DNA of 64,000 nucleotides from Leptotrichia hongkongensis (GTDB lineage Bacteria; Fusobacteriota; Fusobacteriia; Fusobacteriales; Leptotrichiaceae): positions 1,550,001 through 1,614,000 of the forward strand of contig NZ_AP019846.1 in the NCBI RefSeq assembly GCF_007990635.1, in the 5' to 3' direction. A program made the translations under genes and the position numbers. The notes under the pieces were generated by a model, which saw only the letters and a program-made list of their open reading frames with translations, had not been told where the DNA came from and searched no databases. This document shows positions 1 to 64,000 of the stretch, piece after piece; positions within the stretch are counted from its first letter, which is position 1, and each line of letters begins with the position of its first letter.

Positions 1-35
1 TATTTTTCATAGCATATACCATATATTGAAACCAT
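1..35 (-). CDS. possible start of a gene running off the left edge
   Basis: Downstream of nanE on the same strand, an ATG at position 35 opens a frame that leaves the window after 11 codons. A good Shine-Dalgarno (AGGAGG complement at 52-57) lies about 16 bases upstream, which is rather far, so the true start could be a different codon. Too short to identify; position suggests another sialic-acid gene, but that is only inference. Confidence 0.2.
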   Translation of the reverse strand, partial: MVSIYGICYEK

Positions 36-126
36 TTAAAATATTATATTTCCTCCTCTCTTTGTTATTTTCTAAAACAGTTTCAATAATTTCCTTTCTA
101 TAATATTTATTTTTAATTACTAATTT

Positions 127-822
127 TTATTTCTCCATTTCCCTAACAAATCTTTGAGCAATCTCAAGAGGTCTTGTTATAGCTCCTCCGACAACTACTG
201 CAAATGCACCCAATTCCAGCATTTTTTTTGCCTGCTTCGGCTCGTGTATTTTTCCTTCTGCTATTATTGGAATATGAAGTGTTTTAGCAAGATTTTCTAC
301 TAATTCAAAATCAGGCCCTTCTGATTTTTTACTGTAGGAAGTATATCCACTAAGTGTTGTTCCTACAAAATCTACACCAGCTTTCTCAGCATTCACACCT
401 TCTTCAAATGTTGAAATATCTGCCATTAATAGCACATCAGGATATTTTTCCCTAATTTTTTTTATAAATTCATTTATTGTTTTTGCTTCAGGACGTTCTC
501 TCATTGTACAGTCTAATGCAATTATATCGGCTTTAGCTTTCACTAAATCATCTATTTCCTTCATCGTTACAGTTATATGCTGAGGAAATCCTTCATATTG
601 CTTTTTGATTAATCCTATAACAGGTAAATCTAAGTTTTTTTTGATTTCTTCAATATCTCTTATTCCATTTGTTCTTATTCCCGCAGCTCCAGCCTGTTCT
701 GCCGCAATAGCCATAAGATGCATTATAGTCCCATTTTCTATATAAAGAGGTTCTCCAGGCAATGCCTGACATGAAACAATCAATTTCCCTTTTAATTTTT
801 CCAATAATTTTTCTTTACTCAT
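127..822 (-). CDS. nanE: N-acetylmannosamine-6-phosphate 2-epimerase
   Basis: Converts N-acetylmannosamine-6-phosphate to N-acetylglucosamine-6-phosphate in the cytoplasm, a step of sialic acid use. The 231-residue protein is the usual family length and reads as a single TIM barrel. Visible family motifs are [11 protein letters not shown] near residue 17, [10 protein letters not shown] near 103, AEGKIHEP near 189 and the phosphate-binding [10 protein letters not shown] near 210. The ATG at 822 has an AAGGTG ribosome site eight bases upstream. No other sialic acid gene is complete in the window; the rest of the pathway may lie past the left edge. I am confident of the family. Confidence 0.95.
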
Positions 823-867
823 AATTACACCTTCTTTTACCCTTCAATTAATATTTCTTATATTCCT

Positions 868-895
868 ATGTTACCCTATTTTTTCAATTTGTCAA
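868..895 (-). promoter_or_regulatory. possible nanE promoter
   Basis: On the minus strand a perfect TTGACA (890-895) is followed after 16 bases by TAACAT (868-873), about 45 bases before the nanE start. The -10 box is weak, so this is a candidate only. Confidence 0.4.
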
Positions 896-1105
896 TAGAA
901 AAACTTTTTAATTTTTTATTATAAAAAAAATTTTTTTTTAATCTTTTTCAAATTATATTTGAACTCTTTTATCTATCAAAATAATACGATTTCCTGTTTA
1001 AATAATGAAATTATTACAAACTTTTCTAATAAAGGGTATATTTAAAATAATTAAAATATAATTTTCATTTTTCAATCAGATTCTAGTATAAATAACCCGT
1101 TGGAG

Positions 1106-1167
1106 CATTTTTCTGTGCTGACAAAACTGTCTGAGTATAGCGAGTTTTTTGTCAGTGCAGAAAAATG
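1106..1167. repeat. long hairpin with an AACTCGC loop motif
   Basis: Arms of 21 bases (1106-1126 and 1147-1167) are complementary except for two central mismatches. Read on the minus strand, the inner part closes as AAACT...AGTTT around a loop starting CGC. The shared elements CTGACA, TGTCAG and AACTCGC recur in the hairpin at 32866-32922, which suggests one dispersed hairpin family. It lies in a 665-base stretch (823-1488) that otherwise holds only a small doubtful reading frame and a terminator. Confidence 0.6.
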
Positions 1168-1174
1168 TCGTAAA

Positions 1175-1294
1175 CTAGCCATAGGTTATTGCGTAACAAT
1201 CTTGCCAAATATTTTGATTATCAGGATAAACCTCTACTGCAAGATAAGGTTTTGCGGCAATGAGCAATCCTACGAGAATAAAAAGAAAAAACAT
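1175..1294 (-). CDS. small hydrophobic protein or gene remnant (39 aa)
   Basis: A short frame whose first 14 residues are hydrophobic (FLFILVGLLIAAKP), followed by a polar tail with one cysteine. No ribosome site precedes the ATG, and another frame just upstream also reads hydrophobic, so this may be a frameshifted remnant. The segment resembles the hydrophobic start IFIGLLITANP of the reading frame at 29119-29466. That protein recalls DUF4359-type membrane proteins, but I am not sure of the family. Confidence 0.25.
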   Translation of the reverse strand: MFFLFILVGLLIAAKPYLAVEVYPDNQNIWQDCYAITYG

Positions 1295-1450
1295 AATAGT
1301 ATGAAAAAATATTTATTAATCAAAATATATAAAAATAATTTACTTGAATAACTATAAATTAACCTATTATAAAAATTTTAAATCAAATTTAGTATAAAGC
1401 TATTTTTTTCAAGATTATATTATTACAATCTATGTAATTTAAAAATTTTC

Positions 1451-1479
1451 AAAAAAAAGACTGAACATCTCGTTCAGTC
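1451..1479 (-). terminator. terminator after the SPFH gene
   Basis: Perfect 8-bp stem GACTGAAC/GTTCAGTC with a five-base loop. On the minus strand it is followed by a run of eight T, so it closes the transcript of the SPFH-NfeD genes. Confidence 0.85.
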
Positions 1480-1488
1480 CCATATATC

Positions 1489-2403
1489 CTATTTTTGTTC
1501 CACATCTTTATCTTTTTTAGCAAGTTCCGAAAATGCTGTAACCATTCCAGCCAGATTTTGTAATTCGCTTGGAATAATGATTTTTGTTGATTTTCCGTCT
1601 GCCACTTTTTCAAATGTTTCCATTCCTTTTAATGACAATACCTCTTTTGTTGGTGCAGCTTCGTTTAACAGTTTCAATGCTTCTGCTTGTGCTTTTTGAA
1701 TTGATAAGATTGCTTCTGCACGCCCTTCTGCTTCTTTTATCTGCTGTTCTTTTTTAGCTTCTGCTCTTAAAATTGCAGCCTGTTTTTCTCCTTCCGCAAC
1801 CAAGATTGCCGCTTCCCTTTTTGCTTGTGCTTCCAGAATGTTTGCCCTTTTTTCACGTTCCGCCTTCATTTCCTTTTCCATTGCTACACGAATGTCAGCT
1901 GGTGGCAAGATGCTTTTCAATTCCACACGGTTTACTTTTATTCCCCAAGGATCTGTGGCATCATCCAGTTCTTGACGCATTTTTGTGTTAATAATATCTC
2001 TTGAAGTCAATGTCTGATCAACTGTCATATCTCCAATAATATTTCTCAAAGTTGTCGCTGTCAAATTTTCAATTGCTGAAAGTGGACGCTCTACTCCATA
2101 AGTATACAGCTTTGGATCAGTTATCTGAAAATAAACAACTGTATCAATTTGCATTGTGGCGTTATCCTTTGTAATAACAGGCTGAGGCGGAAAATCCACA
2201 ACTTGTTCTTTTAAAGAAACGCTTCTTGCAACTCTGTCAAAAAATGGATTCAGAAAACTAAGTCCTGAATTTAAAGATCTATCGTATTTTCCCAATTTTT
2301 CAATTATAAGTACACGTGATTCCGGTACAATCTTTATTGATTTAAAAATGTAAATTAACGCTATTACAATAAGAATAACTATTAATGGTAAAGTCCAGTA
2401 CAT
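1489..2403 (-). CDS. SPFH/stomatin-like membrane scaffold (QmcA family)
   Basis: A 304-residue membrane-anchored SPFH (band 7) protein. Residues 3-21 form one membrane segment, then the SPFH domain runs to about residue 190, including QVVDFPPQPVITKDN and the family stretch DPWGIKVNRVELKSI. An alanine/glutamate-rich coiled coil follows (about 190-245, AEGEKQAAILRAEAKKE), then a short C-terminal tail. Such proteins assemble into large rings that organise membrane microdomains and guard proteases. The NfeD-like gene lies 35 bases upstream on the same strand, the standard partner arrangement. The start has an AGGAGG site. Confidence 0.9.
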   Translation of the reverse strand: MYWTLPLIVILIVIALIYIFKSIKIVPESRVLIIEKLGKYDRSLNSGLSFLNPFFDRVARSVSLKEQVVDFPPQPVITKDNATMQIDTVVYFQITDPKLYTYGVERPLSAIENLTATTLRNIIGDMTVDQTLTSRDIINTKMRQELDDATDPWGIKVNRVELKSILPPADIRVAMEKEMKAEREKRANILEAQAKREAAILVAEGEKQAAILRAEAKKEQQIKEAEGRAEAILSIQKAQAEALKLLNEAAPTKEVLSLKGMETFEKVADGKSTKIIIPSELQNLAGMVTAFSELAKKDKDVEQK

Positions 2404-2438
2404 AATAATATTACCTCCTATTTTTATTTAAAAAATTA

Positions 2439-2864
2439 TTACTTTCTTTCAAGAATTATCTTGTTGCCTTTAAAACCTTTAATTTTAACAATTTCTCCAT
2501 TTGACAATATTTCCTCGCTTACTCCTGTCCAAATGGATCCTTTAAATTTTACTTCATATTCCTTTTCAGCTTGTTTAGTATCGACTACTTTTTCAATTTT
2601 TACATCAGTCCCTTTCATGCTCGCATCAAAATTTGTCTTTCTTTGCGATTCAATGTATTTTCTCAAGACTGGACGTGTAAATATTAGGAAAATTACCGAA
2701 AGTACAGCGAATATTAAAAACTGTATTAGCGAATCTTCTATAAAATTTGCAAGAAACATTACAATTAAAGCTGAAAGTGCAAACCAAATTGTTACAAGCC
2801 CTGGAATAATTATTTCCAGAATTGCTGTTATTCCTGACAAAATTGCCCAAAATAATGCTCCCAT
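2439..2864 (-). CDS. NfeD-like membrane protein
   Basis: 141 residues with about three N-terminal hydrophobic segments (residues 1-65) followed by a soluble C-terminal domain of about 55 residues containing GSIWTGVSEE and GEIVKIKGFKGNKI, which matches the OB-fold of short NfeD proteins. NfeD proteins act with SPFH proteins such as the product encoded just downstream, and the two genes form an operon. Start chosen at the ATG after AAGGAGAG. Function in this organism is inferred from the pairing. Confidence 0.88.
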   Translation of the reverse strand: MGALFWAILSGITAILEIIIPGLVTIWFALSALIVMFLANFIEDSLIQFLIFAVLSVIFLIFTRPVLRKYIESQRKTNFDASMKGTDVKIEKVVDTKQAEKEYEVKFKGSIWTGVSEEILSNGEIVKIKGFKGNKIILERK

Positions 2865-2909
2865 TTTTCTCTCTCCTTTTTTTCTGATAAATACTTCAGC
2901 TACAAAATC

Positions 2910-3020
2910 TTAAAGTCCTGAAACACCTACTCCAACATGAATCGAATTTGTCCCTTTTCCAGTACTGCTGCAAGCCGCAAGCGTGAACAAAATCATAATC
3001 AAAATAATTAGTTTTTTCAT
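2910..3020 (-). CDS. small lipoprotein (36 aa)
   Basis: Begins MKKLIILIMILFTLAAC, a textbook lipoprotein signal with lipobox LAAC, followed by only about 20 mature residues ending VGVGVSGL. Ribosome site AGAGGTGAG lies five bases before the ATG. A similar lipoprotein follows upstream at 3068-3181, and a third at 51370-51513. The mature part is too short for an enzyme. Function is unknown. Confidence 0.75.
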   Translation of the reverse strand: MKKLIILIMILFTLAACSSTGKGTNSIHVGVGVSGL

Positions 3021-3067
3021 TTTATCTCACCTCTTAAAAAATTTTTCCCATTTAGTTGGCTTAAAAT

Positions 3068-3181
3068 CTAGAAATAAACTCCAACTCCACCATGCAATCC
3101 ACCTGGTCCAACACCTACATTGGCTGATAAGCACGAACTTAAAACTAAAGCCAATAAGACCAATATCAAAAGCTTTCTCAT
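3068..3181 (-). CDS. small lipoprotein (37 aa)
   Basis: Begins MRKLLILVLLALVLSSC, with lipobox LSSC, and a mature peptide of about 21 residues rich in Gly and Val (NVGVGPGGLHGGVGVYF). Ribosome site TGGAGGA lies directly before the ATG. The Gly/Val tail resembles that of the neighbouring lipoprotein, so the two are probably a tandem pair of paralogues. Function is unknown. Confidence 0.75.
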   Translation of the reverse strand: MRKLLILVLLALVLSSCLSANVGVGPGGLHGGVGVYF

Positions 3182-3284
3182 ATTTCCTCCATTTTAAATT
3201 TATTTTACTTAATATATTTTACAATATAATCTTAATTTTTCAATTTTTTATTTCTTAAAATTGTCTAATAAATTAAATTTTATA

Positions 3285-5930
3285 TTATTTATACAAATTC
3301 ATTGATTCCTTAAACTTGGCAATTTTGTTTTCAAGCTCTTCTTTTATTCTTCTTTCTTTTTCTACAGCTTCAGGTTTTGCTTTCGCAACAAAATTTTCAT
3401 TAGACAATTTTTTCAATACTTTATCCAGTTCAACTTGAGTTTTTTCAATGTTTTTTTCCAATTTTTCAATTTCCTTGTCTAAGTCAATTAACTCTGCTAA
3501 TGGAACAAAAATCTCAGTTGTATCAACCAATCTAAATCCTACAAGTTTTGGAATTTCCACATTAAATTCATATTTTTCAACATTTGCCAGTTTATCCAGT
3601 ATTTTGGCATTATTTTGTAAAATATTTCTTGCATTTTCATCAGCTGTCTTGAAAATAACCTCAATTTTCTTAGATGGTGAAACATTTGCTTCTCCACGGA
3701 TATTTCTAATTGCCGAAATAATTTCCTTCAGATAGTCAAATTCTTTTTCAGCCTCAATATTTATAAACTCTTTTTCCTCTTCTGGAAAATCTGATAACAT
3801 AATTGTTTCTTCGCCAGTTTGTAATTTTTGCCAAATTTCCTCAGTAATAAACGGCATAAATGGATGCAGCATTTTCAGCCCTTTATCAAGAACATGTCTT
3901 AATACCCACTGTGCCACAACTTTATCACTACCCTCCTGTCCATAAACACGTGTTTTGGCAATTTCCACATACCAGTCACAAAAATCTCCACGGAAAAATT
4001 CGTATGCCAATTTTGCAGCAGCGTCCAGTTCATATTTTTCCATATTTTCATTAATCAATTTTGAAGCAGTCTGCAATTTGGATAAAATCCATTTATCTTC
4101 AAGTTTAAATTCAGAATTATCCACAGTTGTTGAAACATGAAAATCTTCCAGATTCGACAATACAAATCTTGACGCATTCCACACTTTATTTGCAAAAGCT
4201 GAACCCATTTCAAGAAGTTTTTCTGAAAAATGAATGTCCTGTCCTTGTGAAGTATTGTATAAAAAGCTGAATCTTATTGCATCTGCACCGTATTTTGCTA
4301 TCAAGTCAAGGGGATCAGGCGAATTTCCTAGAGATTTACTCATTTTTCTACCTTTTTCATCCCGTATAATTCCATGCAGGTAAACATAATTAAATGGTAT
4401 TTCATCTTTTATATAAAGACTCATCATTACCATTCTTGCTACCCAGAAAAATAAAATATCTGCTCCTGTAACAAGTGCATTTGTAGGAAAGAATTTTTTC
4501 AGATCTTCAGTTTCATTTGGCCAGCCCAATGTTGAAAATGGCCATAATGCTGATGAAAACCAAGTATCAAGCACATCAGTTTCTTCCGTCAAGTTCACAT
4601 CTTTTCCAAATTTTTCACGTGCCTGAATTTTTGCCTCTTCCAGACTTTTTGCCACAAAAACTGTTCCGTCTTCTGAATAATAGGCAGGTATTCTGTGTCC
4701 CCACCAGATTTGACGTGAAATTGTCCAGTCCCTTATGTTTTCCAGCCAGTTGTAATAAACTTTTTCCCATCTTTTTGGCGTAATTTGAATTTTTCCATTT
4801 TTTACAACTTCCAATGCTCTTTTTGCAAGCGGCTCCATTTTTACAAACCATTGCGTAGAAACTCTTGGCTCGATAATCGAATTACATCTATAGCAATGCC
4901 CCACAGCATTCTTATGATCTTTTACTCCGACTAGCAGTCCCTGCTCTTCCAAATCAGCAAGTATAGCCTTTCTAGCAGCAAATCTTTCTAGCCCTTGATA
5001 TTTCCCACCATTTTCATTTACATGCGCATCTTCTGTAAAAATATTTAAAAATGCAAGTCCAGTTCTTTTTGCCACTTCAAAGTCGTTAGGATCGTGTGAC
5101 GGAGTCATCTTAACTACCCCAGTCCCAAATTCCATATCCACATATTCATCTGCCACAATTGGAATTTCTCTGTTCATAAGAGGCAAAATTACAGTTTTTC
5201 CAATCAGATGCTTGTATCTTTCATCATTTGGATTTACTGCAACCCCTGTATCTCCAAGCATTGTTTCAGGACGAGTCGTAGCAATTATAAATTCCTCATC
5301 GCTATCTTTAACTGGGTATCTGATTTCCCAGATTTTTCCATTTTTATCCTCGTGATTTACCTCATCATCAGCAAGTGCTGTCTTGTCGTGCGGACACCAG
5401 TTTACAATGTATTCTCCACGATAAATGAGCCCATCGTTGTAAAGTTTGATAAATACTTCCTTTACAGCTTCTGAAAGCCCTTCATCCATAGTAAATCTCT
5501 CTCTTGTCCAGTCCAGTGAAACTCCCAGTTTTCTAAGCTGTTTCGTAATCAGCCCGCCATGTTTTTCCTTCCATTCCCAAGTTCTTCTCAAAAACTCATC
5601 ATACCCAATTTCCTCTTTAGAAGTTCCTTCATCAGCCAGCATTCTCTCAACTTTATTTTGCGTAGCAATTCCAGCATGATCCATCCCTGGAATCCAAAGT
5701 GTATCAAATCCGCTCATTCTCTTATATCTAATAATTGCATCCTGTATTGAATTATTAAGCATATGACCCATATGTAAAATCCCTGTAACATTTGGTGGTG
5801 GAATAGCAATTGAATATCCTGGTTTTTCTGCATTATGCTGTGCATTAAAATATCCTTTTTCTTCCCATATTTTATACCATTTATCTTCTATCTCATTTGG
5901 TGAATAAACTTTATTCAGTTCATTTGGCAT
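3285..5930 (-). CDS. valS: valyl-tRNA synthetase
   Basis: Charges tRNA-Val with valine. At 881 residues it has the full class I layout: the HIGH-type motif in PNVTGILHMGHM near residue 50, the editing domain in the middle, the KMSKS motif in GRKMSKSLGN near residue 530, the anticodon-binding domain, and a C-terminal coiled coil rich in Lys/Glu (last 70 residues). The start follows AGGAGGA. I looked for a T-box leader upstream (5931-6217) and saw none. Confidence 0.97.
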   Translation of the reverse strand: MPNELNKVYSPNEIEDKWYKIWEEKGYFNAQHNAEKPGYSIAIPPPNVTGILHMGHMLNNSIQDAIIRYKRMSGFDTLWIPGMDHAGIATQNKVERMLADEGTSKEEIGYDEFLRRTWEWKEKHGGLITKQLRKLGVSLDWTRERFTMDEGLSEAVKEVFIKLYNDGLIYRGEYIVNWCPHDKTALADDEVNHEDKNGKIWEIRYPVKDSDEEFIIATTRPETMLGDTGVAVNPNDERYKHLIGKTVILPLMNREIPIVADEYVDMEFGTGVVKMTPSHDPNDFEVAKRTGLAFLNIFTEDAHVNENGGKYQGLERFAARKAILADLEEQGLLVGVKDHKNAVGHCYRCNSIIEPRVSTQWFVKMEPLAKRALEVVKNGKIQITPKRWEKVYYNWLENIRDWTISRQIWWGHRIPAYYSEDGTVFVAKSLEEAKIQAREKFGKDVNLTEETDVLDTWFSSALWPFSTLGWPNETEDLKKFFPTNALVTGADILFFWVARMVMMSLYIKDEIPFNYVYLHGIIRDEKGRKMSKSLGNSPDPLDLIAKYGADAIRFSFLYNTSQGQDIHFSEKLLEMGSAFANKVWNASRFVLSNLEDFHVSTTVDNSEFKLEDKWILSKLQTASKLINENMEKYELDAAAKLAYEFFRGDFCDWYVEIAKTRVYGQEGSDKVVAQWVLRHVLDKGLKMLHPFMPFITEEIWQKLQTGEETIMLSDFPEEEKEFINIEAEKEFDYLKEIISAIRNIRGEANVSPSKKIEVIFKTADENARNILQNNAKILDKLANVEKYEFNVEIPKLVGFRLVDTTEIFVPLAELIDLDKEIEKLEKNIEKTQVELDKVLKKLSNENFVAKAKPEAVEKERRIKEELENKIAKFKESMNLYK

Positions 5931-6217
5931 TATTCTTCCTCCTATTTTAATTTCATATAATCAACTCACTTAAAAACTAGAGCAAAAATATATAAAAACA
6001 ATGAATTAGCTAATAACTATAGCCCAATCCTCCACTCTCATTTTAAACTAGAATTGCTATATTTTTTTATTTTACAGATTAATTAAATTATATTGTATAT
6101 TTTATCACAAAGCTGATTTTTTTTCTACTTTTATAAAGAAATTATCAAAAAAAGCTCATAAAAATGATTGATTATCATTCAAATGAACTTTACAATAAAT
6201 TTTTAAAATTAAATTGT

Positions 6218-6475
6218 CTAAAATGCCGTAATTGTTGCAAGTAGCCCAAAGACTACCCCTGGAAAGTTTGCTGCTGATAAAGGATAATCTTTTTTTTCCT
6301 TTAAAAGCCCATAACTTGTCCATATCGTACAGTTAACTGCTGCTGCTAAAGGCTGTAAGAAAAATGTTTTGTTCCCATGTAGGTTTCCTACTATTTGTGG
6401 AACATAAGATACATACATTATTACAGAAAGTAATGTTCCAATCCATCCTAAAATTTTTAAGTTTTTTTCGCTCAC
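6218..6475 (-). CDS. SemiSWEET sugar transporter
   Basis: Three-helix MtN3/saliva protein that dimerises to move sugars across the inner membrane. The GTG at 6475 is chosen because GGAG sits seven bases upstream; it gives 85 residues, the size of characterised SemiSWEETs. The PQ motif lies in helix one (SYVPQIVGN) and a conserved asparagine in helix three (SAANFPG). An in-frame start 13 codons earlier lacks a ribosome site. Confidence 0.9.
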   Translation of the reverse strand: MSEKNLKILGWIGTLLSVIMYVSYVPQIVGNLHGNKTFFLQPLAAAVNCTIWTSYGLLKEKKDYPLSAANFPGVVFGLLATITAF

Positions 6476-6581
6476 TTTGTTCTCCAATCTTTTAAATTTC
6501 AATAAAATTAACAAGTTTTAATAATAAAAGTATATCACAAAGCCTTTTGAAAAAACAATAAAAAATCAAATTAAATTTCCC

Positions 6582-6610
6582 TTGACATTACAATAAAAAT
6601 TCGATATAAT
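6582..6610 (+). promoter_or_regulatory. promoter of tRNA-Thr
   Basis: Consensus TTGACA (6582-6587), 17-base spacer, consensus TATAAT (6605-6610). The tRNA begins 16 bases downstream. Confidence 0.9.
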
Positions 6611-6625
6611 ATTTTTGTAAATTTT

Positions 6626-6701
<76 letters not shown>

Positions 6702-6733
6702 CTTTATAAAAATCACTCATATTATAATTTTAG

Positions 6734-6764
6734 AACTATTTTATTTTAATAAAATAGTTTTTTT
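6734..6764 (+). terminator. terminator after tRNA-Thr
   Basis: Perfect 12-bp A/T-rich stem AACTATTTTATT paired with its complement across a TT loop, then seven T. Confidence 0.75.
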
Positions 6765-6852
6765 ATTTTTGAAAATATCAACTTTAACTTTTGGTATTAA
6801 ATCATAAAATATTTTATAACTCAAAAAGAACAGTAATCATAAAAATTTATAA

Positions 6853-6957
6853 TATACTCGAACCTATTTAAAATTGAACTGATAGAAATTATATAATTTA
6901 AGGTTTGAGTAAAATAGTCATAATTTTTGAGTTCTATTTTTAACTAGTTTTACTATA
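6853..6957 (-). mobile_element. 105-bp MITE-like repeat, copy 1
   Basis: One of four near-identical copies (also 27382-27485, 29407-29511, 63137-63241). Ends read TATACTCGAACC and TATAGTAAAAC. Inside, TACTCAAACCC pairs with GGGTTCGAGTA as an inverted repeat. No coding capacity. This copy sits between the tRNA terminator and an OmpA gene. Copy 4 shows what looks like a clean TA-target insertion. Confidence 0.75.
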
Positions 6958-6982
6958 ATATTTCTTTAAATTCATTTGATAT

Positions 6983-7525
6983 TTATTCATTTATAAATCT
7001 TGATTCTTTATATTCCAAATCATTTAAAATGATTTCAATTCTTCTATTATTATATCTTCCTTCTACAGTTTCATTTGTATCCATAGGTTCTTCCCCACCT
7101 TTTCCTATAATTTTCACAATGGAAAATCTTTTATCTAATCCATATTCCCGCAATAATTTAGCTGCATTTACTGCCCTTTCCAAAGATAATTTTCGATTAT
7201 GTTTTTTTGAACCAGTTGAATCTGTATACCCTATAATTTCAAGAGAACCTTTTTCTATATGGGTATTAAGCATATTTGCAATGTATTTCAAATCATAACT
7301 TTCAGATTCATTCATTTTTTCTCCATCCACCTTAAATCCACGAACTACACATTTTCCATATGTCAAATCACAAGGTGGAAAACCGCAAATTATCTGAGTT
7401 AACATCGGAGGTTCTGGAATATAATTAGTATTTTCCGTATTAATTTTTTCTTCTTTTTTTCTAATTTCCTCTGCCTGCACACTCATACCTATTACTATCA
7501 TCAAAAGTATAATTAATTTTTTCAT
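6983..7525 (-). CDS. OmpA-domain envelope protein
   Basis: 180 residues. Residues 1-18 are a signal peptide (MKKLIILLMIVIGMSVQA), then a short linker with three cysteines, then an OmpA C-terminal peptidoglycan-binding domain from about residue 60, with IIGYTDSTGSKKHN, LSLERAVNAAKLL and EGRYNNRRIEI. It probably ties the outer membrane to the wall. Its neighbour at 7547-8005 is a paralogue in tandem, 21 bases away. There is no beta-barrel domain, so it is not a classical OmpA. Confidence 0.88.
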   Translation of the reverse strand: MKKLIILLMIVIGMSVQAEEIRKKEEKINTENTNYIPEPPMLTQIICGFPPCDLTYGKCVVRGFKVDGEKMNESESYDLKYIANMLNTHIEKGSLEIIGYTDSTGSKKHNRKLSLERAVNAAKLLREYGLDKRFSIVKIIGKGGEEPMDTNETVEGRYNNRRIEIILNDLEYKESRFINE

Positions 7526-7546
7526 AATCTTTTTTCCTTTAAAATT

Positions 7547-8005
7547 CTAATTTTGCTTATTTTCTTGAGTTTCAAATTCTACATTATTCAAAAGAATTTC
7601 AACCCTTCGGTTATTGTATCTGCCTTCAACTCTGTCATCTGTATCTACAGGCGAATTTTCTCCTTCACCTTTTATTTTTCCAAAGGAAAATCTTTTATCC
7701 AGTCCAAATTCTCTCATTAATCTTGCAAAGTTTTTTGCCCTTGTTTCTGATAATTTTAAATTATGTTTTTGTGAACCTGTAGAATCTGTATGTCCTATAA
7801 TATCAATTGTTCCAGATTTGCCATATTTATTCAATATATCAACAATCTCCCTAATACTAGAAGCTTCTGATTCATTCAGAATATTTCCATCTACCTTGAA
7901 TCCTCTTATAACACATTTTTTCTCACTTACAGAACAAGGCCCTCCTAAATGTGCCATTGCATTTATTCCAACTGCCATTACTAAAAATATAACTGCTTTT
8001 TTCAT
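7547..8005 (-). CDS. OmpA-domain envelope protein (paralogue)
   Basis: 152 residues from the ATG at 8005, which lies eight bases after AAGGAG; an earlier in-frame GTG overlaps that site and is unlikely. It has a signal peptide (MKKAVIFLVMAVGINAMA), then an OmpA domain with IIGHTDSTGSQKHN, LSETRAKNFARLMREFG and EGRYNNRRVEI. Both OmpA proteins share a Cys-x-VRGFKVDG segment before the domain, which marks a duplication. Likely binds peptidoglycan in the periplasm. Confidence 0.88.
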   Translation of the reverse strand: MKKAVIFLVMAVGINAMAHLGGPCSVSEKKCVIRGFKVDGNILNESEASSIREIVDILNKYGKSGTIDIIGHTDSTGSQKHNLKLSETRAKNFARLMREFGLDKRFSFGKIKGEGENSPVDTDDRVEGRYNNRRVEILLNNVEFETQENKQN

Positions 8006-8113
8006 TATTATCACTCCTTAACACTTTTTTCACTAGAATTATACCATATTTTTGTAAAAAAAAAGAAAAATCTGATAAAATCAAATCTTTCTTTCATAAA
8101 TTAATTTTAATTA

Positions 8114-9124
8114 TTATTTTTTAGTTTTTTTGGCTAATAATTTGTTGTGTTCCTTTATTACTTCATTGAAGTTTGCAAGTACATTTTCTGGTGTCCCTTC
8201 CTCAGTCTGTGCAAAGAAACTGTCACTTACAGACGAATGTGAAGCTTTTTCCTTTTTCTCTATTCTTTGGATAAATACATTTACAGATTGCTTAAATTTA
8301 TTTGCTTTCTGAATAAATTCACTATGATCTCCAGGATTATATCCTTCTTTTTCAAGCTGTTTTGTATTTTTTATAGATTTTTCAAATTTTATGAAGGCTT
8401 TATCCATTTTTTCTTCTAATTTTTTGAATTTTTTTGCATTCCCTTTTGCAGTAAAGTCGCTTGCATCAAGTCCTTGCTTATGTATTTCCTTTATAATCTG
8501 GTCGCCTTCCTCAATGAACATAAATTGATTATACGTAATATACTGCTTTCTCTTATCGTAATCTTTTATCATCAGCTTTTTAATTTCATCTGATTTTTTT
8601 TCAAATACTTCTTTATAACTTTTTGTAACTTGATTATATTTATCCAAAGTTGCAAGTAATTGCGTATGTAAATCTTGCGCTTTCGCATAATTATCTTGTA
8701 AATATTGCTTATTTTTATAATATGTTCTCATTTCATCGGTAATCGGCAACATTTTTTCAAGTACTGGAAGCATAGCTATCGCTTTTTTATCCAATTCATC
8801 TTTTTTTTCTTTACTTTCAGATAATTCTTTTAATTTATCAATAAAGTTTTTATCAATTGCAATATCAGCTGTAATTTCTTCATTTTGAATATTTTTAAAC
8901 TTCTTATCCTCTTCCAGCATCTTCAACAAATACAATAGTCCCTTGTCAATATTAAGAATTCTATTGTAAAAACGTATATGCTTGTTATATTTATCTTTAT
9001 TCTTCTCTAATACAGCCTGCTCCTTAGAAACTCCACTTAATGATTTTTTCTCTATTTTCCCCGTTCTTGTTGATAAAAATACTATAACCAGCATTATTAT
9101 TAGTATTATCCCAATTTTTTTCAT
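8114..9124 (-). CDS. DUF3829 (YiiG-like) exported protein
   Basis: 336 residues. An N-terminal hydrophobic segment (MKKIGIILIIMLVIVFLS) lacks a lipobox cysteine, unlike many relatives, so it is probably membrane-anchored or secreted. The rest is charged and helical, with the family pattern YNKHIRFYNRILNIDKGLLY near the start and KKFKKLEEKMDKAFIKFE later. The AGGAGG site is 14 bases upstream of the ATG, a long spacing. The biochemical role of the family is unknown. Confidence 0.7.
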   Translation of the reverse strand: MKKIGIILIIMLVIVFLSTRTGKIEKKSLSGVSKEQAVLEKNKDKYNKHIRFYNRILNIDKGLLYLLKMLEEDKKFKNIQNEEITADIAIDKNFIDKLKELSESKEKKDELDKKAIAMLPVLEKMLPITDEMRTYYKNKQYLQDNYAKAQDLHTQLLATLDKYNQVTKSYKEVFEKKSDEIKKLMIKDYDKRKQYITYNQFMFIEEGDQIIKEIHKQGLDASDFTAKGNAKKFKKLEEKMDKAFIKFEKSIKNTKQLEKEGYNPGDHSEFIQKANKFKQSVNVFIQRIEKKEKASHSSVSDSFFAQTEEGTPENVLANFNEVIKEHNKLLAKKTKK

Positions 9125-9353
9125 ATAATATTTTCAATCCTCCTCTATTTTACTGTAAAAATAATTTTTAAACTTCTTTGAATTTTATTTAAAATTTATT
9201 TTATCTCTTTAGTATAATTATAATAATTTTTATAAATAATGTCAAATAAAAATAATATATTTTTTACAAAAAAATCAAATAAAATTTTTTTTACATATTC
9301 AAAAAAATATTATATAATATAATAAAATTTATTGACAGAAAGAAGGGAAAAAA

Positions 9354-9854
9354 ATGAAAAAATTATTAGTTATTATTTCAATGTTTATGGTATTCTTAAT
9401 AGGATACGGAAAAGATAAGGTTCTTGATGTGAATATGGAAGTTGGAGCTAAAATTCCTAGTTTTGAATTAAGAGATTTTAATGGAAAGTATACAAAAAGT
9501 AATAAAATATTCAATAATAAAAAACCTACATTATTAGTTTTTGCAGCAGAATGGTGTCCTTATTGTCGTATGGAATTGCCAGATGTCCAAAAATTTTATG
9601 ATGAAAACAAGGATAACATAAATGTATTAGTTGTATTCACAAGAAGAAAAACTAACTTATCATCAACTAAAAAATATGTAGAGGAAAATAAATTTACTTT
9701 CCCAGTTTATTTTGACGCTGATGATTCGATAATGAAAGGCTTCAAAATAAATAGTATTCCATACAACATAAAAATTGAAAATTCAACAATTGAAAATCTT
9801 TTAGGCGGAACAATGAAGTATGATAATATAAAATCAGCATTTTATCTTAAATAA
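9354..9854 (+). CDS. thioredoxin-like TlpA-family protein
   Basis: 166 residues. A signal peptide or anchor (residues 1-19) is followed by a thioredoxin fold with the redox pair CPYC in FAAEWCPYCRMELP and a cis-proline near INSIPYN. Likely a periplasmic thiol oxidoreductase that reduces or matures extracytoplasmic proteins. It is the only plus-strand gene in this area, with its own terminator. The ATG follows AGAAGGG. Confidence 0.88.
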   Translation: MKKLLVIISMFMVFLIGYGKDKVLDVNMEVGAKIPSFELRDFNGKYTKSNKIFNNKKPTLLVFAAEWCPYCRMELPDVQKFYDENKDNINVLVVFTRRKTNLSSTKKYVEENKFTFPVYFDADDSIMKGFKINSIPYNIKIENSTIENLLGGTMKYDNIKSAFYLK

Positions 9855-9860
9855 AACAAG

Positions 9861-9897
9861 AAGGATTTAGAGCTTTTACACTTTAAATCCTTTTTTT
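9861..9897 (+). terminator. terminator after the thioredoxin-like gene
   Basis: Perfect 9-bp stem AAGGATTTA/TAAATCCTT followed by seven T. It sits between convergent genes. Confidence 0.85.
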
Positions 9898-9930
9898 ACC
9901 AAAAATATAAAAAATCAAAACAAATGACTT

Positions 9931-10953
9931 TTAGTAAATAAACATTGAATCTCCAAAACTATAAAATCTATACTTTTCTTCAACTGCCTTCTTATACGCA
10001 TCAAAAACAAATTCTTTTCCACCAAATGCTGAAATTAACATAATTAATGTAGATTTTGGCAAATGAAAATTTGTAATTATTGCATCTACAATTTTAAATT
10101 TATAATCTCCATAAATAAAGATATTTGTATCTCCCTCGGAAGCTATTAATTCTCCATTCTCATCAACAGAAGATTCCAATGTTCTTACCGATGTTGTTCC
10201 TACTGCAATCACACGATTCCCATTTTTTTTCGCCTCATTGATAATTTTGGCGGTTTCTTCGGGTATTCGATATTTTTCACTGTGCATTTTATGATCTAGC
10301 ACATTTTCCACCTGTACTGGACGAAATGTCCCAAGTCCCACATCTAGAAATACTTCTGTAATAATAACTCCCTTTTTACGAATTTTTTCCAAAAGTTCAT
10401 TTGTAAAATGAAGTCCTGCAGTTGGAGCAGCTACTGATTCACCTTCCTTAGCGTAGACAGTTTGATATCTATTTTTGTCCTCCAGTTTTTCCATAATATA
10501 TGGCGGAAGCGGCATTTCTCCCAATTTGTCCAAAATTTCCTCGAATCTGCCTTCAAAATCAAATTTTATAACTCTATTCCCATCTTCTTTAATTTCTAAA
10601 AGTTCCGCCTCCAAAACTCCTTCCAAAAATATGAGCTTTTGTCCAATTTTTAACTTTTTAGCAGGCTTTAGCAAAACTTCCCATGTATACATATCATATC
10701 TTTTTAAAAGAAAGCATTCTAAGACAACTCCATTTTCCTTATGTCCAAACAATCTTGCTGGAATAACTTTCGTACGATTAATTACAAGAACATCATCTTT
10801 TTTCAAATAATCTATAATATTATAAAATTTTTTATGTTCCAATGTTTTTTCTTTTTTATTTAACACTAATAATTTTGAATGGTCTCTAGGATTTACAGCA
10901 TGCTGTGCTATCAGTTCCTCAGGCAGTTCAAAATCAAAATCTGAAATTTTCAT
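9931..10953 (-). CDS. queA: S-adenosylmethionine:tRNA ribosyltransferase-isomerase
   Basis: Adds the epoxycyclopentanediol precursor to preQ1 in tRNA during queuosine synthesis, using the ribosyl group of SAM. At 340 residues it is full length, with the family signatures FDFELPEELIAQ at the start, VAAPTAGLHFT near residue 170, TFRPVQVENV and the C-terminal FHLPKSTLIMLISAF. The start follows AGGAGA. No other queuosine gene is in the window. Confidence 0.96.
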   Translation of the reverse strand: MKISDFDFELPEELIAQHAVNPRDHSKLLVLNKKEKTLEHKKFYNIIDYLKKDDVLVINRTKVIPARLFGHKENGVVLECFLLKRYDMYTWEVLLKPAKKLKIGQKLIFLEGVLEAELLEIKEDGNRVIKFDFEGRFEEILDKLGEMPLPPYIMEKLEDKNRYQTVYAKEGESVAAPTAGLHFTNELLEKIRKKGVIITEVFLDVGLGTFRPVQVENVLDHKMHSEKYRIPEETAKIINEAKKNGNRVIAVGTTSVRTLESSVDENGELIASEGDTNIFIYGDYKFKIVDAIITNFHLPKSTLIMLISAFGGKEFVFDAYKKAVEEKYRFYSFGDSMFIY

Positions 10954-11038
10954 TTGATTTATTTCTCCTATTTCTATATTTTTATTATTTTAAAGGAAAC
11001 AGGGAATTTAATAATTCCCTGCCATAATCATTATTCAG

Positions 11039-12115
11039 TTAATATGCTCTTCCAATTTCAAAAGTTTTGTATGTATCTACTCTATTATACCATCCTTGTA
11101 GCCATCTTCTCTCATTTCTCGGAGCATTTCTTACACGTCTTGCTAATACATCTTTGGCAGAATTACTAAATTCTACTAATGCACTTTGTCCTACTGCTGT
11201 TCCTTTCATGTTTTCAAGTACTTGTCTTAATCCCCAAGCTATATTATTGTATGAAGAAACACCTTTTAATCCTTCACCCTTAAAGTTTACGTAGTCAATT
11301 AATGCATAAAGTCCATTAGGAGTATTTACCATTCTTTCAAATTGATTTCTTAAATTTTCTTTGTTTGAAGATGCTTCAAGCATTTTATCAAGTGAACCTT
11401 TTAATCTTTCATAAATAAACATTACCTGAATATCTCTTGTGTTATCAAAAAATGCTATCAATTCCTGAATATCCTTATCACCATTAGCTTTTTTAGCCAT
11501 TAATTCTGACTTACTGTTCCAAGGTGAGTATCTAAATTCAGAAAGTAATTTTGGCAATTGAATTCCTTGTTGTTTATAATAAGCAATCATATCAGGTAAA
11601 CTATCTCCAAACCCACTTCTTCCACCACTTGCTTTAAACCAAGTAAAATGTCCTATACCAAGTGAAGGGAAATTCTCTCCGTCATTCCAGTCTACTAGAT
11701 TATTTCTAACTCCACCTGTTTCATTTTGAAAAATTCTTTCAGCTACAGCCAGTAATTGCTCTTTTGATAATTTCATATCTGGAGTTCCTTGCTGAGTTTT
11801 TCTATTTGCTGTGTAAGTATTTACATTTGGACGCTCATAGCTTCCGCTATCACGCATATTTCTCAAACTTGTATTTACATTTAAGTCAATACTTTTATTG
11901 TTGTACTGATTTTTAATTAACTTTTCCAGCTGAGAATTATTTGTTTTCGATGATGCAACTAATTTTGGCTCAGATTTTGGCATATTTACATTTTCGACAC
12001 TTTCTGATGACGAAACTGCTTCTTTGATATTCTCACTTCCAAATGATATTATTGAATATGTTAATCCTAACAATAACGCTCCTGTCTTTTTAAAAATTCT
12101 CCTATCGCTAACCAT
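11039..12115 (-). CDS. exported conserved protein with a lysozyme-like look
   Basis: 358 residues from the ATG at 12115, preceded by GGAG eight bases away; an upstream in-frame start has no ribosome site. It has an N-terminal signal, a low-complexity linker to about residue 115, then a conserved domain found in many Gram-negatives: FQNETGGVRNNLVDWNDGEN, SLGIGHFTWFK, ALIDYVNFKGEG and RRWLQGWYNRVDTY. The early Glu-x-Gly-Gly and SLGIGHF recall lysozyme-fold muramidases, but I cannot assign the activity. It probably acts in the periplasm. Confidence 0.65.
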   Translation of the reverse strand: MVSDRRIFKKTGALLLGLTYSIISFGSENIKEAVSSSESVENVNMPKSEPKLVASSKTNNSQLEKLIKNQYNNKSIDLNVNTSLRNMRDSGSYERPNVNTYTANRKTQQGTPDMKLSKEQLLAVAERIFQNETGGVRNNLVDWNDGENFPSLGIGHFTWFKASGGRSGFGDSLPDMIAYYKQQGIQLPKLLSEFRYSPWNSKSELMAKKANGDKDIQELIAFFDNTRDIQVMFIYERLKGSLDKMLEASSNKENLRNQFERMVNTPNGLYALIDYVNFKGEGLKGVSSYNNIAWGLRQVLENMKGTAVGQSALVEFSNSAKDVLARRVRNAPRNERRWLQGWYNRVDTYKTFEIGRAY

Positions 12116-12201
12116 TGATTCATCTCCATTCCTTTTTATTAGATAATTTTTAATTTTCAAAATAAAATATTTAAAAATCTAAAATTATTTAATATTTTTT
12201 G

Positions 12202-13344
12202 TTAATTTTCAATTTTATTTATAATTTTCTGTCCTACGACAACTCTATCTAATCCAGCTAAATCTTTTATAACTTCAATATTTTTAAAACCTGAGCTTGT
12301 CATAATTTCAGCAACATTTTTTCCCTGTTTATAGCCAATTTCAAACAATAAATAACCAAAATCAGCTAAATAATCAGATGCCTTCTGACAAATCTCATAA
12401 TAAAAATATAATCCGTCATTTTCTGCAAAAAGTGCTTCACTCGGCTCGTGTAATAAAGCGTCATCTGACATAATACCTATTTCATTAAGGGAAATATATG
12501 GTGGATTTGACACTATCATATCAAACTGATTAAATTCAATATTTTCAAATAAATCTGATTTTAAAAATTTTATATTTGAAACTTTTAAAAGTTCTTTGTT
12601 TTTTTCAGCAGTATTAAGTGCTTTTTCAGAAATATCCACACCTAGTACATAAGAATTTTCTACTTCTAATGCAGCAGTTATTCCTATTATACCACTTCCA
12701 ACGCCAATATCAAGTATTTTAGGATGAATTTTTGAATTTTGATTTTTTGTAATATCATTTTTCAAAATATCAATCATTTTTTCAACTAAAACTTCTGTAT
12801 CCTGACGTGGAATTAAAACTCCCTTGTCAACGTAAAATTTTCTTCCATAAAATTCCTGTTCATTTAGCAAATACTGAACTGGAAATTTTTCACGCCCAAT
12901 TTTTTGAATAAAATATCTGATTTTTTCGATTTTTTCATTTTCAATTTCATCTCTATACTTTGTAAAAAGCATCATTCTATCAATATTTAAAACATGTGAA
13001 AATATAATTTCCGCAATTAGCTTACTTTCATCAATATTATTTTTTTCAAGATATGAAATGCTTTTATCAAGTAGTAATTTTAATTGCTTTTCAGATTTTT
13101 CATTTTTTTCAAAATCATTATTGTCAGATAGTTTTTTATCATTATTTGTTATATCGTTTAGTTTTTCTCTAATTTTTTTTAAGTCATCTTCTGATAACAT
13201 ACGCTCAAATTCAGCATAGAGCATAATTCTTTCCATTCCCATTACTTCTGAAATGATACTTTCTGCTGTCAATCTGGCATTTTTTATACCTTTTTTTTCT
13301 AAATAATTAACCGATTTATTCAATATATCCAGTAAATTATTCAT
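12202..13344 (-). CDS. prmC: release factor glutamine methyltransferase with duplicated N-domain
   Basis: Methylates the GGQ glutamine of release factors; prfA lies directly upstream and its stop overlaps this ATG. The catalytic half has the SAM site [11 protein letters not shown] and the substrate motif SNPPYIS. The protein is 380 residues, about 95 more than usual. The extra length is a second copy of the N-terminal helical domain: residues 1-63 ([13 protein letters not shown]...[11 protein letters not shown]) and 88-149 ([13 protein letters not shown]...[11 protein letters not shown]), joined by a charged linker. The ATG at 13344 was chosen over an earlier TTG because it matches the coupled-start pattern. 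Confidence 0.93.
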
Positions 13345-14419
13345 TTCCACTTCCAACTTCTTTTAACAATTCAGCCTGTTCATAAGCAATTAAGGCATCT
13401 ATCATTTCGTCTAAATCTCCATCTAGAACACCATCTAGCCTATGAAGTGTCAACTTAATTCTATGATCAGTAACTCTTCCTTGAGGAAAATTATATGTTC
13501 TGATTTTTTCTGATCTATCTCCACTTCCAACTTGTGAACGTCTTTCATTTTCAACTGCACTTCTTTGTTTTTCATATTCCATTTCATACAACTTAGAAGC
13601 CAGTACTTTCATTGCAGCCTCTCTATTTTTTATTTGCGAACGTCCATCTTGTGAAGTTACTACAAGTCCAGTTGGCAAGTGAGTTATTCTTACAGCAGAA
13701 TCTGTAGTATTTACGTGCTGTCCTCCAGCTCCACTTGATCTGTATGTATCAATTTTCAAATCACTTGGATTAATTTCAACTTCACTTACATCGTCTATTT
13801 CAGGCAGTACTGCAACTGTAATTGTAGATGTGTGAACTCTTCCTGAAGATTCAGTAGCTGGAACTCTTTGTACACGATGAACTCCACTTTCAAATTTTAA
13901 TCTTGAATACGCTCCATTTCCTTTGATTAAGAATGTTACTTCCTTCAATCCACCAACACCAATTTCACTTTTATCAATGATTTCAGTTTTCCAACGGTTT
14001 CTTTCTGCATATCTTGTAAACATTCTGAAAATATCGGCTGCAAACAATGCTGCTTCATCTCCACCCGCTCCAGCACGGATTTCCATGATAACATTTTTAT
14101 CATCATTAGGATCTTTTGGAAGTAAAAGAATTTTTAATTCTTCTTCAAGATGGGGAATTTCTTCTTCAATTGAATGAATTTCCTCAAGCATCATTTCTTT
14201 CATTTCTGAATCTTTTTCAGATTTCAAGTCTTCTTTTAGGCTTTCCATTTCCTCTTTACGATTTTTGTAATATGTATATTTTTGAACAACTTCATCAATG
14301 CTGTTTAAAGCCTTATTATACTCCATAATTTTCTTTGGGTCTGAAACAACTTCAGGATCCATAAGCATTTCTGTAAGTTCTTTATGCTTTAAGACAACAT
14401 CGTCTAATTTTTGAAACAT
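13337..14419 (-). CDS. prfA: peptide chain release factor 1
   Basis: Reads UAA and UAG stop codons and triggers release. At 360 residues it is full length, with the anticodon-like PAT tripeptide in [13 protein letters not shown] and the catalytic GGQ in SGAGGQHVN. The gene overlaps the prmC start by eight bases, so translation of the factor and of its modifying enzyme is coupled. The start has AGGAG about 13 bases upstream. Confidence 0.97.
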
Positions 14420-14638
14420 AATTTATTTTTCAACTCCTAAATTTTCCTATTTTTTATATTATATTTGAACTTTTTAAAAATCAGATTTGATAAAACTGAT
14501 TGAAATCTAAAATCCATATAACTAATTATAATTATAGGTTTTAGACCCAAATTTAAAGCGGTATTTTTATAAAATTACTTTATTATAATAATATTTACCA
14601 ACAGTTATTATAACACATTTTTTAACTTTTTTCAATTT

Positions 14639-15454
14639 TTAATTATATAAAATTCCAAATTTCATCATTACAAACAATATAATAAACGAAACTGAAAAAC
14701 CAAGCAATCCTCCAGCCAGTACTTCTCTAATACTGTGAATTCCAGACTTAACCCTGCTCTGTGCAACTAATGCAGCCATAAAGAAGCCTAATATCAATAT
14801 TCTTACATCTGAAGTCATAAATAAAAGTATTCCAAATGCTGAAAAAGCTATTGCACTATGTCCACTTGGCATTCCACCTTCAAGTGGTGTTCCCTTTTGA
14901 AAAAACGATTTAAGAACAATCACAAGGATTGCAACTAGAATTAATATTAAAATCGAGATATTCCCTTTTCTTCCTGCAATAACATGCAATTTATTTGTGC
15001 CATCAAAAATATCCAGTAATTTATCATAAAATAGCAGATAACCTACACAGAGTGCATTAATCGCAGCAATTAAAACCGCTCCAGCTGCAACATCCTTAGC
15101 TAATTTTGCAAGAGGATGCCGTTCAGGAGAAATTAAATCCACAAGTGCCTCAACCGCTGTATTTATAAGTTCTGTAATTATTACAAATGACACTGACAGT
15201 GAAATTATAAGGATTTCTACCTTGCTTGCATTTATAAGAATTGCTAAAATTACAATAACAATTGCAGCAAGTATATGTACTTTCATATGTTTTTCATTCT
15301 GCAATGCCGAAATCATACCATCAATTGCAAAATTAAAACTGTCCACAAGCCTTTTATCTCTTGCCCTCTCTTTTTTTATATCCCAATTGTATCTGTCTTT
15401 TTTATGAAATAGCCCAAAAATTGATTTTTTCTCTTTTTTATTTTTTTCTCCCAA
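14639..15454 (-). CDS. DgkA-type lipid kinase fused to PAP2 phosphatase
   Basis: Two membrane enzymes in one 271-residue chain. Residues about 35-130 are a DgkA/undecaprenol-kinase domain with the motif ITELINTAVEALVDL. Residues about 170-265 are a PAP2 phosphatase with GGMPSGHSAIAFS and SRVKSGIHSIREVLAGG. A kinase and a lipid-phosphate phosphatase in one chain suggest handling of undecaprenol or its phosphate for wall and LPS carriers. The TTG at 15454 is chosen because GGAG lies eight bases before it; a GTG three codons earlier abuts that site. It follows ybeY in the same direction, a common order. Confidence 0.85.
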   Translation of the reverse strand: MGEKNKKEKKSIFGLFHKKDRYNWDIKKERARDKRLVDSFNFAIDGMISALQNEKHMKVHILAAIVIVILAILINASKVEILIISLSVSFVIITELINTAVEALVDLISPERHPLAKLAKDVAAGAVLIAAINALCVGYLLFYDKLLDIFDGTNKLHVIAGRKGNISILILILVAILVIVLKSFFQKGTPLEGGMPSGHSAIAFSAFGILLFMTSDVRILILGFFMAALVAQSRVKSGIHSIREVLAGGLLGFSVSFIILFVMMKFGILYN

Positions 15455-15638
15455 AATCTTCACTCCTTTCTAATTTCAATAAATTTTAATTTAAGCATTA
15501 ATTTTTTTATTTTTGCAATATTGTTTATTGCCATAAATAAAAACTATGTTGACTTATTAAAATTAAAAAATAATATTTTAACTATTTAGAAATACTGATT
15601 TTTTATTCTTTATTTAAATTAGATTTTGTATAAAATTA

Positions 15639-16100
15639 TCATCTATTATAGTTAAATTTGCTCAAAATTTCTTCTTCTCTTCTTCTCATAACAACTTTAT
15701 CTTCTTCTTCAATATGATCATATCCCAGTAAATGCAGCATTCCATGACATAATACATAATAAAATTCCCGCTCATCAGAATGTCCATATTCGCTAGACTG
15801 CTCTTTTACACGCTCAATTGAGATTACAATGTCACCTAACATATTTACTGCTCCAAAGTTTTCAGTTTCATTATAGGCAAAGGAAATTACATCAGTTGGA
15901 GTATCTTTTTGGCGATACTCACGGTTTATTTTCTGAATTTTATCATTTGTTGTAATTAGTAATGAAAGATAGTATTCGTTTTTGTCAAATTCTTCTTTAT
16001 ATTCATTTTTTAGAATATAGCTCACAAATTCATTTATTTTAGGCTCATCAAAAAAATTGTCAATTTTTTCAATATCATAAGTTATATCTACTTCTACCAT
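15639..16100 (-). CDS. ybeY: endoribonuclease YbeY
   Basis: Single-strand RNA endonuclease of 16S rRNA 3'-end maturation and ribosome quality control. The zinc site HGMLHLLGYDH is intact near residue 120. The ATG at 16100 follows GGAG by seven bases and gives 153 residues, a typical length. It sits directly downstream of the 7TM-HD gene, its usual neighbour in Gram-positives and Fusobacteria. Confidence 0.95.
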   Translation of the reverse strand: MVEVDITYDIEKIDNFFDEPKINEFVSYILKNEYKEEFDKNEYYLSLLITTNDKIQKINREYRQKDTPTDVISFAYNETENFGAVNMLGDIVISIERVKEQSSEYGHSDEREFYYVLCHGMLHLLGYDHIEEEDKVVMRRREEEILSKFNYNR

Positions 16101-16121
16101 AATTTTCTCCATTTTATATTT

Positions 16122-18176
16122 TTAATTTTTTTTAGTTTTTTCATCCATTTTTGGATATTTTATTCTCTCATGATAAACACCTTGGAGGGTATTTATAAAT
16201 GACTGTACTACAGTTTCTATCTCTCCCAAAGTCAAGTCGGAGTCACTTAACTGCTTGTCTTCAATTTTAGATTTTACCAGATATCTGATAAAGTTTTCGA
16301 TTCCTTCCTTGCTTTTATTTTCAAGCGTTCTTGTTGCCGCTTCTACCGTATCTGCCAGAAGGATTATTCCTGATTCTTTTGTTTTCGGCTTAGGCCCGCT
16401 GTATCTAAAATTACTTTCCACAACTTCTTCTCCACTTTCTAGCGCCTTGTAATAAAAATATTGTGTTAGTGTTGTACCGTGATGCTGTAGTATTACATCC
16501 AATATTTCCTTTGGCAGTTTATTCTCTTTTCCCATAATATATCCATCTTTTGTATGCGAAGTCAGTATTAATGCACTTAATGATGGTTTTATCTTATTAT
16601 GAGGATTAACTCCATCCCGCTGATTTTCCACAAAAAACTCTGGACGCTTCATTTTCCCGATATCATGATAATATGAGGCAATTCTTGCAAAAGTAGCATT
16701 TGCTCCTATGCTTTCAGCAGCCCCTTCCGCAAGAGCCCCAACCATTATACTATGATGAAATGTTCCTGGTGCTTTCATAAGAAGCTGTCTAAGCAAGGTA
16801 TGTGAAAAATCACTTAATTCTAATAATTTCATTGTCGTCAGAATTTCAAAGTAATCTTCAAAATACGGCAGAACCGCAAGCGACACCATTCCAGTTAAAA
16901 TCCCTGAAAATACTGAAAACACTATCATTAACATAATTAATCCAAAACTTAACTGATTTACTAATCCATAGCTAAATGCCATCAATGCCTGAAATATTCC
17001 TAAAAAGAAACTCAATTTTACAATATCACTTCTGCTCACAAGATTTGCAGCCTTATAAACTGCAACCAGTGAAACTGCTATTGTAACCAAAAACCACGAT
17101 TCTTCCCTTGACAAGATAACCATATTTGAAAATGTCAAAATAATCGCATACGTTTTATTTCCCAAAATTGTTGTTATAATAGGAAGCATTGCGAATGGAA
17201 GTAAATAAATAAAAAACTCGTTATTTAAAAATAAAATATAGAAAACATTTACAAATACTATTGTAATAAGTGTCGGATAGAACGCCTTTGATTCTACAAT
17301 TTTTTTTACATTTTTTCTAAGCAAATAGTAAATTAATATCATAAGAAGCGAGAATGTAGAAGCAAGTCCGACTATTTTCCTCAATTTATCTCCATTTCTT
17401 ACTAAATTTAATTTTTCAAGCTTTAAAAGTGCATCCGAATCAATTGTTTCTCCTTTTTTTACAATAATGTCTCCTTTATAAATTTTTATTTCCTTATCCC
17501 TTAACGACATCATATTATCTGCAATTTTTTTCTTTGTAGCCTCTTCATTAATAACTAGATTTGGTTTTATAAAATTTTGCAGCACTTTCATATCCAGATT
17601 ATCTGCTTTTATATCTTTTTTTCGTATTATTTTTGACAGATTTTCCATTTTATAAATTCCTGTGCTGTAAATTTCAGATATAATTTCGGTAAGATTTACC
17701 GAATATTCAACGTTTTCTGTTCTTGCTGCTATTTCTCGAATATCCTTTATGCTAAATGTATATTTATTTTCTTTTATATATTTTTCAATAACAGCATCAT
17801 CAGATACTTGCATATTCCGTACATCTCGTAAAAATTTATTAAGTGAAATTACTGTTTCTCTGTTTACATCTTTCAGTTTATCAAATTCAGGCTGTGTTGT
17901 CTTCATTATTTTTTCCTCAATACTGTCATCTAGAATATCTACAAAATACGATACATTTTTGTATGCCACAATGTCAGATTTTGCAATGCTTCCAACAACA
18001 TAGTTTACATTCAGCCTTGACATTTCTATAATTATTCCAAAAATCATGAATGTAACTACTAAAATAATAAATCTGAACATAAATTTATTCTTGACATTAG
18101 ATTGGTATTCGTTATCTTTTTTATTTTTTTCTTTTACTTCAAAAACAAATTCACGCCCTAGTATATTTACTCTCAT
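16122..18176 (-). CDS. pgpH: 7TM-HD family phosphodiesterase (PgpH type)
   Basis: 684 residues: one N-terminal membrane helix, an extracytoplasmic 7TMR-HDED domain (about 60-265), seven membrane helices (about 270-460) and a cytoplasmic HD domain with HSIMVGALAEGAA and YYHDIGKMKRPEFF. Relatives such as Listeria PgpH break down cyclic di-AMP. No diadenylate cyclase gene is in the window, so the substrate is inferred from the family. The gene ends 21 bases before ybeY begins. Confidence 0.92.
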   Translation of the reverse strand: MRVNILGREFVFEVKEKNKKDNEYQSNVKNKFMFRFIILVVTFMIFGIIIEMSRLNVNYVVGSIAKSDIVAYKNVSYFVDILDDSIEEKIMKTTQPEFDKLKDVNRETVISLNKFLRDVRNMQVSDDAVIEKYIKENKYTFSIKDIREIAARTENVEYSVNLTEIISEIYSTGIYKMENLSKIIRKKDIKADNLDMKVLQNFIKPNLVINEEATKKKIADNMMSLRDKEIKIYKGDIIVKKGETIDSDALLKLEKLNLVRNGDKLRKIVGLASTFSLLMILIYYLLRKNVKKIVESKAFYPTLITIVFVNVFYILFLNNEFFIYLLPFAMLPIITTILGNKTYAIILTFSNMVILSREESWFLVTIAVSLVAVYKAANLVSRSDIVKLSFFLGIFQALMAFSYGLVNQLSFGLIMLMIVFSVFSGILTGMVSLAVLPYFEDYFEILTTMKLLELSDFSHTLLRQLLMKAPGTFHHSIMVGALAEGAAESIGANATFARIASYYHDIGKMKRPEFFVENQRDGVNPHNKIKPSLSALILTSHTKDGYIMGKENKLPKEILDVILQHHGTTLTQYFYYKALESGEEVVESNFRYSGPKPKTKESGIILLADTVEAATRTLENKSKEGIENFIRYLVKSKIEDKQLSDSDLTLGEIETVVQSFINTLQGVYHERIKYPKMDEKTKKN

Positions 18177-18233
18177 TTTCCCTTTCCTTTCCTAAATTTT
18201 ATAAAACTCCCTTTTTGCTTTTACAATACTCTA

Positions 18234-20702
18234 TTACTTCATCTTTTTTAAAATTTCACTTTTACTTTCAACTACCTTGTTTCTTGGCAAAGCCGATAAA
18301 AATTTTTTTCCATACATTTTTTTTATTATTCTGTTATCTAGAATTATAATATTTCCGCTATCAGTCTTGCTTCTAATAAGCCGCCCAACTCCCTGCTTAA
18401 ACTTAATTACAGCTTGCGGAACTTGATAGTCATTAAACGGGTTCTGTCCATTTTTTCTAATGTTTTCAATAATCGCTTCAGTTACAGGGTCATTTGGCAC
18501 TTTAAACGGCAGTTTTGTGATGATTACTGATTGCAGCTGTTCCCCCTGTACATCTACACCTTCCCAAAAACTGTCTGTCCCAAATAATATTGGATTTTTA
18601 GAATTTTTAAATATTTCTATCATTTCGTGCCTTGGAAAATCATTTTGCTTTATAAGCGTATATTCCTTTTCTGAGAAACGTGATTTTAACTGGTTGTATA
18701 AAAAGTTCAACGCACTATATGAAGTAAATAATAAAAAACAATGCCCTTTCGTATTTTTTATTACACCTTCAATAAATTCTTCCAAATCCCTTAAAAATTC
18801 GATATTTGTTGGATCAAGTGCATCTTCTGGAATATAAACTTTCATTTGTTTTTCGTAATCAAATGGCGATTTTACAATCCTTTCGTCTATTTTCCTACGA
18901 TTTTCCTTCATAAGCCCAATACTTTTTTTATAATAATCAAATTTATTGTCAACAGCAAGTGTCGCTGAAGTAAAAACCATCCTATCCATTTTTGTAAACA
19001 AATTATCGTTCAGTTCATCCGAAATATCGAAAGGAGTAGCATATAATTTTACATTTGGACGAGTTGTAGTAACATTAGCCCAGTAAACATACCCTTCTTC
19101 TTTCCCTTCCAGAATAAACTCAAATTTCTTATAATATTGCTTCAATCTTTCATAATATCTTGAAAATTCAAATAAAAACCCCTCTTTATCTTCCAAATTA
19201 TAATTGCTCACTGTATTTAAAAACTTATTAATTCTTATAACTAAATTTCCATAACTTTCCTTAAATTGGCTATTAATTTCCATAACTTCACGAAAAGCCA
19301 TATTACTTTGCATTTTCTGCTTATCAATTTTTATTTTGATTTCCCTGTTGTTATTATTTTCTGAAAAAAGATATATCAATTTATCAAAAATATCTATTCC
19401 CTTATCGTAAAATATATTCAATTCTGCAATAGCATCTTCCTTCAATTCATCGACTTTCTCATATTCTTCACTTGAAAGACTTTCGTTCAGATAAGTCATT
19501 AATCTTACAATAGCCCCACCATTGCTGGAATTTACGACACGTCTATTATAAATATTCCCCATAAGCCGTCCAAATGATATTTTTGACGTTTCAAAAGTAA
19601 AATAATTTCGAGCTGTATCTTCTATATTGTGAGCCTCATCAAAAACAACAATATCATAATTTGGCAAAATTGAATAATTTGTATAAAACCCTGTCTGATT
19701 TCTAATTGCCAAATCAGCAAAAAACATATGATGATTGACAATAAGAAGTGTAGCATCTGCAACATTTTTTCTAGCTTTAAAAAAATGGCATTTTGAATAA
19801 TGCGGACATTTTACGCCTTTGCACATATCCACTTCACTGTTCACTTTTTCCCATATACTATTTGAAATCTCATATTTCAGTTCATTCCTGTCACCTGTCC
19901 TTGTAACATTTTTATCCCAGTCAATAAGATTTCTTATAATATTTTTTTCAGTTCTTTCCTCTTCCGTATCTGTTTCTTTCTCTGTAACATCTATATTATA
20001 AAGTTTCCTCTTACAAAGATAATTCCCACGCCCTTTCACAATCTGATAATTAAAATCTTCATTAATAATTTTTTTTAAAAGCGGAATGTCCTTATTAACA
20101 AGCTGTTCCTGCAAATTGATGGTATTTGTGGAAACAATTACCTTTAGATTATTTTCAATAGCGTAAAGCAATGTTGGCAATAAATAGGCAATCGTCTTTC
20201 CAGTACCAGTACCAGCCTCTACTATAAGTTTCTTATTCTCATTCATGCTATTTTCAATAAACTTAGCCATTTCATACTGCTCACGCCGTACCTCAAATTT
20301 TCCAAAATTCTTATGAATAGCCCCATTTTCACCAAAATATTCATCCACATCTATCTTTATAAATTCTTTTAAAGGCACAATCACATAAATATCATCCACA
20401 GCATTATTCACAATGTATGAAGCTCCCCCAACTTCTCCATACATGCTGGAAATACTCACATCTTCATCAGAAGGAATTAGCACTCCAAACGGATGATTAT
20501 GTATTATAACTTCATTTTTTCTCATCATATTTAATAATGCAGCAACAGAACTGGAATTTCCTCTCGCAATAACTTCGACTTCAGAAACTATCCCCTCTCC
20601 ATTAGGAATCCCACGAAAAAATACTTCATTTCCACCAGATTCACTAATTTCCAGACGCATTTTTTCTATCGTTTTCGCATTAATAAATTCAGCAACTTTC
20701 AT
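18234..20702 (-). CDS. DinG-like helicase with N-terminal JAMM domain
   Basis: 822 residues from the ATG at 20702, which follows AGGAGGA; an upstream in-frame start lacks a site. Residues 1-115 form a RadC/JAMM-like domain with Glu26 (GGNEVFF) and the exact metal pattern H68-x-H70-x7-S78-x2-D81 in HNHPFGVLIPSDEDV. From about 145 comes an XPD/DinG superfamily 2 helicase: Walker A VEAGTGTGKT, four iron-sulfur type cysteines (NYLCKR, CKGVKCPHYSKC), VFDEAHNIED and the C-terminal motif KFKQGVGRLIRS. Firmicutes DinG often carries an exonuclease domain in this place; here a JAMM domain is found. Likely a DNA repair helicase. Confidence 0.85.
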   Translation of the reverse strand: MKVAEFINAKTIEKMRLEISESGGNEVFFRGIPNGEGIVSEVEVIARGNSSSVAALLNMMRKNEVIIHNHPFGVLIPSDEDVSISSMYGEVGGASYIVNNAVDDIYVIVPLKEFIKIDVDEYFGENGAIHKNFGKFEVRREQYEMAKFIENSMNENKKLIVEAGTGTGKTIAYLLPTLLYAIENNLKVIVSTNTINLQEQLVNKDIPLLKKIINEDFNYQIVKGRGNYLCKRKLYNIDVTEKETDTEEERTEKNIIRNLIDWDKNVTRTGDRNELKYEISNSIWEKVNSEVDMCKGVKCPHYSKCHFFKARKNVADATLLIVNHHMFFADLAIRNQTGFYTNYSILPNYDIVVFDEAHNIEDTARNYFTFETSKISFGRLMGNIYNRRVVNSSNGGAIVRLMTYLNESLSSEEYEKVDELKEDAIAELNIFYDKGIDIFDKLIYLFSENNNNREIKIKIDKQKMQSNMAFREVMEINSQFKESYGNLVIRINKFLNTVSNYNLEDKEGFLFEFSRYYERLKQYYKKFEFILEGKEEGYVYWANVTTTRPNVKLYATPFDISDELNDNLFTKMDRMVFTSATLAVDNKFDYYKKSIGLMKENRRKIDERIVKSPFDYEKQMKVYIPEDALDPTNIEFLRDLEEFIEGVIKNTKGHCFLLFTSYSALNFLYNQLKSRFSEKEYTLIKQNDFPRHEMIEIFKNSKNPILFGTDSFWEGVDVQGEQLQSVIITKLPFKVPNDPVTEAIIENIRKNGQNPFNDYQVPQAVIKFKQGVGRLIRSKTDSGNIIILDNRIIKKMYGKKFLSALPRNKVVESKSEILKKMK

Positions 20703-20711
20703 CTTTCCTCC

Positions 20712-20732
20712 TATAGTAAAGATTTTACTATA
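20712..20732 (-). promoter_or_regulatory. palindrome at the helicase promoter
   Basis: Perfect dyad TATAGTAAA-GAT-TTTACTATA lies ten bases before the helicase start. On the minus strand it overlaps a plausible -10 (TAAAAT), with TTGAAA 17 bases further upstream. It could be an operator or an mRNA hairpin. No matching palindrome was seen elsewhere in the window. Confidence 0.4.
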
Positions 20733-20771
20733 TAATAGGCTTTTTTTCAACTTTTCTTTTTAAAAATATAG

Positions 20772-20818
20772 AAAAAAGCCATTTGATATAATTTTAAAAA
20801 TTATATAAACAGCTTTTT
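20772..20818 (-). terminator. terminator after the MliC-like gene
   Basis: AAAAAGC pairs with GCTTTTT around an inner A/T stem, and on the minus strand it is followed by T residues. It separates the MliC-type gene from the helicase promoter. Confidence 0.6.
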
Positions 20819-20856
20819 AAATTAGTTTTTAATTGTTAATTTTAATTTTTTAGACC

Positions 20857-21480
20857 TTATTCTTCAATTGAACCATGCCCAGAGTTTTGAAGGCTACAGC
20901 TTTTATCTTTTCCATTTTCTGTGTAAACAGCTTCGTTTCCTTTCATATGGATAGAGATATTTCCATTTGAATATCTTTCTCCACTACCAGATGATGCTGA
21001 ATTTAAAGTGTGAATTCCACCATAACCATCAGCTACTTTTACTTTGTCTGTTGAAACATTTTCAACTGTTATATCTTGATAACCGTCACAGCTGAATTTT
21101 CTTAGCAAATTGTTACTAGAACTTTGATTGTTGCTAGTTGAACTGTCACTTGCTGTCATAGAACAGCTTTCATCGCTTCCATTTTTTGTGAAGACTGCAT
21201 CATTTCCTTTTATGTGAATTGAAACTCCTCCACCTTTGTACTCTTCTCCACTACCAGATTTTGTTAATTTCAGATTGTAAACTTTTCCATTTGCATCTGT
21301 CAATTTTACTCTGTCTGTTGAAAGATTTTGTACTGTTACTTCTTTGTTGCTGCAACTAAACTTTCTTGATAAATTTGATGCTTTTTTTGAAGATTTTGCT
21401 GCTGCGGCTGAAAAACCAATAGAACTAATAGCTAAAACTCCAACTAAAGCTGTTAAAATCATTTTTTTTGTTGATTTCAT
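20857..21480 (-). CDS. exported protein with two MliC-type lysozyme-inhibitor domains
   Basis: 207 residues with a signal peptide (about 1-28, ending SAAAAKS) and two copies of a domain of about 70 residues. Copy one runs from FSCSNKEVTVQNLS to SIHIKGNDAVFTKNG and Cys; copy two from FSCDGYQDITVENVS to SIHMKGNEAVYTENG and Cys. The pattern FSC...VTV...L...YxxG-G-NISIHxKGxEAxxxxNG...C matches MliC/PliC inhibitors of C-type lysozyme, with the pair of cysteines at the domain ends. A serine/asparagine linker joins the copies. It would protect the wall against host lysozyme, for example in saliva. Confidence 0.72.
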   Translation of the reverse strand: MKSTKKMILTALVGVLAISSIGFSAAAAKSSKKASNLSRKFSCSNKEVTVQNLSTDRVKLTDANGKVYNLKLTKSGSGEEYKGGGVSIHIKGNDAVFTKNGSDESCSMTASDSSTSNNQSSSNNLLRKFSCDGYQDITVENVSTDKVKVADGYGGIHTLNSASSGSGERYSNGNISIHMKGNEAVYTENGKDKSCSLQNSGHGSIEE

Positions 21481-21743
21481 AACACTCACTCTCTTTTCTT
21501 CAATTTATTTTTTATTATATGCTCAAACTCCTAAAAATGAAACATATAAATTCTGTTTGAGAATAGCCCAAACTGTATCCATTTTAAAGTAATCTGGCTA
21601 TAACAATTACATTTTTTGAAATTTTTGAATCCCTTCTCAAATTTCAATATGAGTATACCTTACTTTACTTTGATTTCAATATTTAATCGATTATATTTTT
21701 AATAGATTTCTAATATAATAATCCTATAAAAAAAATAACTCTA

Positions 21744-22427
21744 TCACCTGTGTAATCTACGTTTAAACTCTTCTTTATAAGACTTATACGCATATCTTAA
21801 CATTATACTCAAAATAAATAACGGAATAGATGAAAATATGCTCCAAGTCATCTTTTTACTAATAATCAGTTCCAAAATCAAAAGAAATATTCCAACAAAA
21901 AAAATGAAAAAATTTAGTATCTTTAATCTGTCACTCTTATGCTTATCCCAGACATATGAAAAAACAAGACTAATAAGATAAAGAGCGATAACAATAGGAA
22001 TTCCACGCTTTATACTCCAAGTCAACTTTTTATCTCCAAAATCAAGCAATAAAAAATAACTTGTAAATCCACTTAACAATAAAAATAGATTTGTTCTCAT
22101 TCTATATAAATCCAAAAAAACAAACAATCCTAAATCAAATATTAAAATAGACGGAATTGCATAATAACCCCATTCCAATTTTCCATACATTATCAAATTT
22201 TGAAAAAGAACTTCCAGAATCGAAATTATTGATATTGTAAAAAATGATAAAAAAATAGCCTTTTTAACTTTCTTCATTTTCATTTCGTACAAATTTATAT
22301 TAATCATCGGATATTCCTTTACAAATTTCTTTTCTTCCAGACCCTTTATCTCAGGAACAGGCGTTTCACACAATGGACATCTTTTCGCACCGTCTTCCAG
22401 CTCTACTCCACATTTTATACAATACAT
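21744..22427 (-). CDS. zinc-ribbon membrane protein (DUF6320-like)
   Basis: 227 residues: an N-terminal zinc ribbon (CIKCGVELEDGAKRCPLC) then six hydrophobic helices from about residue 55 and a basic tail. A segment around the sequence TWSI occurs twice (LTWSIKRGIPIVIAL and MTWSIFSSIPLFILS), suggesting internal repeats. It lies beside the acyltransferase at 22530-23939, a pairing I recall for DUF6320 proteins. Its job is unknown; it may anchor or export the product of its neighbour. Confidence 0.65.
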   Translation of the reverse strand: MYCIKCGVELEDGAKRCPLCETPVPEIKGLEEKKFVKEYPMININLYEMKMKKVKKAIFLSFFTISIISILEVLFQNLIMYGKLEWGYYAIPSILIFDLGLFVFLDLYRMRTNLFLLLSGFTSYFLLLDFGDKKLTWSIKRGIPIVIALYLISLVFSYVWDKHKSDRLKILNFFIFFVGIFLLILELIISKKMTWSIFSSIPLFILSIMLRYAYKSYKEEFKRRLHR

Positions 22428-22529
22428 ATTTATCCTCTTTTTCTATAATAATTTTACTTTAAAACTAGTCTCAAAAGTTGCGCTATCCATTTTAAAACAT
22501 AATTTTTATTCGTATTAATTTGTTAAACA

Positions 22530-23939
22530 CTAAAAATAATTAGTAATAATCTTAGATTTTATTCCTCTCTTTCTTAAATAAACAAAAAAATCCCTCTCAA
22601 TATCATAATTTGCAGTCAAATTTCCAAAATTTACATAAACCTTATTAAAGTCACTTACAACTCCCATCTTGATTTTGCACCTTTTGCTTGGTGGCGGTAA
22701 AAATCGGAATCCCTTTAGATACTTTTCATACTTTTTATCAACTTTAAAAATTCCTAAATTTGAAAATCCTGTTGTATAGCCCCGTTCTCCGTAATAATCA
22801 AATATAAATGGGAAAAACATACGTTTTATCAAATATGGAACAGACTTTATTATTATATTTTGTATTGGATTCATTGCCTTGTATATACTTTTGTAAAATT
22901 CTTTTTTTGTAATTTTTAAGGCAAAATAGTTATCCAGATAAGTTATGATTTCAGAGAGGGAATATGCACCAAGACTTGCATCCATGCTAGGAGTTATGTT
23001 TATAAAAAAATTTCTGTATGTAGTTTCTTCAAAAATTTTTCGCAAATCAACCGGCACTCCTATCACAATTGGATTTTTGGCTTGTGAATACCTATCCAGC
23101 AAAATTTTGAAATATACTGAAAGAAGATATTTCCCAATAGTAGTCCCATATTTTTTACTCTCCACCTTCAGGCTTTCCACATCAATTTCTCCAGTTGTAA
23201 TATGGTACTGCCCCTTTTCCAGTATTTTCATTGGCAAGTGAAATGCTGACTTTATAGTAGTTTCCTTACTCACTTTCCTCATATACTTTTCATAAAGATC
23301 GACATACTCATTTTTTTGAGAATTTTTCAATCCACTGTCATTTCCCAGCAGTTCTCTTGTTTTTTCAAAAAAGTTTTTTTCAGATTTTTTATTTTCAAAA
23401 TCTTTTTCATTTTTATTTATCTTTTTCCCAAAATTAATTATTTTATTTATTTTTTCAATTTCTATTTCCTTCTTTTTTTCAGTCTTGTAAATTAAATTAT
23501 TCTTTTTATCTTTTTCAAAATTTTCCAAAAAATACCTTTTCTCCAAATATTCTTCAATCAAATCCTGAAAAAATAATGCCGCACCTTTTCCATCGGTCAA
23601 AAAATGTGCTATTTCTATCGACAATTTATTATTAAAATAAATGATCCTAAGCGGATTATCCTTCTGTATATCCGTACAAGGATAAGTTTTCTCCTCTTCA
23701 ATTATAAAATGAGTCTTTTTCTGCTGCAAATAATTCCAAAAAATTCCCTTTTTCAGTTCCGAATTATAGAATGGATATTTCTTCTCAAGCGAAATTACAA
23801 CATTTTGCAATATTTCCAAGTCAATATTTTTAGAAAACAATACTGAAAGCCGAAAACAGGTTGTTCTTCCTTCGCTAATTATTGAAGAATATGTTTTTGC
23901 AAAAGCGTCAAGCTCATACCATATTTTTTCATTTTTCAC
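22530..23939 (-). CDS. condensation-type acyltransferase (alcohol acetyltransferase-like)
   Basis: 469 residues of the CoA-dependent acyltransferase fold. The HHxxxDG-type active motif appears as IAHFLTDGKGAALF near residue 110, with the later structural stretch IVIGVPVDLRK. Residues about 150-210 are an inserted lysine/glutamate-rich low-complexity loop. The start is a GTG after AGAGGA. Relatives are annotated as alcohol acetyltransferases or acyltransferases of lipids; the substrate is not visible. It sits with the zinc-ribbon membrane protein and a patatin, so a lipid role is plausible. Confidence 0.68.
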   Translation of the reverse strand: MKNEKIWYELDAFAKTYSSIISEGRTTCFRLSVLFSKNIDLEILQNVVISLEKKYPFYNSELKKGIFWNYLQQKKTHFIIEEEKTYPCTDIQKDNPLRIIYFNNKLSIEIAHFLTDGKGAALFFQDLIEEYLEKRYFLENFEKDKKNNLIYKTEKKKEIEIEKINKIINFGKKINKNEKDFENKKSEKNFFEKTRELLGNDSGLKNSQKNEYVDLYEKYMRKVSKETTIKSAFHLPMKILEKGQYHITTGEIDVESLKVESKKYGTTIGKYLLSVYFKILLDRYSQAKNPIVIGVPVDLRKIFEETTYRNFFINITPSMDASLGAYSLSEIITYLDNYFALKITKKEFYKSIYKAMNPIQNIIIKSVPYLIKRMFFPFIFDYYGERGYTTGFSNLGIFKVDKKYEKYLKGFRFLPPPSKRCKIKMGVVSDFNKVYVNFGNLTANYDIERDFFVYLRKRGIKSKIITNYF

Positions 23940-24068
23940 TTTTATCCTCTTCTGTTTTATTTATTTTTTTACTTCCAAAGCATTATTTAAACAAGCTTGC
24001 TCAAAACTTTCCTTTTACAAATTCAACTCTTATTTATAAATGCTCAAGTTCAGATAATCAAAAAATTA

Positions 24069-24920
24069 TTACCCTTCCAAATATTTTTTCAAATTTTCAT
24101 AATTTTTTTTCGCTGTTTCATAGCCAATACTATACACTTCCAAAAGTTTCTTCTTATTTTTCTCAATTCTCCCAAGTGTCAGTTCCACTTCTGGACGAAT
24201 CACAAAAATCTCTCCTTTTGCCTCTAGCTCATCAATATAGTCAAGCACTTCATTATATCGGCTATATCTTGTATTCATAAGTTCTACAAATTTAGGAAAC
24301 TTTTTATATTTTATCCCAGTAATTTTACCCAATGCACTTTGTTTTTTTCTATAATTTTTATCACGTGTCAAGACAACTACATTTTTTGTATTTCCATTTT
24401 CCATAGACTTTTTAATTGGTATTGAATCAGAAACTCCGCCATCTAGATAAACATTTCCATTAATATTAACCATTCTGGCAAGCAACGGCAAAGAGCTTGA
24501 AGCTCTTACATAAACAGTGTCCTTGTCAAAGTCTTTGACTTCCGGATATTCCGCTTCTCCAGTCTCACAATTTGTAATTACTACCTGAAATTTTGTCTTA
24601 TTTTTCATAAACGCTTCATTGTCAATTGGATTCAATTTATTCGGAATCTCATCATAAACAAAGTCTACTCCAAACAAATCTCCAGTAGTAATCAAGCTGT
24701 ATAAACTGCAGTATCTTTTATCATCCAGATAATCTACCGACACATTAAACGCTCTTTTATGCTGTTTTGCTAAATAACTGCAGGCATGGCAAGCTCCCGC
24801 AGATACGCCTATGCAACTATCAAATTCAATATTTTTTTCTAAAAAGAAATCCAGCACTCCTGCCGTAAATATCCCCCGAAGTCCTCCACCTTCTAATACT
24901 AACCCTGTTTTTTCTTTCAT
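24069..24920 (-). CDS. patatin-like phospholipase
   Basis: 283 residues from the ATG at 24920, nine bases after AAAGGG. The oxyanion loop LEGGGLRGIFTAG, the nucleophile GVSAGAC and the dyad aspartate DGGVSDSIPI are all present, so it should be an active serine lipid hydrolase. No signal peptide, hence cytoplasmic or inner-face. It is similar in build to RssA/YjjU-type bacterial patatins and lies next to the acyltransferase pair. Confidence 0.9.
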   Translation of the reverse strand: MKEKTGLVLEGGGLRGIFTAGVLDFFLEKNIEFDSCIGVSAGACHACSYLAKQHKRAFNVSVDYLDDKRYCSLYSLITTGDLFGVDFVYDEIPNKLNPIDNEAFMKNKTKFQVVITNCETGEAEYPEVKDFDKDTVYVRASSSLPLLARMVNINGNVYLDGGVSDSIPIKKSMENGNTKNVVVLTRDKNYRKKQSALGKITGIKYKKFPKFVELMNTRYSRYNEVLDYIDELEAKGEIFVIRPEVELTLGRIEKNKKKLLEVYSIGYETAKKNYENLKKYLEG

Positions 24921-25123
24921 TAATTTCATCCCTTTCAATATTAATTTTTTGTTTTCTCCTATTATACACCCTTTGATTGTATTTTTCTACTTTTTTAATA
25001 ATTTAATTTTTTACTGTTCAAATTTTTGAAATAAATTATTAGAAAAAATTGATTTCTATTAATTGTCAAGGTGTAATTAAAACGTAGGTTTGCAAGTATT
25101 ATACTAAAATTGAAAAAAATGTG

Positions 25124-25152
25124 TTGACAACTTAACTATTTTTTAGTATAAT
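25124..25152 (+). promoter_or_regulatory. dps promoter
   Basis: TTGACA (25124-25129), 17-base spacer, TATAAT (25147-25152). The start codon lies 53 bases further on. Confidence 0.9.
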
Positions 25153-25155
25153 AAA

Positions 25156-25172
25156 TTTGTAATTATTACAAA
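25156..25172 (+). promoter_or_regulatory. PerR/Fur-like operator of dps
   Basis: Perfect 17-base palindrome TTTGTAAT-T-ATTACAAA starts three bases after the -10 box, over the expected transcription start. Size, A/T richness and the ATTAC arms fit PerR/Fur-family boxes. A PerR-like regulator is encoded at 36833-37249. The match is inferred, not shown. Confidence 0.65.
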
Positions 25173-25205
25173 TATATAAATATTATAAATTAAGGAGTGA
25201 TAAAA

Positions 25206-25643
25206 ATGTCAAAAACAGTTGAAAAATTAAATCTTTACTTAGCTAACTTGAACGTACTTTACAGAAAGGTTCAAAATTACCACTGGAACATTGTTGGTGC
25301 TGGATTCTTTTCTGTTCATGAAAAATTGGAAGAATATTATGATGCAATAAATGAACAAATTGATGACGTTGCAGAAAGAATTTTATCAATAGGAGGTCGT
25401 CCTCTAGGAACATTAAAAGACTATTTAGCAGTTACAACTATTAAGGAAGCTGAAAATAGAGAAATTTCTATTCCAGAAGCAGTAGCTGATGTAAAAAAAG
25501 AATTTGAAGCAATGTTAAAATTAGTGAAAGAAGTAAAAGAAGCGGCTGATGAGGAAAATGATTACGGAACATCTGCATTAGTTGACGAATATATTAGTAC
25601 ATATGAAAAAGATTTATGGATGTTAAACGCATACTTAAAATAA
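25206..25643 (+). CDS. dps: Dps-family ferritin-like DNA protection protein
   Basis: 145 residues; the ATG at 25206 follows AAGGAG by eight bases. Dps signature residues are seen in VQNYHWNIVG (ferroxidase His), FFSVHEKLEEYYDAINEQID (second His and acidic residues) and VAERILSIGG. It forms a dodecamer that stores iron and uses hydrogen peroxide, shielding DNA. The operator-like palindrome at 25156-25172 points to peroxide or iron control. Confidence 0.94.
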   Translation: MSKTVEKLNLYLANLNVLYRKVQNYHWNIVGAGFFSVHEKLEEYYDAINEQIDDVAERILSIGGRPLGTLKDYLAVTTIKEAENREISIPEAVADVKKEFEAMLKLVKEVKEAADEENDYGTSALVDEYISTYEKDLWMLNAYLK

Positions 25644-25699
25644 TAATCATAATTAAAAATCTTTACAAAGTCATTAAAATTACCTATTACATATATCTA

Positions 25700-25731
25700 G
25701 AGAAAATCTTTTTACAGATTTTCTCTTTTTT
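25700..25731 (+). terminator. terminator after dps
   Basis: Perfect 10-bp stem GAGAAAATCT/AGATTTTCTC followed by six T. Confidence 0.9.
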
Positions 25732-25794
25732 ATTTACAAAATATATAAAAAATGTTATAATTAATTATTAATAAAAAATTAAAAAGGTGGGGTT

Positions 25795-27315
25795 ATGGCA
25801 ATAAGTTTATTTAGTTGCAGCTATATGGGTGTGGATACTTATGTTGTAGAAGTAGAGGTTGATTTATCCAGAGGGCTGCCTGTATTTAATATAGTTGGAA
25901 TGGGGGATCAGGCGATTTCTGAAAGCAAGGAGCGTATTAGGAGCTGTTTTAAAAATGTGGGGTTTGAATTTCCTGTCAGACGTGTCCTGGTGAATTTGTC
26001 ACCTGCAAATATCAGAAAAAAGGGCAGTCATTTTGACTTGAGCATATTTTTAGGCATACTTGCAAATACAGGGCATATTTCAAATATAGACATATTAAAA
26101 AAATATCTAATTTTAGGAGAAATTTCCTTAAATGGAAAGATAAAATCAATAAATGGAGCAATAAACGCCACAATTTTAGCAAAAGAAACAAATTTTACAG
26201 GCGTTGTTGTCCCAATGGAAAATTATAATGAAGCAAAATTAATTTCAGGTGTAGAAATTATTCCTGTTGATGAAATTACAGAATTACTAGATTTTCTAGA
26301 TGGAAAAATTGATATAAAAACATTGTGTAAAAAAGCTGTCGAGATGAATGCTTCAAAATCAGAAAAAGATAAAAACTTAGATGAGACTGTTGATTTTTCA
26401 GATGTAAAAGGGCAGCTACTTGCAAAAAGGGCTTTAGAAATTGCAGCCGCTGGTGGACACAATGTATTTCTAATAGGCGATCCTGGTTCAGGTAAATCAA
26501 TGCTTGCAAAAAGATTTAATACAATTTTACCTGACATGACCGAAGAAGAAATAATCGAAACAACAAAGATTTACAGTATTTCAGGAATGCTAAGCCAAAG
26601 TGAACCAATAATACGTAACCGTCCATTTAGAGCTCCACACTATTCAGCTACACAAGTGGCTTTAGTCGGTGGTGCAAACAGAGTCGGAGAAATCACGCTG
26701 GCATTAAATGGGATATTATTTTTAGATGAAATTGGAGAGTTTGAAGGAAAAACATTGGAAACGTTAAGACAGCCTCTGGAAGATGGAAAAATCGTTATTT
26801 CAAGAGCAAACCTAAGTGTAACCTATCCAGTAAAAAATATTACAATAACTGCTTCAAATCCTACTCCCAGCGGATATTTCCCTGATAATCCACTATGTAA
26901 CGACAGTCTAAAAGAAATTAAACGTTATCAGAAAAAATTTTCAGGTCCACTTCTCGACAGAATGGATTTATATGTAGAAATGCATCAGTTAAAAAAAGAT
27001 GAAATTTTTGATGAATCTTTATCAGAAAAATCCAAAGAAATTCAAAAAAGAGTTATAAAAGCTCGTGAAGTCCAAAAACAACGTTTTAATTCAAATACTC
27101 TAAACAGAGATATGAATAAGAAACAATTAAATAAATATTGCAAAATAGATGAAGAAAGTGAAGAAATTATGAAATCTGCCATTGATAATTTAAAATTGTC
27201 AGTCAGAATGTTTGATAAAATCTTGAAGATATCTAGAACAATAGCAGATTTAGATGGTGAAGAAAACATAAAAAAGGAACATTTATTGGAGGCACTAAAT
27301 TATCGACGAAAATAA
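25795..27315 (+). CDS. comM: ComM-like Mg-chelatase AAA+ ATPase
   Basis: 506 residues with an N-terminal ChlI-like domain (VDLSRGLPVFNIVGMGD), Walker A LIGDPGSGKSMLAKRF near residue 230, FRAPHYSATQVALVGG, Walker B ILFLDEIGEF and a C-terminal lid with LNYRRK at the very end. ComM is a hexameric helicase that promotes branch migration during natural transformation. The ATG has a GGTGGGG site. No other competence gene is in the window. Confidence 0.93.
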   Translation: MAISLFSCSYMGVDTYVVEVEVDLSRGLPVFNIVGMGDQAISESKERIRSCFKNVGFEFPVRRVLVNLSPANIRKKGSHFDLSIFLGILANTGHISNIDILKKYLILGEISLNGKIKSINGAINATILAKETNFTGVVVPMENYNEAKLISGVEIIPVDEITELLDFLDGKIDIKTLCKKAVEMNASKSEKDKNLDETVDFSDVKGQLLAKRALEIAAAGGHNVFLIGDPGSGKSMLAKRFNTILPDMTEEEIIETTKIYSISGMLSQSEPIIRNRPFRAPHYSATQVALVGGANRVGEITLALNGILFLDEIGEFEGKTLETLRQPLEDGKIVISRANLSVTYPVKNITITASNPTPSGYFPDNPLCNDSLKEIKRYQKKFSGPLLDRMDLYVEMHQLKKDEIFDESLSEKSKEIQKRVIKAREVQKQRFNSNTLNRDMNKKQLNKYCKIDEESEEIMKSAIDNLKLSVRMFDKILKISRTIADLDGEENIKKEHLLEALNYRRK

Positions 27316-27381
27316 ATAGCACTAAACTTATTAAAAAAAGAATTTTTTAATAACAAGCAGTCTTAATACTTGTAAAATAGC

Positions 27382-27485
27382 ATAGTAAAACTAGTTTAAA
27401 ACAGAACTCAAAAATTATGACTATTTTACTCAAACCCTAAATTATATAATTTCTATCAGTTCAATTTTAAATGGGTTCGAGTATA
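27382..27485 (+). mobile_element. 105-bp MITE-like repeat, copy 2
   Basis: Same element as at 6853-6957, here in plus orientation between comM and the shared terminator. Its left end reads CATAGT instead of TATAGT, so one flanking TA has changed. The stretch 27316-27589 holds nothing else recognisable. Confidence 0.75.
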
Positions 27486-27589
27486 AAATCAGAAAATTTA
27501 TGAAATTAAATTTATTTTCTGTAAAATTACAAAAGTTTTTAAGAGGGATACTTAAAAATTAGATTTGATTTTTATAATTTAGGAAAATA

Positions 27590-27635
27590 AAAAATGTGTA
27601 ACTATTCAAATAAAACTGAGTAATTACACATTTTT
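27590..27635. terminator. bidirectional terminator between comM and engB
   Basis: Perfect 12-bp stem AAAAATGTGTAA/TTACACATTTTT with A and T runs at its two ends. The right arm overlaps the last codons of engB. Confidence 0.8.
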
Positions 27636-28241
27636 ATATCTCTTTAATTTCTTATTTTTCTCATTAATCCGTTCTTCTATAAAATCAAGCAATTCTTTTC
27701 TTCCAGTATTTTTTAATGAAGAATAAAAAAATACATCTTCATTTTTAAATACAAGTTTTTTCCTGATTTCCTTTAGCTGTTTAAACTTTTCATTGTTTGA
27801 CAATTTATCAGCTTTTGTAAATATTATATAATATTCAATTTCAAAATGTTCTAACCATTTTAACATTTCCATGTCCTCATTTGACGGAACTCTACGCAAA
27901 TCCAGCAATAAAAAAACTACTTTTTCACGATTTGACACAAGATAGCTTTCTATTGTTTTTCCCCAATTTCTTTTCACAGCCTCAGGCACTTTAGCAAATC
28001 CATATCCTGGCAAATCCACAAAATGAATTTTGCTATTTATCAAAAAATAATTGATTAACTGTGTTCTTCCTGGCGTTTTACTAGTTCTTGCCAAATTTTT
28101 TCTTTTTGTAAGTGAATTTATCAGTGAAGATTTTCCCACATTTGATCTTCCAATAAAAGAAAATTCCACAGTGTTATTAAATTCCGGATAATCTTTTTCC
28201 ACAACTGCTGATTTCACAAATTCTGACTTGCTTATTTCCAT
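27624..28241 (-). CDS. ysxC: ribosome biogenesis GTPase YsxC/EngB
   Basis: 205 residues of the EngB family, needed for 50S subunit assembly. G-motifs are intact: G1 GRSNVGKSSL, G2/G3 TPGRTQLINYF and VDLPGYGFAKVP, G4 TKADKLS. The start follows AGGTG. It is the first or only gene of a transcript running toward the shared terminator; the LCP gene upstream is 35 bases away and may be co-transcribed. Confidence 0.95.
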   Translation of the reverse strand: MEISKSEFVKSAVVEKDYPEFNNTVEFSFIGRSNVGKSSLINSLTKRKNLARTSKTPGRTQLINYFLINSKIHFVDLPGYGFAKVPEAVKRNWGKTIESYLVSNREKVVFLLLDLRRVPSNEDMEMLKWLEHFEIEYYIIFTKADKLSNNEKFKQLKEIRKKLVFKNEDVFFYSSLKNTGRKELLDFIEERINEKNKKLKRYKNV

Positions 28242-28276
28242 GCTTCACCTCTTTTTTTCTATAATTTTCTATTTTT

Positions 28277-29074
28277 CTAATTTTTAAACTCATCTTTTGC
28301 ATTTTCCACTGAAGTTTCTTCAGGAATAAAGTACCAGATTCCATTAATCATTCTTCCATCTCCAGTAATCTCATACTGCTCAATTTTTTTGTTTAGTAAA
28401 AATGCTGGTAATACTGATAATCCTTTAATTGGATTTACTGCAACATCCATCTTTTCTTTTGCATATCCATAAACTTCTGGAATATATTTCCATCCAGATG
28501 GTGCAACTAATTTTTTCACAATTCCCTGAATAACCTGTCTTTGACGTTCATCACGCTTAAAGGCTGTATCACTTTTTCTATGTCTTGTATAGGCAAGTGC
28601 CATTCTCCCTCTTAAATTATAAACTTGACCTTGATTAAAATGAAATACTTCTTGATCAAAATAGTCCTGATTAAAAGTGTGATTTGAAACAACATCAACT
28701 CCATCAATCAAATTAGTTAAGTTCATAACATCTTCAAATCTAAATCTTACATGATAATTAATTTTTGTATCAAGAAAGTTTTCCACAGCGTCAATTGTAC
28801 ATTGCACACCGCCAAAGTGATGTGAATGTGTAATTTTATCCTGCTTATAATTTTCACAAGGAATCTCTGCATATGTATCACGCGGAATCGAAATCATTTT
28901 TACCTGTGCCAGATAAGGCACAACTCTTATAACAACTAGCCCATCGCTCCGAGAACCTTCTGTCGGCTGATTAGCATACGCGTCTACTCCTATGACAAGA
29001 ATATTAAATGGTACAGAAAGCCACCCTATAAGCACCACTAAAAATATTCCTAATATTATAAATACTTTTTTCAT
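28277..29074 (-). CDS. LytR-CpsA-Psr (LCP) family protein
   Basis: 265 residues: one N-terminal membrane helix (residues 3-21) and an LCP domain with the family motifs GVDAYANQPTEGSRSDG, SIPRDTYAEIP and ALAYTRHRKSD. LCP enzymes transfer lipid-linked polymers onto peptidoglycan in Gram-positives. In this Gram-negative background the acceptor is unknown. The conserved arginines (SIPRDT, YTRHRK) are present, so it should be active. Confidence 0.9.
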   Translation of the reverse strand: MKKVFIILGIFLVVLIGWLSVPFNILVIGVDAYANQPTEGSRSDGLVVIRVVPYLAQVKMISIPRDTYAEIPCENYKQDKITHSHHFGGVQCTIDAVENFLDTKINYHVRFRFEDVMNLTNLIDGVDVVSNHTFNQDYFDQEVFHFNQGQVYNLRGRMALAYTRHRKSDTAFKRDERQRQVIQGIVKKLVAPSGWKYIPEVYGYAKEKMDVAVNPIKGLSVLPAFLLNKKIEQYEITGDGRMINGIWYFIPEETSVENAKDEFKN

Positions 29075-29118
29075 TTTTTCACCTCTTAATTTTACATTAT
29101 TTATACTTTTACAAATTT

Positions 29119-29466
29119 TTGAATAATATATTTAAAATAAATTTATTTAATACTAAACCTCGTTTAAAAATTAGAACAAATTTTTATAATAAGGTTTTTC
29201 AACAGTTAATTCATAATCATTCAATTTTTTTCTATTTTATTTTCATAGGATTGCTCATTACCGCAAATCCTACAACCTATGATACTAAATTCTATTTAAA
29301 AAATAAAAATTATATATTAAATCATTTGAAAATATTGGGTTTATATCCTTTATTAGAGAACTTTATAATAAAGCTTACTCTTACAAATTATTTCAAAGTT
29401 AAATTTTATAGTAAAACTTATTTAAAACCAAACACAAAAGCTATGACTATTTTACTCAAACCTTAA
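29119..29466 (+). pseudogene. remnant of a small membrane protein gene
   Basis: The frame includes a hydrophobic segment FFYFIFIGLLITANP then a polar stretch; the GLL-x-x-A-x-P pattern resembles DUF4359-type proteins and the small frame at 1175-1294. There is no ribosome site, and the last 20 residues are encoded by the inserted repeat at 29407-29511. An inverted repeat (AAACCT...AGGTTT, 29156-29197) lies in the 5' part. I take it as a fragment. Confidence 0.35.
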
Positions 29467-29511
29467 ATTTATATAATTTTAGCAGTTTAATTTAAAATAG
29501 GTTTGAGTATA
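29407..29511 (+). mobile_element. 105-bp MITE-like repeat, copy 3
   Basis: Inserted at the 3' end of coaE. Its right end supplies the last residues of CoaE (NILKPILN) and its stop codon. Removing the element with one TA would end CoaE as ENKI followed by a stop, so the insertion only changed the tail. It is the most diverged of the four copies. Confidence 0.75.
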
Positions 29512-30117
29512 TTTTCAAATTCTATTTTTTTCAAAAAATCATCAACTTTTTTTTCCAAATCCTGAATATTTCCGTCATTTTCAATAACATAGTCACTTCT
29601 TTTCTTTTTTTCATCCAAAGACATTTGTGAATTTATAATACTCAAAGCCTCTTCTTTACTACGGTTATCCCTAGATAAAATACGTTTAATCTGCGTTTCT
29701 TTTTCTGCACTTACTAGCAAAATGTAATCAAATTCCTTTTCCCATTGAACTTCAAAAAGAAGCTGAATTTCCACAAAAATAATTTTATTTTCTTTTTTAC
29801 ACTCCAGAATCTTTTCTCGCATAATACGTAAAATCTCTGGATGCATAACAGAATTTAAAATAAGTCTTTTTTCTCTATTTCCAAAAATAACTCTTCCTAA
29901 TTTTTCACGTGAAACAATCCAATTTCCAGTATTATTATATTCTAAGACTTCTTTACCAAAATTTTCTACAATTTTTCCACAACCTTAGGAAATTTAATAA
30001 CTTCATGAGAAATTATGTCTAAATCAATAACTGGAAATTTTTTTCTTTTAAAATTTGACTAACTGTACTTTTTCCTGTTCCAATTCCACCTGTAAGCCCA
30101 ATAACTACTTTTTTCAT
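29487..30117 (-). pseudogene. coaE: dephospho-CoA kinase, frameshifted
   Basis: Last step of coenzyme A synthesis. The frame from the ATG at 30117 reads VVIGLTGGIGTGKSTVSQIL, the P-loop, then breaks in a run of seven A (plus-strand T at about 30041-30047). One extra A restores VIDLDIISHEVIKFP and all the rest, including SREKLGRVIFG and MHPEI. The C-terminus is rewritten by the repeat at 29407-29511. CoaE is normally essential, so a sequencing error is the likeliest reason for the break. Confidence 0.85.
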
Positions 30118-30332
30118 TTTTTCCTTCCCACAAAAATCCAGTTTAAATTCAAAATTTATTCAATTTTACAAAAGTGTGGATATATTTTATACCTTTTTTC
30201 ATTTATTTGCAACAATTTTTATTTTTCAAATTCAATATAATCCCTAAATAAAACAATATAAGTCAAGATTATATTAATTTTATCAATACAGAAAATAATT
30301 TTTTTTATATAATAAAATTTCAAAAGAAAATA

Positions 30333-30341
30333 TGGTATAAT
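30333..30341 (+). promoter_or_regulatory. extended -10 promoter of accB-accC
   Basis: ATGGTATAAT includes the extended -10 form TG-n-TATAAT, about 130 bases before the accB start; no good -35 is seen. The remaining part of the 350-base gap (30118-30468) shows nothing recognisable apart from A/T-rich sequence. Confidence 0.5.
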
Positions 30342-30468
30342 AAAAACAGAACTAAGAAAAGAAAAAATTGAAAAAATACTTATAATATGATAAAATTATA
30401 TGTATAATTTTGTGATAAATTTGGCGATTAAAAGTTTGATTTATAAAATTAAGATACAAGGAGGGAAT

Positions 30469-30873
30469 ATGGAACTTAAAGATATTCAGGAATTGATGAA
30501 AGTTCTAAAGAAAGAAGATATAGCAGAACTAAAAGTAAGATATGGAAAAGTAAAACTTACATTAACAAATTCTGAAACTACAAATATCGCAAATAATGTA
30601 GCACCTGTAACAGAAAAGGTTGAAAAAGAAACTCTTACAGCTGTATTAGCAGCAGAAGAAATTATCAAATCGAGTAATGTGGGAAGAATAAAGCTAGTAA
30701 GTTCAAAACCTGGAACTTTAGTAAAAAAAGGACAAGTTCTTGCAAAAATAAATACAATAGGAATTGATAATGATGTAAAATCTAATGTAGATGGTATTTT
30801 AAAAGAAGTGCTAGTGGCAGACGGCTCACCAGTTGACTTTGCAAAAGAACTATTTAAAATTGAAATTAATTAA
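30469..30873 (+). CDS. accB: biotin carboxyl carrier-like protein lacking the biotin lysine
   Basis: 134 residues from the ATG after AAGGAGGG. The N-terminus fits AccB (IQELMKVLKKEDIAELKVRYG), and the last 60 residues align without gaps to a biotinyl domain: PGTLVKKGQVLAKI...VDGILKEVLVADGSPVDFAKELF. At the hairpin where the family has E-A-M-K-x-M, this protein reads N95-T-I-G98-I-D, so the biotin-accepting lysine is a glycine. The protein cannot be biotinylated at the usual place. accC follows after 45 bases, so the pair is still an operon. Confidence 0.8.
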   Translation: MELKDIQELMKVLKKEDIAELKVRYGKVKLTLTNSETTNIANNVAPVTEKVEKETLTAVLAAEEIIKSSNVGRIKLVSSKPGTLVKKGQVLAKINTIGIDNDVKSNVDGILKEVLVADGSPVDFAKELFKIEIN

Positions 30874-30918
30874 AATTATTTTTATGAAACAGAAATCTTT
30901 TAGGAGGATAGAATATTA

Positions 30919-32274
30919 ATGTTTAAAAAAATATTAATAGCAAATAGAGGAGAAATTGCTGTTAGGATAATTAGGGCAGCAAGAGAGTTAGGAATTGCCA
31001 CAGTTGCAGTTTATTCAGAAGCTGATAAAGATTCACTTCACGTAAAACTTGCCGACGAAGCTGTCTGTATCGGAACTGCCAGTAGTGCAGACTCATATCT
31101 AAAAATACCGAATATTATTTCAGCAGCACAGATTACAGGAAGTGAGGCTATTCACCCAGGATATGGATTTTTAGCAGAAAATCAAAGATTTGCTGAAATA
31201 TGTGATAAAAACAACATCGTATTCATTGGTCCAAAACCTCAACTAATCAGTATGATGGGAGACAAGGCAACAGCAAGGGAAACTGCTATCAAGCACAAAG
31301 TTCCAATAACAAAAGGGTCAGATGGAATTGTTCCAAATGTTGAAGAAGCCAAAAAAGTTGCACAATGGATAACTTATCCTGTTATGATAAAAGCAACTGC
31401 AGGAGGCGGCGGAAAAGGAATGAGAATCGCCCATGATGAAAAAGAACTTGTAGAAAATTTTGTTGCTGCACAAAATGAGGCAAAAGCGGCTTTTGGAAAT
31501 CCAGATGTTTATATTGAAAAATACGTTGAAGAACCAAGACACGTTGAAATACAAGTTATTGGAGATAAATTTGGAAATGTTGTCCATCTTGGAGAAAGAG
31601 ACTGCTCTATCCAAAGAAGACACCAAAAATTAATAGAAGAATCTCCATCAGCAGGAATTGATGCAAAAACACGTGAAAAAATGGGGAAATTCGCTGCAAA
31701 ATTAACAAAAGGAATTGGTTACGACAGTGTTGGAACATTGGAATTTCTTGTTGACAAAAACATGAATTTCTATTTTATGGAAATGAATACAAGAATTCAG
31801 GTAGAGCATACAGTAAGTGAAGAAATCACTGGTGTAGATTTGATAAAAGAGCAAATAAGAGTAGCCGCAGGAGAAAAATTAAGTTTTTCTCAAAAAGATA
31901 TAAATATTAATGGACATGTAATAGAATGCAGAATTAATGCAGAGGACTCTGAAAATGGTTTCCTTCCATCTTCAGGAGTTCTAGAAACATATATTCCATC
32001 AGGTGGAATTGGAGTAAGAATCGATTCTCATTCTTATCAGAATTATGAAATCCCGCCTTACTACGATTCAATGATAGCGAAACTTATCGTAAAAGGAAAA
32101 AATAGGGAAGAAGCTATTGCAAGAATGAAACGTGCCTTAAAGGAATTTATTATAGAAGGTATTGACACAACTATACCATTTCACTTAAAAGTGCTTGATA
32201 ATGAAGACTTTAAAAAAGGAACAATCTATACAAACTTTATTGAGACACATTTTAAGGATGCACTTGGTAAATAA
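30919..32274 (+). CDS. accC: acetyl-CoA carboxylase biotin carboxylase subunit
   Basis: 451 residues, full length. Visible are the start FKKILIANRGEIAVRIIRAA, the glycine-rich ATP loop KATAGGGGKGMRIA, RDCSIQRRHQKLIEE, and the active-site stretch FMEMNTRIQVEH. It carboxylates biotin carried on BCCP using ATP and bicarbonate. It looks fully active, which contrasts with the lysine-less carrier encoded just upstream. accA/accD are not in the window. Confidence 0.96.
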   Translation: MFKKILIANRGEIAVRIIRAARELGIATVAVYSEADKDSLHVKLADEAVCIGTASSADSYLKIPNIISAAQITGSEAIHPGYGFLAENQRFAEICDKNNIVFIGPKPQLISMMGDKATARETAIKHKVPITKGSDGIVPNVEEAKKVAQWITYPVMIKATAGGGGKGMRIAHDEKELVENFVAAQNEAKAAFGNPDVYIEKYVEEPRHVEIQVIGDKFGNVVHLGERDCSIQRRHQKLIEESPSAGIDAKTREKMGKFAAKLTKGIGYDSVGTLEFLVDKNMNFYFMEMNTRIQVEHTVSEEITGVDLIKEQIRVAAGEKLSFSQKDININGHVIECRINAEDSENGFLPSSGVLETYIPSGGIGVRIDSHSYQNYEIPPYYDSMIAKLIVKGKNREEAIARMKRALKEFIIEGIDTTIPFHLKVLDNEDFKKGTIYTNFIETHFKDALGK

Positions 32275-32380
32275 TTAATAAAAAACTGGATAATAATTTT
32301 TGAAATCAAAAAAAATCATATTATTAATTAAATAATATGATTACTATTTGATAAAAAATAAAAAATAGGAGGAATTAGAA

Positions 32381-32776
32381 ATGAACGAATTAGGAAATGT
32401 AAATATATCTCAGGAAGTAGTAGCGACTATTGCAGAATCAGTAGTAGCAGAAATTGAAGGAGTACACAGCCTTGTTGGTGGAACTTCTAAAAACGAAATT
32501 GTTAAATTTTTCCAAAATGTATCTTCAGGTGGAAAAGGAATTGAAGTAGAAGTTGGAGAAACTGAATGTACATTAGATTTATACATCGTTGCAAAAATGG
32601 GATTCAAGTTACCTGCATTAGCTGGAGAAATCCAAACAAAAGTAGTAAAAGCAATTACTGAAATGACAGGATTAAAAGTTCAGGAAGTAAACGTATATAT
32701 TCAAAAAATTATAAAAGAAGACAAAAAAGAGAATGTTCAAGCTCCTGTAACAGAAACTGCAGAAATTGAAGAATAA
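32381..32776 (+). CDS. Asp23/Gls24 family protein (YloU-like)
   Basis: 131 residues: GNVNISQEVVATIAESVVAE at the start, VEVGETECTLDLYIVAKMG in the middle and MTGLKVQEVNVYIQKI, all Asp23 family features. Such proteins gather at the membrane with AmaP and are linked to envelope stress. The AmaP-like gene and nusB follow, the usual Firmicutes-type order accB-accC-asp23-nusB. The start has AGGAGGA. Confidence 0.92.
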   Translation: MNELGNVNISQEVVATIAESVVAEIEGVHSLVGGTSKNEIVKFFQNVSSGGKGIEVEVGETECTLDLYIVAKMGFKLPALAGEIQTKVVKAITEMTGLKVQEVNVYIQKIIKEDKKENVQAPVTETAEIEE

Positions 32777-32865
32777 AAATCATAATAGACTCAAATATTA
32801 TTGAATTTAAATATAAATTTTTATTAATAATATTTGAGAATATTCACTCAATTAGGAAAGGAGAA

Positions 32866-32922
32866 ACTGACAGATACACTTCATCTAACTCGCAAAGTTA
32901 AAATGCAGTGTATTTTGTCAGT
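32866..32922 (+). promoter_or_regulatory. hairpin between the Shine-Dalgarno and start codon of amaP
   Basis: Arms 32866-32884 and 32903-32922 pair over about 18 positions with one bulge and one mismatch; TAACT/AGTTA extends the stem to a CGCAA loop. The only ribosome site, AGGAAAGGAG (32854-32863), lies immediately upstream, and the AmaP ATG at 32931 lies eight bases downstream. Folding would bring the site to within about 11-12 bases of the ATG. Confidence 0.6.
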
Positions 32923-32930
32923 ATATATTA

Positions 32931-33503
32931 ATGATTGCAATATTAGGATTTTTAGCAAGACTATCTGTAATACTTGGATTTGTTGGTATTGTATTTTCAA
33001 GTATATCAGATATTCTGTTTAGGACTGATTATTTAGGACAACTAGATAGTTTTATAGATTTAAGTAGTTTAAATTTTAAAATCTTAGTTGGACTATTATC
33101 AATAATTTATTTAGTAGTATTTTTACTTTCTTATATTAATAAACTTACAAAATATTCTCAAAATAGAAAAGTTAAAAATAAAAATGGAGAAATAGAAGTT
33201 TCCATAAAAACAATAAATGAAACATCAAAAGATTTCTTAAATGGACAGGAAATCATTAAAAATTCAAAAGTAAAATCATATCCAAAAGGAAAATCTGTCG
33301 TTATTGAAGCTACTGTAGATACTTATAATGTCGATAACTTAAATGAAAAACTTGCAGAAATTCAAAATAAATTATCTGAATATGTTTTTCATTCAACTGG
33401 AATTACTGTAAAAAAAAGTAAAGTAAAATTGAAAAAAGTTTTAGGAGAAACAATTGTTGAAAAAAAAATTATTGACTCTCCAACTAATCAAAAGAAAATA
33501 TAA
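32931..33503 (+). CDS. AmaP-like alkaline-shock membrane anchor
   Basis: 190 residues: two membrane helices (about residues 2-25 and 45-67) around a short loop, then a cytoplasmic domain with EVSIKTINETSKDFL and VEATVDTYNVDNLNEKL, in the style of AmaP, which anchors Asp23. It follows the Asp23 gene. The ribosome site is separated from the ATG by the hairpin at 32866-32922. After the TAA the same frame stays open for 28 more codons and stops at TAATG, overlapping the nusB ATG, so the original protein may have been longer. Confidence 0.75.
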   Translation: MIAILGFLARLSVILGFVGIVFSSISDILFRTDYLGQLDSFIDLSSLNFKILVGLLSIIYLVVFLLSYINKLTKYSQNRKVKNKNGEIEVSIKTINETSKDFLNGQEIIKNSKVKSYPKGKSVVIEATVDTYNVDNLNEKLAEIQNKLSEYVFHSTGITVKKSKVKLKKVLGETIVEKKIIDSPTNQKKI

Positions 33504-33586
33504 AAAAATAACAATAACATTATCTCAAAATTAGAAAATCAAACTAATACAGAAATTAAAACTTCTTCATCTGGAAAGGAAAATTA

Positions 33587-34002
33587 ATGACACGAAGAAA
33601 AATTAGAGAAGAGATATTTAAACTTCTTTTGAATATGAACTAATTAACAATGATATCGAAAAGAGAATAAATGATGTAATTACTGAAGAAAACTTAAAAA
33701 AAGATGAGGAAATTGATTTTTTAAGAAGTTATGTTACTGAAATAATTGCAAATGAGAGTATTTTAATTGAAAGAATAAAGGATGTATTAGAAGGCTGGAC
33801 GTATGAACGTTTAGGAACAATTGAAAAAGTTTTATTAAAAGTATCCTTCTATGAAATTACGATAAAAAATGTTGGATATGAAATCGCAATTAATGAAGTT
33901 TTAGAAATTGCAAAAAAATATTCATATAATGACACAAAAGACTTTTTAAACGGAATTCTTGCGAAATTAATAAAAAATATTAAAGAAGAAAAGTATAAAT
34001 AA
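33587..34002 (+). pseudogene. nusB: transcription antitermination factor NusB, frameshifted
   Basis: Starts MTRRKIREEIFKLL, then a stop arises because the T run at 33627-33630 has four T; five T would give FEYELINNDIEKRI and an intact 138-residue NusB with ERLGTIEKVLLKVSFYEI and the end-typical YSYNDTKDFLNGILAKL. NusB binds boxA RNA with S10 in rRNA antitermination. As the gene is widely important, the missing base may be a sequencing error. It follows amaP closely. Confidence 0.85.
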
Positions 34003-34045
34003 ATGGAAGAATAAATTAAAAGAAACAAATATTAAATTATGAAAG

Positions 34046-34076
34046 ACTTCTATATTTAAAATATGGAAGTTTTTTA
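34046..34076 (+). terminator. terminator after nusB
   Basis: Stem ACTTCTATATTT with AAATATGGAAGT (one G-T pair), followed by six T. It closes the accB-nusB transcript. Confidence 0.8.
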
Positions 34077-34215
34077 AATATTCTTGCTTTATTAAACTTA
34101 TAAAATTATATAAATCTAAAAGTTAAATATTCTTAATTTTAAACTCAATAAAAATTTACAAAAACTATATTATAGATTTTTATTTTAAAATATTTAGAAA
34201 AGGAAATACAGGATA

Positions 34216-35328
34216 ATGAAGAGAATAGGAATAATTACTGGAAAGTTTTTTCCACTTCACATTGGGCATGTAAACTTTATTCAAAGAGCCAGCGGAATTG
34301 TAGACAGATTATATGTTATTATCTCATATTCTGATGATGCAGATGATCTTCTTACTTCTAACTCCCGTTTTGTGAAGGAAATCACACCAAAGGACAGATT
34401 ACGTTTTGTAAAACAGACATTTAAAAATCAGCCAAATATTTCATCATTTTTATTGGATGAAAATAACTTTTCTCAGCAAGGTGATAACTGGGAAGAATGG
34501 GCTATAACCTTAAAAAATGAAATTGAAAAAAGAGAAAAAATGGAAAATGAAAACGAAATAGACTGGAAAAATGATGTGATATTCATTAGCAATCGTGATG
34601 AAGACAAAGAGTACAATTTAAAGCATTTTGGTTCAGAAACTAGATCCATAGATAAAAATTATATAGAATACAATGTTAATTCCAAGCAAATACGTGAAAA
34701 TCCTAGTAAATATTGGAACTACTTGCCACGTGAAGTAAGAGAACATCTAATACCCATTATTACAATCTGTGGAGGAGAAAGTAGTGGAAAAAGCGTAATG
34801 ATAGATAAACTTGCAAATGTTTTTAATACAACTTCTGCTTGGGAATATGGACGTGAATATGTTTTTGAAAAATTAGGTGGAGATGAAGAATCATTACAAT
34901 ATTCTGACTACGAAAAAATCGTTTTCGGGCATCAGTCAAATGTCTTATATGCTGCAAGAAATGCTAATAAATTTGCATTGATTGATACAGATTACATTGC
35001 AACACTGGCCTTTTGCCTAACTTATGAAAAACGGGACAATCCAATAGTTCGTGAATTTGTACAAAATTACAGATTTGACTTGACGATTTTACTTGAAAAT
35101 AATGTTACTTGGGTAAATGATGGCCTTCGTTCAATTGGCGACAATGACAGACGTGAAAAATTCCAAAATTTATTAAAGAAATTATATAAAGAATATCATA
35201 TTCAATATATTACAGTAAAATCAAATAGCTACGAAAAAAGATACTTGGCTTGTAAACATATTATAAAGGCATATTTAGATGGTGCTGATAATTCACAGCT
35301 TCAGGAAATAGCAGATTCTTTTATATAA
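34216..35328 (+). CDS. nadR: NadR-type NMN adenylyltransferase / nicotinamide riboside kinase
   Basis: 370 residues with two enzyme domains. Residues 1-170 are a nucleotidyltransferase with GKFFPLHIGHVNFIQ (HxGH) and the downstream NRDEDKEYNLKHFG. Residues 180-370 are a P-loop kinase with ICGGESSGKSVMIDKL. The DNA-binding helix-turn-helix of enterobacterial NadR is absent, so it is a salvage enzyme only, making NAD from nicotinamide riboside. No PnuC transporter gene is adjacent. Confidence 0.93.
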   Translation: MKRIGIITGKFFPLHIGHVNFIQRASGIVDRLYVIISYSDDADDLLTSNSRFVKEITPKDRLRFVKQTFKNQPNISSFLLDENNFSQQGDNWEEWAITLKNEIEKREKMENENEIDWKNDVIFISNRDEDKEYNLKHFGSETRSIDKNYIEYNVNSKQIRENPSKYWNYLPREVREHLIPIITICGGESSGKSVMIDKLANVFNTTSAWEYGREYVFEKLGGDEESLQYSDYEKIVFGHQSNVLYAARNANKFALIDTDYIATLAFCLTYEKRDNPIVREFVQNYRFDLTILLENNVTWVNDGLRSIGDNDRREKFQNLLKKLYKEYHIQYITVKSNSYEKRYLACKHIIKAYLDGADNSQLQEIADSFI

Positions 35329-35330
35329 AA

Positions 35331-35382
35331 AAATAACCTATTACTAAAATCCATTTTAATAGTTAGTAAATAGGTTTTTATT
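35331..35382 (+). terminator. terminator after nadR
   Basis: AACCTATT-ACTAA pairs with TTAGT-AAATAGGTT (one bulge), followed by T-rich sequence. Confidence 0.7.
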
Positions 35383-35513
35383 TCTCAAATTTTTATTTTA
35401 AGTTTTTGAAAAAACAGCTAAATACTTTTATCGTGCCCTCCTTAAATCGTGCATACTTAGCCATTTTTGAAAAACCACTTTATATTATATAATTACAAAA
35501 TTATATATTTTAT

Positions 35514-36010
35514 TTAGTCTCTTTTTCCCATTTCCTTATCTAATAAATATAACGTAGCGTTATTATTATCAACATCAAGTGAAATAATCTTATCAAGGAA
35601 TTTTGAGCTTGTTCTTCTTCTTCTTCCTGCTCTTCAGCAAATTCATTCAAGAATACTTCTGCACCATAATCTCCTAGTTCTCTTGCAAGTTTGTGAATAT
35701 TCTCAATAGAGGCTGTTACAGCTTCTTCATGTGCAAGAGCAGCTTCAAATACTTCTCTTACTGATGTAAAGTCCATTTTAGGTTTATCTAATCCCAAAAA
35801 TTCAATTTTACCGTTTCTTTTTAATACATACTCATAAAACTTTTTTGAATGTTCGATTTCCTCTTTTGCTTGATTTCCCATCCAGCTTGCAAAACCTTCT
35901 AATGCTCTTTCATCAAAGTATGCAGCCATAGCTTGATATTGGTAAGCCGCTGCTAATTCCATGTTTATTTGATTATTTAGTAAAACTTCTAATTCTTTAT
36001 TTAATTTCAT
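35514..36010 (-). pseudogene. duplicated ferritin gene, frameshifted
   Basis: Identical at the protein level to the ferritin at 36299-36796 for the first 137 residues, then broken by one missing T at about 35601-35604 (four T against five in the intact copy). The changed tail ends ten to twenty residues early. The ferroxidase residues are all before the break, so a shortened product could still fold in part. It keeps its own GGAGAG ribosome site. Confidence 0.9.
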
Positions 36011-36046
36011 TTTCTCTCCAATCTATATTTTTTATATCTTAAATTT

Positions 36047-36269
36047 TTAATTATGTTTTTCTAAACATTTTTCACAAGTACCTTTTATATAAAAATGTAT
36101 TTCATCAATTTCTACATTTCCCAATTTTGATAAATCAAATTTTGATAAATTTACATCAAAATCAACTATCTCTCCACAAGATTTACATTTGAAATGTCCA
36201 TGATTATCCGTGACTACATCATATCTTACTTCATTTTCTTCAATAATAATTTCTTGAATAATATTATTA
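36047..36269 (-). pseudogene. 3' fragment of perR inside the duplication
   Basis: Encodes only the last 72 or so residues of the PerR-like regulator (zinc-binding half) with no start. It fuses directly to the A/T hairpin behind ferritin copy B. Differences from the intact gene are silent, such as ATCAAAATCAAC against ATCAAAGTCAAT. Confidence 0.88.
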
Positions 36270-36298
36270 TATAATTACAAAATTATATACTACTTTAT

Positions 36299-36796
36299 TT
36301 AGTCTCTTTTTCCCATTTCCTTGTCTAATAAATATAACGTAGCGTTATTATTATCAACATCAAGTGAAATAATCTTATCAAGGAATTTTTGAGCTTGTTC
36401 TTCTTCTTCTTCCTGCTCTTCAGCAAATTCATTCAAGAATACTTCTGCACCATAATCTCCTAGTTCTCTTGCAAGTTTGTGAATATTCTCAATAGAGGCT
36501 GTTACAGCTTCTTCATGTGCAAGAGCAGCTTCAAATACTTCTCTTACTGATGTAAAGTCCATTTTAGGTTTATCTAATCCCAAAAATTCAATTTTACCGT
36601 TTCTTTTTAATACATACTCATAAAACTTTTTTGAATGTTCGATTTCCTCTTTTGCTTGATTTCCCATCCAGCTTGCAAAACCTTCTAATGCTCTTTCATC
36701 AAAGTATGCAGCCATAGCTTGATATTGGTAAGCCGCTGCTAATTCCATGTTTATTTGATTATTTAGTAAAACTTCTAATTCTTTATTTAATTTCAT
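36299..36796 (-). CDS. ferritin (non-haem, bacterial)
   Basis: 165 residues of the FtnA type. Ferroxidase ligands are visible in NMELAAAYQYQAMAAY (Glu), KEEIEHSKKFYEY (Glu, His) and AALAHEEAVTASI (Glu), with an unusual run of five glutamates (EEQEEEEEQAQ) near residue 130. It stores iron in the cytoplasm. The PerR-like gene is 36 bases upstream on the same strand, so regulator and iron store are probably one operon. Confidence 0.93.
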   Translation of the reverse strand: MKLNKELEVLLNNQINMELAAAYQYQAMAAYFDERALEGFASWMGNQAKEEIEHSKKFYEYVLKRNGKIEFLGLDKPKMDFTSVREVFEAALAHEEAVTASIENIHKLARELGDYGAEVFLNEFAEEQEEEEEQAQKFLDKIISLDVDNNNATLYLLDKEMGKRD

Positions 36797-36832
36797 TTTC
36801 TCTCCAATCTATATTTTTTATATCTTAAATTT

Positions 36833-37249
36833 TTAATTATGTTTTTCTAAACATTTTTCACAAGTACCTTTTATGTAAAAATGTATTTCATCAATTTCTA
36901 CATTTCCCAATTTTGATAAATCAAATTTTGATAAATTTACATCAAAGTCAATTATCTCTCCACAAGATTTACATTTGAAATGTCCATGATTATCCGTGAC
37001 TACATCATATCTTACTTCATTTTCTTCAATAATAATTTCTTGAATAATATTATTACTGACAAATATATTTAATGTATTGTATACTGTAGTTTTTGATAAA
37101 GTAGGCATTTCAGGAGATAAATTTTGAAAAATATCATCAACTGTTGGATGTGTATGATGATCTAGTAGATATTGAAATATTTTCATTCTTTGTACTGAAG
37201 GTTTTATTCCATTTTTCTTTAAATAGTCACCAACGTTTTCTATATGCAT
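36833..37249 (-). CDS. perR: Fur-family regulator, PerR-like
   Basis: 138 residues: winged helix with IKPSVQRMKIFQYLLDH and SKTTVYNTLNIF, then the metal-binding part DNHGHFKCKSCGEIIDF and a C-terminal CEKC, the two pairs of cysteines for structural zinc. The residues after the helix (TDNHGHF) fit PerR or Fur; the operon with ferritin and the palindrome at dps favour PerR-type peroxide sensing. The start has AGGAGGA. Confidence 0.85.
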   Translation of the reverse strand: MHIENVGDYLKKNGIKPSVQRMKIFQYLLDHHTHPTVDDIFQNLSPEMPTLSKTTVYNTLNIFVSNNIIQEIIIEENEVRYDVVTDNHGHFKCKSCGEIIDFDVNLSKFDLSKLGNVEIDEIHFYIKGTCEKCLEKHN

Positions 37250-37280
37250 ACTTCCTCCTAATATTGTTTGTTATTTATAT

Positions 37281-37296
37281 TTTAATTTCAATTAAA
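37281..37296 (-). promoter_or_regulatory. palindrome in the perR leader
   Basis: Perfect dyad TTTAATT-TC-AATTAAA, 32 bases before the perR start, could be an autoregulatory box; it does not match the dps palindrome closely. Confidence 0.35.
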
Positions 37297-37365
37297 TAAT
37301 AAAAATAGATATATTGTTTGAGTAAGACAACTAACATTTATACTTACTTCTTTGTATCCATTACA

Positions 37366-37394
37366 ATTTTATATCTTTTTCTAAATTTTGTCAA
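37366..37394 (-). promoter_or_regulatory. perR-ferritin promoter
   Basis: On the minus strand TTGACA (37389-37394), 17-base spacer, TAAAAT (37366-37371). It would give a leader of about 110 bases. Confidence 0.65.
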
Positions 37395-37439
37395 TAAATT
37401 TATTTATTTTTAGTATCAAAGTTTATTTTTTCACTAGAT

Positions 37440-39197
37440 TTATGTTATTTTTAAATTTTCATTTATAGGAATTAAAAAAGTAAAGATTGTTTTTATATAT
37501 GGCTCACTTTCTACCATAATTTCAATATTATGTCGTATTGCAATTTCTTTTGCAATTGCAAGTCCTAGCCCCATTCCATTTTTATTTTCCTCGGTATTTG
37601 ATTTATGATAGCGGTTAAAAATTTTTCCAATATTTTTAGAATCAATTCCTCTTCCGCTGTCACATATTTTAAGCTCATATTTATTATTCTCTTTTTTTAG
37701 CAAAATATCAACTTCCTGATTTTCATTAGAAAATTTTATTGCATTATCCAATACAATTATTATCATTTGTCGAATCCGCTGGTAATCCCCAACAAAAAGA
37801 TACCTGTCTTCTTCAATTGCATTTTCTAGAGAAAAATTTATTTTCACACCTTTTTTAGTTGAAATATTCTTCATGCTTCTAACGGCATCATTTATAATTT
37901 CAAATAAATTTATTGTGCTTTTATCAATAGAAAAATCTGTGTTTTGAAGTTTCGTCAAATCTATCAAGTCATTAACCAGTCTTTGTAAATGAATACTATC
38001 TGATAAAATTTGTTCATTATAATCCTTTAGCTGTTCGGGATCCTTTATAATTCCATCACAAATAGCTTCTATTGAACCACGAATCACTGTAATTGGAGTT
38101 CGCAGTTCGTGAGAAATATTTGCAATAAAATTTTGTCTCATTTTTTCAAAACGTTCACTTTCTTTCGAACTCTTATCTAGTTGAAGTGCCAGTTTATCAA
38201 TACTTTTTGCAAGTTCTCCAATTTCGTCATTCTGATTTACCTGTGTTGTTACTTCATAATTTCCCTTTGCCAATTTTGTTGTTGTATTACGAATCTTATT
38301 AAGTGGCTTTGTAAAGCTGATAGAAAGCCAAACAGCACTGATACCCGCAAGGATTAGTGCAGCTAAAATACTAAAAACAAGTGTATAAATACCACTTTTT
38401 AATGCTGAAGACATATATTTTACTGGAGAATGAAGCAGTACGACTCCTTCAATCATTTCACCATTTTTTATTGGAACTGCTACTGTTATTGAATTTTCAT
38501 TTAAGTAATCATTAAAATTTTCTGTCGTAGTTGTTTCTCCAGAAATAGCTTTTTTAATAGTTTCTTCTGCATTTGGTGGTAATTTCAGATATGAAAAAGA
38601 TTGTCCCTTCTCGTTTCTTCCCTGCACAATATTTCCTGTTTTTGCATCCACTATCCAGACTTCTCCCATTGCAATATCCTCAATCATCCGCATACTTCTA
38701 AATATTTTGACATTATTGTCCTTCTCATCCACGATTCTATGTCTATGAAAATGTTTTTCATTTAATAATTTTTTAGAATTTTTTTCTTCTGAACTTTTTT
38801 TAATCTCATCTTTTCTTATATCTTCAATAATATTATTTTCAAATGCCTTTCCATTTATATTTCCTACAATTTTAGGAACTTCCCTATTTGGTTTTAAAAA
38901 TTTATTTTTATTTTTTTCTGGAGCATCATTTTTTCTTTCTACATCTAAATCTTTATCTACATTTTTTTCATCTATATTCTCAAACCATATTTTAGACAAA
39001 GTTTCTGAAATCTTATAAGCTCTTTCAACCAAATCTTTCTTATGTAAACTAACAGTATTCTGAATATAAATATATCCAAAAATACTTCCGATTACAATAG
39101 AAAATAACAAAAGCGACAATCCGAAATATGAAAGTAGCTTTATAAATATTTTGTTTTTAAATTTTATCTCCTTAAATTTTTTATTTCCTATTTTCAC
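37440..39197 (-). CDS. sensor histidine kinase
   Basis: 585 residues: membrane helix (about 20-45), a large extracytoplasmic part with a Lys/Asn-rich low-complexity stretch, a second helix (about 272-295), HAMP, then HisKA with NISHELRTPITVIRGS (phospho-His) and a HATPase with VLDNAIKFSNEN, GRGIDSKNIGKIF and GMGLGLAIAKEI. No response regulator is adjacent, so it is an orphan here. It begins with GTG one base after the TAG of the esterase gene, meaning the two are translationally coupled. The partner regulator must be elsewhere. Confidence 0.92.
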   Translation of the reverse strand: MKIGNKKFKEIKFKNKIFIKLLSYFGLSLLLFSIVIGSIFGYIYIQNTVSLHKKDLVERAYKISETLSKIWFENIDEKNVDKDLDVERKNDAPEKNKNKFLKPNREVPKIVGNINGKAFENNIIEDIRKDEIKKSSEEKNSKKLLNEKHFHRHRIVDEKDNNVKIFRSMRMIEDIAMGEVWIVDAKTGNIVQGRNEKGQSFSYLKLPPNAEETIKKAISGETTTTENFNDYLNENSITVAVPIKNGEMIEGVVLLHSPVKYMSSALKSGIYTLVFSILAALILAGISAVWLSISFTKPLNKIRNTTTKLAKGNYEVTTQVNQNDEIGELAKSIDKLALQLDKSSKESERFEKMRQNFIANISHELRTPITVIRGSIEAICDGIIKDPEQLKDYNEQILSDSIHLQRLVNDLIDLTKLQNTDFSIDKSTINLFEIINDAVRSMKNISTKKGVKINFSLENAIEEDRYLFVGDYQRIRQMIIIVLDNAIKFSNENQEVDILLKKENNKYELKICDSGRGIDSKNIGKIFNRYHKSNTEENKNGMGLGLAIAKEIAIRHNIEIMVESEPYIKTIFTFLIPINENLKIT

Positions 39198-39198
39198 A

Positions 39199-40796
39199 CT
39201 ATCTTCCTTCTGCTACAACCTTATCCATCCAGCTAAATAACTCATCTAAATCATAATCTCCAGAATGTGGAGTTGCCCAAGTCGATGCAAAATCAACTTT
39301 TTTCCCAAGATTTTCGAGTTTTATAGCAAGTATCACAGGTATTGCAAGCGAGGTATCCTTGTCAACCGCACCATGTCTTATTCTCCAGTATTTTACTTTC
39401 GAATTTGCAATGTAGTTCATTGGATTCATCATTTTTATGATTTTTTTATCAGCCATAGTTCCATTTACTGTCGAGTGTTCCAACATGTATTCCGTAAAAT
39501 GTTTATTGTTCGTAGTTTCATCTCCAAACTCGTTATTTTCCCCTGTTGACAAATCTACATTGTCAAATGCCCCTGGCGTTTTTTGTCTACCCATATAAGC
39601 CACATATTTATCATAATCCAAATCTACAACTTTCTCATTTTTTATTGTTAAAAATTCAAATTCCGATAAATCAGTCCCTTTTTTCAAAGCAGTATTTGCA
39701 GAATCAATGTAATATTGCTTAATCTGCTCCTTAAAACTCCCATTTCCATTTTCATTCAATGTTAAAAGCTTCCCATTTTTACCTTTTAATTTTAAACTAT
39801 TTAAATAGGCAGGAAACATTTTCTTCAAATCATTTGAACGTGAAATTTCATCATCAGTCAACGTACCCTCAGTGTATTTTCTTTCCACATTGTAATCTAA
39901 CATTGAAATCTCTATCTTTTTATATGTCTTTACATCGTTAAACATCCATTCGTAAGCTGTATTCGCATTATCCAAGTTAGTTATTGGGCAATAAGCTGAC
40001 ACAGCGTAAATATCATCTCTTGCATTCAATGCACCAATTTCCTTTAGATACGGTTCATAATCCTTATTATTCCCAGTTGCACCAAGCAAAGCTGAAACTG
40101 CTCCTCCAGCACTTGTCCCATTGGAAATAATTCTATCGGCTCTTCCTGGCATTCTAGTATCATTATATCGTAAATATCTAACAGCTGCCTTCAAATCTAC
40201 AATTACAGCAGGTGCCTTTCCAGTATACTTCCCATCTTTTTCCAAAGTTCTACCTCTAGCTCCAGGACTTGCCACGACATATCCATTTGATAATGCGACT
40301 AGTGAAGCATCTGGCTTTCCATCTCTTCCATTTCCACGCATTCCAGCTGCTCCAGGCATATATCCTCCAACTGTATTTGGGAAAAATATCGGCGCACTTT
40401 TCGCATTATATTTTCCAACTGACTTATTTTTAAAATATTCTTCTGGAATATAGATATTTATAGTCTGATAAGCAATATCAATTGGTTTTGCAACATAAAC
40501 TATATTTTCATAAGCACGATAAGTAACTGTTTTCCCATTAACAGTAGCTGTCTTCGTCGTATAATTCTTATTTACATCAAAATTTAAATTATAACCATTT
40601 TCTGCTTTATTTGTTATCATATCTTCGGTTATTACTTTTTTATTCATAGGTGCTCCCATTTGTGGCTTTTTATCTTCATTCGTATTCACTTCAACATTTT
40701 TATGATTTTTACTAGAATCTACTAATCCTTTTTTATTATCAGCAGCCATTGAAAGAGCTGAAACCAATAAACTTAATATAATTAATTTTTTTTCAT
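39199..40796 (-). CDS. tannase-like alpha/beta-hydrolase (subtype B), 5' frameshift
   Basis: About 530 residues of the subtype-B tannase/feruloyl esterase family: SNGTSAGGAVSALLGATG holds the nucleophile serine, with SAYCPITNLDNANTAYEWMF and a late WATPHSGDYDLDE carrying the histidine. The export signal (KKLIILSLLVSALSMAAD) is out of frame with the ATG at 40796 because the A run after it has eight A; nine would join them. As printed, translation could only start at TTG 40767. Likely a secreted or periplasmic esterase for galloyl or other aromatic esters. Coupled to the histidine kinase downstream. Confidence 0.82.
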
Positions 40797-40945
40797 GAAT
40801 TTTCCTTTTATTTTACTATATTTTATTTTTTTAATCTTACAATATTTCGCATTAGAATAATAAATTTATTGTAAATCTATTTAACAAGTGTTTTGAAACC
40901 CTTGTTAGAAAATAAATAAAATATCTTTTTAATTAAAATTACTAT

Positions 40946-40979
40946 AAAAAAAGGACATAAGTAAAAACCTATGCCTTTT
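40946..40979 (-). terminator. terminator after rplQ
   Basis: AAAAGG-CATA (one bulged A) pairs with TATGCCTTTT; on the minus strand a T run follows. Confidence 0.8.
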
Positions 40980-40993
40980 AACTATTATAATCA

Positions 40994-41368
40994 TTATACT
41001 AATTCAATAATCGCTAATTCAGCTGAATCACCACGTCTAACAGCAGTTTTAATAATTCTTGTATAACCACCATTTCTTTCAGCATATTTAGGTGCAATTT
41101 CATTAAAGATTTTTGCAACTGCTCCTTCATTTCTTAAAAATGCAAAAGCTTGTCTTCTCAAATGTACTCTTCTTGCTGCATCAGTTGAATTATTATATTT
41201 TTTCCCTAAAGTAATTGCTTTTTCAGCAAACTTTCTTAATTCTTTAGCACGAGTTACTGTTGTTTCAATTTGCTCATGTTCTACTAAAGAAATTGTCATA
41301 TTTTTAAGCATAGCTAATCTATGATCAGTTCTTCTACCTAGTTTTCTATATGATTTATTATGATTCAT
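40994..41368 (-). CDS. rplQ: 50S ribosomal protein L17
   Basis: 124 residues with the family start [20 protein letters not shown] and [19 protein letters not shown]. Last gene of the infA-rplQ cluster, 42 bases after rpoA. Start follows AGGAGGG. Confidence 0.97.
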
Positions 41369-41410
41369 TTTCCCTCCTCGTTTAAGATTTTATTCTAAAT
41401 TTTTATATGA

Positions 41411-42385
41411 TTATTCATCACTACTTGTATTATCGTCTAAATCATAACCAAGTTCTTTCATTTTATCGATAATTTCATTTAACGATTTTTTTCCTAAATT
41501 TTTAATTTTCAATAATTCGTTATATGTCATTGAAGTTAAGTCTGAAATTGTATTTACTCCTGCTTTTTTCAAGCAATTATAAGAACGTACTGTAAAGTCA
41601 AGTTCTTCAATTTTCATATCTTCAATATTATTTTCATTTTCAGCATCAGCTTCTGCCAATTCATCCTCACTATCTCTGTATTTACTCATACTGTTTCCAA
41701 TATTTGTAAATGGTTCCAAATGCCAAGTTAATAATTCTACTGCATATGATAAAGCATCTTTAATTTCGATACTTCCATCTGTAGCAATTTCCAAAATTAA
41801 CTTGTCATAGTTTGTAACACGTCCAACCATAGTGTCTTCAACACTATAATTTACTCTCTTAATAGGTGTATAAATTGCATCAACTGCTAAATATCCTATT
41901 GGCCATCCATCAGTATTAATTTCATCAGAAACTACAAATCCTTCTCCAGAATCAACAAGAAATTCTATGTCAATCTGTTTATCAGTTGTAACAGTCATAA
42001 TAACCTGCTCAGGATTTATAATTCTTAGTCCAGGTTCTACATGAATATCTGCAGCTGTAATTACAGCTGGTCCTTTTACTGAAAGTGTCATTTTCTTTTC
42101 ACCTGGCTCATCAGCTTCAACTACTATTTCTTTCACATTTAAAATAATATCTGTAACTGCTTCTTTTACACCTTCTATTGTAGAAAATTCATTCAACACA
42201 CCTTCAATTTTAATTCCTTTTATTGCAGTTCCTGGAATTGATGATAACAATATTCTTCTAAGTGCATTTCCAATAGTATTCCCATATCCTCTATACAGAG
42301 GTTCTAATGTGTACTTTGCTGTATAATTATCTTCTTTTTCTTCAGTTAATTTTACATTTTTAGCTATTTTTTCAATATTTAACAA
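41411..42385 (-). CDS. rpoA: RNA polymerase alpha subunit
   Basis: 324 residues. The N-terminal assembly domain shows LEPLYRGYGNTIGNALRRIL, and the C-terminal domain for UP-element and activator contacts shows ELDFTVRSYNCLKKAGV and LLKIKNLGKKSLNEI. The start is TTG with GGAGGAG upstream. The acidic linker (DSEDELAEADAENENN) is typical. It sits between rpsD and rplQ as in most bacteria. Confidence 0.97.
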   Translation of the reverse strand: MLNIEKIAKNVKLTEEKEDNYTAKYTLEPLYRGYGNTIGNALRRILLSSIPGTAIKGIKIEGVLNEFSTIEGVKEAVTDIILNVKEIVVEADEPGEKKMTLSVKGPAVITAADIHVEPGLRIINPEQVIMTVTTDKQIDIEFLVDSGEGFVVSDEINTDGWPIGYLAVDAIYTPIKRVNYSVEDTMVGRVTNYDKLILEIATDGSIEIKDALSYAVELLTWHLEPFTNIGNSMSKYRDSEDELAEADAENENNIEDMKIEELDFTVRSYNCLKKAGVNTISDLTSMTYNELLKIKNLGKKSLNEIIDKMKELGYDLDDNTSSDE

Positions 42386-42415
42386 GCTAATTCATCTCCT
42401 CCGATTAAAATATTA

Positions 42416-43003
42416 TTATCTAGAGTAGAACTCGATAATCATCGCTTCGTCAACTTCAAAGTCAACTGCATCTCTTCCTGGATTTTCTAACACTTTAGCT
42501 GTCAAAGCTCCTTCTTCAAGTGATAACCATCCTGGAACTGTTTTTTGCCCAACAGACTCTTTAATTAAAGCTAATTCTTTAGAATCTTCTTTAACTGTAA
42601 TTACATCACCTTGTTTTACTCTGTATGATGCAATGTTTACTCTTTTTCCATTAATTAAAATATGTCCATGACTTACGATTTGTCTTGCTTGTCTTCTTGA
42701 AGCACCAAATCCTAATCTATAGATTACGTTATCTAATCTTCTTTCAAGATATTGAAGTAAAAGTTCCCCTGTTACTCCTTCTTTTCTTGTTGCTTCTTCA
42801 TATAATTTATAGAATTGTTTTTCCATTACTCCATAAACGAATTTTACTTTTTGTTTTTCTCTTTGTTGTGTTCCATATTCAGTTAATTTTCTATTTGCAT
42901 TTGGTCTAATATTTCTATTTGATTTTTTGTTTACCCCTAAAACAATAGGATCTAAACCAAGATTTCTACATCTTTTTAACACAGGCTGTCTATCTCTTGC
43001 CAT
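42416..43003 (-). CDS. rpsD: 30S ribosomal protein S4
   Basis: 195 residues, S4 with RNA-binding S4 motif ASRRQARQIVSHGHILING. It is one of the short-type S4 proteins lacking the long zinc-binding N-terminus (only one cysteine at the start, KRCRNLG). Primary 16S rRNA binder; in many bacteria it represses its own operon. Start follows AGGAGGA. Confidence 0.97.
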   Translation of the reverse strand: MARDRQPVLKRCRNLGLDPIVLGVNKKSNRNIRPNANRKLTEYGTQQREKQKVKFVYGVMEKQFYKLYEEATRKEGVTGELLLQYLERRLDNVIYRLGFGASRRQARQIVSHGHILINGKRVNIASYRVKQGDVITVKEDSKELALIKESVGQKTVPGWLSLEEGALTAKVLENPGRDAVDFEVDEAMIIEFYSR

Positions 43004-43031
43004 TTATCTTTTTCCTCCTTAGTTTATAAAA

Positions 43032-43421
43032 TTACGGTCTTCTCTTTTTAGGTGGTCTTGCACCATTATGAGGTACTGGAGTTATATCAACTATTCTTGT
43101 TACTTCTAATCCAGTAGCCTGTATTGATCTAATAGAAGCTTCTCTTCCAGATCCAGGTCCTTTTATTTTGATTTCAATTTGTTTCATACCATTTTCAATT
43201 GCAACTTGAGCTGCTTGTTCAGCTGCGATTTGTGCTGCGAACGGAGTCCCTTTTTTAGTTCCTTTGAATCCAGAAGTTCCTCCTGATTTCCAAATTACTA
43301 CTTTTCCTTCTGAATCTGTTATAGTAACAACAGTATTATTAAAAGTAGAATGTATATATGCTATTCCATTAGGAATGTTTTTTAATTTTTTCTTTTTTGA
43401 AGTTGCTGGTTTTTTTGCCAC
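43032..43421 (-). CDS. rpsK: 30S ribosomal protein S11
   Basis: 129 residues with [20 protein letters not shown] and the C-terminal [19 protein letters not shown] start after AAAGGAGGA. Lies between rpsM and rpsD. Confidence 0.97.
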
Positions 43422-43451
43422 TTATGGTTTCCTCCTTTAACTTAATAGTTA

Positions 43452-43817
43452 TTATTTTTTCTTAGCAATTGCCATTCTAACTGGCCCTTTTCTAGTTCTT
43501 GCATTTGTTTTTGTTTTTTGTCCTCTTACAGGTAATCCATTTCTATGTCTTAATCCTCTGTAACTCTTGATATCAAGTAGACGTTTGATGTTAAGTCTAA
43601 TTTCTTTTCTTAACTCTCCTTCAATTTTGTACTCTTCCACAGCAGCTCTTAATTTTGCTACTTGTTCTTCTGTCAAATCTTTTACTTTAGTATCTCTGTC
43701 GATACCAGTTGCTCCTAAAATTTTGTTTGAAGTGCTTCTACCAATTCCAAAAATATAAGTTAAAGAAACTTCTACTCTTTTATTTCTTGGAATATCTACT
43801 CCTGCTATTCTAGCCAA
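43452..43817 (-). CDS. rpsM: 30S ribosomal protein S13
   Basis: 121 residues: [20 protein letters not shown] at the start and the basic tail [20 protein letters not shown]. The start is TTG with AGGAGGA upstream. It is separated from rpmJ by about 210 bases, while other genes in the cluster are under 45 bases apart. That gap (43818-44026) has a short hairpin (AGCTctacAGCT at about 43889) but no gene or clear promoter; it may be a leader for S13-S4 control. Confidence 0.97.
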
Positions 43818-44026
43818 ATTTTTTCCTCCTCGTTTTGATATTTTTAATCTTCTTCAATATGCCCTCACATACACAATATAAGGAATAAGCTCTACAGCTA
43901 AACATACCTTTACAATCTTTATTTAAATATCCATAGTATTTTTGTTTTTTATCTACAATATATTTTAATAAAAATGTTTTTAGGTTTATTAATCTGTTAT
44001 TTTTTAAAATAAAAAATATTTTAAAA

Positions 44027-44140
44027 CTATCCTTGTATTTGTTTATGTTTAGGGTTTTCGCATATTACTCTTACTTTTCCGTGACGTTTAACAATTTTAC
44101 ATTTGTCACAAATAGGTTTTACTGAAGCTTTTACTTTCAC
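44027..44140 (-). CDS. rpmJ: 50S ribosomal protein L36
   Basis: 37 residues, starting at GTG after [25 protein letters not shown] and [15 protein letters not shown]. The zinc ligands (CDKC, C, H) are present, so it is the C+ type. Between infA and rpsM. Confidence 0.96.
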
Positions 44141-44161
44141 TAAAAACCCTCCTTCCAACTG

Positions 44162-44380
44162 TTATTTTTTTCTATATACAATTCTACCTCTTGACAAGTC
44201 ATACGGAGAAACTTCCACCGTAACCTTATCTCCTGGCAAAATTTTTATATAGTTCATTCTCATTTTTCCTGAGATATGTCCTAAAACTTCGTGTCCATTT
44301 TCAAGCCTTACTTGAAACATCGCATTTGGTAATGCTTCGATTATTTCACCTTCCAGCTCAAGAACATCCTGTTTTGCCAT
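44162..44380 (-). CDS. infA: translation initiation factor IF-1
   Basis: 72 residues, S1/OB fold: [40 protein letters not shown] and [13 protein letters not shown]. First gene of the cluster in this window, 21 bases before rpmJ. Start follows GAGGTG. Upstream on the same strand is the methyltransferase, with a gap of 184 bases. Confidence 0.97.
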
Positions 44381-44564
44381 AAATAATCACCTCGGATCCT
44401 TTCTATTATAACAAAAAAATAACTAAATGTCCAGTTTTTTTAACATTTAATTTTTATAAAAATTAAAAAAACAATATACATTTGATTATTTACCTTATCA
44501 TAATACAGTATTTATCGTATTTTGTCAATTATTTTTTATTTTACAGTTATTTTTATGGATTTTT

Positions 44565-45191
44565 CTAATTTTTTACACTCCTAAAAATTCTATATCCAGC
44601 ATTAATTTCCAGAGTTTCACAATTTCCAAAAATTTCTTCCAATTTTTTCTGTGTACTTTTTGCTCCATGTTTTGTCTGAATCACACAATAAAACTGACCA
44701 TCTTGATTTAAATGCTCAAAACTTTGTTCATAAATTTGAAAAATTGTCTGCTTTCCAGCTCGAATTGGCGGATTAGATAAAATCACATCAAACTTTTCAG
44801 AAACATCATCAAATGCAAACGATTTTCTTACTTCAAAATTATCACTTTCCTCTTTTACAACTCCATTTTTCAAAAGATTTTCCCTTGTAAGCTCCAAAGC
44901 CCGCTCATTCACATCTGATGAAACAGTTCTAACATTTTCAAAAAAAGACTTTATAACAACTGATACAACTCCGTATCCGCAGCCAATATCCAGTATATCA
45001 AACTTTTGATTTTTTTTGTTCATATTTTCTCTTAAAAACACTTTCAGCATGACATCCGTTCCAAAATCTACCTTCGTCTTTGAAAATACCCCATTATCTG
45101 TTACAAACTCAAATTTTTTATTTTCCATTTCATATTTTATTATTTTTCTATCCGACTTTACTTCCTGCTTTTCTGAAAAATAATGGCTCAT
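44565..45191 (-). CDS. RsmC-like class I SAM methyltransferase
   Basis: 208 residues from the ATG at 45191, after AGGAGGA. It contains the SAM motif DIGCGYGVVSVV near residue 65 and the N6/N2-type catalytic motif LSNPPIRAGK near 138, as in RsmC, which methylates guanine of 16S rRNA. The protein starts MSHYFSEKQEV, the typical MTS-domain start (HYYSxxP). The exact target is inferred from similarity only. Confidence 0.85.
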   Translation of the reverse strand: MSHYFSEKQEVKSDRKIIKYEMENKKFEFVTDNGVFSKTKVDFGTDVMLKVFLRENMNKKNQKFDILDIGCGYGVVSVVIKSFFENVRTVSSDVNERALELTRENLLKNGVVKEESDNFEVRKSFAFDDVSEKFDVILSNPPIRAGKQTIFQIYEQSFEHLNQDGQFYCVIQTKHGAKSTQKKLEEIFGNCETLEINAGYRIFRSVKN

Positions 45192-45414
45192 TATCAATTT
45201 CCTCCTAACTTTTCTATTTTTTATTCTAATGTTTATTTTATCACTGAATTTCAATTATTCATAATACTCCCCTGCTGTATTATCAGAATTATTTCTATCT
45301 TTCAACACTTTTACTATTATAACATATTTTTCACAGTTACATACCCATTTTTTATCTTACAAGTATTTTTTCAAAAACAACTTTATTTCAAAATCATTGC
45401 ATATACAAAACTTC

Positions 45415-45443
45415 TTGCATTCTTATAATTTTTTTTATATAAT
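45415..45443 (+). promoter_or_regulatory. promoter of the copper-chaperone-like gene
   Basis: TTGCAT (45415-45420), 17-base spacer, TATAAT (45438-45443). A leader hairpin CACAAAA/TTTTGTG (45453-45479) follows. Confidence 0.7.
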
Positions 45444-45515
45444 ATATTTGACACAAAACTATTAATTTTAAATTTTGTGCCTTAATAAAAATAAAATTTT
45501 ATGGAGGTTTTTAAA

Positions 45516-45740
45516 ATGATAAAAAAACTTGTTGAAATAGAAGGGATGCACTGTGAAAACTGTGCTAAAAAAGTAGAAAATGTTTTATACGGACTGCCAG
45601 AAGTAGAAAGTGTAGAAGTAAACCTTTCTGATAAAAATGCAAAAGTTACTTTAAACGTAGAAGTTGACGATTTGCTGATAGCGGATGTAATTAATAGTGC
45701 TGGGCATTATAAAGTGAAGGATGTTACAGAAATTTCTTAA
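45516..45740 (+). CDS. heavy-metal-associated (CopZ-like) protein
   Basis: 74 residues, one HMA domain: IEGMHCENCAKKVENVL holds the CxxC metal site. Ferredoxin-like fold that carries Cu(I) or a similar metal, usually to a P-type ATPase. No such ATPase is in the window, so it is a lone gene. The ATG at 45516 follows GGAGG; an earlier in-frame start lacks a site. Confidence 0.9.
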   Translation: MIKKLVEIEGMHCENCAKKVENVLYGLPEVESVEVNLSDKNAKVTLNVEVDDLLIADVINSAGHYKVKDVTEIS

Positions 45741-45796
45741 TCTTTTTTATTAACAATTTATTTACAAAAAATTAAAAATTTTTATTTTAAATTTAG

Positions 45797-45825
45797 TTGA
45801 TTTTTTTATTATAAAATGTTATAAT
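45797..45825 (+). promoter_or_regulatory. promoter of the antitoxin RNA
   Basis: TTGATT (45797-45802), 17-base spacer, consensus TATAAT (45820-45825). Reads toward the terminator at 45870-45906. Confidence 0.7.
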
Positions 45826-45846
45826 AGATTTGTAAAGTAATAAAAA

Positions 45847-45859
45847 TACGCATAACTAT
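45847..45859. repeat. direct repeat of the type I locus, copy 1
   Basis: TACGCATAACTAT; copy 2 is at 45982-45994. Beyond the 13 bases both continue with ACAC (one inserted G in copy 2). Copy 1 is inside the antitoxin RNA; copy 2 spans the toxin start codon. Confidence 0.85.
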
Positions 45860-45869
45860 ACACAAATCA

Positions 45870-45906
45870 AAAGAGAGCTAACCCCCAAAGTAAGCTCTCT
45901 TTTTTA
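45870..45906. terminator. bidirectional terminator shared by toxin mRNA and antitoxin RNA
   Basis: Stem AAAAGAGAGCT/AGCTCTCTTTT (11 bp) with loop aacccccaaagta. On the plus strand six T follow; on the minus strand four T. Confidence 0.85.
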
Positions 45907-45907
45907 G

Positions 45908-45988
45908 TTATTTCCAAAACTCTTGTATTAAAATTATTACTATCTGTAATAAAATTATAACTAAGATTTTTATTAATAATGTACGCAT
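45908..45988 (-). CDS. putative type I toxin, hydrophobic 26-residue peptide
   Basis: The peptide begins MRTLLIKILVIILLQ, is almost wholly hydrophobic with one lysine near the start, and ends in IQEFWK. This is a single membrane helix with a charged, aromatic end, as in Fst, Ldr or Ibs toxins. The site AAAGGAGGTG is strong and ten bases before the ATG. A possible promoter (TATACA, 17 bases, TATAAT at 46023-46028) lies just upstream. An ATG far upstream in the same frame is ignored for lack of a ribosome site. Expected to depolarise or disturb the membrane when the antisense RNA is absent. Confidence 0.72.
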   Translation of the reverse strand: MRTLLIKILVIILLQIVIILIQEFWK

Positions 45989-45994
45989 AACTAT
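45982..45994. repeat. direct repeat of the type I locus, copy 2
   Basis: TACGCATAACTAT on the plus strand, covering the toxin start codon and the bases just before it on the toxin mRNA. Confidence 0.85.
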
Positions 45995-46139
45995 GACACC
46001 TCCTTTCTCAAGGATTGATAAAATTATAACATTTTTTATTATATTTGTATATTCATTTTTTATTTTTTTAATGAAACCGAAATTTTTACAAAAAAGATGA
46101 TATTGAATAATTTCACTATTCTTTATCATCTTTTAAATT

Positions 46140-46592
46140 TTAAAGATTTTGTATAAACTTTTTATCTAACTCATTTAGTTTTTCTATGGATTCCTGCTGA
46201 TATTCTTGAATTGATTTCATTAACTCTTTAAATTCATTTTCGTTATATTCTTTTATTAAGCTGTCCGAATTTTCACACTCTTTATTTTCAATCTGATACA
46301 TTCTCTCGAAAAACTTTATCAATAATTTTTTAGTATTGTATAAATATTCATAATCAAAATCAGGATAATTATCTGAATGGATATACTCAAAAAGTTCATT
46401 TAAAAAATTTTCTTTAGCCTTGTAATCTTTTAAATCAAATATATCTCCCAAATTAAAATTTTTTTCAAACTTTCCTTTAATATTTTGAGTTTCAACTCTC
46501 CACTCATTATTGCCTTTTGATTCAAATGTAATTTTGATATATTTTAATTCGTTTGAATGTACTAATTTTAAATTCAAATCATATTTTTTCAT
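46140..46592 (-). CDS. hypothetical soluble protein (150 aa)
   Basis: No signal peptide or membrane helix. It is acidic and helical with a C-terminal coiled-coil-like part (KSIQEYQQESIEKLNELDKK) and a beta-rich N-terminus (LNLKLVHSNELKYIKITFES). Follows AGGAGGA. It forms a run of three minus-strand hypothetical genes with 46631-47374 and 47411-47662, spaced under 40 bases. I do not recognise a family. Confidence 0.75.
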   Translation of the reverse strand: MKKYDLNLKLVHSNELKYIKITFESKGNNEWRVETQNIKGKFEKNFNLGDIFDLKDYKAKENFLNELFEYIHSDNYPDFDYEYLYNTKKLLIKFFERMYQIENKECENSDSLIKEYNENEFKELMKSIQEYQQESIEKLNELDKKFIQNL

Positions 46593-46630
46593 AAATTCCT
46601 CCTAAATCTTAAAAATTTCGACTTTATATG

Positions 46631-47374
46631 TTATATAAAAATATTTTCTCTAATAAGAACACTATTTTTACCTATCTGATCTATTATTCCTTTTATTGTT
46701 AATTCTTCTCCTACTAATAAATTTGTATTTTCTTTTTGTTTTGACAAAAAAACTACTTGAAAATTTTCAAATTCATTTGCTATTAAACTAACATCACCAT
46801 TAACATTAACATCTTTTATTATACCAGAGGTCTCTATACATTTATCAACACATAGAAAACTGCTTTTTTTACATTGGTTTATCAATTCTAATATTTCTAT
46901 TTTTTCATAAGAAGTATCTTTTTGTATTGTTTTTAATCTATTATAAATTTTTGTACTAAGTGAATTTCCATAAACTTCAAGAGTTACTTTTACTACTTTA
47001 TAACTTTCTTTATCTTGAAAATATAATTGTAACAACCTATTTCCATTACTTGTTTCTTTTTTATTAACATAAGTTAATTTATCCATTACATAACTACATT
47101 CAGAATTTTCAAGTATTATTTTTTCATTTTCAAGATATAATTTTATTTTTTTATTACTAACTAATTTAGATATTTTCCAATTATTAACAGCTACACAATA
47201 TACATAATACAATTTTATTGTATCTTGTATTGTACCTGCAAAATAATGATAATACAGCATTAATAGACATACTACTGGTATTAAAACAAATATTCCTGAA
47301 ATTCCAAATGAAACTATCAAAAAAAATAGTCCTGGAAAAAAAAGAATAGCAATAATCGCAATTATAAATCCCAT
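46631..47374 (-). CDS. membrane protein with OB-fold-like C-terminus
   Basis: 247 residues: two membrane helices (about 3-22 and 26-44), a central charged domain, and a C-terminal stretch (TSGIIKDVNVNGDVSLIA, VGEELTIKGIIDQIGKNSV) resembling the tRNA_anti-like OB fold of small membrane proteins. The start has AGGAGGA. Second of three adjacent hypothetical genes. Function unknown. Confidence 0.7.
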   Translation of the reverse strand: MGFIIAIIAILFFPGLFFLIVSFGISGIFVLIPVVCLLMLYYHYFAGTIQDTIKLYYVYCVAVNNWKISKLVSNKKIKLYLENEKIILENSECSYVMDKLTYVNKKETSNGNRLLQLYFQDKESYKVVKVTLEVYGNSLSTKIYNRLKTIQKDTSYEKIEILELINQCKKSSFLCVDKCIETSGIIKDVNVNGDVSLIANEFENFQVVFLSKQKENTNLLVGEELTIKGIIDQIGKNSVLIRENIFI

Positions 47375-47410
47375 AATTTATCATCCTCCTAATTTATATA
47401 TCAAACTATT

Positions 47411-47662
47411 TTAATTTTCTGGAATGCACACTTGACTGCTACTTATTACTTCATCTGGAACTCCTTCACTTCTTAATTTTTTTATGCATTCTCTCATGTC
47501 CATTCTTTCTGTTGGCTGTTCCGATTTATCTATCAAAACATAAATACCAAAACCTATAATAATTATTATCATCGCTATAAAAAATTTTTTTACTTGCTCT
47601 CTTATTTCATTTTCTATTTCATGTCTTCGTTTTTCTTCAGTATTTTTTTTCACTATTTTCAT
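47411..47662 (-). CDS. small single-pass membrane protein (83 aa)
   Basis: A charged N-terminal coil (KKNTEEKRRHEIENEIREQ), one membrane helix (FFIAMIIIIIGFGIYVLI) and an outside tail with two cysteines (RECIKKL and SQVCIPEN) that could form a disulfide. Start follows TGGAGGA. First of the three-gene group. Not recognised. Confidence 0.7.
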   Translation of the reverse strand: MKIVKKNTEEKRRHEIENEIREQVKKFFIAMIIIIIGFGIYVLIDKSEQPTERMDMRECIKKLRSEGVPDEVISSSQVCIPEN

Positions 47663-47813
47663 GTAGTTTCCTCCAATCTGTTAATATTTATAATTCTAAA
47701 TAACTTATTCAGTATAACAAAGAATACTATAATTAAACCTTTAGATTAACCTTATTTTGTCTTTTTTTTTAATTATGTTTAATATTTTTCACAAAAATAT
47801 ATCTATTTAAAAC

Positions 47814-47850
47814 AAAAAAGTCCAATAGATTTCTTTCTATCAGACTTTTT
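47814..47850 (-). terminator. terminator after proA
   Basis: AAAAAGTC and ATAGA pair with TCTAT and GACTTTTT across short interior loops; a T run follows on the minus strand. Confidence 0.75.
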
Positions 47851-47874
47851 CATAAATTTATATTATTTTTCTTA

Positions 47875-49131
47875 CTATTCCCTTATCTGCCCTTCTCCTC
47901 TAATCACATATTTCGTCGTAGTCAGCTCTCTTATTCCCATAGGCCCACGAGCGTGAAGTTTTTGCGTGGAAATTCCGATTTCTCCACCAAAGCCAAATTC
48001 TCCTCCGTCGGAAAATCTTGTCGAAGCGTTTAAGTAAACGTTGGCTGAATCTACTTCGTTTAGGAATTTTTCAGCATTTTCTATAGATTTTGTCAAGATT
48101 GAGTCGGAATGGTGCGTTCCATGATTATTTATATATTCAATTGCTTCATCTATGTTTTTAACTAATTTTAGTGACATTATTAAATCTAGATATTCAGCCC
48201 CAAAATCTTCTTCTGTTGCCAATTTTACATCTTTTCTGTTTCCAACAATTTCTAATGCTTCTTTGCTGTACCTTAGCTCTACACCATCTTTTAAAAGCAT
48301 TTCTGTTAATTCTGGCAAGATTGCTTTTGCAATGTTCTCGTGAACAAGTGTTGTTTCGATGGCATTACATACACTTGGACGCTGTACTTTGGCATTTTCG
48401 ATAATTGGTAATGCCTGCTTTATATCGGCTGTTTCGTCTACAAATATATGACAGATTCCTGCACCTGTTTCTATCATTGGAATTGTTGCGTTTTCTATGA
48501 TGAATCTTTTTAGTCCTTTTCCTCCTCTCGGGATAATTACATCAATATATTTGTCTGCACGGATTAAGTCCATCACAAGTTCTCTTTCTGGCTTTTCTAC
48601 AAGTTGAACTGTATTTTTGGGCAATCCGTGAGCATCTGCAACCCTATTTAATAAATTATTCAAATAAATATTCGAATTTAGTGCATCTTCTGATCCACGT
48701 AAAATTATTGCATTTGAAGATTTTATTGCAAGTCCTGCTGCATCTACTGTAACATTTGGACGAGATTCGTAAATCATTCCGATTACTCCAAGAGGAACTC
48801 TTTTTTTTACAATATTCATTCCATTTTTATGATTCCATCCTGTAATAACTTCTCCAATTGGATCTGGAAACATAGCCATTTCACGTAGACTTTGAGCCAT
48901 TCCTTCTATTCTGCTGTCTGTAAGCTCCATTCTATCAAGCAAGGAAAATGCCATTCCATTTTTCTTACCATTTTCCATATCTATTTTGTTTGCAGCCTTT
49001 ATTTCCTCTTTTTTATTTATCAATTCATCTGCAATTGCAAACAACACATCATTTTTAGTTTTTGTTCCAATTTTCAAAAGTTCCCTTGAAGCGGCTTTTG
49101 CTTTTTTTCCAAGTTCTTCTATATAATTCAT
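47875..49131 (-). CDS. proA: gamma-glutamyl phosphate reductase
   Basis: 418 residues, full length. Second step of proline synthesis, NADPH-dependent. Visible are GVIGMIYESRPNVTVDAAGL, ILRGSEDALNSN and the catalytic cysteine in QRPSVCNAIETTLVH. proB is upstream on the same strand but two broken genes lie between them (49197-50039), so the normally adjacent proBA pair has been separated. Start follows GAGGGAG. Confidence 0.96.
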   Translation of the reverse strand: MNYIEELGKKAKAASRELLKIGTKTKNDVLFAIADELINKKEEIKAANKIDMENGKKNGMAFSLLDRMELTDSRIEGMAQSLREMAMFPDPIGEVITGWNHKNGMNIVKKRVPLGVIGMIYESRPNVTVDAAGLAIKSSNAIILRGSEDALNSNIYLNNLLNRVADAHGLPKNTVQLVEKPERELVMDLIRADKYIDVIIPRGGKGLKRFIIENATIPMIETGAGICHIFVDETADIKQALPIIENAKVQRPSVCNAIETTLVHENIAKAILPELTEMLLKDGVELRYSKEALEIVGNRKDVKLATEEDFGAEYLDLIMSLKLVKNIDEAIEYINNHGTHHSDSILTKSIENAEKFLNEVDSANVYLNASTRFSDGGEFGFGGEIGISTQKLHARGPMGIRELTTTKYVIRGEGQIRE

Positions 49132-49196
49132 ATCTCCCTCATTTCTTAATTTATCTAATTTCTAAAAAAGATTTCCAGCTTTTCTATTCCCATCCT

Positions 49197-49747
49197 TCAT
49201 TTTTTTATTTTTCTCGTTCTAAATATAGCTATCATAAACATAACCATAGAAATAGTTAAAAAAATCCAGTAAATTATTAAATATCGCCTAGCCCAGTCAA
49301 TATTAAAAATATTTGTCATAACTTCCATTAAAATATCAAAAAATTTTTTATCTAGATATTGCCTTTTAAAAATTGATGCTAAGTTTAACACTTCTGACAA
49401 ATATATTGCCAAATATGAAAAAATATATATAATAACTACACTAAAAATAGTTATTTCTAATTCATCATACAGATTCTTAAATTTATTTTTTTTTACTTTT
49501 CTTATTTTTTCTCCTTCATTCGAGTCAGTAATTTCTTTAACTTTTTCTTTTCTTTTTTTACCAAAAAAATTTCCAAATATAACTCCAATTTCTATAATTC
49601 CCACACCTAAAAACATCACTACAATATGTCTTATATTATTTTGAGCCGCAAAAAATAAAGTACAGTTGCAATTATAAAGCCTAAAAATCCACCAAGAAAT
49701 GTGTATAATTTATTTTCATTTTTATTAAAAATATTTTCGCTCTTCAC
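49197..49747 (-). pseudogene. membrane protein of unknown function, frameshifted
   Basis: From the GTG at 49747 (after AGGAGGA) the frame reads KSENIFNKNENKLYTFLGGF and a helix GFIIATVLYF. It breaks at a run of six A (plus 49650-49655); seven would join it to AAQNNIRHIVVMFLGVGI and a protein of about 183 residues with four membrane helices. As printed, only the last 140 residues form a frame, with no ribosome site of its own. Lies in the gap between proB and proA. Confidence 0.65.
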
Positions 49748-49805
49748 TTACTTCCTCCTTTCCATTTTTTTATTCATTCGCTCCGAAAATATTAATGATT
49801 GCTTC

Positions 49806-50039
49806 TCATAAATTCGTATTATGAATTAGTGTTTTGTCAGATAAATCCAATATTTTATTCCCATCTTTATCTATTATATTTATTCTTTCAGCTATTGTGC
49901 TTATATCGTAGTCATTCCAGTTATAAACTTCATTATCTAGAGCCAAGGCTTCTAAGGTTAAATAGCCAAAAAATTGCCATTGTAAGTATTTTAAGATAAA
50001 ATTTGATTCCTACTATTTTTTTGGTTGTTCGTAATTCAT
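49806..50039 (-). pseudogene. remnant of a short hypothetical gene
   Basis: The ATG at 50039 gives MNYEQPKK, then two TAG codons, after which the same frame runs open through LEALALDNEVYNWNDYDIS and IIDKDGNKILDLSDKT to a TGA. The composition looks like real protein, so this is probably an inactivated gene. Not recognised. Confidence 0.35.
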
Positions 50040-50137
50040 AAATCGTTCCTATTTCTCTTTTATTAATTTTTTAGACACTTTTGTACTAAACTTTTAAATA
50101 AAATTTCTCTCAATCAACAAAATTGAATTTATTATTT

Positions 50138-51280
50138 TTATTTTTTCATAACTACATTGTCAATGTGAATAATAGCATCATCGTATTTATAACCCAGTAT
50201 TTCTTCTATATTTTCACTTTTTACACCTTTTATAAGGTTAATTTCCTCTGATGAATAATTTGAAATTCCTGTTGCAACAACTTTACCTTCCAAATCTTCT
50301 ATTTCAATGACTGCCCCTTTATCAAAGTTTCCTTCAATAGATTTTATTCCCACAGGTAATAGGCTATTTCCATTTTTTAATGCTGCTTTTGCACCATTAT
50401 CGATTGTTAATACACCTTCCTTATTAGGCCCATATGCAAGCCAATATTTTCGTAAGCTGATTTTTTTATTTTTTTTCACAAAAAGTGTTCCTATATTTTC
50501 TTTTTCAACGATTCTAGTTATATTGTGAGGATCATCACCACTAGCAATTACAAGACTTGTTCCAATTTTGGTTACCATTTCTGCAGCAATAATTTTTGTT
50601 ATCATTCCACCAGTTCCAAATTTTGATCCTTCCGCTCCTGCCATCTGCTTTATGTCCTCATTAATATCCCCAACCATATTAATCAGATTAGCATCATCAT
50701 ATTTACGTGGATTTTTATTATAAAGTCCGTCAATATCTGATAAAATAATTAATAAATCAGCATCAATTAATCCAGAAACAAGCGCTGACATTGTATCATT
50801 ATCTCCAACCTTAATTTTCAAAGCATTAGATACAATTGCATCATTTTCATTTATAATCGGAATAATTTTTCTTTTTAGAAAAGCATTACAGACATTTCTC
50901 ATGTTCAAATATCTTTTTCTGTTCGAAAATTCCTCTTTTGTTAATAAAAGCTGTCCAATTATTTTGTTATGTTCTTTAAATAATGTTTGATAAATTTGCA
51001 TAAGTGAAACTTGTCCAACTGCTGACAGCATCTGCTTTTCCGCCAAAGTTTTAGGCTTTTCACTTATATTAAGCAGCCCCATTCCAGCTCCAACTGCACC
51101 AGAAGTTACAAGTATTACATCATACCCTTTATCCTGTAAATTACTCAGTTCCAGCACAATTTTCTTTATTTTTTCAATATCTAGATGCCCATTTTCAGTT
51201 GTAAGTGTAGACGTTCCAACTTTTACAACTATCCTCTGTATATTTTCCAAAATTTTTTCTCTTGTGTTACTATTTTTCAT
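50138..51280 (-). CDS. proB: glutamate 5-kinase
   Basis: 380 residues: amino-acid kinase domain (VVKVGTSTLTT, LVTSGAVGAGMGLL, GTGGMITKI) and a C-terminal PUA domain from about residue 275. First and feedback-controlled step of proline synthesis. The start follows AGGAG. A small lipoprotein gene lies upstream. Confidence 0.96.
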   Translation of the reverse strand: MKNSNTREKILENIQRIVVKVGTSTLTTENGHLDIEKIKKIVLELSNLQDKGYDVILVTSGAVGAGMGLLNISEKPKTLAEKQMLSAVGQVSLMQIYQTLFKEHNKIIGQLLLTKEEFSNRKRYLNMRNVCNAFLKRKIIPIINENDAIVSNALKIKVGDNDTMSALVSGLIDADLLIILSDIDGLYNKNPRKYDDANLINMVGDINEDIKQMAGAEGSKFGTGGMITKIIAAEMVTKIGTSLVIASGDDPHNITRIVEKENIGTLFVKKNKKISLRKYWLAYGPNKEGVLTIDNGAKAALKNGNSLLPVGIKSIEGNFDKGAVIEIEDLEGKVVATGISNYSSEEINLIKGVKSENIEEILGYKYDDAIIHIDNVVMKK

Positions 51281-51331
51281 ATTTTTACTATTCTCCTGTT
51301 TAACATTTTTATGTGTTTTGAATTTTTAACA

Positions 51332-51357
51332 TAAGGGCATAAAATTCTATGCCCTTA
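51332..51357 (-). terminator. terminator-like hairpin between lipoprotein and proB
   Basis: Perfect TAAGGGCATA/TATGCCCTTA stem (10 bp). On the minus strand it is followed by TTATGTTAAAAATTC, a poor U tract, so termination may be partial and could let transcription run into proB. Confidence 0.55.
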
Positions 51358-51369
51358 AAGATTACTTAA

Positions 51370-51513
51370 CTATTTTTTCAATTTATTACAAAGATTGGTA
51401 TTTAAACAAGTATATCCTCCAGCAACAGCTCCTGCTCCCAATGCTACAGCGGTACAAGAACTCAAGCTCATAACCAATGCAATTACTACTCCTATGATTT
51501 TAATTTTTCTCAT
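51370..51513 (-). CDS. small lipoprotein (47 aa)
   Basis: Begins RKIKIIGVVIALVMSLSSC, with lipobox LSSC, then about 27 mature residues with a glycine/alanine stretch (ALGAGAVAGGY) and two further cysteines (YTCLNTNLC). Ribosome site TTGGAGGT lies just before the ATG. The third tiny lipoprotein of the window. Function is unknown. Confidence 0.75.
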   Translation of the reverse strand: MRKIKIIGVVIALVMSLSSCTAVALGAGAVAGGYTCLNTNLCNKLKK

Positions 51514-51617
51514 TTTTCTTACCTCCAATTTTGGTTTTTCTTAAAATAACCTAGAAAGGTTCATATTATTTTAACATTTATTTCTTTACAACCATAGATA
51601 ATTTCAATATTTTTATC

Positions 51618-53060
51618 TTAACTTTTACGTATCCATACAGAAATTTTTTCAGGTTCAACTTTAAAATCGGCATTTCCTTCTTCATCTATTGTAATGTCTT
51701 CATATCCACTACCTGTAACTTCGTGCCAAACTTCTCCTGCCCGTTCTTTTCCAAACTCAATCTGTATTTCTTCTTCCTCTTCAGAATTTGAAAGTACGGC
51801 TACACATCCAGTCCATTCATCTCTTCCTGTTCTTTGAATTGCAATTACATTTGGATTATCCAGATGATTTATTTGTTCTCCATAAGCATGTATTCTTCGT
51901 ACTTCCAGAAGTTTGTCAATTATCCATTGGTGCGGGCTTTTTTCTCCTCCCACTCCGTAGTAATCACCATAAAACAAGCATGGATAGCCATCTTTTGATA
52001 ATAATATTATAGCATACGAATGAGGAATAAACCAGTCTTCCACTTGTGATTCTAAAGCACTTCCTTTTTGAGAATCGTGATTATCCACAAATGTTACCGC
52101 TGCCATAGGATTTGTTTCAACTATTGTATGTTCAAAAATTTCTCTTAAATCATAATCCTTTTTCTTTTTAGATGCATCATACATATTAAAATGAAGCCCA
52201 ACATCGAATAAATCAGTCTTATACCCAACATTATTCAGATATTCCTTCAACTTTTCCAAATCATTTCGCCAGTATTCTCCAACAGAATAAAATTCTTCGC
52301 CATAAGCTGCTCTTACTTGTGTCAAAAATTCAGCTATAAACTCATCTTTTATATGTTTTACGGCATCCATTCTGAATCCATCAATTTTTAACTCATTTAC
52401 AACCCATTTACCCCATCGGATTACTTCCTCACGCACTTCAGGATGTGAAAAATCAATATCGGCATTCATCAAATAATCATAATTTCCAAGTTCAGAGTCA
52501 ACTCCTTCATCCCAGTCCTTATTTTCGCCAACAATTTTATAAATTGCAGTTTTACCAGTTTTATTATCAAAATCTATTCCATCGAAAAGATTATAATTCC
52601 ACTTGAATGCAGAGTATTTATCATTTCTTCCGGGAAAAGTAAATTTTGTCCATCCTTCTATTTCAAAAGGATCTGATATTTCTACAGTTCTGTCTTCAGG
52701 ATCAACTTCTATCGCCAAAAAATTCTCTGTTTCATCAGCTCCGCCCTTATGATTCAAAACAGCGTCCAAATATACATTTATATTGTATTTATGAAGTTCT
52801 TCTATTGCTTCAATCAGTTCCTGCTTTGTCCCGTATTTCGTTCTGACAGTTCCTTTCTGGTCAAATTCACCTAAGTCCCATAAATCATAGGCACCATATC
52901 CCACATCAAATTGTGAAGTTCCTTTATATGCTGGCGGAATCCACACTCCACTTACTCCTATTTCACTTAGATGCTTTGCATCATCCTTTAATCTTTGCCA
53001 ATGTTTCCCATCATTCGGCAAATTCCACTCAAAGTACTGTATCATTACTCCGTTTTCCAT
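51618..53060 (-). CDS. cytoplasmic alpha-amylase (GH13)
   Basis: 480 residues with no signal peptide, so intracellular. GH13 motifs are YLDAVLNHKG, GFRMDAVKHI (nucleophile Asp), YSVGEYW (acid Glu) and TFVDNHDSQ (Asp). Length and the start NGVMIQYFEWNLPNDG match the AmyS/cytoplasmic GH13_5 group. It would degrade maltodextrins or stored glycogen. Start follows AGGAGGA. Confidence 0.94.
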   Translation of the reverse strand: MENGVMIQYFEWNLPNDGKHWQRLKDDAKHLSEIGVSGVWIPPAYKGTSQFDVGYGAYDLWDLGEFDQKGTVRTKYGTKQELIEAIEELHKYNINVYLDAVLNHKGGADETENFLAIEVDPEDRTVEISDPFEIEGWTKFTFPGRNDKYSAFKWNYNLFDGIDFDNKTGKTAIYKIVGENKDWDEGVDSELGNYDYLMNADIDFSHPEVREEVIRWGKWVVNELKIDGFRMDAVKHIKDEFIAEFLTQVRAAYGEEFYSVGEYWRNDLEKLKEYLNNVGYKTDLFDVGLHFNMYDASKKKKDYDLREIFEHTIVETNPMAAVTFVDNHDSQKGSALESQVEDWFIPHSYAIILLSKDGYPCLFYGDYYGVGGEKSPHQWIIDKLLEVRRIHAYGEQINHLDNPNVIAIQRTGRDEWTGCVAVLSNSEEEEEIQIEFGKERAGEVWHEVTGSGYEDITIDEEGNADFKVEPEKISVWIRKS

Positions 53061-53087
53061 AATTTCCTCCTTTTTACAATATTTTAT

Positions 53088-53840
53088 TTATTTTAATATT
53101 ATTCCATTTTCAGTTATAAATTTAACAGCTTCTTTCAAATCCTCTTGTGTATCCACTCCTATTACCTGCGACTTAGTTTCTAAAACTTTTATTTTGTATC
53201 CATTTTCAATAAATCTAAGCTGTTCAAGCGATTCTATCTTTTCCAAAACACCTTCCTTTAAATTTTTCAGTTCATTTAAAAATTTCGCTGTATATCCATA
53301 AATTCCAACATGTTTAAAATATTTAATATTTTGGCTATTATTCTTATCACGTTCATAAGGAATTACTGAACGGCTAAAATAAATGGCATTATCATCAAAG
53401 TCTGTAATAACTTTTACATTATTTGGATTTTCAATTTCATTTTGAGATTTCATTTCCTGCTTCAATGTAACAATTTCAGATTTTTCATCCCTATAATTAT
53501 TTGCCAGAATATTAATCGATTCAATGTCAATTAATGGCTCATCCCCTTGAATATTTATAATAAAATCGTAATTTTGATATTCATTTTTATTAATAACTTC
53601 TATTATTCTGGAAGTTCCATTCTGATGATTTTGAGCTGTCATAACCACATTCCCTCCAAATTTTTTCACCGCCTCAAAAATTCTCTCATCATCAGTAGCC
53701 ACAACAATCTCATCAATATCAGCATTTTTTGCTCTTTTATAAACCCATTCGATCATAGCATGTCCGCAAATATCCTTAAGTGGCTTTCCCTCAAACCTGC
53801 TGGATGCATATCTTGCTGGTATAACTCCCAATATTTTCAT
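53088..53840 (-). CDS. kdsB: CMP-KDO synthetase
   Basis: 250 residues from the ATG at 53840 (after AAGGAG). Activates KDO with CTP for the inner core of LPS, which shows a Gram-negative outer membrane. Motifs: GVIPARYASSRFEGKPL, NIQGDEPLI, HVGIYGYTAKFL. The gene is 27 bases upstream of the amylase; other KDO genes are not in the window. Confidence 0.96.
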   Translation of the reverse strand: MKILGVIPARYASSRFEGKPLKDICGHAMIEWVYKRAKNADIDEIVVATDDERIFEAVKKFGGNVVMTAQNHQNGTSRIIEVINKNEYQNYDFIINIQGDEPLIDIESINILANNYRDEKSEIVTLKQEMKSQNEIENPNNVKVITDFDDNAIYFSRSVIPYERDKNNSQNIKYFKHVGIYGYTAKFLNELKNLKEGVLEKIESLEQLRFIENGYKIKVLETKSQVIGVDTQEDLKEAVKFITENGIILK

Positions 53841-54120
53841 AACTATTTTTCTCCTCTTTTTCAACAATTTTATAAAATAACCATAATCCTCTTTTAAAAC
53901 AAAACTTATAAACTATACTATTTTATATTAAGCTCTTTTAAAAAATAACAATAAATTTTATATTTATACAAATTAACAGCACAATCTTTTAAAAAACGCT
54001 TTAATTCAAGGGTTTTTTATTTTTACTATTAAAATAAAAAATAGAATTAAATCTCAAATAAGCTTGAATGTATTTTACCACATTTTCATCTAAATTACAT
54101 TATATTTATATCAGATAAAT

Positions 54121-54152
54121 AAAAAAAGAGCCATTTAATTTCTAAACAGCTC
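54121..54152 (-). terminator. terminator after the carboxypeptidase gene
   Basis: GAGC-CA-TTTA pairs with TAAA-CA-GCTC, with A/T runs on both sides; seven T follow on the minus strand. Confidence 0.7.
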
Positions 54153-54159
54153 GATTTTT

Positions 54160-55617
54160 TTATGCAAGTCCAAGTGTTATAAATCTCAAAATACGTCTAA
54201 ATAAAGACAACTGCTTGTAATCATTCTGTGCCACAATATCAACAGTTTCTACAACCTTGTTATCATTTGACAGAACTTCAAGTTTACCTATTACATCTCC
54301 TTTAGAAATTCCTTCTTTTTCAGCTGAGACTTGTAAATCTTTTACTTCAAATTTATAATTTGTATTATCAATCTGGTAAACATTTGTTGTTAAAACACCT
54401 TTTATTTCTTTTGCTTCAGCATTTTTTATCTTAAACTTTTTATTAATTTCCTGTCCTGCCTTGTAAACTGGTATCATACGTTTTTCCAACTGTGTAAATT
54501 CCTGCTTCTGATCTTCCGTTCTAGCATCGTCACTCTTATTTCCCAATGTGACTGAAATAATTTCAAGATTTCCTATTTTACTTGATACTATCATATTGTA
54601 TCCAGCTTGTGCATGAAATCCTGTCTTCAGACCATAAATTCCAAACTTGTCCAAAAGATGATTTCTATTATTATAAACAACATCTTCCCCTTCTGAATTT
54701 TGCAGCACCAATTCTGATTCCTTCATCCAAGCACGTAATCTTTCATCTCTTATAGCTCTTTTTCCAAGTAAATACATGTCATAAGCCGTTGAAATATCCA
54801 TATTCTTTTTTGTCATTGAAGTTGGAAGACCAGCTGGAGTATAATAACGAGTATCATTCATTCCAAGTTCTTTTGCTTTATCATTCATCAATTTTACAAA
54901 ATTATCAAAGTTCCCTTTTCCTATGTGATATGCTACTAAATATGCCGCATTATTGGCTGAATATATTATCTCTGCACGAAGTAAATCTTTTAAAGTATAA
55001 CAATCTCCTGCTTTAGCATTTAGCCAACTTCCACCCATATTTACTATTTCAGGAGTAAAGCAAACTTTATCATCAAGTTTTGCATTTCCTCTATCAATTT
55101 GTTCAAGTGTAACCAAAATATTCATGACTTTTGTAAGTGATGCTATCGGATGTTTTTTTCTTGACATTTTATCCTTTAAAATTTTTCCATCTTCAGTTGC
55201 AATAAATTTTATTACTTCGCCATAATAATGAGAAACCCCTTCATGCTCATGTTCTATAGCTTTTACGACTTTTTTCTTCTGAACAGCCTTTTTAACATTT
55301 TTTGCTGATTTATTTTCATCCGTTTCTTTATCTTTTTCTTGATCACTATTTTTCTTTGAATTTGAAAGGTTTTCATTAAAATATTCGTGTTTTCTTTTTT
55401 TGTTATGTCCTAAATGCTTTTCTTTCCCTCTTTTTGTTGCCTCTTCAACCTCATCATACTTATTATCAGTCGAAACATTTTTCTTTTCTTCCTTAATGAC
55501 AGGATTACTTTCCTTAGAAACTGTCCCGCCGTTTTCCTGCTCTCCTTCTGCATAGGCTAAAACTGCAAATAATGCAATTACTCCAAATATCAAAACTCTT
55601 TTTACCCTTTTAACCAT
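54160..55617 (-). CDS. dacA: D-alanyl-D-alanine carboxypeptidase (PBP5-like)
   Basis: 485 residues from the ATG at 55617, after AAAGGAAAAG. It has a signal sequence (RVLIFGVIALFAVLAYA), then a long Lys/Glu-rich low-complexity spacer to about residue 115, then an S11 peptidase with SLTK, SAN (YSANNAAY) and KTG (GLKTGFHAQ), and a C-terminal beta domain plus a short hydrophobic end. Trims the terminal D-Ala of peptidoglycan. The basic spacer before the catalytic domain is longer than in most relatives. Confidence 0.93.
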   Translation of the reverse strand: MVKRVKRVLIFGVIALFAVLAYAEGEQENGGTVSKESNPVIKEEKKNVSTDNKYDEVEEATKRGKEKHLGHNKKRKHEYFNENLSNSKKNSDQEKDKETDENKSAKNVKKAVQKKKVVKAIEHEHEGVSHYYGEVIKFIATEDGKILKDKMSRKKHPIASLTKVMNILVTLEQIDRGNAKLDDKVCFTPEIVNMGGSWLNAKAGDCYTLKDLLRAEIIYSANNAAYLVAYHIGKGNFDNFVKLMNDKAKELGMNDTRYYTPAGLPTSMTKKNMDISTAYDMYLLGKRAIRDERLRAWMKESELVLQNSEGEDVVYNNRNHLLDKFGIYGLKTGFHAQAGYNMIVSSKIGNLEIISVTLGNKSDDARTEDQKQEFTQLEKRMIPVYKAGQEINKKFKIKNAEAKEIKGVLTTNVYQIDNTNYKFEVKDLQVSAEKEGISKGDVIGKLEVLSNDNKVVETVDIVAQNDYKQLSLFRRILRFITLGLA

Positions 55618-55647
55618 TCTTTTCCTTTCTCCATTCATATTATAAAA

Positions 55648-56301
55648 TTATTTATTATTATTTTTTAAATTATCTAAATTATACTTACAATATTCTCTAA
55701 TTTCGCATATATCACACTTCGGCTTTCTTGCAATGCACTTATCTCTTCCATGTAAAATCATGTAATGCGAATATACAAACCAGTCTCTTTTGGGAACAAG
55801 TTTCATAAGTTCCCTTTCTATGATTTCAGGATTATCATTTTTCACAAATCCTATACGGTTTGAGAGCCTTTTAACATGTGTATCGACAACAATTCCTTCC
55901 CTAATATTCCACAGCTCCCCAAGGACAACATTTGCAGTTTTTCTTCCAACACCTGGCAGTTCTATTAATTTTTCAAGTTCCTTTGGAATTATATCATTAT
56001 ACTTGTCTAACATCATTTCAGCATTTAACTTTATATTTTTAGCTTTATTTTTATAGAAGCCTGTTGATTTTACATATTTTTCTAATGTCTTTAAGTCCAT
56101 TTTTCTAATATCTTTCGGCTCTCTTACTACTTTGAAAAGCTCTTTTGTAACAATATTTACACGAGCGTCAGTACATTGAGCCGATAAAATTACTGCTATC
56201 ATCAGCTGGTAAGGTGTTTCAAACTCTAGTGCAGCCTTTGGGCTGCCAAACTTTTCTTCTAATATCGGGAATATTTTTTTCAATCTTTCCTTTTTTGTCA
56301 T
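55648..56301 (-). CDS. nth: endonuclease III
   Basis: 217 residues from the ATG at 56301. DNA glycosylase/AP-lyase for oxidised pyrimidines. Seen are the helix-hairpin-helix LIELPGVGRKTANVVLGEL with catalytic Lys, VDTHVKRLSNRIGF with catalytic Asp, and the [4Fe-4S] cysteines C-x6-C-x2-C-x5-C in CIARKPKCDICEIREYC. Lies 30 bases upstream of the carboxypeptidase gene. Confidence 0.96.
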   Translation of the reverse strand: MTKKERLKKIFPILEEKFGSPKAALEFETPYQLMIAVILSAQCTDARVNIVTKELFKVVREPKDIRKMDLKTLEKYVKSTGFYKNKAKNIKLNAEMMLDKYNDIIPKELEKLIELPGVGRKTANVVLGELWNIREGIVVDTHVKRLSNRIGFVKNDNPEIIERELMKLVPKRDWFVYSHYMILHGRDKCIARKPKCDICEIREYCKYNLDNLKNNNK

Positions 56302-56347
56302 TTCTCTCTCCAAAAATGTACTAAAATTAATTATTATATTTATTAAC

Positions 56348-57010
56348 TCATATTGAAATTTTCTTTACCATTTCCAAAATAAAAAAATGTATTGGATAAA
56401 ATAAATAAAAAAAATACTTCATACTTCTTCCTTTTTTTCCATTATACATAAAAATAAATATTAATGAAATCAATGAAAAAAACTGAGTATCAGTTAATCC
56501 AAAAACATTTGGAAAAATCTTATTAAAAGTATTTAATATTAGAAAATTCATTAAAATTTTAAACTTATCATTTCTAAAAATATTAAAGTTCATAATAAGT
56601 AAAATTCCATAAATCCCATAATCGAACTCATATTTTTGAGAAATAAACAAAACAAAACCAATTAGGCTAATTTTAATAAGCCACAAAAATTTGGGCTTTA
56701 TTCTTATACTTTTAAAATTAAAAACATAAATGGCCAATAACCCAAAAAATAAAGTAAAAAATACATTCATTGGATAATTATAACTAAATAAAATCGACGG
56801 AAGCTGAATACCCACAGCAAAAATAAACAACCTTAACAGATATTTTTTTAAATTCCGAGTATGTGTATATCCTTCACTAAGTGTAAATGCAAATATTGGA
56901 AAAGCAATCCTTCCAACAATATTCAAAATCTCACTTCCTCCAACTATATAATGATAATGATCCAAAAACATTGTTATTATGCCAATTATCTTTAAAATAA
57001 ATAAACTCAA
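56348..57010 (-). CDS. TraX-family membrane protein
   Basis: 220 residues, seven to eight hydrophobic helices. The start LKIIGIITMFLDHYHYIVGG, then GRIAFPIFAFTLSEGYTHTR and the end FYPIHFFILEMV match TraX, the acetylase of F-pilin, and its chromosomal homologues. No conjugation genes are near, so it more likely modifies another surface molecule. The TTG start follows AGGAG. Confidence 0.85.
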   Translation of the reverse strand: MSLFILKIIGIITMFLDHYHYIVGGSEILNIVGRIAFPIFAFTLSEGYTHTRNLKKYLLRLFIFAVGIQLPSILFSYNYPMNVFFTLFFGLLAIYVFNFKSIRIKPKFLWLIKISLIGFVLFISQKYEFDYGIYGILLIMNFNIFRNDKFKILMNFLILNTFNKIFPNVFGLTDTQFFSLISLIFIFMYNGKKGRSMKYFFYLFYPIHFFILEMVKKISI

Positions 57011-57509
57011 CTTATCTCCTACATCTACATTATTAATTATTCATTAAATTATGTGCCGTTTTTTAAAATTCATTTTTTATTCTATTTTTTTATTATTAAT
57101 AACGTAAATTCTTCAAAAAAATTTATTTTTAACTCTACAAAGTCTTTATTTAAAACAATTTTTAAATTATCTATTACATTTAATCATATCATTTTTTGAA
57201 TCTAATTTCAAGACTTTTTTTGGAAAATACAAAGTATATTCAAACTTCCTTAATGTCAAGCTGATAAAAAATAAATTGCCTTAAATAAATAAATTAAATA
57301 GCACTAATTTATTTTACATTCAAAAGTAATTGAATATTTATTTTCCATACTTTTCGTAATGTATATTACACTTTTATATTCCTATTTTATGGTATAATTT
57401 TTATAATCATAACTTTACATTTTTATAATTAGAGCCAAAATTCACTTGCAACTTTTTGAGATTCAGCTCTTTTTGAATAAAAATATTAATGTTATAAGAG
57501 GAGATTGAA
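57011..57509. other. 500-base intergenic region with promoter and leader hairpin
   Basis: Divergent control region between the TraX-like gene and the three-gene operon. No gene is visible. An extended -10 TGGTATAAT (57390-57398) reads right. After it, AGAGC and GCTCT (57431-57466) bracket a poorly paired interior and are followed by TTTTT, so it may be a weak attenuator-like leader. The rest is A/T-rich without recognisable elements. Confidence 0.5.
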
Positions 57510-58736
57510 ATGTTTAGTTTAGACGATACACTTTATGAGATTATAGACAAGTATCCTGAAGCTCTTGACTTTTTTATTGCTAATGGGTTTGAGCAATTGA
57601 AAAATAAACAGATGCTTGAGGTTATGGGGAAAAATATTAAGTTGAAAATGGCACTTATGTCAAAAAAAATTAATCAGGAACTGTTTGTTGAAAAGCTGGA
57701 AACATTTTTGCAAAAAGATGCAGATATTGATGTTTCACTGGATGAAAGCAAAGCTGATGAAAATAGTGACTTGATAATTGAAGGAGTTCTGCCTTGTCCT
57801 ATCAGAATACCACTTTTAGAAGGTATAAAAGACTGGGTAAACGAACAGAACGAGAAAAATGATTATACTATTTCATATACCTTAAAATCAGCAAATTTAG
57901 GACTTGACTGGGTTGTAGAAAAAGTTAAGACAGGTAATCCTGACAAAGTTTCGGATATATTGCTTTCAGCTGGATTTGAGCTGTTTTTTGATAAAAATTT
58001 GATGGGGCAATATATGGAAAATGGTATTTTTGAAACATACCTTGAAAATATGAATAAAGATTTCTGCAACGAAACTATTGACTTGCGGGATCCTAAAAAG
58101 CGTTATGCAATAATGGGAGTCGTACCAGCAATATTTTTGATAAACAAGACTTCTTTAGGAGATAGAAAAGCACCAGAAACTTGGGCAGACTTGTTAAATG
58201 ACGAATTTGAAGACTCAGTTGCATTGCCAATGGCTGATTTAGACTTGTTTAATGCCCTTCTTGCAAATCTTTACAAAGATTTCGGAATGGATGGGATACA
58301 TAAATTGGCACGTTCATACAAAAAGAGCTTGCACCCCGCTCAAATGGTAAAAGCTAGAACTCGAACACCAGAAGCCCCTGCTGTCAGCATTATTCCATAC
58401 TTCTTTTCACAAATGATTGACGGAACAGGAGATTTGGAGGCTGTATGGCCAAAAGATGGAGCTTTGCTAAGCCCAATATTTATGATTACAAAAAAATCTA
58501 AGGCAGATAAAATCAAGCCATTTATGGACTTATTTATGTCAAATGAAATTGGAACAATTTTTTCTGCAAATGGAAAATTCCCGTCAACAAATCCAAATGT
58601 GGATAACCATTTAGAAGAACATCAGAATTTTAAATGGATTGGCTGGGATTACATCTATAGCCATGATATTGGAAAAATTATTCGTGAATGTGAAGATGAA
58701 TTTAATAATGATGTGCAAAAAAGCCTTGCACAATAA
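57510..58736 (+). CDS. DUF1858 plus cytoplasmic binding-protein-like domain
   Basis: 408 residues with no signal peptide. Residues 1-65 are a DUF1858 domain (LYEIIDKYPEALDFFIANGF, QLKNKQMLEVM). From about 88 comes a type 2 periplasmic-binding fold (VLPCPIRIPLLEGIKDWVN, RYAIMGVVPAIFLINKT, SNEIGTIFSANGKFPSTNP), as in iron- or tungstate-type ABC binding proteins. Being cytoplasmic, it cannot serve an ordinary importer. First gene of the three-gene operon, with AGAGGAG before the ATG. A single cysteine, LPCP, follows the domain boundary. Function is unknown. Confidence 0.78.
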   Translation: MFSLDDTLYEIIDKYPEALDFFIANGFEQLKNKQMLEVMGKNIKLKMALMSKKINQELFVEKLETFLQKDADIDVSLDESKADENSDLIIEGVLPCPIRIPLLEGIKDWVNEQNEKNDYTISYTLKSANLGLDWVVEKVKTGNPDKVSDILLSAGFELFFDKNLMGQYMENGIFETYLENMNKDFCNETIDLRDPKKRYAIMGVVPAIFLINKTSLGDRKAPETWADLLNDEFEDSVALPMADLDLFNALLANLYKDFGMDGIHKLARSYKKSLHPAQMVKARTRTPEAPAVSIIPYFFSQMIDGTGDLEAVWPKDGALLSPIFMITKKSKADKIKPFMDLFMSNEIGTIFSANGKFPSTNPNVDNHLEEHQNFKWIGWDYIYSHDIGKIIRECEDEFNNDVQKSLAQ

Positions 58737-58766
58737 AATTTAAAAAATAAAAAAGGAGAGATAACT

Positions 58767-59459
58767 ATGAATTTAATAATATTTTCAGGCCCACCATCAT
58801 CAGGAAAAACAAGCGTTATTCTAAAAACAGTAGAAGCCTTAAAATCACAAGGAATGTCAGTTGGAGTAGTAAAATTCGACTGCCTTTACACAGATGATGA
58901 CAAATTATACGCAAAAGCAGGAATTCCAGTAAAAAAAGGAATTTCAGGAGCTTTATGCCCAGACCATTTCTTCGTATCAAATATCGAGGAAGTCGTGCAA
59001 TGGGGAAACAGCCTTGGGCTTTCAATATTAATTACAGAATCGGCAGGACTTTGCAACAGATGTTCTCCATATATCAAGGACATCAAGGGAGTCTGTGTAA
59101 TTGACAATTTATCAGGAATTAATACACCTAAAAAGATTGGACCATTATTAAAAGCCGCTGATATTGTGATTATTACAAAAGGAGATATTGTTTCACAAGC
59201 TGAACGTGAAGTTTTTGCCTCACGTGTGAACTCTGTAAACCCAAAAGCTGTAACAATGCACGTTAACGGGCTTACTGGGCAGGGAGCGTATGAATTAAGC
59301 ACACTTCTTTACGAAAAAGAGCTGGAGATAGACAGCGTGCAAGGAATGGAACTTAGATTTCCAATGCCATCGGCACTTTGCTCTTACTGCTTAGGAGAAA
59401 AGAGAATCGGTGAAAAATATCAGATGGGTAATGTCCGAAAAATGAATTTACAGCAATAA
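58767..59459 (+). CDS. HypB/CobW-like P-loop GTPase
   Basis: 230 residues: Walker A GPPSSGKTSVIL at residue 7, a mid-part with SAGLCNRCSPYIK (CxxC) resembling metal-site GTPases, the base motif region ITKGDIVSQAERE, and a late SALCSYCLGEKRIGE (CxxC). HypB/G3E GTPases deliver or insert metal centres. Two cysteine pairs suggest metal binding here. It begins 30 bases after the binding-protein-like gene and has AAAGGAGAG before the ATG. Middle gene of the operon. Confidence 0.78.
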   Translation: MNLIIFSGPPSSGKTSVILKTVEALKSQGMSVGVVKFDCLYTDDDKLYAKAGIPVKKGISGALCPDHFFVSNIEEVVQWGNSLGLSILITESAGLCNRCSPYIKDIKGVCVIDNLSGINTPKKIGPLLKAADIVIITKGDIVSQAEREVFASRVNSVNPKAVTMHVNGLTGQGAYELSTLLYEKELEIDSVQGMELRFPMPSALCSYCLGEKRIGEKYQMGNVRKMNLQQ

Positions 59460-59493
59460 AAAAATAGATAAAAATAATAAAAAAGGAAAAAAT

Positions 59494-60510
59494 ATGAAAA
59501 ATAACGATTTAATAAATAAATTGACTATTAGTGAACTTAGCAAGAAATATCCCTTTGCAGAAAACTTTTTTACAGAAAATAACTTACCTGTGGAAACTTT
59601 TCAAGATAAGACATTTCACGAGTTCATCGTAACTTTTGCAGAAGATAAAATTGAGGACTTTGCACTGGATGTGGAAAAAATTGAGGAAAGTCTTGTTGAC
59701 TACATTGAGCAGATGAAACTTTTTTTGGGAATGGAAGAGGAAAATTCGATTGATATGCTTACAATTGTCGCTGGGCAAGACAAATCTGGGAATAAAGAGG
59801 GATTTGAGCAGCTTGATATTCATAAATCAGAAATTATTTCCATTGTAGGGCCTACAGGCTCTGGAAAATCAAGACTTCTTGCCGACATCGAATGGACTGC
59901 CCAGAAAGATACTCCAACACAGCGTCAAATCCTTATAAACGGTGAACTTCCAGACAAAAAATGGCGTTATTCCTCAAACAACAAACTAGTTGCACAACTA
60001 TCACAAAACATGAATTTCGTTATGGATTTATCAGTAAAGGAATTTCTAGAACTGCACGCTCAAAGCCGAATGATTGAAAATATTGACGAAACTGTGGAAA
60101 AAATCATTACCGCTGCAAACAATCTGGCTGGAGAGCAATTTGACTTAACTACTGCAATCACAGCCCTAAGTGGTGGACAATCCCGTGCTTTAATGATTGC
60201 CGACACAGCTATTTTAAGTTCATCTCCAATTGTCCTAATTGACGAAATTGAAAATGCAGGAATTGACAGGAAAAAAGCCTTGGAATTACTTGTTTCATCT
60301 GACAAAATCGTATTAATGGCAACACACGACCCAACATTGGCACTAATAGCAGATAAACGAATTATAATAAAAAATGGTGGAATTAGTAAAATTATTACGA
60401 CAAGTGCGGAGGAAAAGAAAATTTTGAAAAAACTGGATGAAATGGATGATATTATTCAAAAAATGAGAAGTGATTTAAGAAAAGGGGAAATTTTGAAAAA
60501 TGATTTTTAA
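59494..60510 (+). CDS. soluble ABC ATPase with DUF1858-like N-domain
   Basis: 338 residues. Residues 1-70 (KLTISELSKKYPFAENFFTE) resemble the DUF1858 domain of the first gene of the operon. The ATPase follows: Walker A VGPTGSGKSRLLADI, Q-loop region, signature ALSGGQSRALMIA, Walker B PIVLIDEIENAG, and switch His MATHDPTLAL. No permease gene is present, so this is not an obvious transporter. It ends in a Lys-rich coil. Third gene, 34 bases after the GTPase. Confidence 0.78.
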   Translation: MKNNDLINKLTISELSKKYPFAENFFTENNLPVETFQDKTFHEFIVTFAEDKIEDFALDVEKIEESLVDYIEQMKLFLGMEEENSIDMLTIVAGQDKSGNKEGFEQLDIHKSEIISIVGPTGSGKSRLLADIEWTAQKDTPTQRQILINGELPDKKWRYSSNNKLVAQLSQNMNFVMDLSVKEFLELHAQSRMIENIDETVEKIITAANNLAGEQFDLTTAITALSGGQSRALMIADTAILSSSPIVLIDEIENAGIDRKKALELLVSSDKIVLMATHDPTLALIADKRIIIKNGGISKIITTSAEEKKILKKLDEMDDIIQKMRSDLRKGEILKNDF

Positions 60511-60552
60511 TCAAGAAATTTGTTTTTAAAAATTAATAATAAAAATAAATTA

Positions 60553-60592
60553 GGGAGAAATATTCAGAATTTGTTTATTTTCTCCCTTTTTA
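60553..60592 (+). terminator. terminator of the three-gene operon
   Basis: Perfect 8-bp stem GGGAGAAA/TTTCTCCC, then T residues. Confidence 0.85.
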
Positions 60593-60875
60593 AATAGAGA
60601 ATAAAAAGAACTGAAACAACTGGAGAATTTGAGAAATTGATTGAAAATGAAGATAAAGTTCATATTACACAATATTAAGCCATAGCGTTTGTTAAATCGT
60701 TTTCGGGTACAAAAAATATCGTACCTGATGCAAAATTTTTTTGTTATAGGGCTAATATGATCCTATTTCAAAACAAAAAATAACCGCTGTCTTTTACAAC
60801 AACGATTATTTGAAATTTTATAATTCAACTCTCACTTTCAATTTCTAATTTAAAATTTTTCTGTATTAACTTTTT
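60593..60875. other. intergenic debris
   Basis: Short open stretches on the plus strand read TGEFEKLIENEDKVHITQ and AFVKSFSGTKNIVPDAKFF, each ended by stops and without ribosome sites. They look like decayed gene ends of unknown origin. Nothing else is recognised. Confidence 0.3.
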
Positions 60876-61129
60876 CTATTTTTTATTATTTTCAAGTAAA
60901 TTATACAATTTTATTAAATCCTCGTTCAAAGAATAGTAATAAGTATCTAGAAACCAATCTTCAAAATATACTTCTTTAGAAAAATTTAAATATTCGCTTA
61001 AATCTGAATAAATACTAAAATTAGAATTGAAATTAATTATAGTTTTATATTCTTCTTTCTTAGAATAAATATATTCTGCTACTTTTTCTATTTTTTTAAT
61101 TTATCTTGAAAATCATCTATTTTTTCCAT
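60876..61129 (-). pseudogene. small hypothetical protein, frameshifted
   Basis: About 84 residues if one base is added to the T run at 61091-61097 (seven, eight needed): MEKIDDFQDKLKK joins VAEYIYSKKEEYKTIINF and ends YNLLENNKK. Acidic/tyrosine-rich and probably soluble. The ATG overlaps the end of the gene at 61113-61611 by 17 bases. Not recognised. Confidence 0.5.
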
Positions 61130-61611
61130 CTTTTTTCATTTTTTCATATTCATGCAAATCTAAATAATAATTAAAATCTTTTGATAAATATATTATTACT
61201 TCTGAATCAATTATCTTATTAAAAAATGTTGTTTCAGGAAGATAAGTATTTCTAATTGGAATAACTGATATACCCTTTGATAAATACATTTTTTTATCTA
61301 ATTGTTTTACTAAATTTTTAATTTCATCACTATAATTTTTTAATTCATCTTCTTTTATAGTAAATTCTTTTATTTTATCTTTATCTATCAAAAGGGAGCA
61401 ATTTGAAACCAAAAATTTGATAAATTATATTTTTAAGACATAAAGATAATTTTTGTTTTGTTTTTAATATTTTTATTTTTTCATCTTTCTCTATTTCCAT
61501 ACTTAACCAATTTTTATCATCTCTTACATTATTATTTATTCTAGTTATTTCTTCACAATTTACACTGATACCAATCAGAAAAAAAATAATTATTTTTTTT
61601 AAATAGTTCAT
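61113..61611 (-). pseudogene. exported hypothetical protein, frameshifted
   Basis: The ATG at 61611 follows AGAGGTG and gives a signal peptide MNYLKKIIIFFLIGISVNC with charged sequence after it. The frame shifts near 61400-61440, then continues as VSNCSLLIDKDKIKEFTIK to the end DLHEYEKMKKDGKNR. The intact protein would have about 165 residues. The sequence after the break is in the other frame, so one base must be lost or gained. Function unknown. Located downstream of the toxin-immunity-like pair. Confidence 0.5.
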
Positions 61612-61706
61612 TAGTATACACCTCTTTTTAAATTTTCTTTACCATGATTTATCATAATTTTAACTTCAGTAGAGTTTGGAGTGGATGATTTTTCATTTCC
61701 ACAAAT

Positions 61707-62384
61707 TCATTTAGATTCATTTTTTAATAATTTCTCCATTTTCCAGTCCAGTAGTGATTTATATTCCATTTCTTCAATATATTTTTCTACGCTTTCTTCT
61801 CCTTCTTTTAATTTTTCTTCTAATGTAACTGCTTCTTTTAATATATCGTTATAAAAGTCATATCTCTTTGAATATTTATTATATTCTTCTCTTACTTTAT
61901 CAATATTTTCCTGTATTTTTGAATATTTTTTAAACTTTGCAAAAGTAGCCGCTCTAAATAAATATCTATAAATTTCTGCTCCTATATATAATTTATCATT
62001 TCCTACTATTTCTTCAAAAAAAGCATCTAAATCTTCATATTTTTTAAACCAAGGGATTATTTTGTTTTTTATTTCTTCTAAAATACTTTTCATCCCTTTT
62101 TCCATCTTTTCTTCTCCGTCCAAATCTACAAATTCCGTTTTTGCACCATTTCCTATAGAATCTTTCATTATGTAACTATATATTGGTATTATTGCATACT
62201 CTATTCTTAATTCATGATAATATCTAAAAAAACCTATATATTCAAATAATCCTATTTTATTTAATTTGCAAAATCGTCCTGTTCCTTTCTTTCTATATCC
62301 AAAATCTTTCATTGGTTTATTAAAAATTTCTTTAAAGTATTTCTTATAAAGTTCATTATATTCTTTTGTTGATAATTCTTCCAT
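61707..62384 (-). CDS. possible immunity protein of a tRNase toxin fragment
   Basis: 225 residues, soluble, acidic C-terminal half (LEEKLKEGEESVEKYIEEME). The start (FNKPMKDFGYRKKGTGRFCK) looks like DUF4304-type proteins, but the match is only approximate. It begins 13 bases after the toxin-like frame at 62398-62586, the spacing typical of toxin-immunity pairs in contact-dependent inhibition. Start follows AGGAAG. The immunity role is inferred from context. Confidence 0.55.
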   Translation of the reverse strand: MEELSTKEYNELYKKYFKEIFNKPMKDFGYRKKGTGRFCKLNKIGLFEYIGFFRYYHELRIEYAIIPIYSYIMKDSIGNGAKTEFVDLDGEEKMEKGMKSILEEIKNKIIPWFKKYEDLDAFFEEIVGNDKLYIGAEIYRYLFRAATFAKFKKYSKIQENIDKVREEYNKYSKRYDFYNDILKEAVTLEEKLKEGEESVEKYIEEMEYKSLLDWKMEKLLKNESK

Positions 62385-62397
62385 TTTTTCTTCCTTT

Positions 62398-62586
62398 CTA
62401 TTTCCATATTGTTATATCTGATTTTTTTATTGTTCCATTAGATTTTTCAATTATTTTCTGGATTATTTCTTGTTCTTGTGAATAAGTGATTCCTTGTCCT
62501 CTAGCATCAATTACAATATTTTGTCTTGTTCCAATAGATAATTCATTTTTTCTTTTTTCATATTGCTCTACTATAGTTTTAGTCAT
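62398..62586 (-). CDS. orphan CdiA-type tRNase toxin C-terminal fragment
   Basis: 62 residues. The segment GTRQNIVIDARGQGITYSQ and the ending IIEKSNGTIKKSDITIWK match the tail of tRNA-nuclease domains found at the C-terminus of CdiA and other polymorphic toxins. No signal or delivery domain is attached. The open frame extends about 23 codons further upstream (LNNLEQRIISGYKNN) without an ATG, so it is a cut-down gene end or an orphan toxin cassette. A weak ribosome site precedes it. Confidence 0.6.
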   Translation of the reverse strand: MTKTIVEQYEKRKNELSIGTRQNIVIDARGQGITYSQEQEIIQKIIEKSNGTIKKSDITIWK

Positions 62587-62617
62587 ATTATTTTTATACC
62601 CTGATATTATTCTTTGT

Positions 62618-63892
62618 TCAAGATTGTTTAACAGATTTATTAATTCTAAAAATTAAATACATAACCACAAAAATAACAACTGTAATATTTATCGCAAATA
62701 AATTAACAACACTAATTTTTCTTAATAATAAACTGGAAATAAATAATGTTCCGAATGAGAAAATCCTTGAAAAAAAAGACTTCATAGAAGTTATTGCACT
62801 TATTTTTTCTTTTGATAATATTTTGTTAAAATGAAATTCAAAATAATAGTTAATTATAAAAAAATTGTACACAATATTAAATATATTCCTGTAAATATAA
62901 GGTTATTTTTAAAATTATTATATTTATTGTCAATAAAAATATTAAAATTAGGAGTAAATATAACTTTTTGCAGTTATCATTAAAATATTCGTATTATATG
63001 CGATAGTCACAATTATTTGAAACAGTACATACATAACAAAAAATTCTTTTCGCCAATTCCTTTGTCTAAAAAAAATTTTTGCCATAACTGAAAATGGCTT
63101 TGAATAAAAATTTGTATAATTCCAAAAAATATAAAATATACTCGAACCCATTTAAAATTGAACTGATAGAAATTATATAATTTAGGGTTTGAGTAAAATA
63201 GTCATAATTTTTGAGTTCTGTTTTAAACTAGTTTTACTATAATACTTCATTATTCTTTTTCCCTTCAATTCAGAAATGCACTCAATTATATGCCTTTTAA
63301 AAATTTGAAAGTTTATATTTTCATTTGCTTTTTTATTCTCATCGGAAAAAAATAAAGTTGTTAGCAATATATTGAGAAGTATCAAAGTAATAGAAATAAA
63401 ATAAATATTTACACCTATCTTAAAATAAAGTAAAAACCCTATTCCTGAACCTAAAATGGAGGAAAAAGTCGAAATTTGCTTTTGATATTTTAAAAATTTT
63501 TGCAATCCAGTTTCATCATTTTTTAAATCATTTATTAAAGCCACATCAATTGTTCCTGTTTCCAGTGCATTTGCCAATCCATATATTATATATGCCACTG
63601 ACAACCAAAACAGGCTTTTGAAAAAAATAATCAGAAAAAACGTTATAATCAATGTAAGTAATGATAAAATATAAACTTTTTTTCGCGAATACAAATCTGA
63701 CATTACTCCGCTCGGAATTTCAAAAATAATCATAGAAAGATTAAAAAGCGACTGCATTAATACAATTTGAGATATTAACAAACCTTTTTTCAAAAAAAGT
63801 ACAGTCAGAATGGAATGTGGCATTGTGGAAGCTAAAAATAGTAAAAAAGTGCTTATATAGTAAACTTTGGTATTTTTATCTATAAGATTCAT
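62618..63892 (-). pseudogene. MFS transporter, interrupted by a repeat and frameshifted
   Basis: N-terminal half is intact from the ATG at 63892 (after GGTGG): six helices with MFS features (IFEIPSGVMSDLYSRKKVYI). At KRIMKY the 105-bp repeat at 63137-63241 intervenes. Removing the repeat and one TA gives YFIFFGIIQIFIQSHFQLWQ in the same frame. Further breaks follow (a T run at about 63040 and near 62950 and 62870). The last helices are recognisable in IFSFGTLFISSLLLRK. Probably an efflux or sugar transporter before decay. Confidence 0.85.
63137..63241 (-). mobile_element. 105-bp MITE-like repeat, copy 4
   Basis: Almost identical to copies 1 and 2 and inserted in the MFS gene. The element is flanked by TA on both sides, and excision with one TA restores the reading frame, which indicates insertion with TA target duplication. 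Confidence 0.85.
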
Positions 63893-63918
63893 TATTTTTA
63901 CCACCTTTCCAATCCCTT

Positions 63919-64000
63919 TTATCTTTTAATAATTCTTTCCAATTTCCTGTATTTCTGATTTTTACTGTTAGGTTTGTCAGGAATTGTCCTTTCAATCAAT
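63919..64000 (-). other. open frame running in from the right edge
   Basis: A frame entering from the right edge reads ERTIPDKPNSKNQKYRKLER and stops at 63919-63921, just before the MFS gene. It could be the tail of an upstream gene, but a second frame is equally open, so neither is certain. Confidence 0.2.

Follow-up and report, generated by a model that had tools for sequence, protein, structure and literature searches.

Judging by its sequence, the protein encoded at positions 20,857–21,480 of the window (the whole 64,000-nucleotide stretch of Leptotrichia hongkongensis DNA that was analysed) belongs to the MliC/PliC family (PF09864, COG3895), in which it represents a PliC-like tandem form. 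It is probably a soluble, bivalent inhibitor of c-type lysozyme. The domain itself is known; its doubled, genus-wide form appears not to have been studied before. The gene and its product comprise the following parts:

20857..21480, minus strand: tandem MliC/PliC-domain protein, 207 aa from ATG, stop codon included (open reading frame; Pfam MliC)
21397..21480, minus strand: predicted signal peptide, approximately residues 1–28, type I style (read by eye)
21154..21366, minus strand: MliC domain 1 (D1), residues 39–109, with Cys43, Cys106, Ser77 and Lys91 (Pfam; eight strands)
21103..21153, minus strand: Ser/Asn-rich linker, residues 110–126 (low pLDDT; higher dN/dS than the domains)
20887..21102, minus strand: MliC domain 2 (D2), residues 127–198, with Cys131, Cys195, Ser166 and Lys180 (Pfam; eight strands)

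The whole protein scores 63.4 bits against Pfam MliC (PF09864) over two stretches. Each half taken alone also exceeds the curated cut-off of 22 bits, with 33.3 bits for the D1 half and 33.9 bits for the D2 half, which bears out the sequence-only reading of two MliC-like domains in one protein; the paired cysteines that it had noted are residues 43 and 106 in D1, and 131 and 195 in D2. The window protein has SIHIKGNDAVFTKNG in D1 and SIHMKGNEAVYTENG in D2. The two domains are 54% identical, and their Smith–Waterman score is 216 against a maximum of 59 among 5000 shuffles, which rules out a chance repeat. With D1, D2 and E. coli MliC among its ten rows, a sequence profile matched E. coli MliC (2f09) at 2.5e-20, P. 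aeruginosa MliC (3f6z) at 8.9e-10 and Brucella PliC (4mir) at 1.5e-4 in the PDB; only the last two are independent matches, since E. coli MliC sits in the profile. A single-sequence PDB search with the window protein found no MliC, and the NCBIfam C-type lysozyme inhibitor equivalog PRK11372 gave 25.9 bits, below its cut-off of 168. Weak Pfam matches (Stap_Strp_tox_C at 18 bits against a cut-off of 27, AlgF and others) lie below their cut-offs and were taken as chance. The N-terminus, as read by eye, is basic–hydrophobic and signal-like, in agreement with the export suggested earlier; the first cysteine is residue 43, and there is no lipobox Cys. For this last reason, the protein is filed as PliC-like and not as MliC sensu stricto.

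An AlphaFold model was built from an alignment (A1) of 21 tandem proteins and has a mean pLDDT of 75.8 and a pTM of 0.60; confidence is low at residues 1–35, which include the signal peptide, and at residues 113–121 of the linker (pLDDT <50). Each domain is predicted to have eight strands (residues 38–112 for D1 and 124–203 for D2). In VIA-align comparisons, D1 matched PliC 3oe3 (Z 10.1, rmsd 2.0 over 73), and D2 matched MliC 3f6z (Z 10.9, rmsd 3.8 over 78) and ACP 5my7 (Z 8.8, rmsd 2.0 over 75); PliC 4mir (Z 11.0, rmsd 4.4, 80 aligned) and MliC 2f09 (Z 9.8, rmsd 2.5, 79 aligned) were matched as well. Thus, the mismatch to solved MliC/PliC structures that would have spoken against the family was not seen in the model, and the inhibitory loop is present, with its Ser and Lys kept in both domains. 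The predicted fold backs the family assignment but cannot prove it, because the unrelated barrel 1ei5 also reaches Z 9.8. The top 50 Foldseek matches include no MliC or PliC; they are DNA clamps (TM 0.12–0.16, rmsd about 15) and were dismissed as a length artefact.

The motifs of the family are SxSGAxY and YxxxTKG, and P. aeruginosa MliC uses S89 and K103, according to PMC6033465; the same source reports that the S83A K103A double mutant of SliC lost inhibition. To judge from the published mutagenic primers (PMC6033465), SliC S83 and K103 would be the Ser and the Lys that each precede a Gly. Their equivalents in the window protein are S77 and K91 in D1, and S166 and K180 in D2; in each domain of the model, the Ser sits in the strand 4–5 loop and the Lys at the end of strand 6. 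Both residues are invariant in D1 and D2 of all 14 orthologues, as are both cysteines of each domain, which would form the disulphide bonds C43–C106 and C131–C195 between the first and the last strand. The first motif reads SGSGEEY in D1 and SGSGERY in D2, with Glu in place of the Ala of SxSGAxY. The Lys–Gly core of the second motif is found in both domains (K91, K180), while the preceding letters, SIHI and SIHM, deviate; subgroup 1 likewise deviates before Lys–Gly (FWSKG). Among all 81 collected domains, the Ser is kept in 78 and the Lys in 63. The column holds Gly in 14 of the 18 domains without that Lys, and a single-domain subfamily whose Lys precedes this column by one position accounts for most of them. 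In genomes G073 and G075, D2 no longer has the Gly that follows the Lys. The window protein apparently has two complete inhibitory sites.

PliC of Salmonella (3oe3) and Brucella (4mir) shares with the window protein the eight-stranded barrel, the disulphide cysteines, the Ser loop with the Lys, and a signal peptide free of a lipobox, but it has one domain in place of two and a linker. MliC of E. coli (YdhA, 2f09) and P. aeruginosa (3f6z) shares PF09864, the motifs and the predicted fold; these proteins are described in PMC2267010 as single-domain lipoproteins, unlike the two-domain window protein that has no lipobox. SliC and ACP of Neisseria have the fold predicted here, and both are single-domain proteins. 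SliC relies on the Ser and Lys that are also present in the window domains (PMC6033465), and its residues after the Ser, as deduced from the published primers, resemble those of D2, but it is a lipoprotein of the cell surface. The MliC/PliC motifs are missing from ACP, according to PMC5507604.

The family was surveyed in 98 Fusobacteriota genomes at an MliC threshold of E 0.001; it was found in 27 and fell below the threshold in 71. The collection amounts to 81 domains in 59 ORFs, including the window protein and L034, which is the same sequence as G072. The earlier statement that known MliC/PliC proteins have one domain holds for the characterised proteins as the papers present them, but not for the Fusobacteriota, where 21 tandem proteins (duplicate L034 excluded) occur in 19 of the 27 MliC-bearing genomes. 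All 13 Leptotrichia genomes searched carry an orthologue of the window gene, as does a genome of another genus of the same family (G066); the orthologue of Leptotrichia sp. oral taxon 879 is 89% identical. The orthologue in G075 (L055) is frameshifted into two ORFs near the linker, being either a pseudogene or a sequencing error.

A tree of the domains was built from 76 different rows and 74 columns, and with so few columns for that number of rows, many of its forks are unresolved. All D1 and D2 domains of window-type proteins nevertheless form one clade (27 rows, 97/95), which splits into D1 (13 rows, 99/97) and D2 (14 rows, weaker at 80/88). This single split points to one duplication that took place before the genera parted and predates the diversification of Leptotrichia; the tandem is, on this tree, old and genus-wide, and a recent strain-specific duplication is ruled out, though the D2 clade is the weaker one. 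Across 78 pairs of the 13 intact orthologues, dN/dS averages 0.21 in D1 and 0.20 in D2, so both domains are under purifying selection; the signal peptide reaches 0.50 and the linker 0.44 (37 of the 78 pairs usable). As the tree places them, doubled MliC proteins arose separately elsewhere in Fusobacteriota too: tandems of other descent are L048/L054/L071, the group L083/L084/L085, L072, and L088, both halves of which cluster with the lone MliC domain of G016. L048, L054 and L071 constitute a second tandem family (in G073, G075 and G066), in which the second domain has no disulphide cysteines.

On the sequence features taken together, defence against c-type lysozyme is the most likely function. 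The protein would be exported by the Sec route as a soluble molecule in which a flexible linker connects two MliC-fold barrels. From each barrel, the Ser loop (Ser77, Ser166) and the Lys (Lys91, Lys180) would enter the active-site cleft of a lysozyme; with two such barrels, one molecule could hold two lysozymes, and the cell wall would thereby be shielded. Leptotrichia inhabits the mouth, and lysozyme is present in saliva; the salivary enzyme of the host, suggested earlier, may be the target, and two enzymes may be bound at once. Counting against an inhibitor is the slightly basic character of the whole mature protein (pI 8.3), lysozyme itself being basic.

A further proposal, conceivable though doubtful, is that the heads are tuned to different muramidases or clamp two lysozymes for avidity, and that the doubling is a repeated adaptation in mucosal Fusobacteriota. 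In the form in which one domain is specialised for host c-type lysozyme and the other for a different muramidase (another isoform from the host, or an enzyme from bacteria or phages), we consider it unlikely. D1 and D2 do fall into separate clades with 54% identity in the window protein, their pI values differ (9.0 and 6.1), and at 17 aligned positions they have no residue in common among the 14 orthologues. These positions include an x of SxSGxxY by the inhibitory loop (E/L80 in D1, K/R169 in D2) and one close by (K/R74 in D1, A/S/T/V163 in D2). However, the inhibitory Ser and Lys are identical in both domains of all 14 orthologues, and plain drift after duplication would give a similar picture; 6 of the 17 positions lie in residues 71–85 against about 3.5 expected by proportion, a hint but no clear excess.

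The neighbours of the gene in the window encode a diacylglycerol kinase/PAP2 protein, YbeY, a 7TM-HD protein, a DinG-like helicase, DUF6320, a patatin and a ferritin-like protein; the neighbour at 22530–23939 has no Pfam match. In a crude comparison of 14 orthologous loci (ATG-only ORFs of at least 80 aa), no neighbour was common to all, and a conserved operon partner was rejected; a DinG-like helicase is nearby in seven, a divergent membrane gene upstream in six and a zinc-ribbon gene in four. The tandem gene probably stands alone. A promoter scan was at chance level (13 found, 11.9 expected), and no terminator was found. A mobile origin was rejected, as a tblastn search of plasmids and phages with the protein (P0001) gave nothing at E 0.1. 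The DinG-like helicase of the window (18234–20750, minus strand) has no Pfam match in its N-terminal 130 residues; an HNHP...S..D stretch there resembles a JAMM/RadC motif.

Two further MliC paralogues in this genome have a single domain (L035 and L036, at G000:C1:1638662-1638832 and 1946309-1946503) and are strongly basic, with a pI of about 10 for the mature part as cut by us. Three LprI-domain matches (L091–L093) lie within about 4 kb outside the window (G000:C1:811892-815661); this domain has been linked to lysozyme resistance (PMC7933661). No Ivy reached the threshold in this genome.

The surroundings also bear on whether the protein regulates the cell's own lytic transglycosylases and has no part in host defence. 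Such a role was raised for E. coli mliC, which adjoins anmK (PMC2267010), an adjacency also seen in the present analysis, and genus-wide conservation would be compatible with housekeeping. It is nonetheless quite improbable here: the 14 orthologous loci share no neighbouring peptidoglycan gene, MliC is below the threshold in 71 of the 98 Fusobacteriota genomes, and the Ser and Lys that contact lysozyme are retained. Dental plaque is crowded, which counts for a protein that confers immunity to peptidoglycan-hydrolase effectors released by rivals among the bacteria, as does the precedent of an X-T4SS immunity protein with a PliI-like topology (PMC6536674). This is very improbable, since the precedent concerns PliI and not MliC topology, no effector-like partner adjoins the gene, and the neighbours vary among loci.

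SliC gave an advantage in mice that was gone in mice lacking lysozyme (PMC6033465). Lysozyme inhibitors are colonisation factors in Neisseria; in the open-licence literature, none was found described for Leptotrichia, nor was any account found of MliC in this genus or of MliC proteins in tandem form. A doubled inhibitor with the key residues in both halves would offer a direct test of whether the joining of inhibitor domains brings bacteria avidity or a broader range of targets.

Follow-up and report, generated by a model that had tools for sequence, protein, structure and literature searches.

A carrier-like protein without the biotinylatable lysine is encoded beside accC throughout much of the Fusobacteriota and is probably a non-catalytic partner of biotin carboxylase

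Why should a gene directly in front of an intact biotin carboxylase gene encode a protein that resembles the biotin carboxyl carrier protein (BCCP, AccB) and yet lacks the lysine to which biotin is attached? The question is raised by a 64,000-nucleotide stretch of the Leptotrichia hongkongensis genome (NZ_AP019846.1, positions 1,550,001 to 1,614,000; the window), in which the original prediction had noted that the E-A-M-K turn of a carrier-like protein reads N-T-I-G. Translation of the gene places N-T-I-G at residues 95-98 exactly as described, and the change from lysine to glycine is a two-base substitution with no indel. This protein, here called AccB-prime (protein P0001), is by function not an AccB, because the defining lysine was tested for and is absent. 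An alternative start of the open reading frame at 30400 is unlikely, since a strong Shine-Dalgarno sequence, AAGGAGGG, precedes the ATG at 30469. The relevant features are collected in Table 1.

Table 1. Coordinates of accB-prime, its neighbours, and the other biotin-protein and carboxylase genes of the same genome
Feature	Position	Strand	Basis or remark
AccB-prime, AccB paralogue without biotinylatable lysine	30469..30873	+	134 aa; coordinates include stop
N-terminal helix (residues 3-15) and beta-hairpin (18-34)	30469..30576	+	AF2 model, E. coli AccB profile alignment, column conservation
Biotinyl-type barrel (residues 62-134)	30652..30870	+	pLDDT 93-98, Foldseek
Gly98 codon GGA, biotinyl-lysine position	30760..30762	+	tip of hairpin strands 90-96 / 99-104
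accC, biotin carboxylase, intact	30919..32274	+	TIGR00514, 744.9 bits
Asp23/YqhY-family gene, conserved third in cluster	32381..32776	+	family match, gene order
Small membrane-anchored AmaP-like gene, usually fourth	32931..33503	+	gene order
ACC-type AccB with AMK, beside folD	L009:7633-8124		
AMK biotin protein among 5-oxoprolinase genes	L011:7377-7790		
AMK biotin protein among oxaloacetate-decarboxylase-type genes	L010:7485-7856		
accDA	C1:1694919-1696549		

The neighbouring accC product keeps its catalytic motifs (GGGGKGMR, RRHQKLIEESPS, MEMNTRIQVEH and ECRINAED), as had been stated. The accB-prime gene lies directly 5' of accC at every locus whose contig permits checking, and in some Fusobacteriaceae the two reading frames share about 10 nt; asp23 follows accC in the checked fusobacterial loci, usually with the AmaP-like gene behind it. 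No Pfam family scored above its cut-off for the window's AmaP-like gene. Elsewhere in the window, coaE (dephospho-CoA kinase; 29487-30117, minus strand) is spread across three frames, which suggests either assembly indel errors or a broken gene. Two tandem ferritin-like genes (35540-36796, minus strand) contain repeats that are about 98.8% identical over 722 bases, and the C-terminus of one copy is altered after a difference in the length of an A-run.

The genome does not depend on AccB-prime for a carrier. A search for AMK-type sites, as proposed with the original prediction, found three biotin proteins, including a single AccB of the ACC type, and the genome also encodes birA and one lipoyl protein. 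There are two accC genes, the window copy and a copy beside pxpA; at two sites (L045:6439-8582 and L011:7377-9643) genes pxpA, pxpB and pxpC are accompanied by an AccC and a BCCP of their own. The pxpA-side AccC has up to 80% identity to Lachnospiraceae proteins, which suggests transfer, and this together with the pxpA/B/C neighbours rules out the second carrier/AccC pair as the acetyl-CoA carboxylase (ACC) of the genome. The housekeeping enzyme is most likely made of AccA, AccD, the window's AccC and the folD-linked AccB, and the window's AccB-like protein is thereby left over as an extra. An AccC without a carrier is ruled out by the AMK-type AccB elsewhere in the genome. Of the two explanations originally offered, the use of another carrier by the accC product is thus not needed, while a true BCCP elsewhere, with a structural or regulatory job for the copy beside accC, is strongly supported; the job itself we infer.

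AccB-prime is present in 82 of 98 Fusobacteriota genomes, a count that excludes one genome (G060) whose sole match was weak. Glycine occupies the lysine column in all 81 AccB-prime proteins with a readable site, and lysine is found there in 22 of the 22 canonical AccB proteins read; the deepest genome with AccB-prime (G132) reads KIKALGVLKDV at the site. The change is therefore phylum-wide, beyond the single strain first considered, and the option that relatives would carry lysine fails, because all aligned relatives have glycine. Occurrence of AccB-prime follows that of AccC: each of the 81 genomes with a stand-alone AccC has AccB-prime, and none truly has AccB-prime without AccC. The sole mismatch (G024) is a contig-edge fragment, the gene being cut by the contig end, and was set aside. 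Because accB-prime and accC adjoin, a gap in a draft genome could remove both at once, but single-contig genomes without AccC (G015 and G091) give the same pattern of co-absence. Three genomes of one genus (G015-G017, one of them a single contig) keep accA and lack AccC, AccB and AccB-prime alike, and accD is also present in G015, where it was looked at; this pattern argues that AccB-prime is tied to the AccC half-reaction. The biotin carriers found in these three genomes (L259, L260) are of the decarboxylase type (glutaconyl-CoA/oxaloacetate-like), and their malonyl-CoA may arise by transcarboxylation. Of the control genomes, that of Thermotoga maritima likewise has an ACCA match and no match to the biotin carboxylase C-domain.

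True AccB was read in 19 genomes, and where its surroundings were inspected they were mostly a conserved locus of the rex-folD type. Its separate conserved neighbourhood in both main families indicates that the two forms split before the families did. No AccB without the lysine was seen among the best matches in 35 Firmicutes, Actinobacteria and other genomes, where all 108 proteins read keep it, and a search of viral contigs gave no match. Three fusobacterial genomes have unusual arrangements. One (G062) encodes a 609-aa oxaloacetate-decarboxylase/carboxyltransferase-like protein fused to an AccB-like N-terminal part and an AMK biotinyl domain (L211:942-2768), and has AccC and AccB-prime at another place. 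In a second (G027), AccB-prime is only 74 aa long (L234:1937-2158), the barrel alone directly 5' of accC, the cause being a broken reading frame or an error. An extra accBC pair in the third (G043; L201), with the lysine kept and an AccC 55% identical to that of the window, was omitted as possible contamination.

How much of AccB is left in AccB-prime can be judged from family profiles and a predicted structure. The Pfam Biotin_lipoyl profile matches it at 41.5 bits (E 1.2e-10; cut-off 22.1), and the BCCP profile TIGR00531 aligns to residues 1-132 at 43.9 bits, its cut-off of 115.2 not being reached. A profile of AccB-prime orthologues covers E. coli AccB from the first to the last residue (E 9e-18), which argues that AccB-prime has the whole AccB layout rather than the biotinyl domain alone. 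P0001 is 20-31% identical to Firmicutes AccB. The N-terminal helix and hairpin correspond to the region of AccB linked to biotin carboxylase assembly. In the AlphaFold2 (AF2) model the linker between hairpin and barrel is disordered, and Foldseek matches BCCP structures, including 1bdo, 4hr7 and Arabidopsis BCCP1 (9a87), at TMt 0.83-0.92. The model was built on an alignment of canonical Firmicutes AccBs and thus shows compatibility with the AccB fold rather than independent proof of it; prediction from the single sequence reached a pLDDT of only 34.7. The gap-free alignment to a biotinyl domain that was originally claimed holds against the Pyrococcus BCCP domain; it does not hold against AccB-type domains, whose "thumb" loop is longer than that of Leptotrichiaceae AccB-prime by about 7-8 residues.

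Selection has maintained this protein. A tree made from a short alignment with the motif columns omitted, and left unrooted, unites all AccB-prime proteins in a single clade (support 100/99) that stands apart from fusobacterial and Firmicutes AccB together. In the genus to which the window belongs, most dN/dS values for AccB-prime fall within 0.11-0.25, against 0.01-0.07 for accC; AccB-prime is under purifying selection, looser than that on AccC. Its N-terminal columns match those of Firmicutes AccB in conservation. At the turn itself, the whole E-A-M-K-x-M-N-E context is lost and the AMK-turn columns vary freely, with Gly98 alone fixed. Outside the turn, K29 and K126 are well conserved.

Taken together, these results point to AccB-prime being, probably, a non-catalytic and stoichiometric partner of AccC in the fusobacterial ACC, serving as an assembly or regulatory subunit. 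AccB-prime would have arisen from AccB and come to fill the accB slot of the accBC-yqhY operon, retaining the parts of AccB that hold the complex together (N-terminal helix and hairpin, and barrel), with a fixed glycine in place of the lysine that accepts biotin. Carriage of the carboxyl group would fall to the true AccB from its separate locus. In a mixed complex with AccC and AccB, AccB-prime could set assembly and activity by stabilizing the AccC-AccB association, by filling carrier places without carrying, or both; the binding to both proteins and the effect on activity, its direction included, are presumed. Several points count against a subunit role: the true AccB retains its own N-terminal domain and so has no obvious need for a helper, AccB-prime evolves faster than AccC, and the confident structure model has canonical AccBs as its basis.

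Other roles can be envisaged for a lysine-less AccB in this position. The conserved order accB-prime, accC, asp23 and amaP-like gene would suit an adaptor that joins AccC to Asp23, for its control or membrane placement. A report on YqhY describes Bacillus subtilis YqhY as acting on ACC, with loss of yqhY selecting mutations in ACC subunits, and counts Fusobacteria among the carriers of the accBC-yqhY operon (PMC5437119). However, this operon in Firmicutes holds a normal AccB, which argues that control by YqhY needs no biotin-less AccB, and the adaptor role seems unlikely. Instead of serving as an enzyme subunit, AccB-prime might chiefly control the expression of accB-prime and accC. Such control over its own operon has been reported for the N-terminal portion of E. 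coli AccB, AccB-prime leads the accC cluster with that domain retained, and the co-loss with AccC fits such a role equally well. A domain acting on DNA or RNA would require neither a conserved barrel nor an invariant Gly98, and no regulatory RNA family was found in the accB-prime region; autoregulation as the main function is about as unlikely as the adaptor role.

Two further explanations concern the missing lysine itself. The conservation of K29 and K126 could mean that another residue is biotinylated or otherwise modified, so that AccB-prime would still carry a group, but both lysines lie outside the hairpin turn recognized by biotin ligase, the E-A-M-K-x-M-N-E context is gone and a true AccB is present, making this very improbable. 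The indel-type breaks in coaE and one ferritin copy of the same window might suggest that accB-prime is likewise a decaying relic, a strain-specific change or a sequencing error. The identical glycine in every one of 81 proteins from as many genomes, a dN/dS of about 0.2 and the indel-free nature of the substitution leave next to no room for this explanation, and sequencing error, strain variation and decay are regarded as refuted; a phylum-wide glycine under purifying selection is the product of neither error nor drift, and the original view that drift alone does not explain the gene stands.

The phylum to which Fusobacterium and Leptotrichia belong appears to have gained a fixed biotin-less carrier subunit for acetyl-CoA carboxylase, a drug target and the enzyme by which carbon is committed to membrane lipids. 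The accC-adjacent genes annotated as AccB in Fusobacteriota are misnamed as carriers. AccB-prime shares with AccB/BCCP (TIGR00531; E. coli 1bdo, 4hr7) the full domain order, the fold and the place before accC; it differs in the invariant glycine at the biotinyl-lysine position, the lost AMK context, a score far below the family cut-off and, in Leptotrichiaceae, the shortened thumb. The same gene order in Fusobacteriota and Firmicutes agrees with the accBC-yqhY report (PMC5437119), whereas the fusobacterial accB slot is taken by a paralogue that cannot be biotinylated, with the true accB encoded at a separate locus. A structural role for a BCCP part is known from Chloroflexus, in which the biotin carboxylase tetramer is held together, and its activity supported, by the N-terminal hairpin of BCCP rather than by the biotin core; the BCCP part of this BC1 protein is fused and biotinylated, unlike AccB-prime (PMC11077971).

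The closest parallel is with the plant BADC proteins (Arabidopsis BADC1-3), which lack the AMKL motif, bind BC and BCCP, and help BC-BCCP assembly (PMC11926652). As far as sequence can tell, AccB-prime works like BADC: both are BCCP-like proteins without the motif that exist beside a true BCCP, both are linked to the biotin carboxylase of a heteromeric ACC (AccB-prime by gene order and co-occurrence), and both are similarly distant from BCCP, at 25-30% for BADC (PMC11926652). BADC has been described as unique to the plant enzyme (PMC11926652), and searches of the open-access literature turned up no bacterial BADC. For an approximate BADC fragment, useful as a lead only, the AccB-prime profile gave 46 bits and AccB profiles 27-28.5. 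That AccB-prime and plastid BADC descend from one ancient biotin-less carrier lineage, with fusobacterial ACC an obligately five-subunit enzyme, is conceivable but unlikely. BADC is a nuclear-encoded plastid protein whose binding and effect on ACC have been shown (PMC11926652), whereas for AccB-prime we infer both. BADC is described as a glue and also as an inhibitor (PMC11926652), and if AccB-prime acts in the same way, this dispute becomes testable in a simple bacterial system.
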